Below are positions 1-64,000 of a stretch of DNA of 64,000 nucleotides, piece after piece. The DNA lies in assembly GCF_025150745.1 (NCBI RefSeq), contig NZ_CP102282.1:1189501-1253500 (forward strand). The letters run 5' to 3'. Below the pieces are notes generated by a model, which saw only the letters and a program-made list of their open reading frames with translations, made no database searches and was not told the origin of the DNA. This DNA comes from Eubacterium ventriosum. GTDB taxonomy: Bacteria; Bacillota; Clostridia; Lachnospirales; Lachnospiraceae. Every line of letters begins with the position of its first letter. Position 1 is the stretch's first letter. Made by a program: the position numbers and the translations under genes.

Positions 1-117
1 AAGCCACTCGGAATAAAAGTTACAAGAATAGCAAGTGGTGTTCCCGTAGGTGGGGACTTAGAATATGTGGACAACGTTACTTTGCTTAGGGCTCTTCAGG
101 GAAGAGTTACAGTTTAG
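1..117 (+). CDS. recR: Recombination mediator protein RecR, C-terminal fragment
   Basis: Only the last 38 codons lie in the window, read in frame 1 up to TAG at 115-117. The visible tail has the conserved RecR ending: a [17 protein letters not shown] segment followed by a TLLRAL-type helix, which closes the Toprim domain. RecR acts in the cytoplasm with RecO/RecF to load RecA at single-strand gaps. The next gene starts 26 bases downstream, so the two may be co-transcribed. The start and zinc finger lie outside the window. Confidence 0.9.
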
Positions 118-143
118 AATTGACAAAGGAATGAGGAAGTCAA

Positions 144-3100
144 ATGGATAAAAGCGAGTACAACTTAAAAATAGAAGAGTTAAAAACAGCTATGCACGCT
201 CACGATTTTGAAAAGGCAGTTGACGTGGCAGATTCATTGGATATCAAAAAAATCCGTGACAACAATCTGTTAAGTCTTATTGCCGACGCCTATGAATTAA
301 CAGGCGATAATGAGCAGGCTAAGAAAATATTGCTTATGGCATATGAGAATACTAACACAGGAAGACAGTTAGCATATAGATTATGCCTTATTTCCATAAA
401 ATTAAAAGAACTTGATGAGGCAAACGAATTTTATCAGGACTTTATTGAAATGGCACCAAGAGATTCGGCAAGATTTATTTTAAAATATAAAATGGCAAAA
501 GCTAAGAAGAAGCCGGTGGAAGAATTAATAAAGATTCTTGAAGATTACGTTAACATTGACATGGAAGAAAAGTGGGCTTATGAACTTGCAAAATTATATG
601 ATATTGCAGGCGAGGGCGAGAAATGTGTCAATATGTGCGACGAAATAAGCTTATGGTTTGCGGAAGGAAAATACGTTGTTAAGGCAATGGATTTAAAGAA
701 AAAATATGAATCTTTAACATCCACACAGCAGGACAACTACAATAAAAAATCAGAAAATAAGTCTAAAGAGCAGGAAGAAAAGAAAGCTTCAACTCAGGAA
801 CTTATGGATAAAATAATGGAAAAAACATCTATTAAGTCAAGAATAGATGAAGCTGTAAAAAAAGCCAACGAACGTAAGGCGGAATCTAAAACAATAGAAG
901 AAGTTACAGGCACAGAGAAAAATATAGATAAGATAAAAGTTGTTGGAAAAGAAGCGGCAGATACAGAATCTTTTGATTTTCCGGAAATTAATGAATCTGT
1001 AGTGGAAGAAATCAAGCCTTATGATGATATAGAAGGTGCAACAATTGATGTTAACAGCATGACTCATCCGCAGGAAGTTGAAGAAATAAAAATTCCGGGA
1101 ATTAGTGATGATCTTAATGAGCTGGAATCAGATTCAAGTGATAAAGCTGAAGCTGAGAAGGAAGATGTTGTAGCTAAGACTGAAAAAGAGAAGAAAAGAT
1201 TGAAGCTTAGACCTTTTAGTGTTAAACCTAAAAAGACAGAAAATCCTTTAAAGGAAGATAAAAAGGTAGAAGCACCGGTTAATGCAAACGTTCCACTTGA
1301 AGAAGATGAAGATTTCAAATTGATTAACCCGGATGATGTGTCTAAAGTTGAAGAACCGGTTATAGATGACTTAGGTGAAGATACAACAGAAACGGTTGAT
1401 ATGGAATTTGATGAAGATATGGATATGGTTATGAAATCAGATGAAGAGAAAGAAGACATATTAAATGTTGATGATGTAGAAGATATACTTCATCAGTTGC
1501 AGGCAAGAGGGATTCTTAAAGCAGAAACTGTTAATAGTGCCGTAAGCATTATTGAGAATGTAAGAGAGACTAAGAAAGAATCTAAAGAAGAAAAGCCTGA
1601 TGAAAAAGACGTTAGTACTCTTGACAGATGGCAGGAGGATAATGTTGAAGTAGATAAGCCTTTGGAAAAAGAGCAGACTTCAGTTGAAGACAATACTTCA
1701 GATAATGAGGAAAAAGAGCAGACTTCAGTTGAAGACAATACTTCAGATAATGAAGAAAATAAGGCATCCCAGGTTGAGATTCCTGATTTGGAAGAAATAC
1801 CTGATGAAGTAGAGGATTTGCCGGAAGAACCTGAAAAAGAAGAAGTTGAAACCACAGAGAATCAGGATGCATCTGAATTGGAAGTAATAGAAAGTCAGGA
1901 AGAAGAACCTGAGGTTGATATTGAGAAGATAGCAGAAAGCATACCTGATATAGAAGAAATTCAGGTAGCAGAAGAGGCTCAGCCGGAAGAAATTCCGTCT
2001 GAACAGGAAGTAGCTGAAAATGTTCAGAAAGAAGCTTCTGAAACAGCAGAAGATTTAGGCAAAACAGCAATATTTACTATACCTAAAGCCGACATTGAAA
2101 CAGGTAATAATACAGGTGAGGTTGTAGTAGATGAGGAACTTCCTAATATTGATGCACCTGAAATAGATTTAGAAACAGGTATTCCTGAGCAGGATTTGGG
2201 TGAAGATACTAAAAATGCAGAAGAAAGCACAGAAAACGAAAATGCAGAGAGTGTAGATGCTGAAAAATCAGAAAGTACTGAAAATGAAGAAGCTGTACAG
2301 GAAGAACCGGCACAGGATAATTCAATTAATTTAGATATACATTCAACTAAGGACTTAAGTGCCAAGGTTGAGGTGATTTCAGGGACAGACTGGGAGCAAC
2401 CTGAGTATGAGGAAAAACTTGAAGAGGAAGAAGAGCAATTAGAGGTAGCAAAGGAGGAAGCAGAAGAAGGCACTCCTGAGCGCACAAGTGAAGGTGAGTT
2501 ACTTAACAGAATATTGAATAAGAACAATGAAGAAATTCCTGAACCGGAATTAGTAGCTACAGAGGAAGAATTAAGTGTATTTAAGAACTTCTTTAATGTA
2601 GAAGGTTTGGAAGACAATATTCAGGAAGTAGTTAAGGAACTTATTGCAGGTTATACACCTAACGGTAAATCAACAGATGGTAATGTGGTTATTCTTGGCG
2701 AAGAAAAAACAGGAAAAACATCATTAGCAGTTGAAATCATAAAATTAGTAAATAAGAAACGTGGCAGACGTAACAGAAGATTGGCTAAGATTGATGCTAC
2801 AGCACTTAACAAGAGAGGATTTAGAAATTCACTTAACAAATTACTTGGAAGTGATTTGATTGTTGAGAATGCAGAAAAGCTTGGTGCAATGATTTTAAGT
2901 GAAGTTGTGGACGTTTCAGGAATGTTTACTGACGATATGCTTATAATACTTGAAGGTGAAACTGAGCCAATGGAAAAAATGCTTAAGGACTCACCGCGCT
3001 TATCAAAGGTATTTAACCACGTTATCCGTATTAAACAGTACGATATAAAGGAATGGGTTGAATACGGAAAAAGATATGCTAAGGACAAGGGATATGTAAT

Positions 3101-3308
3101 GGAAGAACTGGCAAGTCTTGCCTTTTACAAGGCTATCGATGATTACTTTGGTGAACACAAGGGAATCGGAAGAGCTGATGTTGAGAAACTTGTAGATACA
3201 GCCATTGCTAATTCTCATAAACTTGGCAGAAAATTATCAGGTTTATTCTCATCAAATAAAAATGATGATGGATTATATATATTAATAGAATCAGACTTTA
3301 TTTTTTAA
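144..3308 (+). CDS. Large acidic protein with N-terminal TPR-like helices and C-terminal AAA+-like ATPase domain
   Basis: The 1054-residue protein has three parts. Residues about 1-200 are helical repeats resembling TPRs (A/L/Y-rich pairs). Residues about 200-820 are a very acidic, Glu/Asp/Ser/Thr-rich, probably disordered stretch with an exact 15-residue tandem repeat at 509-538. Residues about 830-1035 look like a divergent AAA+ module: Walker A GEEKTGKT at 852-859, a LIVENAEKL stretch where Walker B is expected, and a PRLSKVFNHVI stretch like the sensor/arginine-finger region of CbbX/SpoVK-type ATPases. No signal peptide or membrane segment is seen, so it is likely cytoplasmic. An AGGAAAGG-type site is absent, but AATGAGGAAG precedes the ATG. 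The gene sits between recR and transketolase. Its function is not known to me; the AAA+ call is inference from motifs. Confidence 0.75.
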   Translation: MDKSEYNLKIEELKTAMHAHDFEKAVDVADSLDIKKIRDNNLLSLIADAYELTGDNEQAKKILLMAYENTNTGRQLAYRLCLISIKLKELDEANEFYQDFIEMAPRDSARFILKYKMAKAKKKPVEELIKILEDYVNIDMEEKWAYELAKLYDIAGEGEKCVNMCDEISLWFAEGKYVVKAMDLKKKYESLTSTQQDNYNKKSENKSKEQEEKKASTQELMDKIMEKTSIKSRIDEAVKKANERKAESKTIEEVTGTEKNIDKIKVVGKEAADTESFDFPEINESVVEEIKPYDDIEGATIDVNSMTHPQEVEEIKIPGISDDLNELESDSSDKAEAEKEDVVAKTEKEKKRLKLRPFSVKPKKTENPLKEDKKVEAPVNANVPLEEDEDFKLINPDDVSKVEEPVIDDLGEDTTETVDMEFDEDMDMVMKSDEEKEDILNVDDVEDILHQLQARGILKAETVNSAVSIIENVRETKKESKEEKPDEKDVSTLDRWQEDNVEVDKPLEKEQTSVEDNTSDNEEKEQTSVEDNTSDNEENKASQVEIPDLEEIPDEVEDLPEEPEKEEVETTENQDASELEVIESQEEEPEVDIEKIAESIPDIEEIQVAEEAQPEEIPSEQEVAENVQKEASETAEDLGKTAIFTIPKADIETGNNTGEVVVDEELPNIDAPEIDLETGIPEQDLGEDTKNAEESTENENAESVDAEKSESTENEEAVQEEPAQDNSINLDIHSTKDLSAKVEVISGTDWEQPEYEEKLEEEEEQLEVAKEEAEEGTPERTSEGELLNRILNKNNEEIPEPELVATEEELSVFKNFFNVEGLEDNIQEVVKELIAGYTPNGKSTDGNVVILGEEKTGKTSLAVEIIKLVNKKRGRRNRRLAKIDATALNKRGFRNSLNKLLGSDLIVENAEKLGAMILSEVVDVSGMFTDDMLIILEGETEPMEKMLKDSPRLSKVFNHVIRIKQYDIKEWVEYGKRYAKDKGYVMEELASLAFYKAIDDYFGEHKGIGRADVEKLVDTAIANSHKLGRKLSGLFSSNKNDDGLYILIESDFIF
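1668..1757 (+). repeat. Tandem 45-bp in-frame duplication inside the acidic linker
   Basis: Two adjacent 45-base copies (1668-1712 and 1713-1757) encode KEQTSVEDNTSDNEE twice. The copies differ only at one GAG/GAA codon near the end, which points to a recent slippage or unequal-crossover duplication in the disordered linker. Confidence 0.9.
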
Positions 3309-3327
3309 CACAGGAAAGGATGTAAAA

Positions 3328-4164
3328 ATGGAAAATTTACAACTTGCAAAAATTGCAAACCAGGTACGTAAAGACATTGTAACAGGTGTTTACAATGCAA
3401 AATCAGGTCATCCGGGTGGATCTCTTTCAGCAGCAGATATGTTAACATTTTTGTATTTTGAAGAGATGAATGTATCACCTGAAAAGGCAAAAGATTCTAA
3501 CAGAGACAGATTTGTATTATCAAAAGGTCATGTTGCACCTGCACTTTATAGTGTATTGGCAGAAAAAGGATATTTTCCAAGAGAAGATATCAAAACATTA
3601 AGAAAACCTACATCATACCTTCAGGGACACCCTGATATGAAGAAAATACCGGGAATCGATATGTCTTCAGGTTCATTAGGACAGGGAATCTCAACAGCAG
3701 TTGGTATGGCTATGGCAGGAAAGATGGACAATGCCGATTACAGAGTATATACAATGGTAGGCGACGGTGAAAGTGAAGAAGGTCAGGTTTGGGAAGCTTC
3801 AATGTTTGCCGGATTCAGAAAGTTAGACAATCTTGTAGTTATCGTTGATAACAACAACCTTCAGATTGATGGTGCAATTGATGAAGTATGTTCACCATAC
3901 CCATTTGACAAGAAGTTTGAAGCATTTAATTTCCATGTAATTAAAATAAATGGACATGATTTTGATGAAATTAGAAGTGCTTTAAAAGAAGCAAGAGAAA
4001 CTAAAGGTATGCCTACAGCTATTATTATGAATACTGTAAAAGGTAAGGGAGTTTCATTTATGGAGAATCAGGTTTCATGGCATGGTTCAGCTCCAAACGA
4101 AGAACAGTACAATATCGCTATGGAAGAATTAGAGAAAGCAGGTGAAGCATTATGTCAGAAGTAA
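3328..4164 (+). CDS. Transketolase, N-terminal (thiamine-diphosphate-binding) subunit
   Basis: This 278-residue protein corresponds to the N-terminal Pyr/PP-type half of transketolase. It shows the ThDP motif GDGESEEGQVWEA, followed about 30 residues later by VDNNNLQ, and the active-site SGHPGG and LSKGHVAPALY segments. Together with the next gene it makes a split transketolase, which moves two-carbon ketol units between sugar phosphates in the non-oxidative pentose phosphate pathway. AGGAAAGGA lies 7 bases before the ATG. Its 3' end overlaps the next start by 13 bases, consistent with translational coupling and a fixed subunit ratio. Split transketolases are common in Clostridia and Archaea. 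Confidence 0.93.
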   Translation: MENLQLAKIANQVRKDIVTGVYNAKSGHPGGSLSAADMLTFLYFEEMNVSPEKAKDSNRDRFVLSKGHVAPALYSVLAEKGYFPREDIKTLRKPTSYLQGHPDMKKIPGIDMSSGSLGQGISTAVGMAMAGKMDNADYRVYTMVGDGESEEGQVWEASMFAGFRKLDNLVVIVDNNNLQIDGAIDEVCSPYPFDKKFEAFNFHVIKINGHDFDEIRSALKEARETKGMPTAIIMNTVKGKGVSFMENQVSWHGSAPNEEQYNIAMEELEKAGEALCQK

Positions 4165-5090
4165 AGAAAATCGCAACAAGAGACAGCTATGGAGACGCTT
4201 TAGTTGAATTAGGAAAAGAACATGACAATCTTGTTGTTTTAGATGCAGACCTTGCAGCAGCAACAAAGACAGGAAAGTTTAAAGCAGCTTTCCCTGAAAG
4301 ATTTATTGATTGTGGTATAGCTGAATGTAACATGGTAGGTATTGCAGCAGGTATGTCAACATGTGGAAAAGTTCCTTTTGCAAGCACATTTGCTATGTTT
4401 GCAGCAGGACGTGCATTTGATCAGTTAAGAAATACAGTAGGTTACCCACATCTTAATGTAAAGATTGGTGCAACTCATGCAGGTATTTCAGTAGGTGAAG
4501 ACGGTGCAACTCATCAGTGTAATGAAGATATTGCATTAATGCGTACAATCCCAGGAATGACAATTATTAACCCTTGTGATGATATTGAAGCCAAGCAGGC
4601 TGTAAAGGCAGCTTACGAAATGGAAGGACCTGTTTATTTAAGATTTGGTCGTCTTGCTACACCTATCATCAACAGTGAAGATTACAAATTTGAAATCGGT
4701 AAGGGTGTTAAATTAAAAGAAGGAACAGACGTTACTATTGTAGCAACAGGTCTTATGGTAGCAGCATCTTTAGAAGCAGCTAAGAATCTTGAAGCAGACG
4801 GAATTAATGCAGAAGTAATTAACATTCACACAATTAAGCCTTTAGATGAAGACATTATTGTTGAATCAGCTAAGAAAACAGGCAAGGTTATTACAGTTGA
4901 AGAACATTCAATTATTGGTGGTTTAGGTAGTGCAGTATGTGATTGCTTAAGTGCTAAATATCCTGTTAGCGTTTCAAAGATTGGTGTTGAAGATGTATAT
5001 GGACATTCAGGTCCTGCAGTGGAATTATTAAAAGAATTTGGTCTTGACGCAGAAGGAATTTACAATAAAATTAAAAAAATCATGGCATAG
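4152..5090 (+). CDS. Transketolase, C-terminal subunit
   Basis: The 312-residue partner of the preceding gene carries the pyrimidine-binding and C-terminal transketolase domains. ATRDSYGDALVELGKEHDN starts the Pyr domain, the catalytic Glu region is FIDCGIAECNMVGIAAG, and a Rossmann-like C-terminal domain covers about residues 190-312. It overlaps the N-terminal subunit gene by 13 bases. DXPS-like proteins share this fold, but the adjacent N-terminal half makes transketolase the clear reading. No strong terminator follows directly; the first good one is at 5333-5373. Confidence 0.93.
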   Translation: MSEVKKIATRDSYGDALVELGKEHDNLVVLDADLAAATKTGKFKAAFPERFIDCGIAECNMVGIAAGMSTCGKVPFASTFAMFAAGRAFDQLRNTVGYPHLNVKIGATHAGISVGEDGATHQCNEDIALMRTIPGMTIINPCDDIEAKQAVKAAYEMEGPVYLRFGRLATPIINSEDYKFEIGKGVKLKEGTDVTIVATGLMVAASLEAAKNLEADGINAEVINIHTIKPLDEDIIVESAKKTGKVITVEEHSIIGGLGSAVCDCLSAKYPVSVSKIGVEDVYGHSGPAVELLKEFGLDAEGIYNKIKKIMA

Positions 5091-5283
5091 TTTTAAATTC
5101 TTAAAAGATAACATATTTTAAAAACAAGTGAGTTTTGGGCAGAAAATTCACCAAATTGATTAATAACTGAAATGGAAAATTAGCGTAGGGTTAATTTTTA
5201 AAAGTTTAAAATTAATAATTTTAATAACCGGTTTTAAATTATTAATGAGAAAACTAATTATTTAAGTTATGTCAAAATCACAG

Positions 5284-5311
5284 TTGCTTTTTTAAAAAAT
5301 GATGTTATACT
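5284..5311 (+). promoter_or_regulatory. Sigma-A-type promoter candidate upstream of amt
   Basis: TTGCTT (5284-5289), a 16-base spacer and TATACT (5306-5311). Transcription would begin near 5318, directly in front of the terminator at 5333. Confidence 0.55.
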
Positions 5312-5332
5312 AGCCATTGTTAAACGAAATGC

Positions 5333-5373
5333 AAGGGAGCAGACGTAAAAAGTCTTGCTCTCTTTTTCTTTTG
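5333..5373 (+). terminator. Intrinsic terminator close behind the promoter
   Basis: The stem pairs AAGGGAGCAGAC with GTCTTGCTCTCTT, with one bulged T, closing a 7-base loop and followed by a TTTTTCTTTT tail. It could end transkelotase read-through, or stop transcripts from the promoter at 5284 after about 55 bases. Confidence 0.7.
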
Positions 5374-5530
5374 TTTTAGGTTAAAAAGTTAAGTAGGAGC
5401 TAACGGATTAGCCAAAGGATTTAAGAAATTAAATCAGACAAAAGATAAGTTTTTCAATGAAGAAAGCAATCCCCTTTTAAGTAAATAAAGTTAAGTTCAT
5501 AGAATTATGACAACAAAGTTGGAGTGATTT

Positions 5531-5566
5531 ATGAAGGGACAATATTTACAATGCTTTCTTAAGTAA
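5531..5566 (+). CDS. Possible 11-residue leader peptide upstream of amt
   Basis: ATG at 5531 is preceded by GGAG at 5521-5524 and encodes MKGQYLQCFLK before TAA. It ends 37 bases before the amt start. Two of its eleven residues are Gln, which is notable for a nitrogen gene, but this may be chance in so short a frame. Conservation in relatives would be needed to call it real. Confidence 0.25.
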   Translation: MKGQYLQCFLK

Positions 5567-5603
5567 AATAATAGGACAATGGAAAAGAATGGAGGAAGGA
5601 ACT

Positions 5604-7349
5604 ATGAACGCACAGGAAATTTTACAGGAAGCTACAAACAGTAGCTTCGCAATTTGGTTCTTAATTGGTGCCGGTTTAGTATTCTTTATGCAGGCTGGTT
5701 TCGCAATGGTTGAAACAGGATTTACAAGAGCAAAGAATGCAGGCAACATTATTATGAAGAACCTGATGGACTTTTGTATTGGTACATTAATGTACATCAT
5801 TTTAGGTTTTGGTTTGATGATGTCAGAAGATTATGTAATGGGAATTATAGGTGTTCCAAATCTTGATATCTTCACAAACTATAACAGTTTTAACTGGTCA
5901 CAGTTCGTATTTCAGTTAGTATTTTGTGCCACAGCTGCAACAATCGTTTCAGGAGCTATGGCAGAAAGAACAAAGTTCAGTGCTTACTGTATTTACTCAG
6001 GAGCAATAAGCTTGATTGTATATCCAATTGAAGCCGGCTGGGTATGGAACTTAGGAGGCAACGGTTGGTTACAGCAGTTACATTTCGTTGATTTCGCAGG
6101 TTCAGCAGTAATCCACTCAGTTGGTGGTATGGCAGCTTTAGTTGGAGCAATAATTGTTGGACCACGAATTGGTAAGTATACAAAGAGATCTAATGGCTCA
6201 ATAAGATCAAATGCCATTGCAGGTCACTCAATAACACTTGGAGCACTTGGTTGTTTCATACTTTGGTTTGGATGGTATGGATTCAACGGTGCAGCAGCTA
6301 CTAACGTAGATAGCTTAGCATCAATCTTTATGAATACAACAATCGCTCCTGCAACAGCCACAGTAGTTTGTATGTTATTTACTTGGATTAAAGATGGAAA
6401 ACCTGATGTTGGTATGTGTTTGAACGCTTCACTTGCAGGTTTGGTAGGTATCACAGCAGGTTGTGCTTCAGTTGATACAATTGGTGCATTAATAATTGGT
6501 GCTGTATCAGGTATCTTGGTTGATGTAGTGGTTGAAGTACTTGATAAGAAGTTCCACATTGATGACCCTGTTGGTGCCGTTGGTGTTCACTGGGCAAACG
6601 GTGTTTGGGGAACAATCGCTGTTGGTTTATTTGCAACAGGCAGAGGCGATACAGTACAGGCTTTCGCAGATGGTTCAACATACGCAGGTTTGTTCTACGG
6701 TGGTGGAGCAAAACTTTTAGGAATCCAGATTTTAGGTATTGTTGCAATTGATGTTTATGCAGCAGTAATGATGACAATAGTGTTCCAGTTAATTAAGCAT
6801 ACAATAGGACTTAGAACAACAGCAGAAGAAGAAATTATTGGTATGGATATTTCAGAACATGGTCTTGCATCAGCATATGCAGACTTCCTTCCGGCAGCAC
6901 CATCATATGCAGGTGAGAGCGAAGGCTCAGTTGATTTATCAGATGTGAAACCAGTAGCACTTACACTTGGAGAAAGAGCAGAAGGCAGATATACAAAAGT
7001 ATCTATTATCTGTCCTGAAGAACGATTTGGAGTTCTTCGTGACACAATGAACGCCATCGGAGTAATGGGTATGACAGTTTCTCAGGTAATGGGTTGTGGT
7101 GCTGAAAAAGGAAAGACAGGTAGATACAGAGGTGTATCAACAACAATGAACCTTTACAGAAAGGTACAGGTTGACATCGTGGTATCAACAGTTGATCCGG
7201 GACTTGTAGTAGCTGCTGCAAGAAAAGCACTTAATACAGAACACTATGGCGATGGTAAGATTTTCGTGACAAATGTAGAAGATGTTATGAGAGTTCGTAC
7301 AGGAGAAGTTGGTGTAGAAGCATTAGCTTACAAGAATGAAAGAAAATAA
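5604..7349 (+). CDS. amt: Ammonium transporter Amt fused to a C-terminal PII (GlnK-like) domain
   Basis: The 581-residue protein begins with a full Amt channel (residues about 8-405, roughly 11 membrane spans) that conducts ammonium. Both pore histidines are visible, in VIHSVGGMAALVG and VGVHWANGVWG. After a linker, residues about 461-575 form a PII signalling domain: RYTKVSIICPEERFGVLRD is the first strand and helix, the T-loop carries GRYRG with Tyr508 where GlnB has Tyr51, and RVRTGEVG is the C-loop. Free PII normally binds and blocks Amt; here the regulator is tethered. I chose ATG 5604 because GGAGGAAGG lies just upstream; an ATG at 5589 lies before that site. Terminator 7475-7506 follows. 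Confidence 0.93.
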   Translation: MNAQEILQEATNSSFAIWFLIGAGLVFFMQAGFAMVETGFTRAKNAGNIIMKNLMDFCIGTLMYIILGFGLMMSEDYVMGIIGVPNLDIFTNYNSFNWSQFVFQLVFCATAATIVSGAMAERTKFSAYCIYSGAISLIVYPIEAGWVWNLGGNGWLQQLHFVDFAGSAVIHSVGGMAALVGAIIVGPRIGKYTKRSNGSIRSNAIAGHSITLGALGCFILWFGWYGFNGAAATNVDSLASIFMNTTIAPATATVVCMLFTWIKDGKPDVGMCLNASLAGLVGITAGCASVDTIGALIIGAVSGILVDVVVEVLDKKFHIDDPVGAVGVHWANGVWGTIAVGLFATGRGDTVQAFADGSTYAGLFYGGGAKLLGIQILGIVAIDVYAAVMMTIVFQLIKHTIGLRTTAEEEIIGMDISEHGLASAYADFLPAAPSYAGESEGSVDLSDVKPVALTLGERAEGRYTKVSIICPEERFGVLRDTMNAIGVMGMTVSQVMGCGAEKGKTGRYRGVSTTMNLYRKVQVDIVVSTVDPGLVVAAARKALNTEHYGDGKIFVTNVEDVMRVRTGEVGVEALAYKNERK

Positions 7350-7474
7350 CAGATAATTGATAACAGCTATGAATGTAGTTGGAAATACAGATAGAATTTG
7401 AGTTTACATAACTATTAGATAACAACGATATTTTGGAACTCTGTTCTTAAATATATATTTTACTTAATCTCATT

Positions 7475-7506
7475 AAAAGGGCCGGTGGGAAACCACCGGC
7501 TCCTTT
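7475..7506. terminator. Bidirectional intrinsic terminator
   Basis: A perfect 8-bp stem, GCCGGTGG/CCACCGGC, with a GAAA tetraloop is extended by AAAAGG/CCTTTT. It sits between the convergent amt and XRE-type genes and can serve both strands. Confidence 0.9.
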
Positions 7507-7512
7507 TAGAAT

Positions 7513-7974
7513 TTACCCCAGTGGTGCTTCCCCGAAATCATCCAGTGTAATATTTAAATCGATGATTTTTTGATTATTTTCAAGACCAAATATAATAATG
7601 CTGTCTCTTTTGATTTTCGGATAAAGTATGCCATTGTTTGAAAGGTGAAGCAGGCGGTTGGTTTCATCCAAAGTCAGCTGCATTGCAAGTGCAAGGGCAA
7701 TAACTTTGTCGCGGGATGGTGTTTTTGAACCATCAAAGATTTGGTAGCCGTAGTTTTTTTGGATGTTTGAATCAGTGATTACCTGAGCTTTTGTCAGACC
7801 TTTTTCATCTAAAAGTTGAGTTAGATATTCATGAAAACTTATGTTACTAATGTTTGAATCATTGTCGGTTAAATAAGAATTTATGTCATTAGAGTTTTGT
7901 AAAATTTTAAGAAGCTGGTCTGTAGTTTTTTGTGATTTGTCATTATTAAAATTTGAAAAATTATTTGAATTCAT
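7513..7974 (-). CDS. XRE-like helix-turn-helix protein paired with a Ser/Thr kinase
   Basis: The 153-residue protein has an Asn/Ser-rich N-terminus (residues 1-45) and a central HTH-like block at about 47-115. FHEYLTQLLDEKGLTKAQVI, GYQIFDGSKTPSRDK and ALALAMQLTLDETNRLL match the helix pattern of XRE/Cro domains. A short conserved-looking C-terminus follows. It is divergent from the Ser/Thr kinase at 8078 with 103 bases between the starts. This gene pairing is familiar in Lachnospiraceae, and I infer that the HTH protein may be a target or partner of the kinase. AAAGGA precedes the start. The DNA target is unknown. Confidence 0.65.
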   Translation of the reverse strand: MNSNNFSNFNNDKSQKTTDQLLKILQNSNDINSYLTDNDSNISNISFHEYLTQLLDEKGLTKAQVITDSNIQKNYGYQIFDGSKTPSRDKVIALALAMQLTLDETNRLLHLSNNGILYPKIKRDSIIIFGLENNQKIIDLNITLDDFGEAPLG

Positions 7975-8077
7975 TATAAATATCCTTTCCCCATATTAAA
8001 AAATGTGTCGAATAATGATATTATATACGTAATACTGTTAAATTAACAGACTTTTACATAAGGGAATATTATAGAAA

Positions 8078-9229
8078 ATGGACTTTAAGGAAAATTATTA
8101 TTTTGAAAAATACGAACAACTGGCAGTTTTGGCGGACACGCAAAAGTGCAAGACTATTTTGTCAAGAAATACAGATACTAATGAAATAGTGGTGTTTAAG
8201 GTAATGGACAAACACGGTTTGGATGTGTACGACAGGCTGAAAGATTTGGATAATAGCAACATTGTTGATGTAATGGATTGTTTTTTACATGAAGACAAAT
8301 GTGTGGCTGTTGAAGAGTTTGTTAATGGAAAAAGATTATGTGATGTTTTGCAGAAAAATATTCCAGTAGAAGTAATTGTTGATTACGTAAGGCAGATTTG
8401 CAACGGCTTAAAAGAAGTCCACAACAAAAATATTGTACACAGAGATTTGCAACCGAAAAATATAATTGTGGACAGACACAATCATATTACAATCATTGAT
8501 TTTGATATTGCAAGAATTAGAAAAGAAGAAGCCGATAGTGACACAGAATTTCTTGGAACGGCGGGCTATGCATCACCTGAGCAGTTTGGTTTTGCCCAGA
8601 CAGACAAGCGAAGCGACATTTATTCCTTGGGCGTGCTTATTGGCGATATGGTCAAGCCTTATGCTAAAACCGTTAGGGAGGTCTCGGGGGAAGAAATTGT
8701 GTACACCGGTACCAGTCTTACATTAGAAGAGCACAAGATAGTTGAAAGACTTGTGAAAATGAGCAGGAAATGTACTGAGATAGCTCCCGAAAAAAGATAT
8801 AAGTCAATTGAAGAAATTGAAAAAAAATTGAAATATATTAAACTCTACAATCAGGATATTTTAGAACCGGATGAATTAGAAGAATTAAGCTTTAGGGGGA
8901 TAATCAGAACCGTTCCGGGATTTAGGAAAAATAATATTTTGCACAAGATAATTGCAATAATAATGTATGTATCTGTTTTTGCAACATACATTGAAATAGG
9001 AACAAGCGTAATAAATGTCAAAAAAGGCTATAAATGGCTATGTGTTATTTTAAGCGAAATGTGTTGGATTATTCCATATATATATTTGACAAACATAGGG
9101 GATGTTGTTTATAGAATAAGAAAAAGAAAATTTAAGTACAAATTTTTTGAATATTTAAACAGAATAGGGATAGCATTGGTAATATGGTTGGCTATTTTAA
9201 TAATTTTGTCAATTATAACTTTAAAATAA
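8078..9229 (+). CDS. Membrane-anchored Hanks-type serine/threonine protein kinase
   Basis: Residues about 12-265 form a eukaryotic-like kinase domain: the invariant Lys is K41 in VVFKV, the catalytic loop is HRDLQPKN (121-128), the metal-binding motif reads DFD (141-143) in place of DFG, and ASPEQFG replaces the APE motif. A classic GxGxxG loop is not obvious. Residues about 285-380 contain three hydrophobic spans, so the catalytic domain faces the cytoplasm. There are no PASTA repeats, unlike PrkC. The key Asp and Asn residues are kept, so activity is plausible. It is divergent from the XRE-like gene and probably shares its promoter region. Confidence 0.88.
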   Translation: MDFKENYYFEKYEQLAVLADTQKCKTILSRNTDTNEIVVFKVMDKHGLDVYDRLKDLDNSNIVDVMDCFLHEDKCVAVEEFVNGKRLCDVLQKNIPVEVIVDYVRQICNGLKEVHNKNIVHRDLQPKNIIVDRHNHITIIDFDIARIRKEEADSDTEFLGTAGYASPEQFGFAQTDKRSDIYSLGVLIGDMVKPYAKTVREVSGEEIVYTGTSLTLEEHKIVERLVKMSRKCTEIAPEKRYKSIEEIEKKLKYIKLYNQDILEPDELEELSFRGIIRTVPGFRKNNILHKIIAIIMYVSVFATYIEIGTSVINVKKGYKWLCVILSEMCWIIPYIYLTNIGDVVYRIRKRKFKYKFFEYLNRIGIALVIWLAILIILSIITLK

Positions 9230-9302
9230 AAGTATGCCGCCAGCATAACAAAACAAAAGTGGAAAAGTGTAGAATAATGTAAGAAGAAGGAGGTATTATA
9301 TT

Positions 9303-9668
9303 ATGAAGACTTGGAAACTGGTATCAGGAATACTGTCAATAATTATGTTTGTATTTGTAACATTTCAGTCATGTGCAGCAGGCATAAGCAACAGTATAGA
9401 GGACAATGGAGAAGTTGGCGGAAGCGCAGGAATCATTGTTGCAATTATGTTATTGGCAGGTGGAATTGTATCAATAGCCACACGTAATTCAAAAGGCAAA
9501 GGCGGAAATATCGCAGTAATCGTATTATTTGGATTGGGCGCAATCATGGGATTCACAATGGCTGGAAGCTACACAGACCTTATAATCTGGGCAGCTTGGT
9601 GTGCAATCTGTGCAGTATTAGCACTTATCTCAATGATAAAAAAGCCAAAACAGATAGAAGAAAACTAA
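9303..9668 (+). CDS. Small four-span membrane protein of unknown function
   Basis: The 121-residue protein has four hydrophobic segments (about 5-27, 40-58, 68-86 and 90-110) and a short Lys/Glu-rich C-terminus. AGGAGG lies 10 bases before the ATG. It resembles small uncharacterised Firmicute membrane proteins of the DUF4064 kind, but I cannot assign a family with confidence. It is 73 bases after the kinase gene on the same strand and has a strong terminator behind it, so it may be the last gene of that unit. Confidence 0.75.
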   Translation: MKTWKLVSGILSIIMFVFVTFQSCAAGISNSIEDNGEVGGSAGIIVAIMLLAGGIVSIATRNSKGKGGNIAVIVLFGLGAIMGFTMAGSYTDLIIWAAWCAICAVLALISMIKKPKQIEEN

Positions 9669-9714
9669 TAAAAACTGCTATTTTAAAACAAATCCGAGGA
9701 CAACGGATTAAATT

Positions 9715-9776
9715 AAAAGAACTTATACCAATGTAAAAAGGGGAATACCTCTCGTTATATGGATAAGTTCTTTTTT
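9715..9776 (+). terminator. Intrinsic terminator after the small membrane protein
   Basis: AAAAGAACTTAT (9715-9726) pairs with ATAAGTTCTTTT (9763-9774), with adjacent CCA/TGG also pairing and a T run behind. A smaller hairpin, AATCCG/CGGATT, lies just upstream at 9691-9709. The long 30-base loop is unusual for a plain terminator. Confidence 0.75.
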
Positions 9777-9793
9777 ATTGTTCATTTTATGTA

Positions 9794-9969
9794 GCGTGGA
9801 GAATTTTTTTGGTGGCAAACAATAGGCAACTTTTTGAAATTTTGCGAGCATAGCGTAAGGCAAAAAACAACTGTTTGAGCCGTAGGCGAGTTTTGTTTTT
9901 TGTCTTACAATAGGCGGCGGAGCAAAATGATAAAAGTAACGTGTTTGCCACCAAAAAAATTCCCCACGC
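9794..9969. repeat. 176-bp near-palindromic element with 28-bp terminal inverted repeats
   Basis: The left arm 9794-9821 and the right arm 9942-9969 are inverted copies with one mismatch in 28 (starting GCGTGGRGAA, ending GGTGGCAAACA). Inside, TAAGGCAAAAAACAA and TTGTTTTTTGTCTTA form a second inverted pair, and ATTTTGC/GCAAAAT a third. The loops carry GAGC...GTAGGCGAG-type motifs. No protein is encoded. It fills most of the gap before sdaAB. The form suggests a MITE-like or REP-like repeat; copy number elsewhere decides this. Confidence 0.8.
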
Positions 9970-10003
9970 GAATCAAAAAATGTACTAAAAAAGGAGGCAT
10001 AAT

Positions 10004-10663
10004 ATGGATATTTTTGATATTGTAGGCCCGATTATGGTTGGCCCTTCAAGTTCCCATACGGCAGGTGCCGTAAGAATAGGATATATTGGGGGCAAGTTGT
10101 TAGGGGAGCCGGTTAAGAAAGCCAAGATTTTATTGTATGGTTCTTTCCTTGCTACAGGTGAAGGCCACGGAACTAAGAAGGCTATAGTTGCAGGTTTGCT
10201 TGGCATGGAGCCGGATGATTACCGTATTTCCGACAGCTTCAATATAGCCAAGGAGAAAGATATGAAAATTGAGTTTGGTGAGGCAAAGCTTAATGAAGGT
10301 CATCCTAATTCAGTGTTGTTAAGATTAGAAGGAATCAATGGCAACAAAATAGAAGTTTTGGGGCAATCTATAGGTGGATCAAGAATAAATATTGCCCAAA
10401 TTGATGGTATTGATACTAATTTTTCAGGAGAATGTCCTACCCTTATTGTTCATAATATGGATCAGCCGGGGCACGTGTCGGAGGTTACTTCCATGCTTGC
10501 CTACAAGTCGGTAAACATTGCGACTATGCAGCTATACAGGTCGGCAAAAGGTGGCAATGCGGTTATGGTAGTTGAATGCGACCAGCAGATTCCAAAGGAA
10601 GGAATCGAATGGTTGAAGCACGTTGAAGGAATACTAAAGGTAACTTATTTTGCAGGAATATAA
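10004..10663 (+). CDS. sdaAB: L-serine dehydratase, iron-sulfur-dependent, beta subunit
   Basis: The 219-residue protein begins with the SDH-beta signature IVGPIMVGPSSSHTAGAVRIG and ends with an ACT-type domain (about 145-219, PTLIVHNMDQPGHVSEVTSM). With the alpha subunit it deaminates L-serine to pyruvate and ammonia in the cytoplasm. AGGAGG lies upstream of the ATG. The alpha gene follows after 18 bases, so the two are almost certainly one operon. The two-subunit form is typical of Clostridia. Confidence 0.95.
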   Translation: MDIFDIVGPIMVGPSSSHTAGAVRIGYIGGKLLGEPVKKAKILLYGSFLATGEGHGTKKAIVAGLLGMEPDDYRISDSFNIAKEKDMKIEFGEAKLNEGHPNSVLLRLEGINGNKIEVLGQSIGGSRINIAQIDGIDTNFSGECPTLIVHNMDQPGHVSEVTSMLAYKSVNIATMQLYRSAKGGNAVMVVECDQQIPKEGIEWLKHVEGILKVTYFAGI

Positions 10664-10681
10664 ATTAAGGACGGAGAGTTT

Positions 10682-11545
10682 ATGTTTTATTATCATACAT
10701 TAAAAGAGTTAGAAGATTTAGTTAATGAAAATAAATTAGAATTGTGGCAGGTTATTGAACAGTCTGATATGGAAGAAAACGGAAGGACTAAAGAGCAGTC
10801 CTACGAAAAAATGTTAAATATGTATTTGGCAATGAAAGAGGCTGACAAAAATTATAATGGAAATTTAAAGTCAGCCAGCAAAAGAGCCGGTGGAGATGGA
10901 GAAAAAATTCACAGATATAATGTAGCTAACAAAAATATTTGCGGAAAATTTATTGGAAATGTTATGGAAAAAGCAATTAAGATGGGCGAGTCAAATGCCT
11001 GTATGCGAAGAATTGTTGCGGCACCTACGGCCGGTGCCTGTGGAGTTTTGCCTGCGGTACTTATTAGTTATCAGGAAGAATATAATTTAAGTGATGATGA
11101 AATGGTTAAGGCAATGTACGTTGCTGCCGGAATTGGCAAAGTTATAGCAGAGAATGCTTTTATTGCGGGAGCTGCAGGAGGCTGTCAGGCTGAAATAGGT
11201 TCAGCAAGTGCAATGGCAGCCGGAGCTTTAGCTTTTCTCCAGAAAGGAACAGTTAAACAGATTGTAAATGCAGCAGCACTTTCACTTAAAAACATGTTAG
11301 GGCTTACTTGTGATCCGGTAAAGGGATTAGTAGAAGTTCCATGTATTAAGAGAAACTCATATGGTGCTGTTAATGCAGTAACATCTGCTCAACTGGCTAT
11401 GGCGGGTATAGAAAGTGCAATTACACCTGATGATGTAATTGACAGTATGCGTCGTATTGGAAATAGCATGCCGGCATGTTTAAAAGAAACAGGAACAGGT
11501 GGACTTGCAGTAACAGAATCAGCCAATAAATATTTGGAAAAATAG
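10682..11545 (+). CDS. sdaAA: L-serine dehydratase, iron-sulfur-dependent, alpha subunit
   Basis: The 287-residue catalytic subunit carries the family's cysteines in AGACGVLPAVL, GLTCDPVKGLVEVPC and related segments, which bind the [4Fe-4S] cluster that dehydrates serine. A glycine-rich AAGAAGGCQAEIGSASAMAA stretch is also typical. GGACGGAG precedes the ATG. It lies 18 bases after the beta subunit gene. No clear terminator follows in the 177 bases before malQ. Confidence 0.95.
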   Translation: MFYYHTLKELEDLVNENKLELWQVIEQSDMEENGRTKEQSYEKMLNMYLAMKEADKNYNGNLKSASKRAGGDGEKIHRYNVANKNICGKFIGNVMEKAIKMGESNACMRRIVAAPTAGACGVLPAVLISYQEEYNLSDDEMVKAMYVAAGIGKVIAENAFIAGAAGGCQAEIGSASAMAAGALAFLQKGTVKQIVNAAALSLKNMLGLTCDPVKGLVEVPCIKRNSYGAVNAVTSAQLAMAGIESAITPDDVIDSMRRIGNSMPACLKETGTGGLAVTESANKYLEK

Positions 11546-11722
11546 TATCATAAATAATTAAACAAGTAATAATTATGTAAATTAATTGATAAATGTACAT
11601 TGATTTTTATTATAAAATTATATACAAAATTTTTTGAAAAGTAGCATTATAAGGCGGTAAGTGGTATTATATTGGACATAACTGCCCAGGCAGAAATAGC
11701 TTAGAACTATTAAGGAGGGACA

Positions 11723-13207
11723 ATGAGAGCTAGTGGAATTTTATTACCTGTTTCAAGTTTACCGGGAAAATATGGAATAGGATGTTTTTCAAAAGAAGCA
11801 TATGATTTTGTGGATGTTTTGAAAAAAGCAAATCAAAAATACTGGCAGATATTGCCTATAGGGCCAACAAGCTACGGAGATTCACCATATCAGTCATTTT
11901 CTACTTTTGCGGGAAATCCTTATTTTATTAGTTTGGAAAAATTAATAGAAGAGGAATTACTTACAGAGGAAGAATGTAATTCTGTTGATTTTGGTGAGAA
12001 TAATGAATATATTGATTATGAAAAATTATATAACGGCAGATTTAATCTTCTAAAAAAGGCTTACAAGAGAAGTAATCCAGAGGATGAAGGTTTTAAGAAG
12101 TTTGTAGAAGAGAACGGATTTTGGATTGAAGATTATGCCATGTTTATGGCTATAAAGGCAGAGCATAATGGGGAAAGCTTTGAATTGTGGGAAGATGAAA
12201 TTAGAGTAAGAAAGCCAGAAGCAATGGAAAGATATAGGGAAAAGTTTAAGGATGAAATTCTTTTCTATAAATTTATTCAGTTTAAGTTTTATGAGCAATG
12301 GTTTAAATTAAAGGAATATGCAAATGATAAGGGAATAAAAATTATTGGAGATATTCCAATTTATGTTGCCTATGACAGTGCGGATGTATGGGCAAATCCT
12401 GAATTATTCCAAATGGATGAAGAGGTTAAGCCTATATCTGTTGCAGGTTGCCCACCGGATGCTTTTTCTGAAGATGGACAGCTTTGGGGAAATCCTGTTT
12501 ACAAGTGGGATTATCATAAGCAGACAGGTTATACATGGTGGATTAAGAGAATTGAAAATAGCACAAAGCTTTATGATGTAATAAGAATAGATCATTTCAG
12601 AGGCTTTGATGAATATTATGCAATTCCTGCCGGTTCAAAGAATGCTGTAATCGGTAAATGGGAAAAAGGTCCGGGAATGGATTTGTTTGATGTCGTAAAA
12701 GAGAAGCTTGGAGAGATTAGCATTATTGCAGAGGATTTAGGTTATATAACAGATAGCGTACGACAGCTTGTAAAAGACAGCAATTTTCCGAATATGAAAG
12801 TATTAGAATTTGCTTTTGATGCAAGAGATTCTTATGAACCTTGCGAATACCTTCCTTTTACTTACTACAATAATTGTGTTGTATATACAGGAACACATGA
12901 CAACGAAACTTTATTAGGTTGGTTGAAACATGTAAATGATTACACATTAGGATACATAAAAGATTACATAGGTAGAGACATACCTGTTGGTCAGGAAATG
13001 GTAGATGAAATAATAAGACTTGCTCATTCATCAGTGGCAGACTTATGTATCATTCCACTTCAGGACTACTTAGGACTTGGAAATGAAGCAAGAATAAACA
13101 CACCATCAACCTTAGGTGATAACTGGAAATGGCGTGTTACGAAGGATAAGTTGACAGACAAAGTAGCAGATAAGATTAGAAAATATACAAATGTGTATAG
13201 AAGGTAA
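11723..13207 (+). CDS. malQ: 4-alpha-glucanotransferase (amylomaltase), GH77
   Basis: The 494-residue protein has normal GH77 length and all three catalytic acids: the nucleophile Asp290 in RIDHFRGF, the acid/base Glu337 in IIAEDLGY, and Asp393 in GTHDNET. It opens with the conserved SGILLPVSSLPGKYGIG segment. It transfers alpha-1,4-glucan chains between maltodextrins in the cytoplasm, feeding glycogen/maltodextrin metabolism. AAGGAGGG lies 6 bases before the start. It stands alone here, apart from the beta-glucan genes further downstream. Confidence 0.96.
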   Translation: MRASGILLPVSSLPGKYGIGCFSKEAYDFVDVLKKANQKYWQILPIGPTSYGDSPYQSFSTFAGNPYFISLEKLIEEELLTEEECNSVDFGENNEYIDYEKLYNGRFNLLKKAYKRSNPEDEGFKKFVEENGFWIEDYAMFMAIKAEHNGESFELWEDEIRVRKPEAMERYREKFKDEILFYKFIQFKFYEQWFKLKEYANDKGIKIIGDIPIYVAYDSADVWANPELFQMDEEVKPISVAGCPPDAFSEDGQLWGNPVYKWDYHKQTGYTWWIKRIENSTKLYDVIRIDHFRGFDEYYAIPAGSKNAVIGKWEKGPGMDLFDVVKEKLGEISIIAEDLGYITDSVRQLVKDSNFPNMKVLEFAFDARDSYEPCEYLPFTYYNNCVVYTGTHDNETLLGWLKHVNDYTLGYIKDYIGRDIPVGQEMVDEIIRLAHSSVADLCIIPLQDYLGLGNEARINTPSTLGDNWKWRVTKDKLTDKVADKIRKYTNVYRR

Positions 13208-13222
13208 AAATGGAAGTACAGT

Positions 13223-13351
13223 ATGAAGATTACATTAAAGAAAATTTTAATTTTTCCAATTTATTTATGTTACTATGTTATTACCGAATGGATTTTGGCG
13301 TTAGGAACAAAAGATCCTTGGGATAAAATGCGGAAATGGGCAGAAAAGTAA
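13223..13351 (+). CDS. Possible 42-residue membrane peptide
   Basis: ATG at 13223 opens a 42-codon frame ending in TAA. The product starts MKITLKKILIF, has one hydrophobic span (about 7-28) and ends with an amphipathic, Trp-rich tail DPWDKMRKWAEK. The positive-inside start, the single span and the strong terminator just behind it (13378-13441) look like a real small protein. The ribosome site (GGAAG) is weak, and an overlapping frame starts at 13210. The function is unknown. Confidence 0.4.
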   Translation: MKITLKKILIFPIYLCYYVITEWILALGTKDPWDKMRKWAEK

Positions 13352-13377
13352 ATGGTTAAAAACTAATGAAATGTATA

Positions 13378-13441
13378 AAAAAGCAAGAATACAAGTAGCA
13401 TTTAGCTTATGGCAGAAGCGGAACCTAGTATTCTTGCTTTT
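13378..13441. terminator. Bidirectional terminator between convergent units
   Basis: AAAAAGCAAGAATAC pairs with GTATTCTTGCTTTT around a structured loop. A-rich and T-rich flanks allow it to work for both the malQ side and the minus-strand sigma-like gene. Confidence 0.8.
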
Positions 13442-13460
13442 ATTATTGGAATTACATCCT

Positions 13461-14375
13461 TTATTTCTTATTAACTCTCCACTCCAACGGATCTTTTTCA
13501 GGTCTTGCAAATGCTTCTTCAGTTGATATTCCATCAGAAGTACCATTAGCCTCAGAACCGTCAGTAATCTGTGTGTCTTCGTTAACTGACAATGTATCAA
13601 GAGAAGTCTTTAGCAATATAGAAGCTTCATCTTTTGAAATGTTCATGGCTTTGGCAAGTTCGTCTAATTCAGGTACACGACCAAGTTTCTCACTTAAATT
13701 CTTAGTAACTTCGTCAAGTCTGTTAAGTTTGTCAGCAAGATGCTGCCCAATTCTGTCTGAGTTAATCTGAACATTAACAGTATTATTAATTGCATCTTCA
13801 ATTCTACCTGAAATAAATGAATGAAAATCGCCAACAGATTCTGTGTAATCAGAAACTGCAAGCATTAAACCAACATTACCCTCTTGAATTAAGTCTCCAA
13901 AGTTAACGCCTTTTCCACGATGACTTTCAGCAATTTTTGCAACTAAAGAAAGATTAGCTTCAACAATCTTAGATGAAACGGAAGTATCACCGGCTAAAAG
14001 CTTGTCAATTAAATCAGCCTCTTCATCTTTTGAAAGATTAGGAAGGGCTTCCATTTCTTCCATATACATCTTAATAAAAGATAATTCTTCTTCTGATTCA
14101 ACATGGTTAGAAACAGAAACAGTTTCAGAAATAGTTTTATCGGCCGAAGTTTCAGGAGCGTCATCAGCCAAAGGATTATTGGCTGGTGGAGTAAATCCCT
14201 CAACCTCAACTTTATTAAGGGCAAGATAGTCGTAAATAAACTGATACTGGCTATCATCATCAATTAAATCTTTAAAATATAATTTTACATCATCCATTGT
14301 TACATGGTTAGCATTGGCAGCAGCAAAGTCTACCAATGAAGTAAGAGCTTCATTAAATAATAATTTTTTATCCAT
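13461..14375 (-). CDS. Sigma-70-like protein with regions 1.1, 2 and 3 but no region 4
   Basis: Residues 1-60 resemble sigma region 1.1 (DDVKLYFKDLIDDD, FIYDYL). About 95-125 resemble region 1.2. About 130-195 match region 2.1-2.3 (VEANLSLVAKIAESHRGKG, FGDLIQEGNVGLMLAV). About 205-265 match region 3 (LGRVPELDELAKAMNISKDE). The protein then ends in an acidic tail at residue 304, so region 4, which binds the -35 element, is absent. The usual aromatic WWIRQ stretch of region 2.3/2.4 is replaced by FISGRIEDA. It may bind core RNA polymerase without normal promoter recognition. GAGGTG precedes the start. The molecular role is unknown. Confidence 0.75.
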   Translation of the reverse strand: MDKKLLFNEALTSLVDFAAANANHVTMDDVKLYFKDLIDDDSQYQFIYDYLALNKVEVEGFTPPANNPLADDAPETSADKTISETVSVSNHVESEEELSFIKMYMEEMEALPNLSKDEEADLIDKLLAGDTSVSSKIVEANLSLVAKIAESHRGKGVNFGDLIQEGNVGLMLAVSDYTESVGDFHSFISGRIEDAINNTVNVQINSDRIGQHLADKLNRLDEVTKNLSEKLGRVPELDELAKAMNISKDEASILLKTSLDTLSVNEDTQITDGSEANGTSDGISTEEAFARPEKDPLEWRVNKK

Positions 14376-14487
14376 TTTACACCTCGTCTATAATAAATAA
14401 ATGATACATAAAAGCCTTGCAAAAATCAAGGATAATGGGTAACATTTAATATAGTAAAAATTATAGCAGAATAATTAGGGGATTAAA

Positions 14488-15624
14488 ATGGAACAAATAT
14501 TAAAAAAAATATATAAAAGTAGAATTTTCGGACTTATAAGCATACTGTTTTTTATTGCAGTGTGTATGGGAATAGGAGCTTTTGCAGCCTACGTTAAACA
14601 CGTTTCCAATCCGACGGAGCAGGCGGTTACATATTTTAGAGCTTTTATGCAACAGGATTATGACACAATGTACAATCTTTTGGACAAGAAAGACGGCTAC
14701 TATATTAGCAAGGACAGATACAAGGAAATAATGCAGAAAACAAAAGAATCAATGACAATAGATTCTTACAAGATTAACGATCCTAGAAAAGAAGACGGAC
14801 AATATGTGGTAACAATTGAATGCACAGATGATGATACGGATAGCTCTCAGAATATGAATATTTATTTAAATAAGAAGATGCATCTGCCTAAGTTAAAGCC
14901 TGACTACAAGGTAGATATTGAAAAAATGCTAGTTAAAAATCTTACAATAAAGATTCCACAGGGAGACAAGCTTACAATTGCAGGAATTGAAATTACAGAT
15001 AAAGACGCAAATATTACAACAGAAAATAATATTCAAATATATAATTTTAAGGCTATTTTAAATGGAAATTATAAAATAACATGTGAGAATGAATATTGTG
15101 CAAAAAATACACTTGCAAATGTTATAAAAAAAGATATGGAAGTGGATTTGACAAAGAGTTGGTACACAGCAAATGACCGGTACACTTCAAAAATAACAAA
15201 CAGCGTTACGGATTTTATGAATAAATATTATAGTGCCGCAAGAAACAGAAGCAAAAGCGATAAAAAACTTATGGCATTTATAGATGACAAAAAGCTTCAA
15301 AAATCCGTATCAAAAACAGTAGAAGAAACAATGTCAGGTCTTTATTGGTCGGATAAGAAGAACATAGACAAGTACAAGGTATCTGATTTTAAAATTAAGG
15401 ATTTGAATAGTACAATAAAATACCACAGTAAAAGTAAAGATTTTCAGGTAACATCTACATACAACTATGACTACACATGTACAACTGACATTGCAACATA
15501 TACAAGTTATGTGTATAAATATTCAGGAAGTTGTAAGGCAACATTGAAGATTACGTACAGCATAGACAATGGAAATCTTAAGATTAAGAATGTTAAATTA
15601 AGTGAAAAACAAAAAAGAAAATAA
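14488..15624 (+). CDS. Membrane-anchored extracytoplasmic protein, TcaA/NTF2-like
   Basis: The 378-residue protein has one N-terminal membrane span (about 14-36) and a long Lys-rich outside part. Residues about 45-110 (PTEQAVTYFRAFMQQDYDTMYNLL) look like the NTF2-like domain found in MecA_N and TcaA-type proteins. A middle beta-rich domain (about 150-220) and a C-terminal domain (about 240-375) follow. TcaA relatives act at the cell envelope in glycopeptide response; that link is distant here. It is divergent from the sigma-like gene with 112 bases between the starts. The assignment is by overall pattern, not a diagnostic motif. Confidence 0.55.
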   Translation: MEQILKKIYKSRIFGLISILFFIAVCMGIGAFAAYVKHVSNPTEQAVTYFRAFMQQDYDTMYNLLDKKDGYYISKDRYKEIMQKTKESMTIDSYKINDPRKEDGQYVVTIECTDDDTDSSQNMNIYLNKKMHLPKLKPDYKVDIEKMLVKNLTIKIPQGDKLTIAGIEITDKDANITTENNIQIYNFKAILNGNYKITCENEYCAKNTLANVIKKDMEVDLTKSWYTANDRYTSKITNSVTDFMNKYYSAARNRSKSDKKLMAFIDDKKLQKSVSKTVEETMSGLYWSDKKNIDKYKVSDFKIKDLNSTIKYHSKSKDFQVTSTYNYDYTCTTDIATYTSYVYKYSGSCKATLKITYSIDNGNLKIKNVKLSEKQKRK

Positions 15625-15708
15625 TTTGAAGGAAAAATCAAATAAAAATTTAAACAAAAAAATTAAAGACAAAATAAAAAATGATTCAAGGAAATAATGG
15701 AGGAAACT

Positions 15709-16305
15709 ATGTCAAAAGAAATTTGGAGACCGGGAAATATGTTATATCCCCTTCCATCTGTTTTGGTTACTGTGGCAGATGATGAGGGAAATGATAATGT
15801 GTTGACAGTTGCGTGGACAGGAACGGTATGCTCAGACCCGGCAATGGTTTACGTTTCAGTAAGACCTTCAAGATACTCACATCATATGATAAAAGAAACA
15901 GGGGAATTTGTAATCAATCTGACAACAGAAGAATTGGCATATGCCACAGATTATTGTGGAGTAAAGTCAGGTAAGGATGAGGACAAGTTTAAGAATGCAT
16001 CATTAACAAAAGAACCTGCAAAATATGTTAAGGCACCTTTGATTAAGGAAAGTCCTGTAAACATTGAATGCCAGGTAACAGATGTTGTTCCATGTGGCAG
16101 TCACGATATGTTTGTGGCGAAAGTACTTTGCGTACACGCGGACAAAAAATATATGGACGAAAATGGAACATTTAGTTTTGAAAAGGCAAAGCCGATTGTA
16201 TATTCTCACGGCTGGTATTATGGTCTTGGTAAAAAAATAGGCAAGTTTGGATATTCTGTAATTAAGAAAAAAGCAGCAAAAAAGAGATACAGAAAAAACA
16301 AATAA
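15709..16305 (+). CDS. Flavin reductase-like FMN-binding protein (DIM6/NTAB family)
   Basis: The protein (about 198 residues) shows the flavin reductase split-barrel pattern: PGNMLYPLPSVLVTVAD, NVLTVAWTGTVCSDPAMVYV, RPSRYSHHMI and GEFVINL. Such proteins bind FMN and reduce flavins or act as small oxidoreductases in the cytoplasm. The C-terminus is unusually basic (KKKAAKKRYRKNK). I start it at ATG 15709 because GGAGG at 15699-15703 serves that codon; the in-frame ATG at 15697 lies before the ribosome site. No partner gene is obvious. Confidence 0.85.
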   Translation: MSKEIWRPGNMLYPLPSVLVTVADDEGNDNVLTVAWTGTVCSDPAMVYVSVRPSRYSHHMIKETGEFVINLTTEELAYATDYCGVKSGKDEDKFKNASLTKEPAKYVKAPLIKESPVNIECQVTDVVPCGSHDMFVAKVLCVHADKKYMDENGTFSFEKAKPIVYSHGWYYGLGKKIGKFGYSVIKKKAAKKRYRKNK

Positions 16306-16412
16306 ATATTCAAAAATGTCTAAAGATTAGTTTGACAGATAAAGAGAAATTAATTTGCCAAGCAAGAATGAAAAATAATTTAATCAAAATAACTGTTTAA
16401 GGATGGCAATAT

Positions 16413-17699
16413 ATGGGAATAATATTTCATATTGATGTAAATTCAGCTTATTTAAGTTGGACAGCAGTAAAGTTGCTTAAAGAAGCAACAAAAGATGAAA
16501 AGAAAATCGACATACGAAATATTCCTGCCATCATAGGCGGTGACAGGGAAAAGCGACACGGAATAGTTTTGGCAAAATCCATCTCCGCAAAAAAGTTTGG
16601 AATAGTTACAGGTGAGCCTATAGCCAATGCGTTGCAAAAGTGCCCTAACATACTGATTGTTCCGCCGGAGCACGGTTATTACAATGAACAAAGCCATAAA
16701 CTAATGAATTTGCTTAGAACATTTACACCTGACATTGAGCAGGTAAGCGTGGATGAGTGCTATATGGATTTTTCGGGAATACAAAACGAGTATCCATCGC
16801 CATTAGCATGTGCGTACAAAATAAAAGACACAGTAAAAGAGAAACTTGGCTTCACCGTAAACGTAGGAATATCCGATGTGAAAGTTTTGGCAAAAATGGC
16901 ATCAGATTTTACTAAGCCTGACAAAGTTCATACATTATATAGAAGAGAAATAAAAGAAAAAATGTGGCAATTACCTGTTGAAGAACTCTATATGGCAGGT
17001 AAATCAAGTGTAAACACGTTACACAAACTTGGAATATACAATATTGGCCAACTGGCAACAAGCCCTGAATATATTTTGGAGGCGCATCTGAAAAAGCATG
17101 GAAAAATACTTTGGGAATACGCCAATGGAATAGATAAAAGCGTGGTAAATACCAAGCGTGAAGAACTAAAAGGAGTGGGCAACTCCATCACATTGCCATA
17201 TGACCTTGATAATATGGAAGAAATAGAAAAAATCCTACTTCAACTGTCAGAAAAAGTAGCTGGTAGACTTCGAAAAGGAAAACAAATGGCAAAAACAGTA
17301 GCTGTAGAAGTGAAATATAACGACTTCATAAAAGCATCAAGGCAGACAACACTTGATAGATGCACAGACTCAGGCACAGAAATATACCAGCTCTCAAAAG
17401 AACTTTTTAGAGAACTTTGGGAAAAAGACGGAAACAAAAGCGTGCGCCTGCTTGGAATACGAACCGCCAACTTAGAAGAACAGGGAGCATTAGAACAAAT
17501 GTCCATAATGGACATAATGGCGCAAACTACAAAAAAACAACAAAACGCCACAACCAACATATCCAGAGAAAAAATGAAAAAACTGGACAAGGCACTAGAT
17601 GCCATCAAAAACAAATACGGCGAGGACAAAATAAAAAGAGCAAGCCTGTTAGCTGAGCAAACAGTAGACATGAAAAACAAAAAATACTATGAAGAATAA
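16413..17699 (+). CDS. dinB: Y-family DNA polymerase (DNA polymerase IV)
   Basis: The 428-residue protein has the Y-family palm residues: Asp8 in FHIDVNSAY and Asp114-Glu115 in SVDECYMDF. It also has the helix-hairpin-helix thumb (YMAGKSSVNTLHKLGIYNIGQL) and a little-finger domain at about 235-350. It performs low-fidelity bypass synthesis past DNA lesions. A C-terminal extension of about 60 residues is rich in Lys and Gln and lacks a clear clamp-binding motif that I can name. A weak AAGGATGG site precedes the start. Codon use in the last third is more A-rich than in its neighbours. Confidence 0.94.
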   Translation: MGIIFHIDVNSAYLSWTAVKLLKEATKDEKKIDIRNIPAIIGGDREKRHGIVLAKSISAKKFGIVTGEPIANALQKCPNILIVPPEHGYYNEQSHKLMNLLRTFTPDIEQVSVDECYMDFSGIQNEYPSPLACAYKIKDTVKEKLGFTVNVGISDVKVLAKMASDFTKPDKVHTLYRREIKEKMWQLPVEELYMAGKSSVNTLHKLGIYNIGQLATSPEYILEAHLKKHGKILWEYANGIDKSVVNTKREELKGVGNSITLPYDLDNMEEIEKILLQLSEKVAGRLRKGKQMAKTVAVEVKYNDFIKASRQTTLDRCTDSGTEIYQLSKELFRELWEKDGNKSVRLLGIRTANLEEQGALEQMSIMDIMAQTTKKQQNATTNISREKMKKLDKALDAIKNKYGEDKIKRASLLAEQTVDMKNKKYYEE

Positions 17700-17815
17700 C
17701 AAAAAACAAAAGCAAAAAATTTAAGTAAGATTATAAAATAAAAGATACAAACAGAAAAAACAAACAATTTGGCAATGGAAGATGGTAGCAATTTTGCCAA
17801 CAAAAGGAGACTGAA

Positions 17816-18325
17816 ATGAAAAAAAACATTGTATTAATAGGTATGCCGGGAGTAGGAAAAAGCACAATAGGAGTAATAATTGCAAAAATACTGGGATATC
17901 AGTTTATAGATGCTGACCTTGTAATTCAGGAGCAGTACGGCAAACTTTTGAAAGAAATCATAGCTGAGCGTGGAACAGAGGGTTTTGTTCAGGTAGAAAA
18001 TGACGTGAACAAGTCATTGAATCCTGAGAAGGCAGTAATTTCCACAGGAGGAAGCGTTGTTTACTGCACAGAGGCAATGGAACATTTATCAGAAATAGCA
18101 ACAATAGTTTATTTAAAATTAGACCTATACTCTTTAGAGAGAAGATTAGGAAATCTTAAGCAGCGTGGGGTGGTTTTAAAAGAAGGACAGACATTAAAGG
18201 ACCTTTATGATGAAAGAGGTCCTTTATATGAAAAATATGCTGATATTGTTATTAGCGAAAATCATTGTTCTGTTGAAAAAACAGTTGATAAGGTTGTAAC
18301 AAAATTACGTCAGAGGGGATTTTAG
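17816..18325 (+). CDS. aroK: Shikimate kinase-like P-loop kinase
   Basis: The 169-residue protein has normal shikimate kinase size, Walker A GMPGVGKST (8-16), a DAD motif where the substrate Asp lies, and the lid-side RGPLYEKYAD segment. Two family features differ: the GGG motif reads STGGSVVY, and the segment that normally carries the shikimate-binding Arg (ExxFR) reads EGFVQ. AAAAGGAG precedes the ATG. Shikimate kinase phosphorylates shikimate for aromatic amino-acid synthesis. The changes leave open a different small-molecule substrate. No other aro gene is nearby. Confidence 0.75.
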   Translation: MKKNIVLIGMPGVGKSTIGVIIAKILGYQFIDADLVIQEQYGKLLKEIIAERGTEGFVQVENDVNKSLNPEKAVISTGGSVVYCTEAMEHLSEIATIVYLKLDLYSLERRLGNLKQRGVVLKEGQTLKDLYDERGPLYEKYADIVISENHCSVEKTVDKVVTKLRQRGF

Positions 18326-18411
18326 AACAAATTATATAATTTGCTAAAACAAAAAATACATACGGATATTAGCTAAAAGAATAGAACATTTATTTTTAGG
18401 GGGATAAAATA

Positions 18412-19059
18412 ATGTTTATTAATAAAAAATCACATAAAAGCGCTTTCGTCTGCATAGCAGTATTTATGGTGACTATGATTATGATTTTGACTTTTTACCA
18501 ATTGGCAGTTGAAATATATGCATATGGATTTATTGCAAAAAATAATGACTACCGGGTGAAAGAGAGTACAGCAAAGGTTCTAACATTAAAAGAAAATCAT
18601 AAAGCCATTAACATAGAAAATATAAATGTTAATAGCAAAACAAAAGTTATTAACAAGAAAAATATAAATGTTAATAATTTCGTTTTGAAAAAACCGGTAA
18701 AGGGTGGAATTACCACATCAGGTTTTGGAGATACAATTTCAAGAACTGCAAGTCATAATGGACACGATTGGGCTGTTAATACAGGCACAAAGGTGAGAGC
18801 GGCAGCAGAGGGCGTGGTTGAATTGGCTTATTTTAGTGAAAGTTATGGTTATAATATTTTGATTAATCATAATAACGGGTTCAAAACCAGATATGCCCAC
18901 CTTTCGGAAGTGAAAGTTTCAAAGGGAGAAAAAGTTGAACAAAGTCAGGTCATAGCACTTAGCGGTTCCACAGGGTTTAGCACTGGACCACATCTTCACT
19001 TTGAAGTTGTAAAGGATGGAAAAAGGGTTAATCCTATTGAGTATGTTAGTAACAGGTAA
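18412..19059 (+). CDS. Membrane-anchored M23 (LytM) peptidase-like protein
   Basis: The 215-residue protein has one N-terminal membrane span (about 14-36), a linker with a repeated NINVN motif, and an M23 domain at about 95-212. The zinc ligands are visible in HNGHDWAV and in GPHLHFEV, with YAHLS between them. M23 enzymes cut peptide cross-links in peptidoglycan; LytM-type proteins in spore formers also act at the engulfing forespore membrane (SpoIIQ/SpoIVFA-like). All ligands appear present, so it may be active. A TAGGGGG site precedes the ATG. Confidence 0.88.
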   Translation: MFINKKSHKSAFVCIAVFMVTMIMILTFYQLAVEIYAYGFIAKNNDYRVKESTAKVLTLKENHKAINIENINVNSKTKVINKKNINVNNFVLKKPVKGGITTSGFGDTISRTASHNGHDWAVNTGTKVRAAAEGVVELAYFSESYGYNILINHNNGFKTRYAHLSEVKVSKGEKVEQSQVIALSGSTGFSTGPHLHFEVVKDGKRVNPIEYVSNR

Positions 19060-19162
19060 CACATTTTGAAAATTATCATAATGTAATAATATAGTAAAGC
19101 ACAATTTATAAAAATTGACCAAAAAAATCGCTGAAATTTATATATATTGTGCTTTTATTATG

Positions 19163-19190
19163 TTTACAAAGATAGATATTGTGCTATAAT
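19163..19190 (+). promoter_or_regulatory. Sigma-A-type promoter of murA
   Basis: TTTACA (19163-19168), a 16-base spacer and TATAAT (19185-19190), about 97 bases before the murA start. Confidence 0.7.
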
Positions 19191-19286
19191 TGTGTAGATA
19201 TACAAAGATAATTATTGGTGGGAGAGGGCTTAATTGTGACCAATCCCTGTTTGATATAAAATATACATATATACCGGGAGTAAAGA

Positions 19287-20579
19287 ATGGAACGTTTTGT
19301 AATAAAAGGTGGAGTAGCACTTAATGGCGAAGTTGAAATAGGCGGAGCAAAGAATGCTGCATTAGGATTACTTGCTGCAGCAATAATGACAGATGAAGAC
19401 GTGACAATAGAGAATTTGCCTGATGTTAGTGATATTAATCAGTTGATAGATGCTATTGCAAACATTGGAGCAACAGTTAATAGAATAGATAGACATACAG
19501 TAACAATTAACGGAAAAACAATTAGAACACATGTAGTAGAATATGAGCAAATGAGAAAGATTAGAGCTTCATATTATCTGCTTGGTGCTCTTTTGGGCAA
19601 GTTTAACAAGGCAGAGGTTGCTCTTCCGGGTGGATGCGCAATCGGTAGCAGACCTATTGACTTGCATCTTAAGGGATTTAGAGCTTTGGGAGCAGATGTT
19701 ATTACTGATCATGGTATGGTTAATGCTCAGGCGGAACGTTTAGTTGGAAACCATATCTTTTTTGACACATCTTCTGTTGGAGCAACAATTAATGTTATGC
19801 TTGCAGCAGTTAGGGCAGAAGGAAAGACAGTAATTGAGAATGCGGCTAAGGAACCTCATGTAGTAGATATTGCCAATATGCTTAACAGTATGGGAGCTAA
19901 TGTAAGAGGTGCCGGAACTGACAAGATTAGAATTGAAGGTGTTCGTGAACTTCACGGAACAGTATATTCAACTATTCCTGACCAGATTGAGGCAGGTACA
20001 TTTATGTGTGCTGCAGCAGCTACAGGTGGGGAAGTTTTGATTAAGAATGTTATTCCTAAACATTTAGAGTGTATTTCAGCTAAGCTTATTGAAATGGGAT
20101 GCACAGTTATAGAATATGATGACGCAGTACGCGTTAAGGCAGGAGATTTCATTAGAAGTGCAAAGATTAAGACTTTGCCTTATCCGGGATTTCCTACAGA
20201 TATGCAACCACAGATGGCAGTTGTTCTTACAATGGCCAACGGTAGCAGTACAGTAACAGAAAGTATTTTTGAAAACAGATTTAAATATGTAGATGAATTG
20301 ACACGTATGGGTGCAATAATGAAGGTAGAAGGCAATACAGCATTTATTACAGGTGTTGGAAGTCTTGCAGGGGCGCAGGTTGCAGCACCAGACCTTAGAG
20401 CAGGAGCAGCACTTGTTATTGCAGGCATGGCAGCTAACGGATTTACAGTAGTAGATGACATTGTTTATATCCAGAGAGGTTACGAAAGATTCGAAGAGAA
20501 GCTTTCAGGTCTTGGAGCAATTATTGCAAAAGTAGATTCTGAAAAAGAAGAGCGCAAGTTTAAATTAAAGGTTGGATGA
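19287..20579 (+). CDS. murA: UDP-N-acetylglucosamine 1-carboxyvinyltransferase
   Basis: The 430-residue enzyme transfers enolpyruvate from PEP to UDP-GlcNAc, the first committed step of peptidoglycan synthesis. The fosfomycin-target Cys117 lies in GGCAIGSRPIDLHL. The start KGGVALNGEVEIGGAKNAAL and the TIPDQIEAGTF segment are typical. Length is normal. A CGGGAG site lies upstream and a consensus promoter stands at 19163-19190. Firmicutes often carry two paralogues (MurA/MurZ); which this is cannot be fixed from sequence alone. Confidence 0.96.
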   Translation: MERFVIKGGVALNGEVEIGGAKNAALGLLAAAIMTDEDVTIENLPDVSDINQLIDAIANIGATVNRIDRHTVTINGKTIRTHVVEYEQMRKIRASYYLLGALLGKFNKAEVALPGGCAIGSRPIDLHLKGFRALGADVITDHGMVNAQAERLVGNHIFFDTSSVGATINVMLAAVRAEGKTVIENAAKEPHVVDIANMLNSMGANVRGAGTDKIRIEGVRELHGTVYSTIPDQIEAGTFMCAAAATGGEVLIKNVIPKHLECISAKLIEMGCTVIEYDDAVRVKAGDFIRSAKIKTLPYPGFPTDMQPQMAVVLTMANGSSTVTESIFENRFKYVDELTRMGAIMKVEGNTAFITGVGSLAGAQVAAPDLRAGAALVIAGMAANGFTVVDDIVYIQRGYERFEEKLSGLGAIIAKVDSEKEERKFKLKVG

Positions 20580-20669
20580 TTACTTGATTAAAAAAAATCA
20601 ATAAAACTGATTAAAATTGTCACTATACAAACAAATTTGCGTATGTTAATATTAGACCATCCTAAAAAT

Positions 20670-20966
20670 AAAAAGGCTTTGAAAAGGAATAGTAGTTGTT
20701 AAGTGGTTAACAGAGAGCTGTCGGCAGGTGTAAGACAGCAGAAGCGATGCAATGAACTCACCTTGGAGCTGCCGGCTGAATGGTTTGGATAGTAAGACGG
20801 ACGAAGTAATCTTATTATTTCAAGAGTAGGCTTGGACGGATTCCACCGTTAAAGGGAGCGGATGTCAAAGGCATCCTTAGAGAGCATGTATAACATGAAG
20901 CAGAGTGGTACCGCGTAGGTAGAGAATACGTCCCTGCATTTCCTAATTGGAAGTGCAGGGTTTTTT
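20670..20966 (+). ncRNA. Leucine T-box leader with terminator
   Basis: The region has the T-box plan. Stem I includes the AGAGAGCTG motif (about 20710) and a specifier loop GAACTCACC (about 20753), where CTC reads as a leucine codon. The T-box sequence AGAGTGGTACCGCG (20902-20915) follows, then an intrinsic terminator pairing CCCTGCA with TGCAGGG before TTTTTT (20932-20966). Uncharged tRNA-Leu should stabilise the antiterminator and switch on leuA, which starts 118 bases downstream. Confidence 0.93.
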
Positions 20967-21084
20967 CGTTCTGACTGGCGAGAAAGTTAGCAAGCGAACT
21001 ATTTAGTATATTAAGAACCTACCAAATCTTGACATAAGGAAACTAAAAATATATTATTTAATTGATTGAAAAGGAGATTTTAAG

Positions 21085-23073
21085 ATGAATTTTGGAAAGT
21101 ATAAAAGACAGTATTTTATGCCACCTACACCAACATATGATTGGGTTAAGAAAGAATATATAGATAAAGCACCTATTTGGTGTAGTGTAGACTTAAGAGA
21201 CGGAAACCAGGCACTTATAGAGCCAATGAGTTTAGATGAAAAATTAGAGTTTTTCCAGATGTTAGTTAAGATTGGCTTTAAAGAGATTGAAGTAGGTTTC
21301 CCTGCAGCATCAGAAACAGAATATAATTTTATGAGAGCCCTAATTGAACGTGACATGATTCCCGATGATGTTACTGTTCAGGTTTTAACACAGGCAAGAG
21401 AACATATTATTAAGAGAACTTTTGAAGCAGTAAAAGGTGCAAAGCACGCAGTTATTCACTTATATAACTCAACATCCGTGGCACAGCGTGAACAGGTATT
21501 TAAAAAGAGTAAAGATGAAATAAAGAAGATTGCTGTTGACGGAGCAGAATTATTACAGAAGCTTGCTAATGAAGTAGAAGGAAACTTTTCATTTGAATAT
21601 AGCCCTGAAAGTTTTTCAGGCACAGAAATGGATTATGCATTGGAAGTTTGTAATGCAGTGCTTGACGTTTGGAAACCAACACAGGATAACAAGGTTATTA
21701 TTAACTTACCTGCAACAGTTGAAAATGCCATGCCACATGTTTTTGCAACTCAGATTGAATATATGCATAAGAATTTAAAATATCGTGATGCGGTAACTAT
21801 TTCAGTTCATCCTCACAATGACAGAGGTTGTGGTGTTGCAACTGCAGAATTAAGTGTTTTGGCAGGAGCAGACAGAATTGAAGGTACTTTATTTGGAAAT
21901 GGTGAAAGAACAGGTAATGTTGATATAGTTACTTTGGCTATGAACATGATTTCACACGGTGTTGATCCACATCTTGATTTTAGCAACATGCCGGAAATCT
22001 GTGAAATGTATGAACGTGTTACAAGAATGAAAGTTGGACCACGTCAGCCATATGCAGGCGATTTGGTATTTACAGCATTTTCAGGTTCACATCAGGATGC
22101 TATTTCAAAGGGAATGGCTTGCAGAGCAGAAAGCAAAGACGAAACATGGACAGTTCCATATTTACCAATTGATCCTGTAGATGTAGGAAGAACATATGAT
22201 TCTGACGTTATCAGAATTAATAGCCAGTCAGGAAAAGGTGGCGTAAGCTATATCTTAAAACAGAGCTATGGTTTATCCTTACCTGAAAAGATGAGAGAAG
22301 AAGTTGGATATTCAGTTAAAGATGTTTCAGATAAGGAACATAAGGAATTATCACCTGCTTGGGTTTATCAGATTTTTGAAGATAAATATATTAATGATAA
22401 TAGCGTATTTAGTGTTCCTGAAACACATTATGTTCAGAGGAATGGAATTGTTGCAGAAGTAACAATTGCACAGAATGAAGGAACAAGAGTTGTTAAGAGT
22501 ACAGGTAATGGTAGACTTGATGCGGTAAGTAATGCATTTAAACAGTATTTTGATATTAGTTATGAATTATCAGTATACGAAGAGCATTCATTATCAAGAG
22601 GTTCATCATCTAAGGCTGTTTCTTATGTGGGAATAAGCTGTAATGGTAAGATGTATTGGGGTGTTGGTATAGATGAAGATATAATAAAGTCATCTATTTA
22701 TGCACTTACAGTTGCTGTTAACCAATTGGTTGCAGCATCAGGTGAAAAAAAGTTTCAGGATGAAAGATTAACTGAGATTTTGAATTATATTAATACTAAT
22801 TATCTTACAGTAACATTAGATGAGTTAGAAGAACAGTTCCATCTTTCAAAGCCTTATTTGTCAAAATATATAAAGGAAAAATCCGGAAAAACTTTCGGTG
22901 AATTAGTTAAGAATGTTCGTATGAAGAAAGCAAGAACTTTATTAAAGGGTGGCAATATGACAGTTGAATCTATTGCTGAAAAGGTTGGATATCAAAATGT
23001 GGAACATTTTACAAGATTATTTAAAAAGAAATATGGAATGACACCTGTTCAATTCCGTAATGAAGAAAAATAA
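21085..23073 (+). CDS. leuA: 2-isopropylmalate synthase fused to a C-terminal AraC-type DNA-binding domain
   Basis: Residues 1 to about 420 are the catalytic barrel of the longer LeuA type: DLRDGNQAL (36-44) holds the metal and substrate residues, and HPHND (242-246) gives the metal histidines. It condenses acetyl-CoA with 2-oxoisovalerate, the first step of leucine synthesis. Residues about 430-550 match the LeuA regulatory/dimer domain. Residues about 559-662 are a complete two-helix-turn-helix AraC domain: ILNYINTNYLTVTLDELEEQ, HLSKPYLSKYIKEKSGKTF, ESIAEKVGYQNVEHFTRLFK and KYGMTPVQFR. Usual LeuA2 ends near residue 560. There is no stop or frameshift at the junction. AAAGGAG precedes the ATG; a leucine T-box controls it. 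Confidence 0.95.
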   Translation: MNFGKYKRQYFMPPTPTYDWVKKEYIDKAPIWCSVDLRDGNQALIEPMSLDEKLEFFQMLVKIGFKEIEVGFPAASETEYNFMRALIERDMIPDDVTVQVLTQAREHIIKRTFEAVKGAKHAVIHLYNSTSVAQREQVFKKSKDEIKKIAVDGAELLQKLANEVEGNFSFEYSPESFSGTEMDYALEVCNAVLDVWKPTQDNKVIINLPATVENAMPHVFATQIEYMHKNLKYRDAVTISVHPHNDRGCGVATAELSVLAGADRIEGTLFGNGERTGNVDIVTLAMNMISHGVDPHLDFSNMPEICEMYERVTRMKVGPRQPYAGDLVFTAFSGSHQDAISKGMACRAESKDETWTVPYLPIDPVDVGRTYDSDVIRINSQSGKGGVSYILKQSYGLSLPEKMREEVGYSVKDVSDKEHKELSPAWVYQIFEDKYINDNSVFSVPETHYVQRNGIVAEVTIAQNEGTRVVKSTGNGRLDAVSNAFKQYFDISYELSVYEEHSLSRGSSSKAVSYVGISCNGKMYWGVGIDEDIIKSSIYALTVAVNQLVAASGEKKFQDERLTEILNYINTNYLTVTLDELEEQFHLSKPYLSKYIKEKSGKTFGELVKNVRMKKARTLLKGGNMTVESIAEKVGYQNVEHFTRLFKKKYGMTPVQFRNEEK

Positions 23074-23203
23074 TCGGTGTAATGTTATTGATGATATACC
23101 ATCGTATATCGGTGTTTAAAGTGTATTGAGAGCGATGTATTATCGTATAAAAATATTTTAAAGAATATTTTGAATTTTAATGTAATTATATATTAAATGT
23201 GAT

Positions 23204-23241
23204 AAAATGGTGTCAGGGTAATAAAACGGACACCATTTTTT
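23204..23241 (+). terminator. Intrinsic terminator after leuA
   Basis: AAAATGGTGTC pairs with GACACCATTTT around a 14-base loop and runs into TTTTTT. Confidence 0.88.
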
Positions 23242-23262
23242 CAATTTAAGGAGGATAAAAAG

Positions 23263-24234
23263 ATGAAAACAATTAAAACTAAGGTAGTAGCTATTATGCT
23301 TGTTTTAGCATTAGCATTAACAGGGTGTGTCACACAGAAGTCAACAGTAGTTATTAACAGCGATGGAAGTGCTAAGATGACTACAAATATTAAAGTTGAC
23401 AAACAGGCAGCTATTCAGGCCTACATTCAGATGATGAAGTCACAGGGACAGACTGTATCAGAAGCTGAAGTAACAGCTTTGATTACATTAATGCTACCAA
23501 AATTAAAAGATGAAGGTATAGATGTAAAAACTGTTACTGAGAATGGAAAAGATTATTATGTAATTGACTATTCACAGAATATTAAAAAGGGTGATTTACA
23601 GAAAGAATTTGGTGTAGAGGGATTTGATACATATGTTACTACAGATACATTCTATATGAACGGTGACATAATGAAATTATTAGATGCAGAAGATGTGGAC
23701 ATTTTTGCTGCATACAAGGAAATGGGAGTTGAACTTAAGGAAGAAGATATTCAGACAAGCATAACAGTACAGTTCCCTAATGCTATTGTAAGCACTAACG
23801 GAGCTAAGGATGCTTCAAATCCAAATGCAGCAACATTTAGCATTCCTTTAACAGGAAAGGTTAATATGTTTGCTACAACTAAGGCTGGTGTTACAGAAGC
23901 TTCAGTTAAGGCTACAATTAAGAAACTTAACACAGTAAAAGCTACAAAGATTAAATCTTTAAAGGCTAACAAAGTTAAGAAGAATGCTAAGAAAGCTACA
24001 GTTACATTAAAGTTCAAGAAAGTAAAAGGCATTAAGAAATATGAAGTTGAATATTCATTAAAGAAGAACTTTAAGAAGAGCACAGTAAAAACTGCAAAGA
24101 AGACTACATACACAATTAAGAACCTTAAGAAAGGTAAAAAGTACTATGTAAGAGTTAGAGCTACAAAGACTAACTATGCAGGAAATGCTATTTATAGTAA
24201 ATGGGTTAAAAAGTCAGTTAAAACTAAGAAATAA
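23263..24234 (+). CDS. Lipoprotein with C-terminal fibronectin type III-like domain
   Basis: The 323-residue protein has a lipoprotein signal with lipobox LTGC (Cys22), so it is anchored outside the membrane. Residues about 25-215 form a domain I do not recognise (STVVINSDGSAKMTTNIKVD), perhaps related to bacterial LppM-like lipoproteins. Residues about 225-320 are a very Lys-rich FN3-like module (VKGIKKYEVEYSL, YTIKNLKKGKKYYVRVRA) similar to the one in the GH16 enzyme at 54487. AGGAGG precedes the start. Terminators lie on both sides, so it is monocistronic. Confidence 0.8.
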   Translation: MKTIKTKVVAIMLVLALALTGCVTQKSTVVINSDGSAKMTTNIKVDKQAAIQAYIQMMKSQGQTVSEAEVTALITLMLPKLKDEGIDVKTVTENGKDYYVIDYSQNIKKGDLQKEFGVEGFDTYVTTDTFYMNGDIMKLLDAEDVDIFAAYKEMGVELKEEDIQTSITVQFPNAIVSTNGAKDASNPNAATFSIPLTGKVNMFATTKAGVTEASVKATIKKLNTVKATKIKSLKANKVKKNAKKATVTLKFKKVKGIKKYEVEYSLKKNFKKSTVKTAKKTTYTIKNLKKGKKYYVRVRATKTNYAGNAIYSKWVKKSVKTKK

Positions 24235-24264
24235 ACTGTTTTTATGAATTTTGTTTTATTACGT

Positions 24265-24295
24265 AAGGAACCACGCCGGAAGGTGTGGTTCTTTT
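24265..24295 (+). terminator. Intrinsic terminator after the FN3 lipoprotein
   Basis: AGGAACCACGCC pairs with GGTGTGGTTC around GGAA and is followed by TTTT. Confidence 0.82.
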
Positions 24296-24364
24296 ACTAT
24301 CAGAAAATATTATCTATTGACATATATATTGTTTAATGTTATAACTGTCAAGAAAAATAATATT

Positions 24365-24472
24365 TCTCTTATTAAGAGTTGGCGGAGATACAAGGATCTG
24401 TGATGCCACGGCAACCCCCGATTATGATGGAAGGTGCCCACCGGAGCAATGCAATATTGATCAATAAGAGGA
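24365..24472 (+). ncRNA. SAM-I (S-box) riboswitch upstream of metK
   Basis: The aptamer starts and ends with the P1 pair TCTCTTATT/AATAAGAG and has the core AGAGTTGGCGGAGATACA, CTGTGATGCCACGGCAACC, AAGGTGCC and CCGGAGCAA, which are S-box hallmarks. SAM binding should favour the terminator at 24491-24520 and turn off metK. Confidence 0.95.
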
Positions 24473-24490
24473 TTTGAATACCTTGATTTC

Positions 24491-24520
24491 AAGTCCGCTG
24501 TAAAACAGTGGACTTAATTT
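24491..24520 (+). terminator. Expression-platform terminator of the SAM-I riboswitch
   Basis: AAGTCCGCTGT pairs with ACAGTGGACTT around AAA, followed by AATTTTT. It lies 18 bases after the aptamer and about 97 bases before metK. Confidence 0.88.
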
Positions 24521-24616
24521 TTGCTTGTAGTTAACAATAATTTACTTATAGTACTTACGAATGCAATTGATTCGTAAGTTGCAGAAACAAAAGCTTATTT
24601 TCAGAGAGGAGAAAAA

Positions 24617-25804
24617 ATGGAGAAGAGATTATTTACTTCAGAATCAGTAACAGAAGGACATCCGGATAAAATCTGTGATCAGATTTCAGATGCGATTTTA
24701 GATGAACTTATGAGACAGGATCCAATGAGCCGTGTAGCTTGTGAAACAGCTATTACAACAGGTCTTGTACTTGTAATGGGTGAAATTACAACAAAGGGAT
24801 ATGTTGATATTCAGAAAGTTGTAAGGGAAACAATTAGAGAGATTGGTTATGACAGAGCTAAATATGGTTTTGACTGCGATACATGCGGTGTTATTACAGC
24901 TCTTGATGAACAGTCAGCAGATATTGCTTTAGGTGTTGATAAGGCATTAGAAGCAAAAGAAAATAAAATGACAGATGAAGAAATCGATGCTATAGGTGCA
25001 GGCGATCAGGGTATGATGTTTGGTTATGCAACTAACGAAACAGAAGAATATATGCCTTACCCTATTTCATTGGCTCATAAGCTTGCAAGAAAGCTTACAG
25101 AAGTTAGAAAGAATGGTACATTAAAATATTTAAGACCAGATGGAAAGAGCCAGGTAACAGTAGAATATGATGAAAATGGCAAGCCTGCAAGACTTGATGC
25201 TGTTGTTCTTTCAACACAGCATGATCCTGAAGTATCACAGGAACAGATTCATGAAGATATTAAGAAGTATGTATTTGACACTGTATTGCCACAGGATATG
25301 ATTGACGAAAATACTAAGTTCTTCGTTAACCCAACAGGACGTTTTGTAATCGGAGGACCTCACGGAGACAGCGGTCTTACAGGACGTAAGATTATTGTTG
25401 ATACTTATGGTGGATATGCCCGTCACGGCGGTGGAGCTTTCTCAGGAAAAGACTGTACAAAGGTTGACCGTTCAGCAGCTTATGCAGCAAGATATGTTGC
25501 AAAGAATATAGTAGCAGCCGGTTTAGCTGACAAGTGTGAAATCCAGTTATCATACGCAATCGGTGTTGCACATCCAACATCAGTAATGGTAGACACATTT
25601 GGAACAGGAAAACTTAGCGATGAAAAATTAGTAGAAATCATTCGTGAAAACTTTGACCTTAGACCTGCAGGAATCATCAAAATGTTAGACCTTAGAAGAC
25701 CAATCTACAAGCAGACAGCAGCTTATGGCCACTTTGGAAGAAACGACATCGATGTACCTTGGGAAAAGACAGACAAAGTAGAAATGTTAAAAAAATATAT
25801 GTAG
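24617..25804 (+). CDS. metK: S-adenosylmethionine synthetase
   Basis: The 395-residue enzyme makes SAM from methionine and ATP in the cytoplasm. It shows the start [20 protein letters not shown], the ATP-motif [12 protein letters not shown] and the P-loop-like GGAFSGKD segment. Length is normal for the family. GAGAGGAG precedes the ATG. A SAM-I riboswitch stands in front of it, giving feedback control by its own product. The stop codon lies inside the first arm of a structured downstream element (25801-25971). Confidence 0.97.
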
Positions 25805-25971
25805 CTTACAGCGTAGAAAAGTCTTACTGCACCTGTGCTTGCACAAAGGTGCAGAAAAGACTTTGAGACGCGCCCCGAACATGAGCAAAAAAGCGAAGCG
25901 AAGCTGAGTGATATGCGAATGTACGGGAAGGATTGTGTGAGTGCGAAGCACGTAGCAATCCGGTAAGCTAC
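25801..25971 (+). repeat. Multi-hairpin structured element after metK
   Basis: GTAGCTTAC (25801-25809, overlapping the metK stop) pairs exactly with GTAAGCTAC (25963-25971) and encloses three hairpins. The first pairs AAAGTCTT/AAGACTTT and TGCACCT/AGGTGCA with inner GTGC/GCAC. The second pairs CCCG-A-ACAT with ATGT-A-CGGG. The third pairs GGATTG with CAATCC. Loops carry GCGAAGCGAAGC and GTGCGAAGCAC motifs. It could be a repeated genomic element or a structured RNA in the metK 3' region. It encodes no protein. Confidence 0.65.
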
Positions 25972-25988
25972 AGAATATTATAGCGTGT

Positions 25989-26035
25989 AAAACAGCTTGG
26001 ATTACCTTAATGTAAAGGCAGTCCAAGCTGTTTTT
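25989..26035. terminator. Terminator between metK and the pyridoxal kinase gene
   Basis: AAAACAGCTTGGA pairs with TCCAAGCTGTTTT around a 20-base loop. A and T runs on the two sides make it usable in both directions for these convergent genes. Confidence 0.88.
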
Positions 26036-26080
26036 GCTTGGGAATATTATAAGATTTGAATTAATTTCTACACCACACCA

Positions 26081-26920
26081 TTACACTTTCCTAATCAGCT
26101 TCAACAGATATGGTATTTCACTTTCGAAGTTCACAGCATAGTTAACTGCCTCAGGGTCATTGTAAGTGTTGTTTATACAGGCTTTTGTAAAGTCAGCGGC
26201 AATTTTTAAAGAATCCTGAATATTGTAATCATTCATTAACGCTCCGGTAAAGGTGCTGGCAAAAACGTCGCCGGTGCCGTGGGATTTCATTTGGACTTTT
26301 GGAGTGTAGTATTCAAAAAACTCTTTTGTTTCTGAATCGTATCCCATAAAGCCGAATTTGTGGTCAGCAGATTCAACCCCTGTAATAACAATTTTTTTAG
26401 AACCAAGTTTGGCAAGGCTTAGAAGCAAATCTTTAATACATTCATTAGAAGCATTTTCTCCCGGATATGGCATACCGGTCATAAAAGCAGCTTCTGAAAT
26501 ATTAGGAAGAATAACGTCTGCATACTTGCAAAGCTTTGCCATTTTTAAAGGAAAATCTTTATCGAAACCTGAATAGAGTTTGCCATTGTCTGCCATTGCA
26601 GGATCGACGATTATATATTTGCAGGTATTTCCAAAAGTTTTAAAATAATCTTTTACAAGAGTGATTTGTTTTTCACTTCCAAGATAGCCTGTGTAAATAG
26701 CATCAAAGGAGAAACCTTCTTTTTGCCAATGCTTCTTAATAGGTTCCATATCGTCAGTTAAATCACGAAATGTAAAATCGTTAAACATAGTATGTGTTGA
26801 CAAAATGGACGTAGGTAATATGGATGTTTCAATGCCCATTGCCGAAATAATAGGCAGGGCAACGGTAAGTGAACATTTACCTATACATGAAATATCCTGT
26901 ATGCTTAAAACACGTTTCAT
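26081..26920 (-). CDS. pdxK: Pyridoxal/pyridoxamine kinase, ribokinase family
   Basis: The 279-residue protein belongs to the PfkB/ribokinase-like vitamin kinases. VLSIQDISCIGKCSLTVALP is the typical PdxK/PdxY start, VILPNISEAAFMTG is the central motif, and SHGTGDVFASTFTGAL holds the catalytic GTGD. It phosphorylates pyridoxal, pyridoxine or pyridoxamine to feed PLP salvage. Its neighbour across a 114-base divergent gap is a PdxR-type regulator, which supports the vitamin B6 role. CGGAGAT precedes the ATG. The exact PdxK/PdxY subclass is uncertain. Confidence 0.9.
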   Translation of the reverse strand: MKRVLSIQDISCIGKCSLTVALPIISAMGIETSILPTSILSTHTMFNDFTFRDLTDDMEPIKKHWQKEGFSFDAIYTGYLGSEKQITLVKDYFKTFGNTCKYIIVDPAMADNGKLYSGFDKDFPLKMAKLCKYADVILPNISEAAFMTGMPYPGENASNECIKDLLLSLAKLGSKKIVITGVESADHKFGFMGYDSETKEFFEYYTPKVQMKSHGTGDVFASTFTGALMNDYNIQDSLKIAADFTKACINNTYNDPEAVNYAVNFESEIPYLLKLIRKV

Positions 26921-27034
26921 AGATAATCTCCGTTCGTTTACATTTTTGTTATAATCAAGTATAATTCCTTATGTGGTATCATACAATCGCTATTTTACCA
27001 CAAAAATATAATACCAGAAAGATTAGGTTTATTT

Positions 27035-28423
27035 ATGCTTACTTATGACTTTGGAAAAAGAGAAAAAACATCTTTATATGAATATTTGTACAAGTGTATA
27101 AAAGAAGATATTTTATCAGGAAAAATTAAAGCCAATGAAAAGCTTCCGTCAAAACGTGAAATGGCAAAAAATCACGACATTAGTGTAATAACAGTAGAAA
27201 ATGCCTACGCTCAGCTTATAGTGGAAGGCTACATATACACTAAGGAGAAGAAGGGATATTTTGCCAGTGATATTGGAAGTCAATACATTGAGCAGAAGCC
27301 CAAAGTCAAATATGAGAAGAAAAAAGAAAAGAAGAAATGGCTTGTGGACTTTAATTCAAACCATATAATGTATGATAGTTTTCCTTTTGCAACATGGTCA
27401 AGAATAATGAGGCAGACACTTTTAGACAAAGAAAATTCTTTCCTGTCTGTTCCTGAAAAAAACGGTGTAATGGAATTAAGGGAGGCAATAGCCGATCATC
27501 TTCAGCATTTTAGGGGAATGAATGTTAATCCTGATAACATAATAGTAGGTGCAGGAACAGAGTATTTATACAGCATTATTGTGCAACTTCTTGGCAGAGA
27601 TAAAGTTATAGCAGTGGAGGATCCGGGATATAAGAAGATAGGCAATGTATACGAAAGTAATGGCGTAAAGTGCCTCCACATTAAAATAGATCAAAGAGGC
27701 ATACAACTTAATGAACTGGTGGAAAGCAAGGCAGATGCAGTGCATATTTCACCATCTCATCAATTTCCGACAGGAAGAGTTATGCCTATTTCAAGAAGAA
27801 CTCATTTGCTTAAGTGGGCAATAAATAATAAGAAATACATTATAGAAGATGACTACGACAGTGAATTTAGGTTTTCGGGCAAACCAATTCCACCAATAGC
27901 AGGAATGGAGGGAAAACGTGTAATTTATATGAACACATTTTCAAAAACACTGGCACCGTCAATTAGAATTGCATATATGGTTTTGCCTGATGAATTAATG
28001 GACAAGTTTAATACGAAATTAGGTTTTTATTCCAATACTGTGTCAGGATTTGAGCAGTACACACTGGCTAATTTTATAAGCAAGGGTTACTACGAAAGAC
28101 ACATAAACCGAATGCGTAATTATTATAGAGATTATAGAAATAAAATAATAAGAACCATACAGAATCACCCTATTTACAGCAAGGTTTCAATAGAAGAGGA
28201 AAACTCAGGTCTGCATTTTATTTTGAATATTAATAAAAAAATAGACGACGAACAGTTTAAGAAGGAATTGCAGCAAAACAATATTAACATATCAGGTGTG
28301 TCAGACTATTGTTACAATAATTTGGATGAGTTTAAACACAAATTTATAATAAACTATTCGGCTGTGTCAGAGGAGAATTTAAAGAAAGCTTTGGATGTAA
28401 TGAATGAGGCATTATCAGAGTAA
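27035..28423 (+). CDS. pdxR: MocR/PdxR-type transcription regulator (GntR HTH plus aminotransferase fold)
   Basis: Residues about 12-80 are a GntR winged helix (YLYKCIKEDILSGKIKANEKL). About 105-462 are a fold-type I aminotransferase-like domain with the PLP lysine in NTFSKTLAPSIRIAY and the conserved EDDYDSEF and HQFPTG segments. MocR proteins use PLP as effector rather than for catalysis; PdxR controls PLP synthesis or salvage genes. The divergent pyridoxal kinase gene is the obvious target. The intergenic region 26921-27034 should hold its operator. No strong ribosome site is visible. Confidence 0.9.
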   Translation: MLTYDFGKREKTSLYEYLYKCIKEDILSGKIKANEKLPSKREMAKNHDISVITVENAYAQLIVEGYIYTKEKKGYFASDIGSQYIEQKPKVKYEKKKEKKKWLVDFNSNHIMYDSFPFATWSRIMRQTLLDKENSFLSVPEKNGVMELREAIADHLQHFRGMNVNPDNIIVGAGTEYLYSIIVQLLGRDKVIAVEDPGYKKIGNVYESNGVKCLHIKIDQRGIQLNELVESKADAVHISPSHQFPTGRVMPISRRTHLLKWAINNKKYIIEDDYDSEFRFSGKPIPPIAGMEGKRVIYMNTFSKTLAPSIRIAYMVLPDELMDKFNTKLGFYSNTVSGFEQYTLANFISKGYYERHINRMRNYYRDYRNKIIRTIQNHPIYSKVSIEEENSGLHFILNINKKIDDEQFKKELQQNNINISGVSDYCYNNLDEFKHKFIINYSAVSEENLKKALDVMNEALSE

Positions 28424-28496
28424 TGAAGCATTAAATAATAGATATGTTAATGTAGTAAATAAGGCATTATTAAAAGTGTGACATTGGAGAAGAAAT

Positions 28497-29870
28497 ATGA
28501 GTAAATATAATGGTAATAGAGAATTTAAAATCAATATTCCGGGAAGCGTAAAGCTTATAATAGATGTTTTGGAAAATAATGGATATGAGGCGTTTGCCGT
28601 AGGTGGTTGTGTAAGAGATACCATTTTGGACAGAGAGCCTCAGGACTGGGATATAACAACATCAGCTCTTCCGGAACAGGTAAAGGAACTTTTTAACAGA
28701 ACTTTGGACACAGGAATACAACATGGAACAGTTACAGTAATGATTAAGCATGTGGGCTATGAGGTTACAACTTATAGAATAGATGGGGAATACAATGACA
28801 GCAGACATCCTGAATCAGTGGAGTTTACATCTAATCTTATAGAGGACCTTAAACGCAGAGATTTTACAATAAATGCCATGGCATACAATGAAAGAGAAGG
28901 TCTTGTGGATGCTTTTGATGGAATTAATGATATAAATAACAAGATTATAAGATGTGTGGGAGAGCCGGAGGAAAGATTTGGTGAAGATGCCCTTAGAATT
29001 TTGAGAGCAGTAAGATTTTCTGCCCAGTTAGGTTTTGACATAGATGAAAAAACAATGGAGGCAATTAAGAAACTTGCCCCAACACTTGAAAATATCAGTG
29101 CGGAAAGAATTAAAACAGAACTTGAAAAGCTTATAATCTCAAAGAATCCATGTAAGCTTATTACAGCATATAACGCAGGTATTACAAAAGTGATACTCCC
29201 TGAATTTGACGCTATGATGGAATGTGAACAGAATACACCATACCATATGTATAACGTAGGTGAGCACACAATAAAAGTAATGGAAAACGTGTCGGCAGAC
29301 AAGCTTATGCGTTGGACTGCATTGTTCCACGATGTGGCAAAACCATTAGTGAAAACAACAGATGCTAATGGCAGAAATCATTTTAAGGGACACGCATTGG
29401 AGGGAAGCAGGTTGGCACCGCAGATAATGCGCAGATTAAAGATGGACAACAAAACCATAAAAACAGCTTCACGTCTTATAGAATGCCATGATGACAGACC
29501 TGCATCTAAGGGCTTTAATCCTGAGGCAATAAGACGAAGTGTCCATAAAATAGGCAAGGATATTTATCATAATTATCTTGAATTAGTATATGCTGATTTT
29601 ATGGGCAAAAGCAAGTATGGAAAAGACGAAGGCTACGATGCCTATGTTTATGTATGCAAGCAGTATGAATATATAATGGAAAACAATATTTGTACAAGTA
29701 CAAAGGAACTTGCCATAACAGGTAAGGATTTAATAGCCTTAGGTTGTCCTTTAGGAGAAAAAATCGGCAGAGCATTGGATGAATTGCTTGAAATAGTATT
29801 GAAAGAACCTGAAAAAAATACAAAAGATAAACTGTATGTGGAAGCAGAAAAGATAATAAAATCACTGTAG
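28497..29870 (+). CDS. cca: CCA-adding tRNA nucleotidyltransferase with HD domain
   Basis: The 457-residue class II enzyme adds or repairs the 3' CCA of tRNA. It shows FAVGGCVRD and the DWDITTSALP catalytic motif, the RRDFTINAMAY motif, EDALRILRAVRFSAQLGF, and an HD phosphohydrolase-like domain with FHDVAKP and the later CHDDRPA. Length is normal for CCA enzymes with an HD domain. Upstream, three imperfect ATGAGGCATTA-like repeats (28403-28470) lie around the gap. A GGAGAAG site precedes the ATG. Confidence 0.95.
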   Translation: MSKYNGNREFKINIPGSVKLIIDVLENNGYEAFAVGGCVRDTILDREPQDWDITTSALPEQVKELFNRTLDTGIQHGTVTVMIKHVGYEVTTYRIDGEYNDSRHPESVEFTSNLIEDLKRRDFTINAMAYNEREGLVDAFDGINDINNKIIRCVGEPEERFGEDALRILRAVRFSAQLGFDIDEKTMEAIKKLAPTLENISAERIKTELEKLIISKNPCKLITAYNAGITKVILPEFDAMMECEQNTPYHMYNVGEHTIKVMENVSADKLMRWTALFHDVAKPLVKTTDANGRNHFKGHALEGSRLAPQIMRRLKMDNKTIKTASRLIECHDDRPASKGFNPEAIRRSVHKIGKDIYHNYLELVYADFMGKSKYGKDEGYDAYVYVCKQYEYIMENNICTSTKELAITGKDLIALGCPLGEKIGRALDELLEIVLKEPEKNTKDKLYVEAEKIIKSL

Positions 29871-29944
29871 TTCTAAACTTGAGCACCTTTTCATATTTTA
29901 GAATACAAGCATGACTTGACTAAATAATTTATGGGAGGGTGTGT

Positions 29945-30928
29945 ATGAATGAAAGGGCACTTACGGTTTTTGAACAATATGAATTAGATATTACGGAAAC
30001 GTTTAAAATCAGAGGAAATTATGGATGTAACACACCTGACGGAAAATACATTTTGCAGGAATATGATAACAGCAACGATAAAATGGTATCAATGAAGTCT
30101 CTTTATAATCATTTGGAAAGCAGTGGCATAAAGACAGACTACGTAATTCCAAATAAGGAAGACCGGTATGTTTCAGTAAGTGAGGACGGTTACACCTATA
30201 TTCTAAAGAAATGGTTTGAAAGTCAGGAGTGTAACATAAATGAGGAAAAGCATATAGTAATGGGGGCTGCAAATCTTGGAAGGTTTCATACTTTGTGCCA
30301 AAACAGCCAAAGATTTATGGAGGAGACTAAAGGTTTTCATCCCGGCAAAAATATGCTTGTGATTTATGAAAAGCACAATAAAGAAATAATAAACATAAGA
30401 AATTACATAAAAAAGAGAAAAAACAAAAACTATTTTGAACTGGCATTAAAAGAAATGTTGGTGGAATATTATAGTCAGGCAGATGAAGCCTTAAAGGCTT
30501 TAAGGCAAACAGGTTATGGGAAAATGTACAACAACGCACTAGAGCATAAGAATCTTAATCATGGCAGTTACAATCATCACAATATAGTTTTACTTAACGG
30601 AAAAATTGCAATGATTAATATGTCAAAAATAAACTATGCACCGGCTATTCAGGATGTTTATGATTATTTGAGAAAAGTAATGGAAAAAAACAACTGGAAC
30701 ATAGACCTTGGCAGAAAAGTTTTGGCTGAATATGAATCAAAAAAAATTATAAATCAGGAAGAGCACAATATTTTAAAAATAATGTTTTCTTACCCGGAAA
30801 AATTTTGGAAAATTATTAATTATTATTTTAATTCTAACAAGGCGTGGTACTCTGAAAAGAATGAGGAAAAATTGAAACAGCTTCAAAATCAGGAAGAAAT
30901 ACGAAAAAAATTCATAGAAAATATGTGA
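29945..30928 (+). CDS. CotS-like spore coat protein, probable pseudokinase
   Basis: The 327-residue protein follows the plan of the CotS/YutH family, which has an aminoglycoside-phosphotransferase-like fold and is linked to the spore coat. The catalytic loop usually reads HGDxxxxN but here reads HGSYNHHN (206-213), with Ser208 in the Asp position. The metal motif usually read as IDF/W reads INMSK. It is therefore likely inactive as a kinase and perhaps structural. GGGAGGGT just upstream supports ATG 29945; a GTG two codons earlier overlaps that site. It sits among other spore-linked genes (SPOCS/LysM, spoIIR). Confidence 0.75.
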   Translation: MNERALTVFEQYELDITETFKIRGNYGCNTPDGKYILQEYDNSNDKMVSMKSLYNHLESSGIKTDYVIPNKEDRYVSVSEDGYTYILKKWFESQECNINEEKHIVMGAANLGRFHTLCQNSQRFMEETKGFHPGKNMLVIYEKHNKEIINIRNYIKKRKNKNYFELALKEMLVEYYSQADEALKALRQTGYGKMYNNALEHKNLNHGSYNHHNIVLLNGKIAMINMSKINYAPAIQDVYDYLRKVMEKNNWNIDLGRKVLAEYESKKIINQEEHNILKIMFSYPEKFWKIINYYFNSNKAWYSEKNEEKLKQLQNQEEIRKKFIENM

Positions 30929-31020
30929 AAATTCTATATAAAAACATTTTTGGTAGTTTCCTTTCTTTTTACTTTGTATTATAATGGGTTAGAATTGAAA
31001 ATAGTTCTTGGAGGTACGAA

Positions 31021-32754
31021 ATGGATTACAAGGAGTTATATGAACTGTGGCTTACAAATCCTTATTTTGATGAGGACACAAGAAAAGAACTTGAAGCCAT
31101 TAAAGATGATAATAAAGAGATTGAAGACAGATTTTATAAAGATTTAGAGTTTGGTACAGCCGGACTTCGTGGAGTTATCGGAGCAGGTACTAACAGAATG
31201 AACATTTATACAGTTAGAAGAGCAACACAGGGGCTTGCTAACTATATTATTAAAATGAATGGTCAGGATAAGGGGGTTGCTATCGCGTTTGACTCAAGAC
31301 ATATGTCTCCTGAATTTGCTGATGAAGCAGCTTTATGTCTTAATGCTAACGGAATTAAGGCATACGTGTTTGATTCACTTAGACCTACACCTGAACTTTC
31401 TTTCGCAGTTCGTGAATTAAAGTGTATCGCAGGTATTAACGTAACAGCAAGTCATAACCCTGCTGAATATAATGGATACAAAGTATACTGGGAAGATGGT
31501 GCTCAGATTACACCACCTCACGATGTTAACATTATGGATGCAGTTCTTGCAATTACAGATTATGCTGATGTAAAGACAATGGATAAGGACGAAGCTGTTA
31601 AGGCTGGTCTTTATGTTCAGATTGGAAAAGATGTTGATGACAAATATATTGCAGCGTTAAAGAAACAGGTTAAACACCAGGATGCAATTGATGCTGTACA
31701 GAAAGATATTAAGATTGTTTACACACCACTTCATGGTACAGGAAACATCCCTGTTAGAAGAGTGTTAAAAGAATTAGGTTTTGAGAATGTTTATGTTGTA
31801 AAGGAACAGGAACTTCCTGATGGGGATTTCCCAACAGTAAGTTATCCTAACCCTGAATCGGAAGAAGCTTTTGAACTTGCTGTGAAATTAGGCAATGAAA
31901 TCGGAGCTGATATTCTTCTTGCAACAGACCCTGATGCAGACAGACTTGGAGTTTATGTAAGAGGAAAAGAACCTGGTACATATCATGTTTTAACAGGAAA
32001 TATGTCAGGATGCCTTCTTGCTGAATATGAAATCAGCCAGATGAAGGAAGCCGGAACATTACCTGAAGACGGTGCGTTAATTAAGACTATCGTTACAACT
32101 AACCTTGCTAACGATATTGCAAAATATTACAATGTTAACCTTATTGAAGTTCTTACAGGATTTAAATATATTGGAGAACAGATTTTAGGATTCGAAACAA
32201 CAGGTAAGGGTCATTATTGTTTCGGTTTTGAAGAAAGTTATGGTTGTCTTATTGGAACACATGCAAGAGATAAGGATGCTGTTGTTGCAACAATGGCTCT
32301 TTGTGAAGCTGTTGCATATTACAAGACTAAAGGTATGTCACTTTGGGATAAGATGACAGAAATGTATGAAAGATACGGATATTGGTTAGACGGAGTTCAG
32401 GCTATTACTCTTAAGGGTAAGGAAGGAATCGAAAAGATTCAGAATACAATTGAGAAGTTAAGACAGCAGGTTCCTACAGAAATCAATGGTTACAAAGTTC
32501 TTTCAGCAAGAGATTACAAGCTTAACACAATTAAGAATATGGAAACAGGTGAAGTTACAGAAACAGGACTTCCAAAGTCAAACGTTCTTTATTATGACTT
32601 AGAAGGTGGGGCTTGGGTTTGTGTACGTCCTTCAGGAACAGAACCAAAACTTAAATTCTACTACGGAGTTAAGGGTACAGACGCTAAGGATGCAGAAGTT
32701 AAAGAAAAAGAATTAGGTCAGTATATGATTAATCTTGTAAATTCAATGTTATAA
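31021..32754 (+). CDS. pgcA: Alpha-phosphoglucomutase/phosphomannomutase
   Basis: The 577-residue protein is a long-form alpha-D-phosphohexomutase. The phosphoserine loop reads GINVTASHNPAEYNGYK, the metal loop reads TDPDADRLG, the sugar-binding loop reads GFEESYG, and the phosphate loop reads RPSGTEPKLKFYY. It interconverts glucose-1-phosphate and glucose-6-phosphate. This suits the glucose-1-phosphate expected from the two phosphorylases at 57-63 kb, although it is not in their operon. A TTGGAGG site precedes the ATG. A strong terminator follows at 32784-32827. Confidence 0.95.
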   Translation: MDYKELYELWLTNPYFDEDTRKELEAIKDDNKEIEDRFYKDLEFGTAGLRGVIGAGTNRMNIYTVRRATQGLANYIIKMNGQDKGVAIAFDSRHMSPEFADEAALCLNANGIKAYVFDSLRPTPELSFAVRELKCIAGINVTASHNPAEYNGYKVYWEDGAQITPPHDVNIMDAVLAITDYADVKTMDKDEAVKAGLYVQIGKDVDDKYIAALKKQVKHQDAIDAVQKDIKIVYTPLHGTGNIPVRRVLKELGFENVYVVKEQELPDGDFPTVSYPNPESEEAFELAVKLGNEIGADILLATDPDADRLGVYVRGKEPGTYHVLTGNMSGCLLAEYEISQMKEAGTLPEDGALIKTIVTTNLANDIAKYYNVNLIEVLTGFKYIGEQILGFETTGKGHYCFGFEESYGCLIGTHARDKDAVVATMALCEAVAYYKTKGMSLWDKMTEMYERYGYWLDGVQAITLKGKEGIEKIQNTIEKLRQQVPTEINGYKVLSARDYKLNTIKNMETGEVTETGLPKSNVLYYDLEGGAWVCVRPSGTEPKLKFYYGVKGTDAKDAEVKEKELGQYMINLVNSML

Positions 32755-32783
32755 AATAAAAGATAAAATAAGAATAAAATACA

Positions 32784-32827
32784 AACACCATAATATATTT
32801 AAATAAAGATATATTATGGTGTTTTTT
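32784..32827 (+). terminator. Terminator after phosphoglucomutase, abutting the next start codon
   Basis: AACACCATAATATAT (32784-32798) pairs with ATATATTATGGTGTT (32809-32823) and ends in TTTT. The ATG of the next gene (32828) comes directly after the T run. Confidence 0.88.
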
Positions 32828-33241
32828 ATGCAAAAAAATAGATTATTGACAGGGGCACTTATATTATTTCTAATGATAATAGTTTCCTCCTGTGGAATAG
32901 AAAAAATAAGCAGAAAAAAGATAAAAGACATAGATTTTACCGTTGTGGCAGAAATTGAAATGCCTTTAGAGGTAAAGCAAATTGTGGAAAAAAGAAAGGA
33001 ACAGCCTTTTAAGGTTACATATTCTGATAATCAATATACATATATTATCATTGGATATGGAAGACAAAATCATCAGGGCTACAGCATTAAGGTCAACAAC
33101 CTGTATGAAACAAAAAACGGCATATATATAAAAACAGAATTTCAGGGACCAAAGGAGTATTCCAATTCTGAGAATGTAACATATCCATATATAGTAGTGA
33201 AAATCCAGCAGACGGACAAAAGCGTTATTTTCAGTGAATAA
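32828..33241 (+). CDS. Small lipoprotein, PrcB-like C-terminal domain
   Basis: The 137-residue protein has a lipoprotein signal with lipobox VSSCG and a short mature domain. The EQPFKVTYSDNQYTYIIIGYG and GYSIKVNNLYETKNGIYIKT segments resemble the PrcB C-terminal (protease-complex) fold seen in other small Firmicute lipoproteins. I use ATG 32828; an in-frame ATG at 32816 lies inside the terminator stem. Neither has a clear ribosome site, so expression may be low, leaderless or from an internal start. The function is unknown. Confidence 0.6.
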   Translation: MQKNRLLTGALILFLMIIVSSCGIEKISRKKIKDIDFTVVAEIEMPLEVKQIVEKRKEQPFKVTYSDNQYTYIIIGYGRQNHQGYSIKVNNLYETKNGIYIKTEFQGPKEYSNSENVTYPYIVVKIQQTDKSVIFSE

Positions 33242-33337
33242 CAACAGATAGTGGCGTATATAAGATTATTAAAAAAGTATGATTTTTATAGCATGATAAT
33301 ATAAGCAAATTAGGGTTAATTAAAAGGGGGAGTTTAA

Positions 33338-34957
33338 ATGAGATTAGAAAAGAAAAACATTCATATGAACAAAATTGTAAAAAGTGAAACAGTTATTTTT
33401 TTTGTTAGCAGAGAGGAACGAATTATGGATGCTGACAATGAGATTGAGAACATAATCAATCAGAAAGAAATAGTTACAACAGATGGCGTTGTTACAAGAG
33501 AAAATCAGATTACGGTAAACGGAACAATTAACTACAATATTCTGTATTATCCAAAGAACTCGGAAATGGTTTGTGGCGAGGAAAAGGAAATAAATTTTGA
33601 AGAAAATATAAAGTTAATGGGAATAAATTCAGAAGACAATGCTAATGTAGCAATGGAAGTTTTGTCTTCATCAATAAAGCCTGTTGATGGGAAAAACTAC
33701 ATATACAAGATTCAGTTGAAAGCATACATTATAGTTGAAAAAATCGAGGATTTAGATATTGCAACTGCAATAGATACCGATTCTCAAGGAGAAAATTATG
33801 AAAATAATTTTGCGAAAGAGAATTCAGGAAAAAACAATGTTGAAGATATAATGACGAAGAAGAGAAATATTGACAGCCTTGCTATTATAGCAGACAAAAC
33901 GGATACTTTCAGGGTAAGTGAGCAGATTGAGGTTCCACATGGCAAACCTCCAATTGGGACAATTGTGTGGAGCGATATTAGAATAAAAAATCAAAATATT
34001 AAGACAATGGAAGGCAGTATAATTATAAACGGCCAGCTTAGTGTTTTTATTATTTATATACCTGAAATGGAAAATATGCCTGAGCAGTGGCTGGAGCAGA
34101 CTATTGATTTTAACGGTCAGCTTGAAATGAGCGAGGCAACGGAAGATGTGGTATCTTATATTGAATTGTGGCTTAATAATGTAAACGTACAGCCGGAAAT
34201 TAATCAGGATAATGAAATGAGAAACCTGTCCGTAAGTGCTTTGCTTAAATTAAATGTAAAACTGTACAAGGAAACAAGTATTAAGGTTATTGAGGATGTT
34301 TATAAGCCGGGGGCTAACCTTGTGCCTATTATGGAGTCGAAAACTTACCAGAAACTTCTTGTAAAGAATGCTTCAAGAACAAAAGAAGTGGTAAAAATGA
34401 AAATCGACAAAACAAAAGGTCAGCTATTGCAAATCTGCAACAGTCAGGCGGAAATAAAAATCGAAAATATTCTTGTAAGAGATAATAGTTTGAAAGCAAT
34501 TGGAAAAATTAAAACTTGTATAATTTATATTTCTTCTGATGACAGACATCCAATATGCTGCCAGTGCAGAGAATCTAATTTTGAACACGGAATAGATGCG
34601 GAAGGCATTGAAGGAAATGATGAATATTTTCTTAATTGGAAAGTGGAGCAGGTTAACGCAAATATGCTTAATGCTGATGAAGTGGAAATAAAGGCTGTAA
34701 TAGCTTTGGAAGCCATTGTTTTCAAAAAGGTGGAGCAAAACTTTGTAACGGAAATCAATCAGGAGCCGGTTGATATGGAGGCTTTAAATAGTGCACCTGT
34801 TTTAAAAGGATACATTGTTCAAAAAGGAGATACTCTTTGGAAGCTGGCAAAGGAAAATTACACAACAATCGAAAAAATAATGACAGTTAATAATCTGGAA
34901 AATGAAACAATCAAAAAAGGCGACAGATTATTGATTATAAAATCTTGTCAGGCATAA
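33338..34957 (+). CDS. SPOCS (DUF3794) and LysM domain protein, probable spore surface component
   Basis: The 539-residue protein has SPOCS-type segments near residues 45-130 (TVNGTINYNILYYP), about 190-290 (GTIVWSDIRIKNQNIK) and about 350-450, then a C-terminal LysM domain at about 488-536 (YIVQKGDTLWKLAKENYTTI). SPOCS/LysM proteins are found in spore-forming Clostridia and are tied to spore coat or cortex assembly. LysM binds peptidoglycan. No signal peptide is seen, as expected for a mother-cell protein. AGGGGGAG precedes the start. The role is family-level knowledge; sporulation control is not shown by the sequence. Confidence 0.82.
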   Translation: MRLEKKNIHMNKIVKSETVIFFVSREERIMDADNEIENIINQKEIVTTDGVVTRENQITVNGTINYNILYYPKNSEMVCGEEKEINFEENIKLMGINSEDNANVAMEVLSSSIKPVDGKNYIYKIQLKAYIIVEKIEDLDIATAIDTDSQGENYENNFAKENSGKNNVEDIMTKKRNIDSLAIIADKTDTFRVSEQIEVPHGKPPIGTIVWSDIRIKNQNIKTMEGSIIINGQLSVFIIYIPEMENMPEQWLEQTIDFNGQLEMSEATEDVVSYIELWLNNVNVQPEINQDNEMRNLSVSALLKLNVKLYKETSIKVIEDVYKPGANLVPIMESKTYQKLLVKNASRTKEVVKMKIDKTKGQLLQICNSQAEIKIENILVRDNSLKAIGKIKTCIIYISSDDRHPICCQCRESNFEHGIDAEGIEGNDEYFLNWKVEQVNANMLNADEVEIKAVIALEAIVFKKVEQNFVTEINQEPVDMEALNSAPVLKGYIVQKGDTLWKLAKENYTTIEKIMTVNNLENETIKKGDRLLIIKSCQA

Positions 34958-35065
34958 TGAAAAAAAGTATACTAGGGGGAGAGTATATATAGTAAACTAT
35001 GTATAAAAAAATATATAGTCTGATTATAGATGATAAAAAGATAATGAATCCATCGGAGGAATACA

Positions 35066-35932
35066 ATGGAGAAAATAGAATTAAAGGCGTACGGTAAGAT
35101 TAATCTTGGTCTTGATGTAATAAGAAAAAGACCGGACGGTTATCATGACCTTGATATGATAATGCAGATGGTTGATGTGTACGATGACATAGTGATTACA
35201 AAAAATAAAACAGGAAAGATAGAAGTAAAGACAGATACGGCAGTTTTGTCTAATGGCAAGGATAATCTTGCATATATGGCGGCAAAAATGTTAATGGATG
35301 AGTTTAAAATTAAAGACGGTGTTAATATATATATTAACAAGCGTATTCCAATTGCCGGGGGAATGGCAGGGGGAAGCTCAGACTGCGCAACAACATTAAT
35401 GGGAATTAACCAGCTTTTTGAACTTGGTCTTTCAAAAGAAGAATTAATGGAAAGAGGAGTAAAACTTGGAGCAGATGTTCCTTATTGTGTTTTAGGTGGA
35501 ACAGCCATAGCAAGAGGCATTGGAGAGGCTTTAACACCACTTCCTGCACCAGCTGACTGTCACGTAATTATAGCAAAACCACCTGTTTCAGTTTCAACAG
35601 CATATGTTTATGGACATATAAAACCTTTGAAAATAACTAAAAGACCGGATATTGAAGCCATGGCACAGTCTATTAAAGATGGTGATTTGAAGAAAATGGC
35701 GTCTTTAATTTACAATGTTATGGAAGATGTAACAGTAGGAGAATATCCAATTATAAGTGAGATTAAACAGGTGATGCTTGATAATGGAGCACTTAACTCA
35801 ATAATGAGTGGAAGTGGTCCTACAGTTTTTGGATTATTTGATGATAAGGAAAAGGCACAGCAGTGTGTTAAGACTTTGGAGGAGAAAGGTCTTACACAGC
35901 AGCTATACCTTACAAAATTCCATAACGAATAG
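35066..35932 (+). CDS. ispE: 4-diphosphocytidyl-2-C-methyl-D-erythritol kinase
   Basis: The 288-residue GHMP kinase carries YGKINLGLDVIRKRPDGYHD at the start, the ATP loop PIAGGMAGGSSDCATTL and the C-terminal SGSGPTVFGLF. It phosphorylates CDP-methylerythritol in the non-mevalonate isoprenoid pathway. Length is normal. CGGAGGA precedes the ATG. It converges on spoIIR with only 20 bases between the stop codons. Confidence 0.96.
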   Translation: MEKIELKAYGKINLGLDVIRKRPDGYHDLDMIMQMVDVYDDIVITKNKTGKIEVKTDTAVLSNGKDNLAYMAAKMLMDEFKIKDGVNIYINKRIPIAGGMAGGSSDCATTLMGINQLFELGLSKEELMERGVKLGADVPYCVLGGTAIARGIGEALTPLPAPADCHVIIAKPPVSVSTAYVYGHIKPLKITKRPDIEAMAQSIKDGDLKKMASLIYNVMEDVTVGEYPIISEIKQVMLDNGALNSIMSGSGPTVFGLFDDKEKAQQCVKTLEEKGLTQQLYLTKFHNE

Positions 35933-35952
35933 AGCTTATGACAAGCAGGTTA

Positions 35953-36579
35953 TTAATTTTGACATAGGTTATTGAAAAATTTCAAATATTTAAATTTGAA
36001 ATTATATTTTGTTACGGTGTGATACTGGGTATCAGACAGTGAATCACGTAATTTTTTCTTGGAATTGTCAGGTAGGACGCCTGTTGAAACGTCAACAAAA
36101 CATAGTGGAGGATATAGGACACACCACCAGTTGTGTCCTTTTCCATTGCCGATTTTAATGGTGTATGAAGTATAGGTTCCCTTAGGAAAAATCACGTCAC
36201 CATATGTTTTTACGGGAAAATCGCTGAAACCGAAAGTTGAACTTACAGTGTAATCATATCCATTATCAGCTATGGCTTTTGTGGCAATTGATTTTATTGT
36301 TTTGTCATTATTAAGAATAAAGTTTTTTGCTTCATCAACGGTTTTAAAATCGCCGGTTTTTTCATATATGTAGTTAACAACGGATTCCTTGACACGCATT
36401 TTCAGAGCCTGGTCGCTTACAGAGTCACTGTTGGCAAGTATATGAAAACGAATGGCACTGTGAGACAGCACCGAAACAGTTGATTTGGTTTCAAGATTCA
36501 GAAAAATGTTCCAGGTTAAAATCCCGGTGGCAAATATGGCAATAACCATACAAAAAGATATTTGTTTTATATATTTCAT
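35953..36579 (-). CDS. spoIIR: Stage II sporulation protein R
   Basis: The protein (about 208 residues) has an N-terminal membrane/signal segment and the SpoIIR hallmarks: RFHILANSDSVSDQALKMRV, and HNWWCVLYPPLCFVD near the C-terminus. In endospore formers SpoIIR is made in the forespore and triggers SpoIIGA processing of pro-sigma-E in the mother cell. I start it at 36579 because AAAGGAG lies just before that ATG; an upstream in-frame ATG at 36609 lacks a site. It is strong evidence that the lineage is spore-forming. Confidence 0.93.
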   Translation of the reverse strand: MKYIKQISFCMVIAIFATGILTWNIFLNLETKSTVSVLSHSAIRFHILANSDSVSDQALKMRVKESVVNYIYEKTGDFKTVDEAKNFILNNDKTIKSIATKAIADNGYDYTVSSTFGFSDFPVKTYGDVIFPKGTYTSYTIKIGNGKGHNWWCVLYPPLCFVDVSTGVLPDNSKKKLRDSLSDTQYHTVTKYNFKFKYLKFFNNLCQN

Positions 36580-36708
36580 GGTAATCTCCTTTTTTAAGCT
36601 TGTTTTCATAGAAGATTATTGACAATAAAGGCATAAGTTATACAAACATATTGAATTATTTTCAGATAAAAGGTAAAATAAAACGAATAAATAAGTAGGT
36701 GTAAAGGT

Positions 36709-37521
36709 ATGAATGATAAAAATGCAGCAATTGGAGTATTTGATTCAGGTGTTGGTGGATTAACAGTGGCACGTGAGATAATAAGACAGCTTCCGGAAGA
36801 GAGCATTACATATTTTGGTGATACGGCTAGAGTTCCATACGGTAGCAAGTCTAAGGATACGATTATACGTTACTCCAGACAGATTATTAGATTTTTGAAA
36901 ACAAAGAACGTAAAGGCAATTGTGGTTGCGTGTAACACGGCAAGTGCTTTTGCCCTTGATACAATAGAGAAAGAAATAGACATTCCAATCATCGGTGTTG
37001 TAAAACCGGGAGCAAAGTCGGCAGTTGAAAGTACAAAGAACAAACGTATTGGAATTATTGGTACAGAAGGGACAATAAAAAGTGAGTTGTATACACAGTA
37101 TATCCACAGCATTGATCCTGAAATTACGGTGGTGGGCAAGGCATGTCCATTGTTTGTTCCGTTGGTGGAAGAAGGAATGCTTCACGATTCCGTAACTGAC
37201 GAGGTGGCTTCAAGATATTTGGAAAGTATGAAAGAAGAGAATATTGACAGTCTTATTCTTGGCTGTACACATTATCCGCTTTTAAGAAGCACAGTTGGAA
37301 AGATTATGGGACCTGAAGTTAATCTTGTTAATCCTGCATATGAAACGGCAATAAGTCTTGATGGACTTTTAAGACAGAATGGCATAAGAGCAGACAAAGA
37401 TGCAAAGCCGGAATATGAATTTTATGTCAGCGATGCAGAAGAGAAGTTTAAAGAATTTGCCAATTCAATAATGCCTCTTCACATTGAAAAGATTAATCAG
37501 ATTAATATCGAAGAGTATTAA
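36709..37521 (+). CDS. murI: Glutamate racemase
   Basis: The 270-residue enzyme makes D-glutamate for peptidoglycan. It shows GVFDSGVGGLTVAREI, the first catalytic Cys in VVACNTASAFALD, and the second in LGCTHYPLLR. Length is normal. A GTAGGTG site lies upstream. It is divergent from spoIIR and is followed after 16 bases by a DUF1934 gene, probably in one unit that ends at the terminator at 37967. Confidence 0.96.
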   Translation: MNDKNAAIGVFDSGVGGLTVAREIIRQLPEESITYFGDTARVPYGSKSKDTIIRYSRQIIRFLKTKNVKAIVVACNTASAFALDTIEKEIDIPIIGVVKPGAKSAVESTKNKRIGIIGTEGTIKSELYTQYIHSIDPEITVVGKACPLFVPLVEEGMLHDSVTDEVASRYLESMKEENIDSLILGCTHYPLLRSTVGKIMGPEVNLVNPAYETAISLDGLLRQNGIRADKDAKPEYEFYVSDAEEKFKEFANSIMPLHIEKINQINIEEY

Positions 37522-37537
37522 ACAGAATGGAGAATAA

Positions 37538-37960
37538 ATGAATAATAATGTATTGATTAAAATCTCCGGTCTTCAGATGGTAGACGACACAGGTGATAAC
37601 GTAGAATCAATGTCTGCCGGAAAGTATTATTTAAAAAAGGACAAACATTATGTTCTTTATGAAGATATGGATGACGAAAATGATGAAATAACAAAGAATA
37701 CAATAAAGTTTAATAGTGAAACAGTAGAAGTCACAAGAAAAGGTCTTGTAACGGGCAAGCTTGTTTTTAAAAAGGGCAAAAACAATCAGTCCCTGTACAG
37801 CACACCTTTTGGCGATTTGCTGATGGAAGTTTATACGAAAGATATACTTCTTGAGGAAAAGGAAGACAACATTGACTTAAAGATAGACTATGAACTTTAT
37901 GCCAATAACAGCAAAGTTTCAGACAGCATAATAAATATAAATATCCGTGAAACGGTATAG
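37538..37960 (+). CDS. DUF1934 (YwiB-like) beta-barrel protein
   Basis: The 140-residue protein matches the DUF1934 layout: a calycin-like small barrel with KYYLKKDKHYVLYED, NTIKFNSETVEVTRKG and a C-terminal LKIDYELYANNSKVSDSIININI strand pair. The family is widespread in Firmicutes and has no firm function. It has no signal peptide. It follows murI by 16 bases with GGAG before the ATG, so co-transcription is likely. Confidence 0.82.
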   Translation: MNNNVLIKISGLQMVDDTGDNVESMSAGKYYLKKDKHYVLYEDMDDENDEITKNTIKFNSETVEVTRKGLVTGKLVFKKGKNNQSLYSTPFGDLLMEVYTKDILLEEKEDNIDLKIDYELYANNSKVSDSIININIRETV

Positions 37961-37966
37961 GAGTTG

Positions 37967-38000
37967 AGGAGTTGCATTAAGATGCGACTCCTTATTATTT
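37967..38000 (+). terminator. Intrinsic terminator after the DUF1934 gene
   Basis: AGGAGTTGCAT pairs with ATGCGACTCCT around TAAG, followed by TATTATTT. Confidence 0.82.
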
Positions 38001-38021
38001 GGTGCTGTTGTTAAAATAAAT

Positions 38022-38049
38022 AGAGAGTACATCAAACGATGTACTCTCT
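38022..38049 (-). terminator. Terminator for the minus-strand unit
   Basis: A perfect 12-bp stem AGAGAGTACATC/GATGTACTCTCT has a 4-base loop. Read on the minus strand it is followed by ATTTATTTT, so it ends the plsC-side transcript. Confidence 0.82.
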
Positions 38050-38064
38050 AGCTTTACGCAGATA

Positions 38065-38523
38065 TTACTTTCTGCCAAATCTCTTCTTTTTCTTAGGTGG
38101 TTCATAAATCGGACCACGGATTCTCTTAAATGAAGTAATGTAAAGACCACTTACTGTAGCTTTAATGTCCTGCTTAGGAAGAATCTGTTCGTAAACCTTA
38201 GGGTCAGCAATAAGATTCATAACTCTAGGACCTGCCTTCACTTTAACAATAGGAACCTTTGATATTCTTGCATATTTTGGAGACTGTTCCAAAACAATAC
38301 TTGGAAGACCGGCTTCCTTAAGTTTCAATTTCTTTTTATCAATTACAAAAGCATTGATTGTCTGAGCGTTAGCTTCCATAGTTTTCTGCTGTTCAGCCTG
38401 TTTCTTTTCAGCATTACGTCCAAAGAAATAAAGACCGATAAGAGCAGCAACAAGGACTACTAAAATCACAATCAAAACAATGCTCCAAGTAGCAAGTGCT
38501 AATACTGGTGTGTTTGTAATCAT
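38065..38523 (-). CDS. Single-span membrane protein of unknown function
   Basis: The 152-residue protein has one N-terminal hydrophobic segment (about 12-34), a coiled stretch rich in Gln/Glu/Lys (38-55), then a compact domain with VIDKKKLKLKEAGLP, VPIVKVKAGPRVMNLIADP and ATVSGLYITSF, and ends in a very basic tail PPKKKKRFGRK. I do not recognise the domain. GGAGG precedes the start. It lies 72 bases downstream of plsC on the same strand, so the two are likely co-transcribed. Confidence 0.75.
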   Translation of the reverse strand: MITNTPVLALATWSIVLIVILVVLVAALIGLYFFGRNAEKKQAEQQKTMEANAQTINAFVIDKKKLKLKEAGLPSIVLEQSPKYARISKVPIVKVKAGPRVMNLIADPKVYEQILPKQDIKATVSGLYITSFKRIRGPIYEPPKKKKRFGRK

Positions 38524-38595
38524 TGTGTACCTCCATATTAAATTATCATAATCTTGTGATATTTTATCATTTAATAAGTAATTTTACAATAGCTG

Positions 38596-39312
38596 TTAAA
38601 GCTGGTTACTTAATTTTTTTACCTGTTCATAGGCTTTTCCCGGTAAAAGCTTCTGTTCAGCACGGTCCATGTCTGTTGTGTAAATAGGTTTACCAAAGGA
38701 AACAATAACCTTACCTGATTTAATAAAAGGAAAATGATTTTCCAAAATATCGTTAGTTCCAGTAATGCCAACAGGAACTACAGGAGCTTTGGACTTAGTT
38801 GCTATTTTGAAACCGCCATCCTTAAATTCACCCATTTTCCCTGTTTTTGAACGTGTACCCTCAGGAAAAAGAAAAACGGAAATACCGGATTTAATCATAT
38901 CAGCAGCTGAAAGTACAGCTTTAAGTCCGTTCCTTGGATCTTTTCTATCCAGAAAAATACAGTTAACAAAACGCATTATCCAACTTAAAAAAGGAACTTT
39001 TTCAAGTTCTTTTTTCGCAATATATCCTGTAGGACTGATCATTAAAGGATATGTTACTACAATATCAAAGAAACTGATGTGGTTGGCAACAAAAAGACAT
39101 GCCTGATTAGGAATGTTCTCTTTTCCGTTAACTTCTAATTTGACACCACTTAAAAATGAAATACATTTTAGACCAAATTGTACAAATTTAAGCGAAGAAC
39201 GGTTTCGAAGGTCCATATTAAAATGTTGAATGATCCATTCAACTAGCATAACCGGCAGCGAAACTATAAAAAATATTATAAGAAATACTGCAACTAACAA
39301 AAGTCTTATCAT
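38596..39312 (-). CDS. plsC: 1-acyl-sn-glycerol-3-phosphate acyltransferase
   Basis: The 238-residue protein has an N-terminal membrane anchor (about 2-22) and the four acyltransferase blocks: VANHISFFDIV (the NHxxxxD motif), FLDRKDPRNG, FPEGTRSKTG and APVVPVGITGT. It adds the second acyl chain to make phosphatidic acid at the inner membrane face. Length is normal. AAGGATGG precedes the start. It leads a small minus-strand unit with the unknown membrane protein at 38065. Confidence 0.93.
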   Translation of the reverse strand: MIRLLLVAVFLIIFFIVSLPVMLVEWIIQHFNMDLRNRSSLKFVQFGLKCISFLSGVKLEVNGKENIPNQACLFVANHISFFDIVVTYPLMISPTGYIAKKELEKVPFLSWIMRFVNCIFLDRKDPRNGLKAVLSAADMIKSGISVFLFPEGTRSKTGKMGEFKDGGFKIATKSKAPVVPVGITGTNDILENHFPFIKSGKVIVSFGKPIYTTDMDRAEQKLLPGKAYEQVKKLSNQL

Positions 39313-39653
39313 ATAAATTTACCATCCTTAATATAATAATGTATGGGACAAGCACTACATATGTAGATATGATTTGAAAATACAAACATAAATATGTATA
39401 TTTAAACTTTTTCCCACAGATATATATGTTATCATAAAACAAACAATAATTGAACTGATTGTTTGAAAAAGCATGGCATATAAGTATAAAGAATAATAGA
39501 GAGATAATCTGAGAAAATAATTTATGAATGTCAGAGGTATAATCTGTGAAAACATAATCTTGAATGAAAAGTTGGAATTGGTAAAAGTATACAGTTATTT
39601 TGCAAAATAATTGTAAAAAGTGTTAAAATAGCGGATAAAAATGTTTTTATTTA
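39313..39653. other. AT-rich gap between plsC and the surface protein gene
   Basis: I see no convincing gene, repeat or RNA here. The minus-strand frames that cross it are hydrophobic, lack ribosome sites and look like chance in AT-rich DNA. The right end carries the promoter of the surface protein at 39730. Confidence 0.6.
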
Positions 39654-39682
39654 TTGAATATACTATATGTTCGTGCTATACT
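39654..39682 (+). promoter_or_regulatory. Sigma-A-type promoter of the surface protein gene
   Basis: TTGAAT (39654-39659), a 17-base spacer and TATACT (39677-39682), 47 bases before the ATG. It is close to consensus. Confidence 0.72.
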
Positions 39683-39729
39683 CAGCATATGTAGCGAGTA
39701 GGATTCGCAAGTAAAGAGGAGGAATAATA

Positions 39730-40512
39730 ATGAAGAGTTTAAAGAAAATAGCAGCAGTTGTAGCTACACTTGCTTTAACAGTAGGAATGACAGCTAACTG
39801 TTTTGCAGCAAGCTGGCAGAGTTACTTTGGTGTAAATGAAGCTTGGTTTGAAGGTGCAGAAGGAAAATTAAGTTCACAGTCAGCAACAGGTTGGACAGCA
39901 GATATGAAGACAATCGGTTGGGGAGGATGCTGGGGTGCTCAGGTTAAGCAGCCAGTTAAAGTTAAAAAAGGTGAAGAATACACAATCAAATACACATTAT
40001 CATCATCTAAGTGTGATAAATGGGTATTCGTAAAGATTGCTGATAAGAAAGAAAACTTTGCTTATGGTAAGTGGGTTAAAATTAAAAAAGGTAAATCAGT
40101 ATCAGTAAACGAAACATTCAAGGCTGCAGCAGATTCAGATACACTTACATTTGGTATCGGTGGTGAATTTGGTGATAGAAAGGGTATTGATAAAGATGCA
40201 ACAAAGAGATATTCATATGCATCAGGTGGAGCTGCTTCATTAAACGATGGAGATCCTACATATTCAACAACAGTCAAGTGTACAGGATTCTCATTTGAAG
40301 CAAAGTCAGCAGCAAGCACAGGAACAAATAGCACAGACACAAACACAAATACAAATACAAATACAAATACAACAGGTTCTACAGGAACAACTAACAATAA
40401 TACAACAAGCACAACAGTAGCAACTGGTGATTTCTCACCAATGGCATGTGGTGCAGCAGCAATCTTAGCAGGAGTTGCATTAGTAGTATTTGCAAGAAAA
40501 AGAGAAGCATAA
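39730..40512 (+). CDS. Secreted, surface-anchored protein with a putative carbohydrate-binding domain
   Basis: The 260-residue protein has a signal peptide (about 1-27, cut after CFA), a beta-rich domain at about 28-195 with many aromatic residues (WQSYFGVNEAWFEGAEG, TIGWGGCWGAQVKQPVKVKK), then a Thr/Asn/Ser/Gly linker with a TNTNTN run. A C-terminal sorting-like tail follows: ATGD, a hydrophobic span, and KREA. The domain layout resembles CBM4/CBM9-like sandwich modules, and it sits just ahead of the glucan locus, so I infer a glucan-binding surface protein. There is no classical LPxTG. GAGGAGG precedes the start; a promoter and terminator flank it closely. Confidence 0.7.
   Translation: MKSLKKIAAVVATLALTVGMTANCFAASWQSYFGVNEAWFEGAEGKLSSQSATGWTADMKTIGWGGCWGAQVKQPVKVKKGEEYTIKYTLSSSKCDKWVFVKIADKKENFAYGKWVKIKKGKSVSVNETFKAAADSDTLTFGIGGEFGDRKGIDKDATKRYSYASGGAASLNDGDPTYSTTVKCTGFSFEAKSAASTGTNSTDTNTNTNTNTNTTGSTGTTNNNTTSTTVATGDFSPMACGAAAILAGVALVVFARKREA
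40339..40374 (+). repeat. Six-base microsatellite in the linker
   Basis: About six tandem ACAAAY units encode the Thr-Asn run of the surface protein linker. In-frame slippage would lengthen or shorten the linker without a frameshift. Confidence 0.85.
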
Positions 40513-40531
40513 AATATAAAAGCTTATTTAG

Positions 40532-40563
40532 AAAGCCGCATTCAGAAATGAATGCGGCTTTTG
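40532..40563 (+). terminator. Intrinsic terminator after the surface protein gene
   Basis: AAAGCCGCATTC pairs with GAATGCGGCTTT around AGAAAT, with a T-rich tail. Confidence 0.88.
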
Positions 40564-40580
40564 TTATATTAGGAAAAATT

Positions 40581-40874
40581 TAAACGATTTTATGAATCAC
40601 TGAAAATAATTTTTTAAAAAAAATGAAAAATCGTTTTTGTGCCGATTTTATAAAGAAAAATCAAGAATTTATGAGTACAAAAAATGGGACTTAAAAACGA
40701 TTTTAAAAGCACAACATACGGTATAATGGGCAAAAAACCAACAAAATATAGTTATTGTGAATAACTTAACAAAAACTCATTGTATAAAATAGTCAAAAAA
40801 ATAGAAGGACTTAAGAAGGAAAATATTTTAAAATGTGAAAAGTATACAAGAAAAAGAAATGAAAAATCGTTTTT
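40581..40874 (+). promoter_or_regulatory. Cluster of four CG-centred operator-like motifs upstream of the glucan importer
   Basis: Four copies of AAAAATCGTTTTT or its reverse complement lie in the 470-base gap before the binding-protein gene: a shorter TAAACGATTTTA at 40581-40592, then 40626-40638, 40693-40704 (reverse) and 40862-40874. The CG centre with A/T arms resembles LacI-family operators. The last copy ends 5 bases before the -35 box at 40880. The rest of the gap (40564-40982) holds only AT-rich DNA and that promoter. Confidence 0.6.
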
Positions 40875-40879
40875 AATTG

Positions 40880-40908
40880 TTGATTTGTACATATTGTTGT
40901 GCTAGAAT
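40880..40908 (+). promoter_or_regulatory. Sigma-A-type promoter of the glucan importer operon
   Basis: TTGATT (40880-40885), a 17-base spacer and TAGAAT (40903-40908). The start site would be near 40915, leaving a leader of about 68 bases. Confidence 0.65.
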
Positions 40909-40982
40909 AAGTTTTAAGGAAATCACTATGTGAATTCTAATGTAGGTGAAATGATTTTATCAAAATAGTAAGGAGGAAAAAT

Positions 40983-42659
40983 ATGATGAAAAAATTTGGC
41001 CGTAAAGCATTAGCTTTATCATTAACAGCCGTTCTTGGAGCATCAATGGTGCTTACAGGATGTGGCGGCAAATCTAAGAACGAAGGAAAGAAAGGTGAAG
41101 ACTCAACAACAAAGATTGGTCTTACAACTGGTTTGGCTTCAGACACAACAGCAGATATTTCTATTATGACTTGGTCAGGTGATAGCAAATATTACGAAGA
41201 TATCGGAAGCATGGATTTGTCAACAGACAAGCTTACATCACAGAATGTGGCTCAGGTTTATGCAGTAGCAAAACAGTTTAAGAAATTATATCCTAATATA
41301 AAGATTAATCTTTGGGCAAAGACTGGTGACCCTGATCAGCCAGGAACACCAAAGTGGGAACAGGAAATGACATCATTTAAGGCTAAATATGGTAAGTACC
41401 CTGATATCTGGGCATCAACTAGCGTAACAAATGACATTAAGAAAGGTCTTGCAGCAGACTTATCAGTATTCTCTGATGATGAAACATATAAGGCATACAA
41501 TGAAAACCTTATGAGTAACCTTAACTACTACGGTTTCCAGGGTGGATTACCATCATTCTCAATCCCTTGGGGTATTTGGGTAAACAAAGCTTTAGCAGAA
41601 AGCAAGAACATTAACGTTCCTGATCCTGACTGGACAATTGATGAATATACAAGATTCTTCACAAAGTCAGACAACACAAGCTTCTGGGGTGACAAGAGCA
41701 CACCTGTTAATATCATTAATATGGGAACAACAACAATTAATAAGCAGATTAAAGAAAAAGGTACAGTTGATCTTGACAGCGATGAAGTTAAGTCATTGTT
41801 AAGCTACATTCCAAAATGGGCTGCTTCAACAATCGACGTTGCTGAAGGTGCAGGAACACTTTCAAAAGATATTAAGATTGAAAGCAAGACTTACTCATGG
41901 TATTACTTCTGTAACAACAGATGTTTAACAAACATTACAGATCCTTGGTACTTAACAGCAGGTGCTGATGAATCAGCTAAGGAAAGCGAATCATACATTG
42001 ATTCAAAGGATTGGGATATTTATCCATTCCCATCAACAGATTACTGTGGAAATACAATCAAGGTAGTTATGGATCCAATTTGTATTCACAACTATGCAGC
42101 TGATGACGGAAACAAAGAATGGAACGATGATGAAAAAGCAAAACTTAAAGCTACATATACATTCGCTACATACTGGACAGCAAGTACAGAAGCTAAGCAG
42201 GCTATCTTCGATCAGAAGTGGACTGACAACGGTGCTGAAAAATCAGCAGCAGGAGATTCATTCCCTGTAGTAACTGGTGATACATACAAAAAGCAGATGG
42301 ATATCTGGAACAACCTTCCAGCACATAAGACATACAAAGATAAAGAAGGCTGGAAAGAAATCTTAAAACTTTGGGAAAACAATGAATCATGGGATTACAT
42401 TGACAAGTGCTGGACAAGTAAGATTACTGAAAAGGGTGAAACAACAGATGTTCTTTATGAATGGAACAATATGTGGAATGAAGAAGTTGCAGGTGCTTGG
42501 ATGACTGATAAGGACTGGGGAGACAAAGTTAAAGCCAGATTATCAGATTGGAACACAACAATCAACAAACGTATCGAAACAGCTACAAAACAGTTACAGG
42601 ATAAGTTAGTTGAAAACTACAACTTTGATAAGTCAAAATTCACATCTGACAACAAATAA
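40983..42659 (+). CDS. Sugar ABC transporter solute-binding lipoprotein
   Basis: The 558-residue protein has a lipoprotein signal with lipobox LTGC (about residue 27), a charged linker and a family 1 extracellular solute-binding fold (IKINLWAKTGDPDQP, KYGKYPDIWASTSVTNDIKKGLAADL, QGGLPSFSIPWGIWVN). It is Trp-rich and longer than a typical maltose-type binding protein, suiting an oligosaccharide ligand. Its place at the head of the glucan locus suggests beta-glucan oligomers. AGGAGG precedes the ATG. A terminator-like hairpin follows, so its transcript is probably more abundant than that of the membrane genes. Confidence 0.9.
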   Translation: MMKKFGRKALALSLTAVLGASMVLTGCGGKSKNEGKKGEDSTTKIGLTTGLASDTTADISIMTWSGDSKYYEDIGSMDLSTDKLTSQNVAQVYAVAKQFKKLYPNIKINLWAKTGDPDQPGTPKWEQEMTSFKAKYGKYPDIWASTSVTNDIKKGLAADLSVFSDDETYKAYNENLMSNLNYYGFQGGLPSFSIPWGIWVNKALAESKNINVPDPDWTIDEYTRFFTKSDNTSFWGDKSTPVNIINMGTTTINKQIKEKGTVDLDSDEVKSLLSYIPKWAASTIDVAEGAGTLSKDIKIESKTYSWYYFCNNRCLTNITDPWYLTAGADESAKESESYIDSKDWDIYPFPSTDYCGNTIKVVMDPICIHNYAADDGNKEWNDDEKAKLKATYTFATYWTASTEAKQAIFDQKWTDNGAEKSAAGDSFPVVTGDTYKKQMDIWNNLPAHKTYKDKEGWKEILKLWENNESWDYIDKCWTSKITEKGETTDVLYEWNNMWNEEVAGAWMTDKDWGDKVKARLSDWNTTINKRIETATKQLQDKLVENYNFDKSKFTSDNK

Positions 42660-42693
42660 GATTGAAAATGACTGATTAAATCAAATAATAATT

Positions 42694-42723
42694 GCGGAAC
42701 TGCAAAAAGCAGTTCCGCTTTTA
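42694..42723 (+). terminator. Terminator or attenuator between the binding protein and the membrane genes
   Basis: A perfect 10-bp stem GCGGAACTGC/GCAGTTCCGC has an AAAAA loop and a TTTTATAA tail. I see no strong new promoter in the 21 bases before the next ATG, so partial read-through is the likely arrangement. Confidence 0.85.
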
Positions 42724-42744
42724 TAACAAATAGAAAGGACAACA

Positions 42745-45700
42745 ATGAAAAAGAAGATTATCGCAATTGTAATTGGAATACTATGTGTCATTGTTGCAGC
42801 TATAGGTCTTTTCCAGTTTGCATTCAAAACAAAAGCAACTTATGTAAAAGATGTAGATAGTGATAAGTTTAATAAAGCATATGATTTATTGGCAAATGCA
42901 TATCTTGAGGATGGCGAAGAAGCTGACGTATATTATACAGACTTTATAAAAAAGAATACTGAAGCCGGAGAAGGGGAGCATAAGGCTACGTTAACTAACG
43001 GAGTGGATTCGGTTAAGTATTATGAAGAAAACAACAATGAAGACAACCAACTACCAGAGGATGTAAAAACATACTCTGATAAAATGATTGAATTAGAATA
43101 TCAGAAATCAGCTAACTATAAAGTAAATGTAGAAAAAGCAGGATTATATACATTAAATGTAGATTATATTTCTGTTGGTGATTCGCTTTCAGATTATACT
43201 GTTAGCGCAAAAGTTAATGGAAAACATCAGTATTCAGAAACTAATACTATAGCATTACCAATTCATTGGACAGATGTTGACCAGGACAAATATATCGGAA
43301 GTGATGATCAGAAAGAATTTCCAAAAGACAGCTACGGAGATGAAATGGCTCCTAGCCAGTCAAGAATTCAGAAATGGGTTAATACAAATATTTACAATAA
43401 TACTTACGTATCAAGCAAACCACTTACTTTCTATTTAAAAGAGGGTGAAAACACAATTTCGCTTGAAAATGTATCTTCAGGAGGATTGGCTTTAGGCAAG
43501 CTGACAGTAAAGGCAGCGACGGATGATACAATTTCATATGAAGAATATGCTGCACAGCATAGTGATGCAGAATTAGTAACAGACAAGGAAGAAGCATTAC
43601 AGATTGATGCTGTTTATTATTCAGAAAAGAATTCTACAGATGCAATATATGGCACAAAGGTCACAACAGCACTTACAAGATTCAACATAGATACAGAAAA
43701 ACTAAATACTTTGCACTGGAGTGCAGCAGGTAATGAAGTTACATATACATTCAAAGTAAAGAAGTCAGGAAATTACAACTTAGCTTTCCACTATAATAAT
43801 GGAAAGAAAGAATTCGATACTTTTGAAACAATTAAGATTGACGGTCAGGTTCCATTTAAGGAAATGTATAATTATAAGTTTAATCCGGTTTCATCAGGAT
43901 ATGCTAATGAAACACTTAAGGATTCAAATGGAAACAACTACAATTTCTATTTTGAAGAAGGAACTCACACAATCACAATCAAGCAGGAAAATGAACCAAT
44001 TATGGAAGCATACAGATATGCATTACTTTTACAGGAACATATCACAAACTTCCAGTTGGAAATCACAAAGATTACAGGTAGCGATGTAGATACTGAAAGA
44101 AACTGGAAGATGACAAAATACATTCCTGAAATTCCAAAATATTTAAATGCTTATGAAACAGTAATTCAGCATATCAGATATTTACTTCAGGATTATTCAG
44201 AAGGTGGAAACAGTGGTGCAGTTTTAGCTTACTTAGATGAAGCAGAACAGTTTATCAAGAATATGAAGAAGTATCCGGATGACATTGCTCTTCATACAGC
44301 AGACTTAACAGGTGCAGAAAACTCAATCCTCGTTTCATTAAGCAACTTCACAACAGAAGTAACATCAAATGATTTTACACTTGATAGAATTTATGTGTAC
44401 GGAGACAAGAGTGAATTAGAAAGTCCTAATGCATCATGGGCAAGCTCATTATGGACGTCAATTAGAACTTTAACCAATACATTTACATCTTCAAAATACT
44501 CAACAGGTGTATCTGACAAAGATAAGGACACAATTACTATCTGGGTTAACAGAGCTATTACTCACGTAGATTTATTACAGAAGATGGCTGATACAGAATT
44601 TGTTCCTTATTATAAAGAAAAAACAGGAAAAGATATTAAAGTTCAGGTAGCAACAATGCCTGATGTAAACAAGTTGACATTGGCAATTGCGGCAGATGAA
44701 ACACCGGACATTGCTTTAGGACTTGCTTCATATGTACCATTTGATTTGTCAAGCCGTGGTGCTTTATATGATTTATCACAGTTTGATGATTTCTGGACAG
44801 TAGCAAGAAGATTCCCGACAGGATCATTTGTTTCATATGTATATAATGAAGGAATGTACGCAATTCCTGAAACAACAGACTTTAATGCAGTTGTTTACAG
44901 AACAGATATCTTTGATCAGTTAGGACTTAAATGCCCTTCAACATGGAATGAATTGATAGACATTCTTCCAACTCTCCAGAGATATGGTAAGAACTTCTAT
45001 CATAATATTTCAGCAGGTGTTTCAGGATACAAATGGTTCTACCAGACATCACCAATGATGCTTCAGAATAATGGAGAACTTTATACACAGGATGAAAATG
45101 GTCTTGTAACAACAGGTATTGATTCAAAGAACGCAGTTAAAGGACTTCAGCTTTTAGGAGATTTGTTTACAAAATACTCTCTTGATACATCAGTACAGAA
45201 CTTCTTTAACTCATTTAGATACTCAACATTACCAATTGGTATTGTAGGTATGGAAGATTATACATTAATTAAGAATGGTGCTCAGGAATTGGACGGTAAG
45301 TGGAAACTTGCCGAATATCTTGGAACAGAACAGGAAGATGGAACAATTAACAGAAAGTTTGTTGCTAACGGAACAGGTGGAGTTATCTTTAAGAATTCTG
45401 AAAAGAAGGAAGCTTCATGGGAATTCCTTAAATGGTGGACAAGCAAAGATGTTCAGACAGAATACACATACACATTACGTTCAACATATGGTAAGACATA
45501 TTTCTGGTTATCAGCCAATATGGCAGCTCTTCACAACAATCCAATGGCTGAAGCTGACAAGCAGGTTGTATTAAAGCAGATTAATCAGGTAACTGATGTA
45601 ACAAGAACTCCTGGTCAGTACTTACTTGAAAGAACAATTTCTAATATTTGGACATCGATGGTATTCGACGGTACATCAGCACAGGTAGCAGTTGATGAGG

Positions 45701-45876
45701 CAAAGAACGATGTTAACAAAGAAATTGTAAGAAAGATGAAAGAATTAGGATTTTACGATGAAAATGGAAAACTTATAAAAGATTTCAAACTTCGTGGATA
45801 TGATTGGATTAAACAGAATCAGGATAATGCAAAAGCAGATAAAGGAGAGGAGGTAACACAGAGTGGAAGCAACTAA
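42745..45876 (+). CDS. Membrane-anchored protein with CBM-like domains fused to a solute-binding domain
   Basis: The 1043-residue protein has an N-terminal membrane anchor (about 4-26). Two beta-sandwich, galactose-binding-like modules follow: about 95-275 (YKVNVEKAGLYTLNVDYISV, LTFYLKEGENTISLENV) and about 290-455 (YTFKVKKSGNYNLAFHYNN, YFEEGTHTITIKQ). A helical stretch spans about 465-590. A family 1 solute-binding domain covers about 600-1000 (TITIWVNRAITHVDLLQKMA, ADETPDIALGLASYVPFDLS, TDFNAVVYRTDIFDQLGL). It probably captures long glucans at the membrane and delivers them to the adjoining permeases. It overlaps the first permease by 14 bases. Confidence 0.82.
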   Translation: MKKKIIAIVIGILCVIVAAIGLFQFAFKTKATYVKDVDSDKFNKAYDLLANAYLEDGEEADVYYTDFIKKNTEAGEGEHKATLTNGVDSVKYYEENNNEDNQLPEDVKTYSDKMIELEYQKSANYKVNVEKAGLYTLNVDYISVGDSLSDYTVSAKVNGKHQYSETNTIALPIHWTDVDQDKYIGSDDQKEFPKDSYGDEMAPSQSRIQKWVNTNIYNNTYVSSKPLTFYLKEGENTISLENVSSGGLALGKLTVKAATDDTISYEEYAAQHSDAELVTDKEEALQIDAVYYSEKNSTDAIYGTKVTTALTRFNIDTEKLNTLHWSAAGNEVTYTFKVKKSGNYNLAFHYNNGKKEFDTFETIKIDGQVPFKEMYNYKFNPVSSGYANETLKDSNGNNYNFYFEEGTHTITIKQENEPIMEAYRYALLLQEHITNFQLEITKITGSDVDTERNWKMTKYIPEIPKYLNAYETVIQHIRYLLQDYSEGGNSGAVLAYLDEAEQFIKNMKKYPDDIALHTADLTGAENSILVSLSNFTTEVTSNDFTLDRIYVYGDKSELESPNASWASSLWTSIRTLTNTFTSSKYSTGVSDKDKDTITIWVNRAITHVDLLQKMADTEFVPYYKEKTGKDIKVQVATMPDVNKLTLAIAADETPDIALGLASYVPFDLSSRGALYDLSQFDDFWTVARRFPTGSFVSYVYNEGMYAIPETTDFNAVVYRTDIFDQLGLKCPSTWNELIDILPTLQRYGKNFYHNISAGVSGYKWFYQTSPMMLQNNGELYTQDENGLVTTGIDSKNAVKGLQLLGDLFTKYSLDTSVQNFFNSFRYSTLPIGIVGMEDYTLIKNGAQELDGKWKLAEYLGTEQEDGTINRKFVANGTGGVIFKNSEKKEASWEFLKWWTSKDVQTEYTYTLRSTYGKTYFWLSANMAALHNNPMAEADKQVVLKQINQVTDVTRTPGQYLLERTISNIWTSMVFDGTSAQVAVDEAKNDVNKEIVRKMKELGFYDENGKLIKDFKLRGYDWIKQNQDNAKADKGEEVTQSGSN

Positions 45877-46822
45877 AGACATTGCAACAAAACCGGCTAA
45901 GCCGGCAAAGATAAAGAGCAATAAAAAGTTTACAGAAACTGAAGGTTTTCATGCTTTTGTTCTGTTCCTTCCTTACGGATTATTGTTTTTTACATTTATC
46001 TTATTACCTATTATTATTGCAATCGGATTATCATTTACATATTTTGATGTAATTAATACTCCAACTTTTGCAGGACTTAACAACTACATCACTTTGATTA
46101 CAGGCGATGAGGTATTTATGAAATATGTATTACCTAACACTGTGCTTTACGCTATCGTAGTCGGTGTTGGTGGATACGCATTATCATTCCTTATGGCATG
46201 GATTCTTGCTCAGGTAACACCTAGAGCAAGAACACTATATGCGTTAGCAATGTACACACCTTCAATGGTAGGTCAGTTAATGATTCAGGTTATTTGGAAG
46301 ACAATCTTCTCAGGTGACCAGACAGGTTTGGCAAACGCATATTTACAGAAACTGGGATTAATAAATCAGCCTATTCAGTGGTTGATATCATCTGATTACT
46401 TTATGCAGATTATGATTTTTATATCGTTGTGGTCATCAATGGGTATTGGTTTCTTATCAATGCTTTCAGGTATTATGAACATCGACCAGGAATTATACGA
46501 AGCAGCTTATGTGGATGGTATTAAAAATAGAGCCCAGGAAATTATTTATATTACAGTTCCTTCAATGAAGCCACAGATGTTGTTCGGTGCGGTTATGTCT
46601 ATTGTAAACGCATTTAACATGGGTTGGATTGGTGTAACATTGGCAGGAGCAAACCCTACACCGGATTATGCAGGTCAGTTAATTGCTAACCACATTGATG
46701 ATTATGCCTACGTTAGATACGAAATGGGATATGCATCAGCGGTATCAGTTGCATTGCTTTGCTTAGTTTGGATTTGTAGTAAAGTAGCAAACAAGTTATT
46801 TACAGAAAAAGATGAATATTAG
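45863..46822 (+). CDS. Sugar ABC transporter permease, MalF-like (first pair)
   Basis: The 319-residue protein has six predicted membrane spans and the EAA loop ELYEAAYVDGIKNRAQEIIY that contacts the ATPase. It starts with GTG at 45863, with GGAGAGGAGG about 11 bases upstream, inside the end of the previous gene. It pairs with the MalG-like permease 16 bases downstream to make an import channel for oligosaccharides. No ATP-binding subunit is encoded in the window, so a shared MsmX-type ATPase elsewhere is expected. Confidence 0.92.
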   Translation: MEATKDIATKPAKPAKIKSNKKFTETEGFHAFVLFLPYGLLFFTFILLPIIIAIGLSFTYFDVINTPTFAGLNNYITLITGDEVFMKYVLPNTVLYAIVVGVGGYALSFLMAWILAQVTPRARTLYALAMYTPSMVGQLMIQVIWKTIFSGDQTGLANAYLQKLGLINQPIQWLISSDYFMQIMIFISLWSSMGIGFLSMLSGIMNIDQELYEAAYVDGIKNRAQEIIYITVPSMKPQMLFGAVMSIVNAFNMGWIGVTLAGANPTPDYAGQLIANHIDDYAYVRYEMGYASAVSVALLCLVWICSKVANKLFTEKDEY

Positions 46823-46838
46823 AAAGGAGGATACATAA

Positions 46839-47708
46839 ATGGCAAATTTTCAAGGTAACAGAATTAACCCAACAAGATTTTCAAGCGGCCAGATTAAGTT
46901 TCATATTATAGCATTTCCGCTTTCTATATTTATGATCCTTCCGGTAGTATTCCTTATTGGAAACGCTTTTAAACCACTTGGTGAGTTGTTTAAATTTCCA
47001 CCAACTATTTTTGCACACAATCCAACATTGGACAACTTTAAGAATCTTATGAACTTAGCAGGTTCTACAGGTATTCCAATGTCAAGATACTTCTTGAACT
47101 CAATGATAGTTACTGTGCTTACAGTAGTTCTTAACTTATTGATTACAATTATGGCAGCTTATGTTTTCTCAAAGAAGAAATTCAAGATTAAAGGTGCTTT
47201 ATGGGAAATCAACCAGATGGCTCTTATGTTCGTAGCCACAGCGGTTTCAATCCCAAGATACTTAATTATAGTAAAAATTGGTGCATACAATACATGGTTT
47301 GCACATATCCTTCCACTTATTGCCATGCCTGTAGGTTTATTCCTGGTTAAGCAGTTCGTAGACGGAATACCGGATGCCCTTATTGAAGCAGCGGTAGTTG
47401 ACGGAGCAGGAGATGCAACAATCTTAAGAAAGATTATCATCCCATTAACAAAACCGGCTCTTGCAACATCAGTCGTTTTAACATTCCAGCAGGTATGGAG
47501 CAACGTGGAAACATCAAACAACTATATTACTAACGAAGCATTAAGAACATTGACATATTATGTAAACTCTATTGGCACAAACAATGCAGTGGCAGCATCA
47601 GGTATGGTTGCGGCAGCCAACTTGATTATGTTTATACCTAACCTGATTATTTTCATCTGCATGCAGTCAAAGGTTATGAACACAATGGCAAGTTCAGGTA
47701 TCAAGTAA
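46839..47708 (+). CDS. Sugar ABC transporter permease, MalG-like (first pair)
   Basis: The 289-residue permease has six spans and the EAA motif ALIEAAVVDGAGDATILRKI. It is the usual partner of the MalF-like protein upstream. AAAGGAGG lies before the ATG. The NHL-Yip1 gene begins 12 bases after its stop. Confidence 0.92.
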   Translation: MANFQGNRINPTRFSSGQIKFHIIAFPLSIFMILPVVFLIGNAFKPLGELFKFPPTIFAHNPTLDNFKNLMNLAGSTGIPMSRYFLNSMIVTVLTVVLNLLITIMAAYVFSKKKFKIKGALWEINQMALMFVATAVSIPRYLIIVKIGAYNTWFAHILPLIAMPVGLFLVKQFVDGIPDALIEAAVVDGAGDATILRKIIIPLTKPALATSVVLTFQQVWSNVETSNNYITNEALRTLTYYVNSIGTNNAVAASGMVAAANLIMFIPNLIIFICMQSKVMNTMASSGIK

Positions 47709-47720
47709 GGAGAAGGGCAC

Positions 47721-49799
47721 ATGAAAAAATTATTGAAAAAATCATTAGTGCTGTTCCTGGCACTGATATTTGTAGTGATGTCTGTTCTTCCTGTAGCAGC
47801 TTCTCAGGCAACAAGTTATTCATATACACTTGATGACGAAGGGGAGTTAGTTAGAACACAGGATGCTTACTTACCAGACAGAACTATAACAAACCTCGGA
47901 TTATCCGATCCGGAAGATATGATTATAGATGATGAAAATAATGCATATATCGTTGACACAGGTAATGCAAGAGTTCTCGTTTATAATTTGGATGATGAAA
48001 AAGTAGTAACTCAGATTGATAAAGATACTGTTGGCTCAAAAGATTTTGAAGGTTTTAACTCACCTAAGGGAATTTTTCTTACAAAAAGTGGTGAAGTTTA
48101 TATAGCTGATACAGGAGCTAAGACAGTATTCAGATTCAAGAAAGTTAACGAGACAAAATATGAATTTGTAAGACGTTATGACAGACCAACAGCACCAATC
48201 TTCGCAGATACAAACTACGAACCAAGTAAGGTAGCAGTTGATAGTGGTAACAATCTTTACATAGTTTCAGAAGGTGTTTACGCAGGTATTATTCAGCTTG
48301 CTAACTCAGGTGATTTTTTAGGATATTTCGCATCAAATAAATCTAAACTTACACCACAGCAGGTTTTCCTTAAAATTATTTATACAAAGGAACAGGAGAA
48401 AAACTCAACTTTGTTAAATACTTTACCATCAACATTCTCAAACGTTTTTGTTGATGCAGAAGGAACAGCTTATTCAACATGTATGGGTAAGGGAACGGAC
48501 CTTTTAAAGAAACATAGTACAAATGGAACAAACTTATTTAAAAATGTTATTGCTTCATCGGGTGCATTTACAGATGTAACAGCAGATTCAAATGGAATTA
48601 TTTATGCATCTGACTCAAAGGGATATATATATGTATATACAAGAGACGGAGAGTTGATTTTCAGCCTTGGTGAAAAGGCAGGTAACAATGACGTGTCAGG
48701 TTTGTTCTCATCACTTACAACAATTGCTGTTGATAACAATGGAAACATTTGGACAGCAGATGGTAAGAAGGGATTTATCCAGTCGTTTACACCAACAGAA
48801 TACGCAACAACAATTTATAAAGCATTACAGGAATATGAAAACGGTGATTACACAGATGCTCTTAAAGATTGGAATTACGTATTAAGATTAAACCAGATGT
48901 CAGTTTTGGCACATAACGGTGTTGCAAAAGCTTATTATAATGATGAAGAATATGATAAGGCAATGGAACATTTTGAAATTGCCGGAAACAGAAGTGGTTA
49001 TTCAGATGCTTTCTGGGAAGTTAGAAATAAAGGCATCCAGAAGGACCTGGGAGCTGTATTAACAGTTGTAATTATCTTAATTGTTTTGAGTATAGTTATT
49101 AAACTTGTTGATAAGAAGAAAGTTTTAAGAACTAAGAGAAAACAGTTTGGAACTAAACTAAAAGAACTTCCTGTAATTGGAGAAATCGGTTATGCATTTA
49201 AGTGTGCTAAACATCCAATTGACAGATATTATGATATAAGAGTTGGAAAGAACGGTTCAATGATTGCAGCAACAATTATTTATGTAGCATTCTTTGCAGT
49301 ATATATGATTTATCAGACAGGAAAAGGATTTATTTATCAGTATACAAGCGTTGAAGATATGGATATGGGAGCCGTAGTAGTTGGTTTCTTTGCTATCTTA
49401 ATTCTCTTCATCGTATGTAACTTCCTTGTTACATCAATTACAGATGGTGACGGAACATTAAAGCAGGTATATATGATTCCTGCATATGGTATTATGCCAT
49501 TAATGATTTGCATGATTGTTACAACAATTATGTCATACCAATTAACATATAACGAATCATTTATCTTGACAGTTATTATGATGATCGGTGGTATTTGGAG
49601 TATCGCAGTAATATTTGAAGGACTTTCAACAGTTCATGACTATGACTTTAAACAGACAGTAGTCAGCCTTATTATTACAGCAGTATTTATGTTAATTGCG
49701 GCTATAGTTGTTCTTGTAGTAATTATTATGTGGGAACAGTTATACGACTTCTTAATCACAGTAGGAAAGGAGATAATAAGAAATGTTACAGGCAGCTAA
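47721..49799 (+). CDS. Secreted-domain NHL-repeat, TPR and Yip1-type membrane protein
   Basis: The 692-residue protein has a signal peptide (1-27), then five or six NHL-type blades at about 50-365 (LSDPEDMIIDDENNAYIVDT, FNSPKGIFLTKSGEVYIADT, LTTIAVDNNGNIWTADGKKG). Two TPR-like repeats follow at about 368-435 (YENGDYTDALKDWNYVLRL, DEEYDKAMEHFEIAG), then a membrane span (about 445-466) and a Yip1-like multi-span domain at about 490-688. It is placed between the two permease pairs and overlaps the next gene by 17 bases. I infer an outside-facing scaffold or sensor for the transporter. No published function is known to me. Confidence 0.82.
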   Translation: MKKLLKKSLVLFLALIFVVMSVLPVAASQATSYSYTLDDEGELVRTQDAYLPDRTITNLGLSDPEDMIIDDENNAYIVDTGNARVLVYNLDDEKVVTQIDKDTVGSKDFEGFNSPKGIFLTKSGEVYIADTGAKTVFRFKKVNETKYEFVRRYDRPTAPIFADTNYEPSKVAVDSGNNLYIVSEGVYAGIIQLANSGDFLGYFASNKSKLTPQQVFLKIIYTKEQEKNSTLLNTLPSTFSNVFVDAEGTAYSTCMGKGTDLLKKHSTNGTNLFKNVIASSGAFTDVTADSNGIIYASDSKGYIYVYTRDGELIFSLGEKAGNNDVSGLFSSLTTIAVDNNGNIWTADGKKGFIQSFTPTEYATTIYKALQEYENGDYTDALKDWNYVLRLNQMSVLAHNGVAKAYYNDEEYDKAMEHFEIAGNRSGYSDAFWEVRNKGIQKDLGAVLTVVIILIVLSIVIKLVDKKKVLRTKRKQFGTKLKELPVIGEIGYAFKCAKHPIDRYYDIRVGKNGSMIAATIIYVAFFAVYMIYQTGKGFIYQYTSVEDMDMGAVVVGFFAILILFIVCNFLVTSITDGDGTLKQVYMIPAYGIMPLMICMIVTTIMSYQLTYNESFILTVIMMIGGIWSIAVIFEGLSTVHDYDFKQTVVSLIITAVFMLIAAIVVLVVIIMWEQLYDFLITVGKEIIRNVTGS

Positions 49800-52347
49800 A
49801 AAGAATAAATTTAAAGCAACAGCAATCATTGTATGTCTCTTATGTGTCCTTTCACTTTGTGTAGCAGTTGGCGCTGCATTCATTAACACTAACAGAGATA
49901 CAAGACCTGTACCTGATGTTGCAAAATCTTCATTAAAGTATTCAAATGCTTACGAAGAATTATGCACAATAGGAGATTACAAATATCTTTTCTATGAAGA
50001 CAGAGATATCTTAGCAATCGAAAATACAAAAACAGGATATGTTTGGAAAACAGGCGTAGACGTTCCTTTCTTAAATGAAGCATGGGAAGCAAGAGATATT
50101 ATTACAGATGCTAAGGAAAGCGGTGATAATACAGAACTTAAAGACTATGCTAAAGAAAAGAATATGACAATAGCAGAAGTAAAAGAAATGGCAAACTGTG
50201 TTGATTCATCATTTAACAGTAGCCAGTATACAGCCTTTGCCAATTCTCTTGTAACAGTTGAATATTTTGAAGGCTCAGGAGATTCAATGACAACACAGAG
50301 AGCATCATCAGCACCGGAAAAGAAGAGCCAGGGCGAATCACAGCTTACTAAGGGAAGCAGTGAAAACGAATGGGTTTTGGATTGTAAGTTTAACATTGAT
50401 GATGAAGAATTAGGCGTTAAAGTTCATATGACTTTAGGCGAAAATGGAAAGGTTAACTTTAAAGTTCCTTATGAAGAAATTACAGGTTGTATTAGCAAGA
50501 TTAAATGTATCGAAATTGCTCCTTTCTTAGGAACAAGCGGTGGTATTCTTAAATACTATGATAAAGATGCAGATGATTTTGTTAAGACAGAAGTGAAAGA
50601 ACTTACACCTGGTTATGTTTTAGTTCCAGACGGAAGCGGAAGCTTAATCAGATTTAATGAAAACAAGACAAAGTTTAGTGAATACAATAGTAAGGTTTAT
50701 GGAACAGATCCATCAACAGAATCTAACTACTATTCATCATTAGATGATGTTGTACCACTTAAGAATCCAACAATGCCGGTATTTGGTATTTCACATGGTG
50801 ATGGTACACAGGCAGCATTTGTAGCTTATGCAGATCAGGGTGATGAGTATATGTCAATTAATGCAGCTCCTGCATCAACAACTGATGGAGAAATTGCTTA
50901 CACATATGCATATGCATCATTCCAGTACAACGCTGAATACTTCCAGGTTATAAACCAGGCAGGTGATTCATATCGTAAAGTACAGGATAAACCTAATAAG
51001 TTTGATATTGACTTAACATATCAGTTTTTAGAGGGTGACGGCAGTAATGGTTACAAAGCTGATTACACAGGTATGGCTAAGGCATACAGACAGCATTTAA
51101 TTGATGAAGGAATTTTAACTGAAAAGTCAGTTGATGAAAAGAACATTCCTATTAGAATTGACTTCCTTATGTCAGATTCAAAGAAAGGTGTATTCTCAAC
51201 ACAGGAAGTTGAAGTTACTTCAGCATCAGATGTTAAGAATATTTTAAACCAGCTTAACAAAGATGGTATTGAAAATATTAGCACAGGACTTATAGGATGG
51301 CAGAGAGGTGGAGAAACATTATCAAAACCTAACAGCACTAAGTTCTCAAGTTCAGTTGGAAAGAAGAATGAATTTAAGAGTTTAATGTCAGAATTCGCTA
51401 AAAAGGGAATTGATATTTCATTTTCAAGAGAGTTCTCATCAATAAACGAAACAATGGTTAATTATTATGGAACTGCAGCAAAGCATATTAACTCACAGTA
51501 TCTCTCAGTAGATAAGTCACAAGTTCTTCCAAAGAACGTTCCTGTTACAGAATACGGATATGCAACACCTGCTAAGACAGCACAGTGGATTACAGATTTG
51601 TATGAAGATTTAGGAGACTTAAGCGGTTCATTTACAATTGACGGAGCATCAAACATTCTTTTAAGCCATTATAAGAGTGATGACAATAAGACAACAGTTC
51701 AGAATACTGTAAAACTTTATCAGGATGCTATTTCAAAGATTCAGAAGAACGGAACAAAGACAAACCTTGTAAATCCTAACAAGTACTTATGGAAATATAC
51801 AGACCGTTACTTACAGTCACCTGTAGGAACATCACAGTATGTATATGAAACAGATACAGTTCCTTTCTTACAGATGGTACTTAATGGAACAATGGAAGTT
51901 TATGCACCATATGCTAACTTCTCATTCTATGCACAGACAGATATGTTAAGAATGATTGATTACAACATTTCACCATCATTTGTCTTAACACAGAAACCAT
52001 CATACTTATTAGGTTCAACAACTTCATCAGATTACTATTCAACAGAGTTTGGACAGTATGAGGAATTAGTAAATACTATTTACAATACAGTTAATACACC
52101 ATTGTCACAGGTTATTAATTATAACTGGGATAGCAGAACAGTTTATAGCTGGGATGGAAAAGAATTAACTTCAGCATCAAAAGATGCTAATGGTAATGAA
52201 ACAGATGGTGGTATAATTGCAAACCAGTATTCAAAGGATGGAGATGTGAAGACAATTATTATAAACTATACATCTGATGAAATTCAGGTTAATGGTACAA
52301 GCGTTGCAGCAAACAGCGCAGCAGTAGTAGAAGGAGGTGTTAAGTAA
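49783..52347 (+). CDS. Membrane-anchored DUF5696-like protein, possible glycoside-acting enzyme
   Basis: The 854-residue protein has one N-terminal span (about 12-34) and a large outside part. A beta-rich domain at about 200-420 (YVLVPDGSGSLIRFNENKT, PVFGISHGDGTQAAFVAYA) is followed by what looks like a beta/alpha barrel at about 450-720 (IRIDFLMSDSKKG, ISTGLIGWQRGGE, GIDISFSREFSS, FTIDGASNILLSHY). This layout recalls GH-type proteins of the GH31/36/101 kind but without a catalytic motif I can name. It matches DUF5696 proteins that accompany sugar permeases in Clostridia and Paenibacillus. It overlaps both neighbours, so it is tightly coupled to the transporter. Confidence 0.7.
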   Translation: MLQAAKKNKFKATAIIVCLLCVLSLCVAVGAAFINTNRDTRPVPDVAKSSLKYSNAYEELCTIGDYKYLFYEDRDILAIENTKTGYVWKTGVDVPFLNEAWEARDIITDAKESGDNTELKDYAKEKNMTIAEVKEMANCVDSSFNSSQYTAFANSLVTVEYFEGSGDSMTTQRASSAPEKKSQGESQLTKGSSENEWVLDCKFNIDDEELGVKVHMTLGENGKVNFKVPYEEITGCISKIKCIEIAPFLGTSGGILKYYDKDADDFVKTEVKELTPGYVLVPDGSGSLIRFNENKTKFSEYNSKVYGTDPSTESNYYSSLDDVVPLKNPTMPVFGISHGDGTQAAFVAYADQGDEYMSINAAPASTTDGEIAYTYAYASFQYNAEYFQVINQAGDSYRKVQDKPNKFDIDLTYQFLEGDGSNGYKADYTGMAKAYRQHLIDEGILTEKSVDEKNIPIRIDFLMSDSKKGVFSTQEVEVTSASDVKNILNQLNKDGIENISTGLIGWQRGGETLSKPNSTKFSSSVGKKNEFKSLMSEFAKKGIDISFSREFSSINETMVNYYGTAAKHINSQYLSVDKSQVLPKNVPVTEYGYATPAKTAQWITDLYEDLGDLSGSFTIDGASNILLSHYKSDDNKTTVQNTVKLYQDAISKIQKNGTKTNLVNPNKYLWKYTDRYLQSPVGTSQYVYETDTVPFLQMVLNGTMEVYAPYANFSFYAQTDMLRMIDYNISPSFVLTQKPSYLLGSTTSSDYYSTEFGQYEELVNTIYNTVNTPLSQVINYNWDSRTVYSWDGKELTSASKDANGNETDGGIIANQYSKDGDVKTIIINYTSDEIQVNGTSVAANSAAVVEGGVK

Positions 52348-53468
52348 TGGCTGAAAATACAAAAGTAACTTCAGAAGAAGTTAAAGAAGAAAAAGTAGAA
52401 ACAGCAAAAACTTCCAATACTACAAAGAAAAAGGAAACAAAAGCACCTAAAAAGAAAAAAATGAGAACTTATCAGCAGAGACAGAATAGATCAGGTTACA
52501 TGTTTATGGCACCTTGGATTTTAGGTTTTTGTGCTTTTACATTGTTCCCGTTCGTATTTACAATTTATTTAAGCTTTACATCTGTAGCTTCAACTAACTG
52601 GGGTTACAAGATTGAGTTTATAGGTTTAAGCAATTACATTAATGCATTTGTTGGTAACCAGGAATTCTTACCTGCATTACTTTCATACATTAAGATGATT
52701 ATACCTTACACATTTATAGTAGTAGTTTTATCATTCATTATTGCTTACTTACTTTGCAAGATTAATGTAGGTAAAGGAATTTTAAGAACTATCTACTTCC
52801 TGCCGGTTATTATCATGTCAGGTCCTGTAATGTCACAGTTATTAACTGTACAGAATGCAGGAGATCAGGCAGCAGAAAAAATTGCGGCAGTAACACAGCA
52901 GACTAACGCTTATTCAAATATTTTCATAATGCAGATTATTGACAGTTACTCACCTGCATTAGCAAATGGACTTGCAGGAATATTTGATCAGCTTTCAATT
53001 ATACTTTGGTTTACAGGTATCCCAATTGTATTATTTATCAATGGTTTACAAAAGATTAACCCAAGTATTTATGAAGCAGCAAAGATTGATTCAGCCAATG
53101 CATGGCAGATTATGTGGAAGATAACAATTCCAATGATTAAGCAGGTTGGATTAATTATCACAGTATTTACAGTAATTCAGTTAGGTATGTATGATTCAAT
53201 TAACCCTGTATACAAGTTAATCGAAGAAAAGACAGGTGAAACAAGTTCAGGACTTGGTTTCGCAGCTACATACGCATGGATTTACAGCCTGTTAGCTCTT
53301 GTAATGATAGGAATTGTATTCCTCATATTCAGGGATAGAAAACCTAAGGACATTAAGGCAAGACAGAAGCAGGAAAAGAAATTAAAGAAGCTGGAAAAGC
53401 AGCAGAAGAAGAGATTAGCTTCACAGGCAAGACATCAGAAGAAGGAGGCAAAGTTATATGGCAAATAA
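52347..53468 (+). CDS. Sugar ABC transporter permease, MalF-like (second pair)
   Basis: The 373-residue permease has a long charged cytoplasmic N-terminus (1-50, rich in Lys/Glu/Thr), six spans, the EAA motif SIYEAAKIDSANAWQIMWKI, and a very basic C-terminal tail (about 330-373) with helical Lys/Gln repeats. These extensions are unusual for MalF-type subunits and may contact other proteins. The ATG overlaps the previous stop (TAATG), with GGAGG upstream. The next permease gene overlaps its end by 11 bases. Confidence 0.92.
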   Translation: MAENTKVTSEEVKEEKVETAKTSNTTKKKETKAPKKKKMRTYQQRQNRSGYMFMAPWILGFCAFTLFPFVFTIYLSFTSVASTNWGYKIEFIGLSNYINAFVGNQEFLPALLSYIKMIIPYTFIVVVLSFIIAYLLCKINVGKGILRTIYFLPVIIMSGPVMSQLLTVQNAGDQAAEKIAAVTQQTNAYSNIFIMQIIDSYSPALANGLAGIFDQLSIILWFTGIPIVLFINGLQKINPSIYEAAKIDSANAWQIMWKITIPMIKQVGLIITVFTVIQLGMYDSINPVYKLIEEKTGETSSGLGFAATYAWIYSLLALVMIGIVFLIFRDRKPKDIKARQKQEKKLKKLEKQQKKRLASQARHQKKEAKLYGK

Positions 53469-54414
53469 AGATAGCAGTGCAAAGAAAATTGATTTGTCAG
53501 CAGTAAAGAAAATCAACTTTGCCAAATTAAAGAGATTAAAGGCAGTAAATATTATTGCAAAAGTGGCAATTTACTTTTTGCTTATCTGTATTGGATTCGT
53601 ATTTTTACAGCCAATATTTGAGATGATTTCAAAGGCAATTATGACTTCTAAAGACTTAATTGATCCTTCTGTAACATGGATTGCAAAGCATGCTACACTT
53701 AGTAACTTTAAAAACGCAATAAAAACTCTTGAAATGCCTGGCTCATTGTTTAACTCAATCTGGTTTTCAGCATTGTTGGCATTAGCTCAGACAGCAGTAT
53801 CACTTACAACAGGTTTTGCATTATCAAGATATTCATTTAAGGGACGTAATTTCTGGTACATAATGTTAATCTTAGCATTTATTTTACCAATACCACTTCT
53901 TACAATCCCAAGAATTATGGTATTTACGGAAATTGAATCTATTGTAGGATTTAAGGTTATTGGAACAATTATTCCACAGTTCCTAATGTCATTATTAGGA
54001 CAGGGAACATATTCAACAATGTTAATTTTGATTGCGTTTAACTTCTTTAATATGATACCTAAGTCATTAGATGAAGCAGCCATGATTGACGGTGCCGGTT
54101 CATTTAGAGTTTTCTATCATATTGCAGTTAGATTATCAATTTCAACAATACTTGTTGTATTCCTGTTTTCATTCGTATTTAACTGGAATGAAACATATAC
54201 AACAAACACAATGCTTGGTGATGCATTAACTCTTGTACCTGCAAAACTTGCATTATTCGATAATGGTTCAACAGGGGCTACAGGTAACGTAATAAACGAA
54301 GCAAACCGAATGGCAGCAACACTTATTTCAATTGCTCCATTGTTGGCATTGTACATGGTAGTACAGAAACAGTTCATTCAGGGTATTGAAAATACAGGTA
54401 TTACCGGAGAATAA
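53458..54414 (+). CDS. Sugar ABC transporter permease, MalG-like (second pair)
   Basis: The 318-residue permease has a basic N-terminus, six spans and the EAA motif SLDEAAMIDGAGSFRVFYHI. GGAGG lies before the ATG inside the previous gene. It completes a second MalF/MalG pair in the same operon. A hairpin (GGGACCTGC/GCAGGTTCC, 54423-54445) follows without a T run, so transcription may continue into the GH16 gene. Confidence 0.92.
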   Translation: MANKDSSAKKIDLSAVKKINFAKLKRLKAVNIIAKVAIYFLLICIGFVFLQPIFEMISKAIMTSKDLIDPSVTWIAKHATLSNFKNAIKTLEMPGSLFNSIWFSALLALAQTAVSLTTGFALSRYSFKGRNFWYIMLILAFILPIPLLTIPRIMVFTEIESIVGFKVIGTIIPQFLMSLLGQGTYSTMLILIAFNFFNMIPKSLDEAAMIDGAGSFRVFYHIAVRLSISTILVVFLFSFVFNWNETYTTNTMLGDALTLVPAKLALFDNGSTGATGNVINEANRMAATLISIAPLLALYMVVQKQFIQGIENTGITGE

Positions 54415-54486
54415 AAAAATTGTGGGACCTGCATTGCAGGTTCCAATATATAAAGAACGTGATGTTTATTAAAAAAGGAGGAAACA

Positions 54487-55842
54487 ATGAAAGAATTTAA
54501 GAAATTAGTTTCAGCTTTTCTTGTTGTGGCTATGGTTGTTACTCTTGTAACTATTACGCCGAGTACAGATGCAAATGCAGCTGTTACAATTTACTCAGGA
54601 AAGAAGATTACTTTAACAGTTGGTAAGTCTGAAAAGATTTACTTAAAGCAGAAGGGTGCTAAATTTAAAACAAGCAACAAAAAAGTTGCAACTGTTAACA
54701 GGAAAGGTGTTGTAAAAGCAAAAGGCATTGGTACATGTAAAATCAAAATCACAGTAGGAAGCAGTTCAAAGAATTCTAAAGTTACAGTAGTACCTAAAAA
54801 TGTAACAATTAAAGCAGCTACTTTATCAGGAACAACAGCAAAGGTTACTTGGAAAAAGGTAAAAGGCGTAAAAGGATACTATGTATACAAATCAACAAAC
54901 GCTAACAGCGGATTTAAGAAAGTAGCAACAGTAAAGGGTGCAAAGAAGACTTCAGCAACAATTAAGAATCTTGCATCAGGAACAACATATTTCAAAGTTA
55001 AGGCTTTTGGAAAATCAGGAAAGAAAACAATTACTTCAAAGAAATATTCAAAGGCTGTATCAGTTAAGGTTTGGAAATTAGTATGGTCTGATGAATTTAA
55101 TGGTTCATCACTTGACATGAATAACTGGACTTATGAGACAGGTACAGGCGATGGCGGTTGGGGTAATCAGGAATGGCAGACTTACACAGCAGGAGATAAC
55201 GCTAAAGTAGAAAACGGTAATCTTGTTATCATTCCAAGAATGGAATGGAAGAATGGTAACAACGCTCCATCAAAGGTAACTTCAACAAGAATTATTACAA
55301 AGAATAAGAAAACATTTAAGTATGGTAAGATGGAAATCAGAGCTAAGGCAGCTGGTGGAAAAGGAACATGGTCAGCAGGTTGGATGTTAGGCGATGGTAC
55401 AGGTGACCAGAGAGGTTGGCCATATGATGGCGAAATCGACATTATGGAAGCTATGTCAGGTGGAGTTCCACAGACTATCCATTGCGAAAGATTCAACAAC
55501 CAGTCATGGTCACATGGTAATAAAAACTATGCAACAGGTTTAACACAGGCTAAGAGTGCTGAGACATATCATACTTATGGAATTATCTGGACAGACAAAT
55601 ATATTCAGTTTACAGTTGACGGAGTAAACAAGGGATTATATGATCCATCAATGTACGACGCAAGCATTTATGATCAGTGTTGGGCATTTGATCATCCATT
55701 CTTCTTTATTTTAAACTGTGCAGTAGGTGGAAATGCTGCAGGTGAGGTTTCAACAGATGGATGGACAAACAAGGGAACTGTAAACGGTGTTACAACATGG
55801 GAAGATTACTACTATGTTGATTATGTAAGAGTTTACCAGTAG
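54487..55842 (+). CDS. Secreted GH16 beta-glucanase (laminarinase-like) with Ig-like and FN3 domains
   Basis: The 451-residue enzyme has a signal peptide (about 1-32, cut after ANA), a BIG2-like Ig module at about 34-98 (KITLTVGKSEKIYLKQKGA), an FN3-like module at about 100-195 (VKGVKGYYVYKSTNANSGF), and a GH16 catalytic domain at about 198-451. The catalytic motif is E316-I-D318-I-M-E321 in DGEIDIMEAM, with LVWSDEFNGSSLDMNNW at the domain start. GH16 enzymes with this motif cut beta-1,3 or beta-1,3-1,4 glucans. It is free or loosely wall-held; no anchor is seen. AAAGGAGG precedes the ATG. Confidence 0.94.
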   Translation: MKEFKKLVSAFLVVAMVVTLVTITPSTDANAAVTIYSGKKITLTVGKSEKIYLKQKGAKFKTSNKKVATVNRKGVVKAKGIGTCKIKITVGSSSKNSKVTVVPKNVTIKAATLSGTTAKVTWKKVKGVKGYYVYKSTNANSGFKKVATVKGAKKTSATIKNLASGTTYFKVKAFGKSGKKTITSKKYSKAVSVKVWKLVWSDEFNGSSLDMNNWTYETGTGDGGWGNQEWQTYTAGDNAKVENGNLVIIPRMEWKNGNNAPSKVTSTRIITKNKKTFKYGKMEIRAKAAGGKGTWSAGWMLGDGTGDQRGWPYDGEIDIMEAMSGGVPQTIHCERFNNQSWSHGNKNYATGLTQAKSAETYHTYGIIWTDKYIQFTVDGVNKGLYDPSMYDASIYDQCWAFDHPFFFILNCAVGGNAAGEVSTDGWTNKGTVNGVTTWEDYYYVDYVRVYQ

Positions 55843-55870
55843 AAATCTAATAAGAAGGATAGAAAAAATC

Positions 55871-55900
55871 AGGCAGGTCATCCTGTTGGGTGACCTGCCT
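55871..55900. terminator. Hairpin behind the GH16 gene
   Basis: A perfect 10-bp stem AGGCAGGTCA/TGACCTGCCT has a 10-base loop. The T run lies on the minus-strand side (after an A6 run at 55863), so on the plus strand it may act mainly as an RNA 3'-end stabiliser rather than a classic terminator. Confidence 0.6.
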
Positions 55901-55916
55901 AAAAATACTAAATGCT

Positions 55917-55928
55917 TGAAACGTTTAG
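55917..55928 (+). promoter_or_regulatory. LacI-type operator candidate upstream of the lacI-family gene
   Basis: TGAAACGTTTAG, inside a wider near-palindrome GCTTGAAACGTTTAGC, matches 10 of 12 positions of the perfect TGAAACGTTTCA found at 60391. It suggests autoregulation of the LacI-family gene at 56035. Confidence 0.6.
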
Positions 55929-55958
55929 CAGAAATTTGAAGGAAAATTGAAAAAAATT

Positions 55959-55979
55959 TCAAATCAGAAATTGATTTGA
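55959..55979 (+). promoter_or_regulatory. Inverted repeat in the LacI-family gene promoter region
   Basis: TCAAATCA and TGATTTGA form a perfect 8-bp inverted repeat separated by GAAAT, 56 bases before the start codon. It could be an operator for another factor or a small hairpin. Confidence 0.4.
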
Positions 55980-56034
55980 GAATAGAATTTAAACAAGATT
56001 GAAAAAGGGTTAAGCAACTAGGGAGGAATATTGT

Positions 56035-57042
56035 ATGGTTACAATTAAAGATGTTGCACGAGAAGCAGGTGTAGCAATTTCAACAGTATCAAATGTATTT
56101 AACAATGGTGACATTGTTAGTGAAGAAACAAAGCAGAAAGTTTTAGAAGCTGTTGAAAAACTGCATTATATACCTAACATGAATGCCAAATTATTAAAAT
56201 CTAATAGAAAAAATACTATAGGACTTTTTGTAACAAGTTTACAGGGTGATTTCTATAACGTATTAACACAGGCGATTCATTTACAGTGTAAATTAAATAA
56301 TTATATGCTTAATATTTACGTAAGCAATGATAATTCACCGGATGAAATTTATAGAATGATTATTGCATCAGGTGTAGCAGGAGCCATTATTTATCATGAA
56401 GATTTGACAGGTGATTATGTAAAAAGAATCGCAACAGTCAATATTCCAATGGTATTTATTGACAGAGATAGTAAAGACAAAAACATTTCAGGTGTATTAG
56501 TTGATGATAAGCTTGGGGCAACAATGGCAGTTGACCATTTAATCAAACTTGGTCATAAGCGAATCGGATATATTCACGGAAATGAAACAGGAGATGATAA
56601 GCACCGTTTCCAGGGATATAAGGAAATGATGGAAAAAAATAATCTTCCAATTGATGAAGACATAATTTTAAGAGGATATTACGAAGAAGCATTAGCATAT
56701 AGTGAAATGCGTTCAATGTTATCAAGTGGAATCAAACTTCCTGATGCTATGTTTTGTGCCAATGATGAAATGGCATGGGGATGTATTCAGGCATTACAGG
56801 ACGTTGGAATTAAGGTTCCTGAAGATGTAAGTGTTATCGGATATGATGATAGTACTTTAAGTGCGTATTATGGAGTCCCACTTACAACAGTTCACAGTCC
56901 AATTGTCGAAATGGGTAGTGCCAGTGCAAATGAGTTATTCAGATTGTTAAACAGTGAGGGAGACAAAAGTGGTACAGTAACTAAGTTGTCACCAACAATG
57001 GTTTACAGAAGCTCATGTGGAAAGCATAAGGAACGCAAATAA
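56035..57042 (+). CDS. LacI-family transcription regulator of the glucan locus
   Basis: The 335-residue protein has an N-terminal LacI HTH (VTIKDVAREAGVAISTVSNV) with hinge helix (PNMNAKLLKSNR) and a periplasmic-binding-like sensor at about 62-330 (TIGLFVTSLQGDFYN, GYIHGNETGDDKHRFQGYKE, DAMFCANDEMAWGCIQALQD). Such regulators bind sugars or sugar phosphates. TGAAACGTTTCA-like sites occur before its own gene and before the GH94 gene at 60496. AGGGAGG precedes the ATG. Whether it represses or activates is not shown by the sequence. Confidence 0.92.
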   Translation: MVTIKDVAREAGVAISTVSNVFNNGDIVSEETKQKVLEAVEKLHYIPNMNAKLLKSNRKNTIGLFVTSLQGDFYNVLTQAIHLQCKLNNYMLNIYVSNDNSPDEIYRMIIASGVAGAIIYHEDLTGDYVKRIATVNIPMVFIDRDSKDKNISGVLVDDKLGATMAVDHLIKLGHKRIGYIHGNETGDDKHRFQGYKEMMEKNNLPIDEDIILRGYYEEALAYSEMRSMLSSGIKLPDAMFCANDEMAWGCIQALQDVGIKVPEDVSVIGYDDSTLSAYYGVPLTTVHSPIVEMGSASANELFRLLNSEGDKSGTVTKLSPTMVYRSSCGKHKERK

Positions 57043-57091
57043 TAATAAATATTAATAATAAAAAAGGTTAAAATTATTCAGTTGGTAACGC

Positions 57092-57103
57092 AGTTGTACA
57101 ACT
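57092..57103 (+). promoter_or_regulatory. Perfect 12-bp palindrome before the large phosphorylase gene
   Basis: AGTTGTACAACT lies 14 bases before the start codon, directly before the AAAGGAGGA ribosome site. It could be an operator, or a small RNA hairpin that affects translation. Confidence 0.35.
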
Positions 57104-57117
57104 AAAGGAGGAATATA

Positions 57118-60100
57118 ATGGAAAGTTATAGACTTGAAGGACAGACTTTTGTTATAGATGATTATGACAGAAAGCCGGCTTTTTCCAGTTTTTTACCAGG
57201 TCTTGCAGGAGTTAAGGGAATTCCACTTTGGACATTCTACACTAACAGAGGTCAGGGAATGAACAGTTTTGGTATTGACAATAAGGGTAATGCCATTATG
57301 GAATTTAATTCAGCTAACACAGCATTTGAAAATACTCAGGTAAAAGGTTTTAGAACATTCTTAAAAATTGACGGAGAATATTATGAGCCATTTTTCACTT
57401 ATGAAAAAGAAGCAAAACGTCAGATGAGAATGAATAAGAACAGTTTTAAGATAATTGAAACAAACGAAAAGTATGGAATAGAAGTTACAGTTAATTACTA
57501 TGTTTTACCAAATGAAAGCATAGGAGCACTTGTAAGACAGGTATCTGTAAAGAACATTGGAGACAGTGCTAAAGAAGTTCAGGTAATTGACGGCCTTCCA
57601 AAAATTATTACATATGGTATCGCTAACGGCGAGTTTAAAGAAATGTCAAACTTATTTAAGAGTTGGGCAGATATTAGAAATCTTGAAAACAAGGTTCCAT
57701 ATTATACACTTAGAGCATCAACAAAGGATTCAGCAGAAGTATCTGATGTTGAGGGTGGATATTACTATTTAACAGTAAGAGATGGAAAGTTACAGGATGT
57801 AATCTATGATGTAGATACAGTATTTGGATATGATTTATCATTAATGACACCTGTTAACTTTATTGATGGTTCAATTGAAGGTGTTCTTTCTAAAGAACAG
57901 TGCTTTGCGAACAAGGTTCCATGTGGATTTACTCCATTTAAAGAAGTTGTTGAACCAGGCAAGGAATTAGCTTTTGACACAATGATGGGCTTTGCAGGTT
58001 CAACAGAACAGATTAATGCAAAACTTGATACATTCTGTGGAAAGGATTACCTTGCAAATAAATTTGTAGAAGCAGAAGAATTGGTAGACAGTTTTACATC
58101 TGATGTTAAGACACATACAGCAGCAGGAAAGTTTGACCAATACATTGAACAGTGTTACTTAGATAACTTCTTAAGAGGTGGTTATCCATATGTACTTAAC
58201 AAAGATGGAAACAAGTCTATTATACATTTATTTAGCCGTAAACACGGTGATCCTGAAAGAGATTACAACTTCTTCTCAATTGCCGCTGAATATTATTCAC
58301 AGGGTAATGGTAACTTCCGTGATGTTTCACAGAATAGAAGAAATGACGTATTCTTTAATAAGGACGTTGGAGAATTTAATGTTAAAACATTCTTTAGCTT
58401 AATTCAGGCTGACGGATACAACCCATTAGAGGTTCGTCCAAGTCTTTTCAATATAAAAGAAGGAAAAGAAGATGAAGTTAAGGCATATGTAGCTGATAGC
58501 ATTTCAGGTGATGCTACAGCAATTCAGAACATTGTTGCAGGTAAATTTACACCGGGACAGATTTCTAATACTATTGCAAAACTTCAGTTAGAATTAAAAG
58601 TAGATGATGGTGACTTTATCGCAAACATTCTTAATGATTGCGACCAGAACATTGAAGCAGGTTTTGCTGAAGGCTACTGGAGTGACCACTGGGATTACAA
58701 CATGGATTTAGTAGATAACTACTTATCTATTTTCCCAGACAAATTAGATGAATTAGTATTTAAGGATAATACATACAAGTTCTATGATAGCGTAGCTTAT
58801 GTTGTTCCTAGATCAGAAAAATATGTAATCAACAAGAAGGGTGCTGTTCGTCAGTATGGTATGGAAGTTGAAGATGAGGCTAAACTTGCAAGACCAGGAT
58901 TTAACAAGTGGGCGACTAACTGGTTAAAGACTCCTGATGAAAAGATTTATAACACAACTCTTGCAGTTAAAATGATTACATTGGCACTTAGCAAATTCGC
59001 ACAGTTAGATGTGGATGGTATGGGTGTTGAAATGGAAGGTGGAAAGCCGGGATGGAATGATGCCATGAACGGACTTCCTGGATTATTTGGCTCAGGTACA
59101 CCTGAAACATTTGAATTAAAGAGATTAATCAAGTTTATTACTGATAACTTTAATGGTAGCGAAACAGTTGTTATGCCTGCCGAAATTGCAAAATACTTAG
59201 ATGATGTTAAGGCAGTTTTAGACAAGTACAACAACGGACAGGTTTCAGACTTTGAATACTGGGATGAAGTTGCTACTATCAGAGAAAACTACAGAGAAAG
59301 CGTTAAGTTATACTTAAGCGGTGAAGAAACAGAAGTTTCAAAAGACTATATCAATGAAGTATTCAGCGCTTTTGCAGCTAAGATTGATAAGGGTATCGAA
59401 AAGGCAGTTGAAATGGGAAATGGTCTTGTTCCAACATACTTTACACATGAAGCAGTTGATTTCGAACCTGTAGTTGATGAAAATGGAAATCCTGTAATGA
59501 GCCATTATGGATTACAGAAAGCAGTTGTAAAAGAATTTAAGACAGTTGCTCTTCCATATTTCCTTGAAGGACCTGCAAGAATGATGGGAAATGTAAATGA
59601 AGAAACAGCTAGAGAAATGTACAACAATGTTAAGAAGACAGGTCTTTATGATGAAAAATTAGCAATGTACAAAACATCAGCATCTATTGAAGGATGTTCA
59701 ATGGAAGCAGGACGTTGTAGAGCATTTACACCTGGATGGCAGGAAAGAGAAAACGTATTCCTTCATATGGAATATAAGTACATTCTTTCAATGATTAGAG
59801 CAGGAATTTGCCCTGAATTCTATGATACAATTACAAGAGCACTTATTCCATTCCTTGATCCAAATATGTATGGAAGAAGTACACTTGAAAATTCGTCATT
59901 TATAGCTTCAAGCGTAAATCCAAATCCGGACATTCATGGTAGAGGATTTGTTGCAAGACTTTCAGGTTCAACAACAGAAATGCTTTCAATCTGGATTGAA
60001 ATGTTTATGGGGGGAAAAGTATTTACATATGAAGATGGCAAGCTTGTTCTTAACTTTACACCAAAGCTTTCAAACTGGTTATTTGATGAAGGAAAGGTAA

Positions 60101-60297
60101 CATTCAGATTACTTTCATCTTGTGACATTACTTATGTAAATGAAACAGGTAAGAATACATTTGGCGACGACGCAGCAGTTGTAGACAGAGTTGAAATTAA
60201 TGGAGAAACAGTTTCAACAGAAAACAAGATTGTTGGAGAAATGGCTGAAGCAGTTAGAGATGGTAAAATAAATAATATTACAGTTTATTTTAAATAA
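57118..60297 (+). CDS. GH94-clan phosphorylase, probably GH161 beta-1,3-glucan phosphorylase
   Basis: The 1059-residue protein has no signal peptide. It has an N-terminal beta-sandwich (about 1-310), a linker, and an (alpha/alpha)6-type catalytic part (about 340-980). The likely catalytic Asp648 lies in KPGWNDAMNG, and RGGYPYVLN and FSRKHGDPERDYNFFS are other conserved-looking parts. The size and the WNDAMNGLPG motif fit the GH149/GH161 group, which splits beta-1,3-glucan oligomers with phosphate into alpha-glucose-1-phosphate. 1,2-beta-oligoglucan phosphorylases of GH94 are also about this length, so the exact linkage is inferred from the locus. GGAGG precedes the ATG. Confidence 0.8.
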   Translation: MESYRLEGQTFVIDDYDRKPAFSSFLPGLAGVKGIPLWTFYTNRGQGMNSFGIDNKGNAIMEFNSANTAFENTQVKGFRTFLKIDGEYYEPFFTYEKEAKRQMRMNKNSFKIIETNEKYGIEVTVNYYVLPNESIGALVRQVSVKNIGDSAKEVQVIDGLPKIITYGIANGEFKEMSNLFKSWADIRNLENKVPYYTLRASTKDSAEVSDVEGGYYYLTVRDGKLQDVIYDVDTVFGYDLSLMTPVNFIDGSIEGVLSKEQCFANKVPCGFTPFKEVVEPGKELAFDTMMGFAGSTEQINAKLDTFCGKDYLANKFVEAEELVDSFTSDVKTHTAAGKFDQYIEQCYLDNFLRGGYPYVLNKDGNKSIIHLFSRKHGDPERDYNFFSIAAEYYSQGNGNFRDVSQNRRNDVFFNKDVGEFNVKTFFSLIQADGYNPLEVRPSLFNIKEGKEDEVKAYVADSISGDATAIQNIVAGKFTPGQISNTIAKLQLELKVDDGDFIANILNDCDQNIEAGFAEGYWSDHWDYNMDLVDNYLSIFPDKLDELVFKDNTYKFYDSVAYVVPRSEKYVINKKGAVRQYGMEVEDEAKLARPGFNKWATNWLKTPDEKIYNTTLAVKMITLALSKFAQLDVDGMGVEMEGGKPGWNDAMNGLPGLFGSGTPETFELKRLIKFITDNFNGSETVVMPAEIAKYLDDVKAVLDKYNNGQVSDFEYWDEVATIRENYRESVKLYLSGEETEVSKDYINEVFSAFAAKIDKGIEKAVEMGNGLVPTYFTHEAVDFEPVVDENGNPVMSHYGLQKAVVKEFKTVALPYFLEGPARMMGNVNEETAREMYNNVKKTGLYDEKLAMYKTSASIEGCSMEAGRCRAFTPGWQERENVFLHMEYKYILSMIRAGICPEFYDTITRALIPFLDPNMYGRSTLENSSFIASSVNPNPDIHGRGFVARLSGSTTEMLSIWIEMFMGGKVFTYEDGKLVLNFTPKLSNWLFDEGKVTFRLLSSCDITYVNETGKNTFGDDAAVVDRVEINGETVSTENKIVGEMAEAVRDGKINNITVYFK

Positions 60298-60338
60298 AAA
60301 TTGCAACTTTAAAGGAAACTTTTAAAAACAGTTTCAAA

Positions 60339-60372
60339 AAAAGCCCCGGCTACTATGTAGTCAGGGCTTTTC
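60339..60372 (+). terminator. Intrinsic terminator after the large phosphorylase gene
   Basis: AAAGCCCCGGCTAC pairs with GTAGTCAGGGCTTTT around TAT. Just upstream a small GAAACT/AGTTTC inverted repeat lies at 60315-60336. Confidence 0.85.
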
Positions 60373-60390
60373 TTCTGAAAACAAAATACC

Positions 60391-60402
60391 TGAAACGTTT
60401 CA
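60391..60402 (+). promoter_or_regulatory. LacI-type operator, perfect palindrome
   Basis: TGAAACGTTTCA ends 8 bases before the -35 box at 60411. It matches the site before the LacI-family gene (55917) and also resembles a CcpA cre site. Confidence 0.7.
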
Positions 60403-60410
60403 ATTTCTTA

Positions 60411-60439
60411 TTGTAACTGAATATATTATCTGCTATTAT
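60411..60439 (+). promoter_or_regulatory. Sigma-A-type promoter of the GH94/GH17 unit
   Basis: TTGTAA (60411-60416), a 17-base spacer and TATTAT (60434-60439), about 57 bases before the GH94 start. Confidence 0.65.
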
Positions 60440-60495
60440 TGTATTAAAGCAGAGGCTTAACTTAAATTTAGTAAAAGGAAAGTTAGGAGAATTAA

Positions 60496-63192
60496 ATGAG
60501 TGAATTAAAGTATTTAGATAAGAGGGGAACATTTACATTAGACAATCCGGATCTTACAAGTTATATGTATTTTCCATTGGCTAATGAAGCAGGAATGATG
60601 AGTGCTATTACACCTGACTTAGGTGGAGATATTAAGCTGGACCAGAATACATTTTTATTGGAACCGGTTAGCAGTGAAAACTTACATAATAACAAGTCAA
60701 CAAGAAATTTTTGGGTTTATGTTGATGGAAAAGGTGCCTGGTCAGCCACAGGACGTTCTGCTAAGCAGCAGGCTAAGCTTTTTGATGATGACAAGGAGCA
60801 GGTAAAGCTTACAGCAGGTATTATGTGGCATAAGGTTGAAAGACAGACCGATGAAATGGGATTAAAAGCAGAATTAACTACTTTTGTACCATATACACAG
60901 GACAAGGTTGAGCTAACAAAAGTAACAATCACAAATACTGCAGATACAACACAGAAGATTACATCAACAGTTGCAATTCCAATGTATGCACGTTCTGCAT
61001 CAAATATTAGAGACCACAGGCATGTAACATCATTACTTCACAGAACGTTTACTATTAAAGACGGTATTATGATTTATCCGACTCTTACATTTGATGAAAG
61101 AGGACATAACAAGAATACTGTTTTCTATGGTGCCCTTGCAAAGGAAATGATTAACGGAAAAATGGAGTCACCATTTAGCTTCTGTCCTGTAACAGAGGAG
61201 TTTATTGGTGAGGGTGGAAATTTTGAAAACCCATATTATGTTGCAAAGAATAAGCCACTTCCATATACAGAGGGACAGGAAGTAGACGGTTACGAAACAG
61301 TTGCAGCTATTCGTTTTAATGATTGTGAATTAAAGCCGGGAGAATCAAGAAGTTATGTTATAGCTTTAGAATATGGTACTTCTAAGGAAGAGCTTGAAAG
61401 TATTGGAAATAAATATATTGACGTAGATGTTTTTGATAAATATTTAGAAGAAACAAAGAATTACTGGCAGGATAAGATTAACGTAAGTTATAATTCAGCA
61501 GACAAGAATTTTGATAACTGGATGCATTGGGTTAACTTCCAGCCAATGCTTAGAAGAATTTACGGATGTTCATTCCTTCCACATCATGATTACGGAAAAG
61601 GCGGTCGTGGATGGAGAGACCTTTGGCAAGACTGTCTTGCACTTCTTATTATGGAGCCTGAACAGGTTAGACAGATGCTTATTGATAACTTTGGCGGAGT
61701 AAGATTTGATGGAACAAATGCCACAATTATCGGTTCTAAGCAGGGAGAATTTATTGCGGACAGAAATAATATTACAAGAGTTTGGATGGACCACGGTGCT
61801 TGGCCATATCTTACAACAGAATTGTATATGCAGCAGACAGGTGATGTTGAATTTTTAGTTGAAGAAAACTCGTATTTTAAAGATCCACAGGTTTGCCGTG
61901 GCGAAGAAAAAGATATGATTTGGAACGACGAACAGGGCAACAAACAGCTTGCAGAAAATAATGAAGTATATGCAGGAACAGTTCTTGAACATATGTTAAT
62001 TCAGCATTTGACAGCATTCTATGATGTTGGTGAACATAATCATATAAGACTTCGTGGTGCTGACTGGAATGACGGACTTGACATGGCAGCTAAGCGTGGC
62101 GAAAGTGTTGCATTTACAGCTTTATATGGCGGAAACCTTAAGAATCTTGCAAAAGACATTAAGGCTTATGCAGAAAAGACAGGCAATGAAACAGTACTTC
62201 TTGCAAAAGAATTACTTATATTATTAAATGTAGACAAAACAGTATTTGACAGAATAGATGAAAAGAAACAGGTACTTGACGCATATTGCGAAACAGTAAA
62301 ACATACAATCAGTGGTGAAAAAGTTAATGTAAGATGTGATGAACTTTGCAGTATTCTTGACAGTATGGGTGACTGGATTGGAGAACATATCAGAACTACT
62401 GAATGGACAACTGACAAAGATGGAGATGGTTGGTTTAACGGTTACTATGATAATAGTGGGAATGCTGTTGAGGGAGATTTCCCTACAGGTATCAGAATGA
62501 TGTTGACAGGTCAGGTATTTACAGTAATGGCTGACGTGGCAACAGACGAACAGGTTGTAGCAATTGCAAAATCAGCGGACAAGTATCTTTATGATGAAGC
62601 CATTGGTGGATACAGATTAAATACAGATTTTAAGGAAGTAAAAACAGACCTTGGAAGATTATTTGGTTTTGCTTTTGGCCACAAGGAGAACGGAGCAGTG
62701 TTCTCACATATGGCAACTATGTATGCTAACTCACTTTATCATAGAGGTTATGCAAAAGAAGGATATAAGGTTATAAACAGCTTATTTAAACATTGCGATA
62801 ACTATTCAAAGAGTGGTATTTATCCGGGAATCCCTGAATATGTAAGTCAGAGAGGCCGTGGAATGTATCATTATCTTACAGGTGCGGCAAGCTGGATGCT
62901 TCTTACAGTTCTTAATGAAATGTACGGTGTAAAAGGTGAATATGGTGCCCTTAAATTAAAACCACAGCTTTTAAAAGAACAGTTTGAAAATGGTAAAGCT
63001 TCAGCAACATGTATGTTTAACGGTAAAAACATTACAGTTACATACAAAAATGACAAGGCACTTGATGTAGGACAGTATAGCGTTAAGGAAATCTATATTG
63101 ACGGTAATAAATATGGCGATTGCGATACTGTATTAAAAGAGGATGTAATGAAGTTAAACGATACTGTAAATATAGTAGCTATACTTGATTAA
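60496..63192 (+). CDS. GH94 phosphorylase, probably laminaribiose phosphorylase
   Basis: The 898-residue protein has no signal peptide and normal GH94 length: an N-terminal beta-sandwich (about 1-300) and an (alpha/alpha)6 barrel (about 330-820). The catalytic Asp lies in RGADWNDGLDMA (D523/D526). Conserved parts include GCSFLPHHDYGKGGRGWRDL, MDHGAWPYLTTELY and ARSASN. The start (RGTFTLDNPDLTSYMYFPLA) recalls laminaribiose phosphorylase from Paenibacillus, as does the length. The reaction is laminaribiose plus phosphate to glucose plus alpha-glucose-1-phosphate. Cellobiose or other beta-glucobioses are alternatives. AGTTAGGAG precedes the ATG. Promoter and operator lie at 60391-60439. Confidence 0.87.
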   Translation: MSELKYLDKRGTFTLDNPDLTSYMYFPLANEAGMMSAITPDLGGDIKLDQNTFLLEPVSSENLHNNKSTRNFWVYVDGKGAWSATGRSAKQQAKLFDDDKEQVKLTAGIMWHKVERQTDEMGLKAELTTFVPYTQDKVELTKVTITNTADTTQKITSTVAIPMYARSASNIRDHRHVTSLLHRTFTIKDGIMIYPTLTFDERGHNKNTVFYGALAKEMINGKMESPFSFCPVTEEFIGEGGNFENPYYVAKNKPLPYTEGQEVDGYETVAAIRFNDCELKPGESRSYVIALEYGTSKEELESIGNKYIDVDVFDKYLEETKNYWQDKINVSYNSADKNFDNWMHWVNFQPMLRRIYGCSFLPHHDYGKGGRGWRDLWQDCLALLIMEPEQVRQMLIDNFGGVRFDGTNATIIGSKQGEFIADRNNITRVWMDHGAWPYLTTELYMQQTGDVEFLVEENSYFKDPQVCRGEEKDMIWNDEQGNKQLAENNEVYAGTVLEHMLIQHLTAFYDVGEHNHIRLRGADWNDGLDMAAKRGESVAFTALYGGNLKNLAKDIKAYAEKTGNETVLLAKELLILLNVDKTVFDRIDEKKQVLDAYCETVKHTISGEKVNVRCDELCSILDSMGDWIGEHIRTTEWTTDKDGDGWFNGYYDNSGNAVEGDFPTGIRMMLTGQVFTVMADVATDEQVVAIAKSADKYLYDEAIGGYRLNTDFKEVKTDLGRLFGFAFGHKENGAVFSHMATMYANSLYHRGYAKEGYKVINSLFKHCDNYSKSGIYPGIPEYVSQRGRGMYHYLTGAASWMLLTVLNEMYGVKGEYGALKLKPQLLKEQFENGKASATCMFNGKNITVTYKNDKALDVGQYSVKEIYIDGNKYGDCDTVLKEDVMKLNDTVNIVAILD

Positions 63193-63264
63193 CAAATGTC
63201 TGTGGGAGGTTTTCTCCCTTAGATTATAAAATAAAGTTTTGCAAACAAAGGAAAGAGGTAAAAT

Positions 63265-64000
63265 ATGTTTGAATGGGGAAGGGCAATATGTTACTCAGGA
63301 TATAGGCAGGAACAAAGTCCAAAGACAGCCACATATCCTACTTATGAACAGATTAAAGAGGATTTAACATTGTTAAATGAATTAGGTTTCAAATATTTAA
63401 GAATGTACGATCCTATAAGATATGCAGAAGAAACATGCAAGGTTATAAGAGATTGTGGTTTTGATATGCAATTAATGTTAGGACCCGGTTTAATATCAGA
63501 AGTTAACAATCCGGGATGTCCATGGAACAAGACTAATTATTCAGAAGAAGAATTAAAGCAGCGTGCAGAACGTAATGATAGAAATATTGATGAATTAATC
63601 AGAATAGCAAATGAGAACAGCGATGTAATTAATGCAGTTTCAGTTGGGAATGAAAACACACCACAGTGGGGTGAAAACAATGTTCCAATTGAACGTCTTA
63701 TAAGTTTTGCAAGAAGACTTAAAGAGGGAACAGGCAAGCCTGTAACTTTCAATGAAGGTGTTTACGAATGGGAGCATTTAAAACAGCTAGCAGATGAACT
63801 TGACATAATTAGTATTCACTCGTATCCATTGTGGAATGGTAATACTGTAGAAGAAGCCCTTGAAGTAAATAAGACATGGTACAAAAAAGTTAAGGAATGG
63901 TATCCTGGCAAGCCTATAGTATTCTCAGAAGTAGGCTGGGCTACGGACTGTGCAGACTTTAAACAGATGAGAGAAGGTCAGGCTAACGAGGAAAATCAGA
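63265..64000 (+). CDS. GH17 beta-1,3-glucanase-like protein (cut by the window end)
   Basis: The first 245 codons are present. The catalytic acid/base Glu130 lies in SVGNENTPQW and the nucleophile Glu222 in VFSEVGWATD, both typical of GH17 clan GH-A enzymes. The N-terminus is MFEWGRAICYSGYRQEQSP, with no signal peptide, so it appears cytoplasmic. GH17 enzymes hydrolyse or transglycosylate beta-1,3-glucans. It lies 72 bases after the GH94 gene, with a GGGAG/CTCCC hairpin between, and probably belongs to the same unit. GGAAAGAGG precedes the ATG. The 3' end lies outside the window. Confidence 0.9.
   Translation, partial: MFEWGRAICYSGYRQEQSPKTATYPTYEQIKEDLTLLNELGFKYLRMYDPIRYAEETCKVIRDCGFDMQLMLGPGLISEVNNPGCPWNKTNYSEEELKQRAERNDRNIDELIRIANENSDVINAVSVGNENTPQWGENNVPIERLISFARRLKEGTGKPVTFNEGVYEWEHLKQLADELDIISIHSYPLWNGNTVEEALEVNKTWYKKVKEWYPGKPIVFSEVGWATDCADFKQMREGQANEENQ

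Follow-up and report, generated by a model that had tools for sequence, protein, structure and literature searches.

Some enzymes are already known to regulate transcription. In Ada, a DNA-repair methyltransferase is joined to an AraC-type helix-turn-helix (HTH) and the protein activates its own gene; the signal is methylation, and no metabolic feedback is involved. In BirA the enzyme is fused to a DNA-binding domain, an N-terminal winged helix, PutA uses a DNA-binding fold that differs from AraC, and the enzyme-like part of BzdR is a shikimate-kinase-like domain joined to an HTH. In yeast, α-isopropylmalate acts on Leu3. As described in the accessible portion of one article, PutA, a proline dehydrogenase, itself regulates transcription and represses the put operon, and BirA is both a biotin ligase and the bio repressor, controlling its own pathway (PMC6978683). 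BzdR, according to the accessible text of another, is a regulator that evolved when an enzyme became joined to a DNA-binding domain (PMC3602430).

Here we analyze leuA-araC, which encodes a 2-isopropylmalate synthase (LeuA) fused to an AraC-type HTH. No description of this fusion or of its site was found in the literature searched, which comprised titles and the starts of abstracts, most subscription papers and all of bioRxiv lying outside it. The 27-bp element preceding the leuA-araC promoter is new here.

Results and Discussion

A Complete 2-Isopropylmalate Synthase Joined to a Complete AraC-Type HTH

The features of the locus are collected in Table 1, where positions refer to the window, i.e., the whole 64,000-nucleotide stretch of DNA that was analyzed.

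Table 1. Features at the leuA-araC Locus (Window Positions)
Feature	Position	Strand	Details
27-bp conserved element TCAATAAAACTGATTAAAATTGTCACT, candidate AraC-domain binding site	20598..20624	+	upstream-region comparison, 40.4 bits
Weak −35-like hexamer TATACA	20624..20629	+	17-bp spacing; overlaps last base of the element
TG-extended −10 (TGT TAATAT)	20644..20652	+	hexamer begins 22 bp past the element
T-box leader	20670..20938	+	Rfam RF00230, 119.6 bits vs gathering score 93
leuA-araC fusion gene	21085..23073	+	662 aa; ATG at 21085, stop codon 23071–23073
LeuA catalytic domain, HMGL-like	21172..22002	+	aa 30–306, Pfam 250 bits
IPMS_D2 post-catalytic domain	22060..22260	+	aa 326–392, Pfam 116.1 bits
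LeuA allosteric/dimer domain (LeuA_dimer)	22351..22728	+	aa 423–548, Pfam 75.6 bits
Variable linker	22729..22770	+	aa 549–562
AraC-type DNA-binding domain	22771..23070	+	aa 563–662; HTH_18 at aa 583–659

The reading frame of leuA-araC is continuous, with no internal stop, and encodes a complete 2-isopropylmalate synthase plus a complete AraC-type HTH. Every Pfam match in the protein exceeded its curated cut-off. The HTH_18 match (75.0 bits against a gathering score of 33.6) covers 77 residues and both HTH motifs, HTH_AraC matched residues 622–659 with 51.6 bits, and the NCBIfam model for 2-isopropylmalate synthase (NF002991) scored 819.6 bits against a cut-off of 455, spanning residues 5–547. 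A sequence-only reading of this DNA had claimed a full LeuA and both AraC motifs in one frame, and had proposed comparing the C-terminal part with AraC profiles; the profile matches and the 662-residue frame bear the claim out.

Residues R38, D39, H242, H244, H336 and Y359 of the fusion align with R80, D81, H285, H287, H379 and Y410 of the Mycobacterium tuberculosis enzyme, which we take to be active-site residues with catalytic roles, and they are unchanged across 40 fused proteins. In the HTH, residues Y591, S593, K594, I596, T603, F604, G635, Y636, E640, F642, R644, F646 and P654 are invariant among 115 fused proteins (a set that includes duplicates from a few species), while linker positions 549–558 vary freely. 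Within the genus, dN of the HTH (0.030–0.122) was similar to that of the catalytic (0.055–0.081) and dimer (0.069–0.127) domains and lower than that of the 14-codon linker (0.097–0.653); we used dN alone, rather than dN/dS, because dS was saturated in most pairs. Judged from sequence, the enzyme part and the regulator part would both be functional.

An AlphaFold2 model (pLDDT 80.7, pTM 0.59) placed the last LeuA helix at residues 533–552, followed by a short loop and by AraC helices from residue 560 on. The model supports the domains and the helices of both HTH motifs; their relative placement in it is unreliable. In a fold search with the model, the 50 matches listed were all to the LeuA part or its relatives and none to the HTH.

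The fusion is one of only two HMGL-family matches in the genome, the other being partial (49 bits), so leucine synthesis in this organism likely depends on the fusion protein. The leuC and leuD genes lie elsewhere in the genome (locus L172), as does a leuB candidate, these names being partly read from the sequences. Directly downstream of leuA-araC, positions 23263–24234 of the window encode a 323-residue protein with a lipoprotein-like start. A SAM riboswitch (24366–24470) lies upstream of a metK-like gene (24617–25804, name read from the sequence), at whose end we noted a Clostridiales-1 RNA (25803–25969).

Distribution of the Fusion

The genome is a single contig of 2,856,089 bases. All 23 same-genus genomes (own included) gave a match to the protein, and 22 of the alignments extend through the end of the HTH, with identities of 100% in the own genome and 80–91% in the other 21; in G016 the alignment ends at a contig edge. 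Given the single contig and the full length in 22 of 23 genomes, no assembly join is involved.

In a family sample of 160 Lachnospiraceae genera, one genome each, LeuA was matched in 148 genera, and at least 38 of the 160 show the fusion across the entire HTH (in G460, which is among them, a stop lies inside the alignment). The class sample gave a match in 145 of 393 genomes, at least 14 of them fused. When the HTH alone was queried against 84,980 species genomes, the best 80 of at least 508 relatives all encoded the LeuA catalytic and dimer domains too; the frame exceeded 620 residues in 79 of these 80 loci, the exception (L070, 615 residues) being cut at the contig start. Beyond Lachnospiraceae the fusion occurs in Sporomusa, Pelosinus and Acetobacterium, and the same frame is found in the named isolates Sporomusa ovata DSM 2662 and Acetobacterium paludosum DSM 8237.

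The recurrence of the frame within the genus, across the family (at least 38 genera) and in named isolates leaves a vanishingly small probability that the fusion is an assembly or annotation artefact. A sequencing or assembly join is ruled out by the single-contig genome, the same-genus genomes and the genera of the family sample; what the earlier reading had named as counting against the fusion, close relatives lacking the HTH combined with a sequencing join at this place, is excluded by the 22 full-length same-genus genomes.

A Conserved Element Abuts the Promoter

Comparison of upstream regions yielded a 27-bp element, which in the window reads TCAATAAAAMTGATTAAATTTRTCACT and is nearly palindromic (TGATTAAATTTATCA). 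With a weight matrix and a threshold of 10 bits, the element was detected in 87 of 93 distinct fused loci, most of which had served to fit the matrix; each locus had at least 110 nt upstream, and 20 loci with duplicate proteins were left out. Positions 1–3 are identical in all 87 sites. Shuffled controls reached at most 7.8 bits (465 sequences), and one of 36 unfused leuA loci reached the threshold, with a site of 10.2 bits located 795 nt upstream of the start; the remaining 35 scored 1.4 bits or less. The six fused loci below 10 bits are L017 and the Lachnospira-like L056, L057, L062, L065 and L097.

Because the first matrix had been fitted to the loci on which it was tested, a second one was trained exclusively on 13 sites of the own genus. 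With a cut-off of 12 bits, this matrix recovered the element in 63 of 80 other fused loci, in none of the 36 unfused loci, in none of 80 reversed sequences and in one of 1600 shuffles. The family sample supplied 35 further fused loci, five of which repeat the first set; among the 30 independent new ones, 25 scored at least 10 bits (23 of them at least 15) and five scored below 10.

The position of the element relative to the promoter is nearly constant. Of the 84 loci scoring at least 15 bits, 83 were long enough for the spacing to be scored (L054 was not). The distance from the element to the −10 hexamer is 22 bp in 75 of these 83 and the −10 is TG-extended in 79, the hexamer having been chosen within 15–35 bp and ties settled in favor of distances close to 24. 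The 22-bp distance recurs in 25 of 28 loci of the later set that score at least 12 bits, four of the scanned loci being repeats. At 17-bp spacing, the first base of the −35 hexamer coincides with the last one of the element. The hexamer is weak in most loci: over 84 loci, it shares 1, 2, 3, 4 or 5 bases with TTGACA in 10, 17, 20, 36 and 1 loci, respectively. A conserved element beside the promoter, as expected of an AraC/XylS regulator, is therefore present. Class II AraC-family activators occupy such a −35-adjacent position, and a weak −35 at a fixed distance is the layout of an activator-requiring promoter of this class.

PutA and BirA are repressors, as stated in the accessible part of PMC6978683. 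By analogy the fusion protein, perhaps in a ligand-bound form, might occupy the element and repress its own promoter, and the contact of the element with the −35 hexamer would make a steric block possible. However, the fixed 22 bp to a TG-extended −10, together with the weak −35, is what a promoter in need of an activator looks like, and we regard autorepression as unlikely. Activation, though less certain than autoregulation at the element, is considerably more probable than repression, mainly because the element sits where class II AraC-family activators sit.

The Element Follows the HTH

Four genomes of the class sample (G088, G197, G208 and G307) carry a fused and an unfused leuA. Upstream of the fused copies the element scored 20.8, 13.7, 15.2 and 26.0 bits, respectively, vs −10.0, −9.8, 1.4 and −10.9 bits upstream of the unfused copies.

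In a first tree of the LeuA part alone, based on a quick search, 42 chosen fused rows formed one clade against 36 unfused ones (SH-aLRT 99). Once the 20 nearest unfused genes were added, seven unfused and two split genes fell inside the fused clade, which argues for one gain and several losses. A single origin of the fusion followed by several losses is thus the probable history, most of the losses and many inner branches being weakly supported.

Among 75 of the proteins placed on the tree, the element is present in 40 of 42 with an encoded HTH and in none of 33 without it, seven of the latter being nested inside the fused clade. As for the 20 unfused genes nearest the fused type, G472 scored 28.7 bits, G485 scored 6.4 bits (its element reads as a variant with one extra base) and the other 18 scored 4.3 bits or less. 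Two independent pairs, a number too small for a test, lie on well-supported branches, and both mostly agree. The presence of the element follows that of the HTH, both in the two-copy genomes and along the losses.

In G472 (L328) and G485 (L333), the HTH is encoded in another frame directly behind the leuA stop, and in L333 this frame comes after a run of eight A. These split genes may be either assembly errors, products of decay, or cases of natural splitting or slippage.

Genome-wide searches used the pattern TCAANWAAANTGATTAAAWWTRTCA. With at most one mismatch it occurred in 11 of 160 family genomes, namely, among the matches listed, in 10 of 38 fused genomes and in one of 122 others (G478); the reversed pattern occurred in one of 160. 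All 10 matches in fused genomes are on the same strand and, from their coordinates, 75–512 bp upstream of leuA-araC. In the class sample, with at most two mismatches, the pattern was found in 7 of 14 fused genomes (among the matches listed) and in 21 of 379 others, and the reversed pattern in 17 of 393, so that the matches in the other genomes look like background; in the fused genomes, 9 of 9 matches precede leuA-araC or leuC. That no more than 7 of 14 and 10 of 38 fused genomes match reflects the strictness of the pattern and drift of the element.

Search for Further Targets

In the own genome, with up to three mismatches, the pattern occurs only at leuA (the sole site with no mismatch) and at one other place (three mismatches, poor matrix score). 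The other matches with two or three mismatches, in unfused as well as fused genomes, were at no leu gene among the neighbors read.

The sequence-only reading had suggested that the protein might regulate leu/ilv genes or its own promoter. The second suggestion, a trigger enzyme acting at its own promoter, has strong comparative support in the conserved element, its fixed spacing to the −10 and its tracking of the HTH. The first found support at leuC in one other genus only, and in the own genome the element lies at leuA alone. In that other genus (g2), the element precedes a TG-extended −10 at leuC in four of six genomes (G045, G179, G214 and G322), where leuC appears to be controlled in the same way as leuA-araC; the leuC regions of G352 and G380 contain no site of 10 bits. 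No such site was found in 18 of the 20 leuC regions scanned, eight own-genus regions included. A T-box above threshold was found in none of the eight leuC regions scanned for one. Overall, the element would seem to serve leuA alone in most lineages.

Control of leuC or of the neighboring ilv genes in the own genome was rejected, no element being found in the 17 kb surrounding leuC. The element was likewise absent from the leuC surroundings in seven other own-genus genomes.

AraC Paralogs and the Lachnospira-like Clade

The closest stand-alone AraC proteins within the genus have HTH domains 43–48% identical to that of the fusion (seven measured), and their genes adjoin a divergent gene whose product, read from the sequence, has a secretion-like start. 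At eight such paralog loci, the element is strong in three (26.5–27.9 bits), weak in two (14.8 and 13.6 bits) and below 10 bits in three; in the five element-bearing loci a TAAAAT hexamer, read by eye, lies 21–22 bp past it. At L106, L107, L108, L112 and L290, the element is located between the stand-alone araC gene and a divergent gene for a large, secreted-looking protein. This looks like a second, seemingly unrelated regulon with the same type of site.

In the Lachnospira-like clade, the changes P590T, H641N and L645T in the recognition helices accompany a degraded element, the whole representing one evolutionary event; a changed DNA specificity is possible. These recognition-helix changes are shared by L051 and L054 and by the five Lachnospira-like loci below 10 bits listed above. 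In the Lachnospira-like loci we also noted, just upstream, a perfect, terminator-like inverted repeat.

These data bear on whether the fusion protein itself recognizes the element. The HTH might instead be a structural add-on, or act elsewhere, with another regulator binding the element: the association is a computed one, and the near-palindrome TGATTAAATTTATCA could be used by another kind of regulator. However, genomes with two leuA copies and lineages that lost the HTH both show the element coming and going together with this domain, it also adjoins the nearest AraC paralogs, and it is degraded in the one clade whose recognition-helix residues have changed. We therefore find it quite improbable that another regulator is responsible.

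A T-Box Leader Lies below the Element

A T-box leader, absent from the sequence-only reading, lies between the promoter and the gene (Table 1). Its specifier region reads GAA-CUC-ACC by eye, and the CTC at 20757–20759 is, by the specifier-reading rule, presumably a leucine specifier; the T-box of the window is therefore probably leucine-specific. As such, it probably already gives leucine-responsive control of leuA-araC.

The Rfam threshold for a T-box was exceeded in 10 of 20 and in 1 of 11 of the fused loci examined, and in 5 of 9 unfused loci. In fused loci devoid of it (e.g., L060, L064, L071, L080 and L082), the element is 126–138 bp before the start. Of the two, the element accompanies the fusion more regularly.

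The Sporomusaceae and Acetobacterium proteins nest among those of Lachnospiraceae, and the simplest reading of this arrangement is that the fusion was transferred to these groups. In the loci concerned (L035, L043, L055, L067 and L072) the element is kept, and among those scanned with Rfam the T-box is kept in the four other than L072. Retention of both suggests that the whole unit may have been transferred.

Proposed Mechanism

We consider it likely that LeuA-AraC is a trigger enzyme that binds the 27-bp element and controls its own promoter, which lies above a leucine T-box; class II activation is the most probable mode. What the sequences show directly is a conserved fusion and an element that keeps its distance to the −10 and occurs together with the HTH; from these observations we infer DNA binding, activation and a ligand. 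The LeuA part would carry out the first committed step of leucine synthesis, making α-isopropylmalate. A short linker away from the LeuA allosteric domain, the AraC domain would bind the element abutting the −35 of its own weak promoter and thereby govern transcription of its own gene. DNA binding would be set by occupancy of the LeuA part, in the simplest case by leucine on the allosteric domain and alternatively by substrate or product, so that a single protein would tune both the flux and the amount of itself that is made. The T-box of the window would then decide whether a started transcript is completed.

A ligand on the LeuA part may switch the protein from a catalytic state to a promoter-bound one and back, making this committed-step enzyme its own metabolite-gated AraC-type activator; with the T-box stacked below, initiation would then read the metabolite and elongation the charging of tRNA at one and the same gene. 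To this more specific proposal we give an even chance.

A compatible variant of the trigger-enzyme reading holds that the signal is pathway flux, i.e., 2-ketoisovalerate, acetyl-CoA or α-isopropylmalate at the catalytic site, instead of leucine. A T-box, in loci that have one, already responds to leucine by way of the tRNA, which would make a second leucine sensor redundant there, and the portion of the literature accessible to us offers a precedent in yeast Leu3 with α-isopropylmalate. Yet the HTH lies directly behind the allosteric leucine domain, and in many fused loci no T-box scored above threshold. Flux sensing is thus a tentative option, though one to be taken seriously. The ligand is somewhat more probably leucine than substrate or product, with a little room for something else.

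If the trigger-enzyme reading is true, the leucine pathway of common gut anaerobes would be under a one-protein feedback loop, and the coupling of an allosteric amino-acid domain to an AraC domain would represent a natural design for a metabolite-responsive regulator. Since a target site, a predicted binding position and natural cases of loss can be named, the proposal is directly testable. The fusion would also be a well-sampled example of an enzyme turned into a regulator by gene fusion, and one that recurs in distant Firmicutes.

Comparison with Known Systems

LeuA-AraC resembles PutA, as the accessible text describes it, in being a metabolic enzyme that would directly regulate transcription (PMC6978683). 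PutA, however, is degradative and a repressor, whereas LeuA-AraC is biosynthetic, carries an AraC domain and is probably an activator. With BirA, the likeness lies in an enzyme controlling its own pathway, again as far as the accessible text goes (PMC6978683); BirA represses, and is devoid of an amino-acid allosteric domain. Ada shares with LeuA-AraC the combination of an enzyme and an AraC-type HTH, and differs in its signal and in its nonmetabolic role. In BzdR the enzyme-like domain is the sensor, whereas LeuA-AraC retains the catalytic residues of LeuA. Finally, in yeast, judging from the accessible part of the literature, transcription of the leucine pathway is tied to the LeuA step through Leu3, much as we propose for LeuA-AraC; Leu3, however, is a separate regulator, whereas in LeuA-AraC the regulator would be the enzyme itself.
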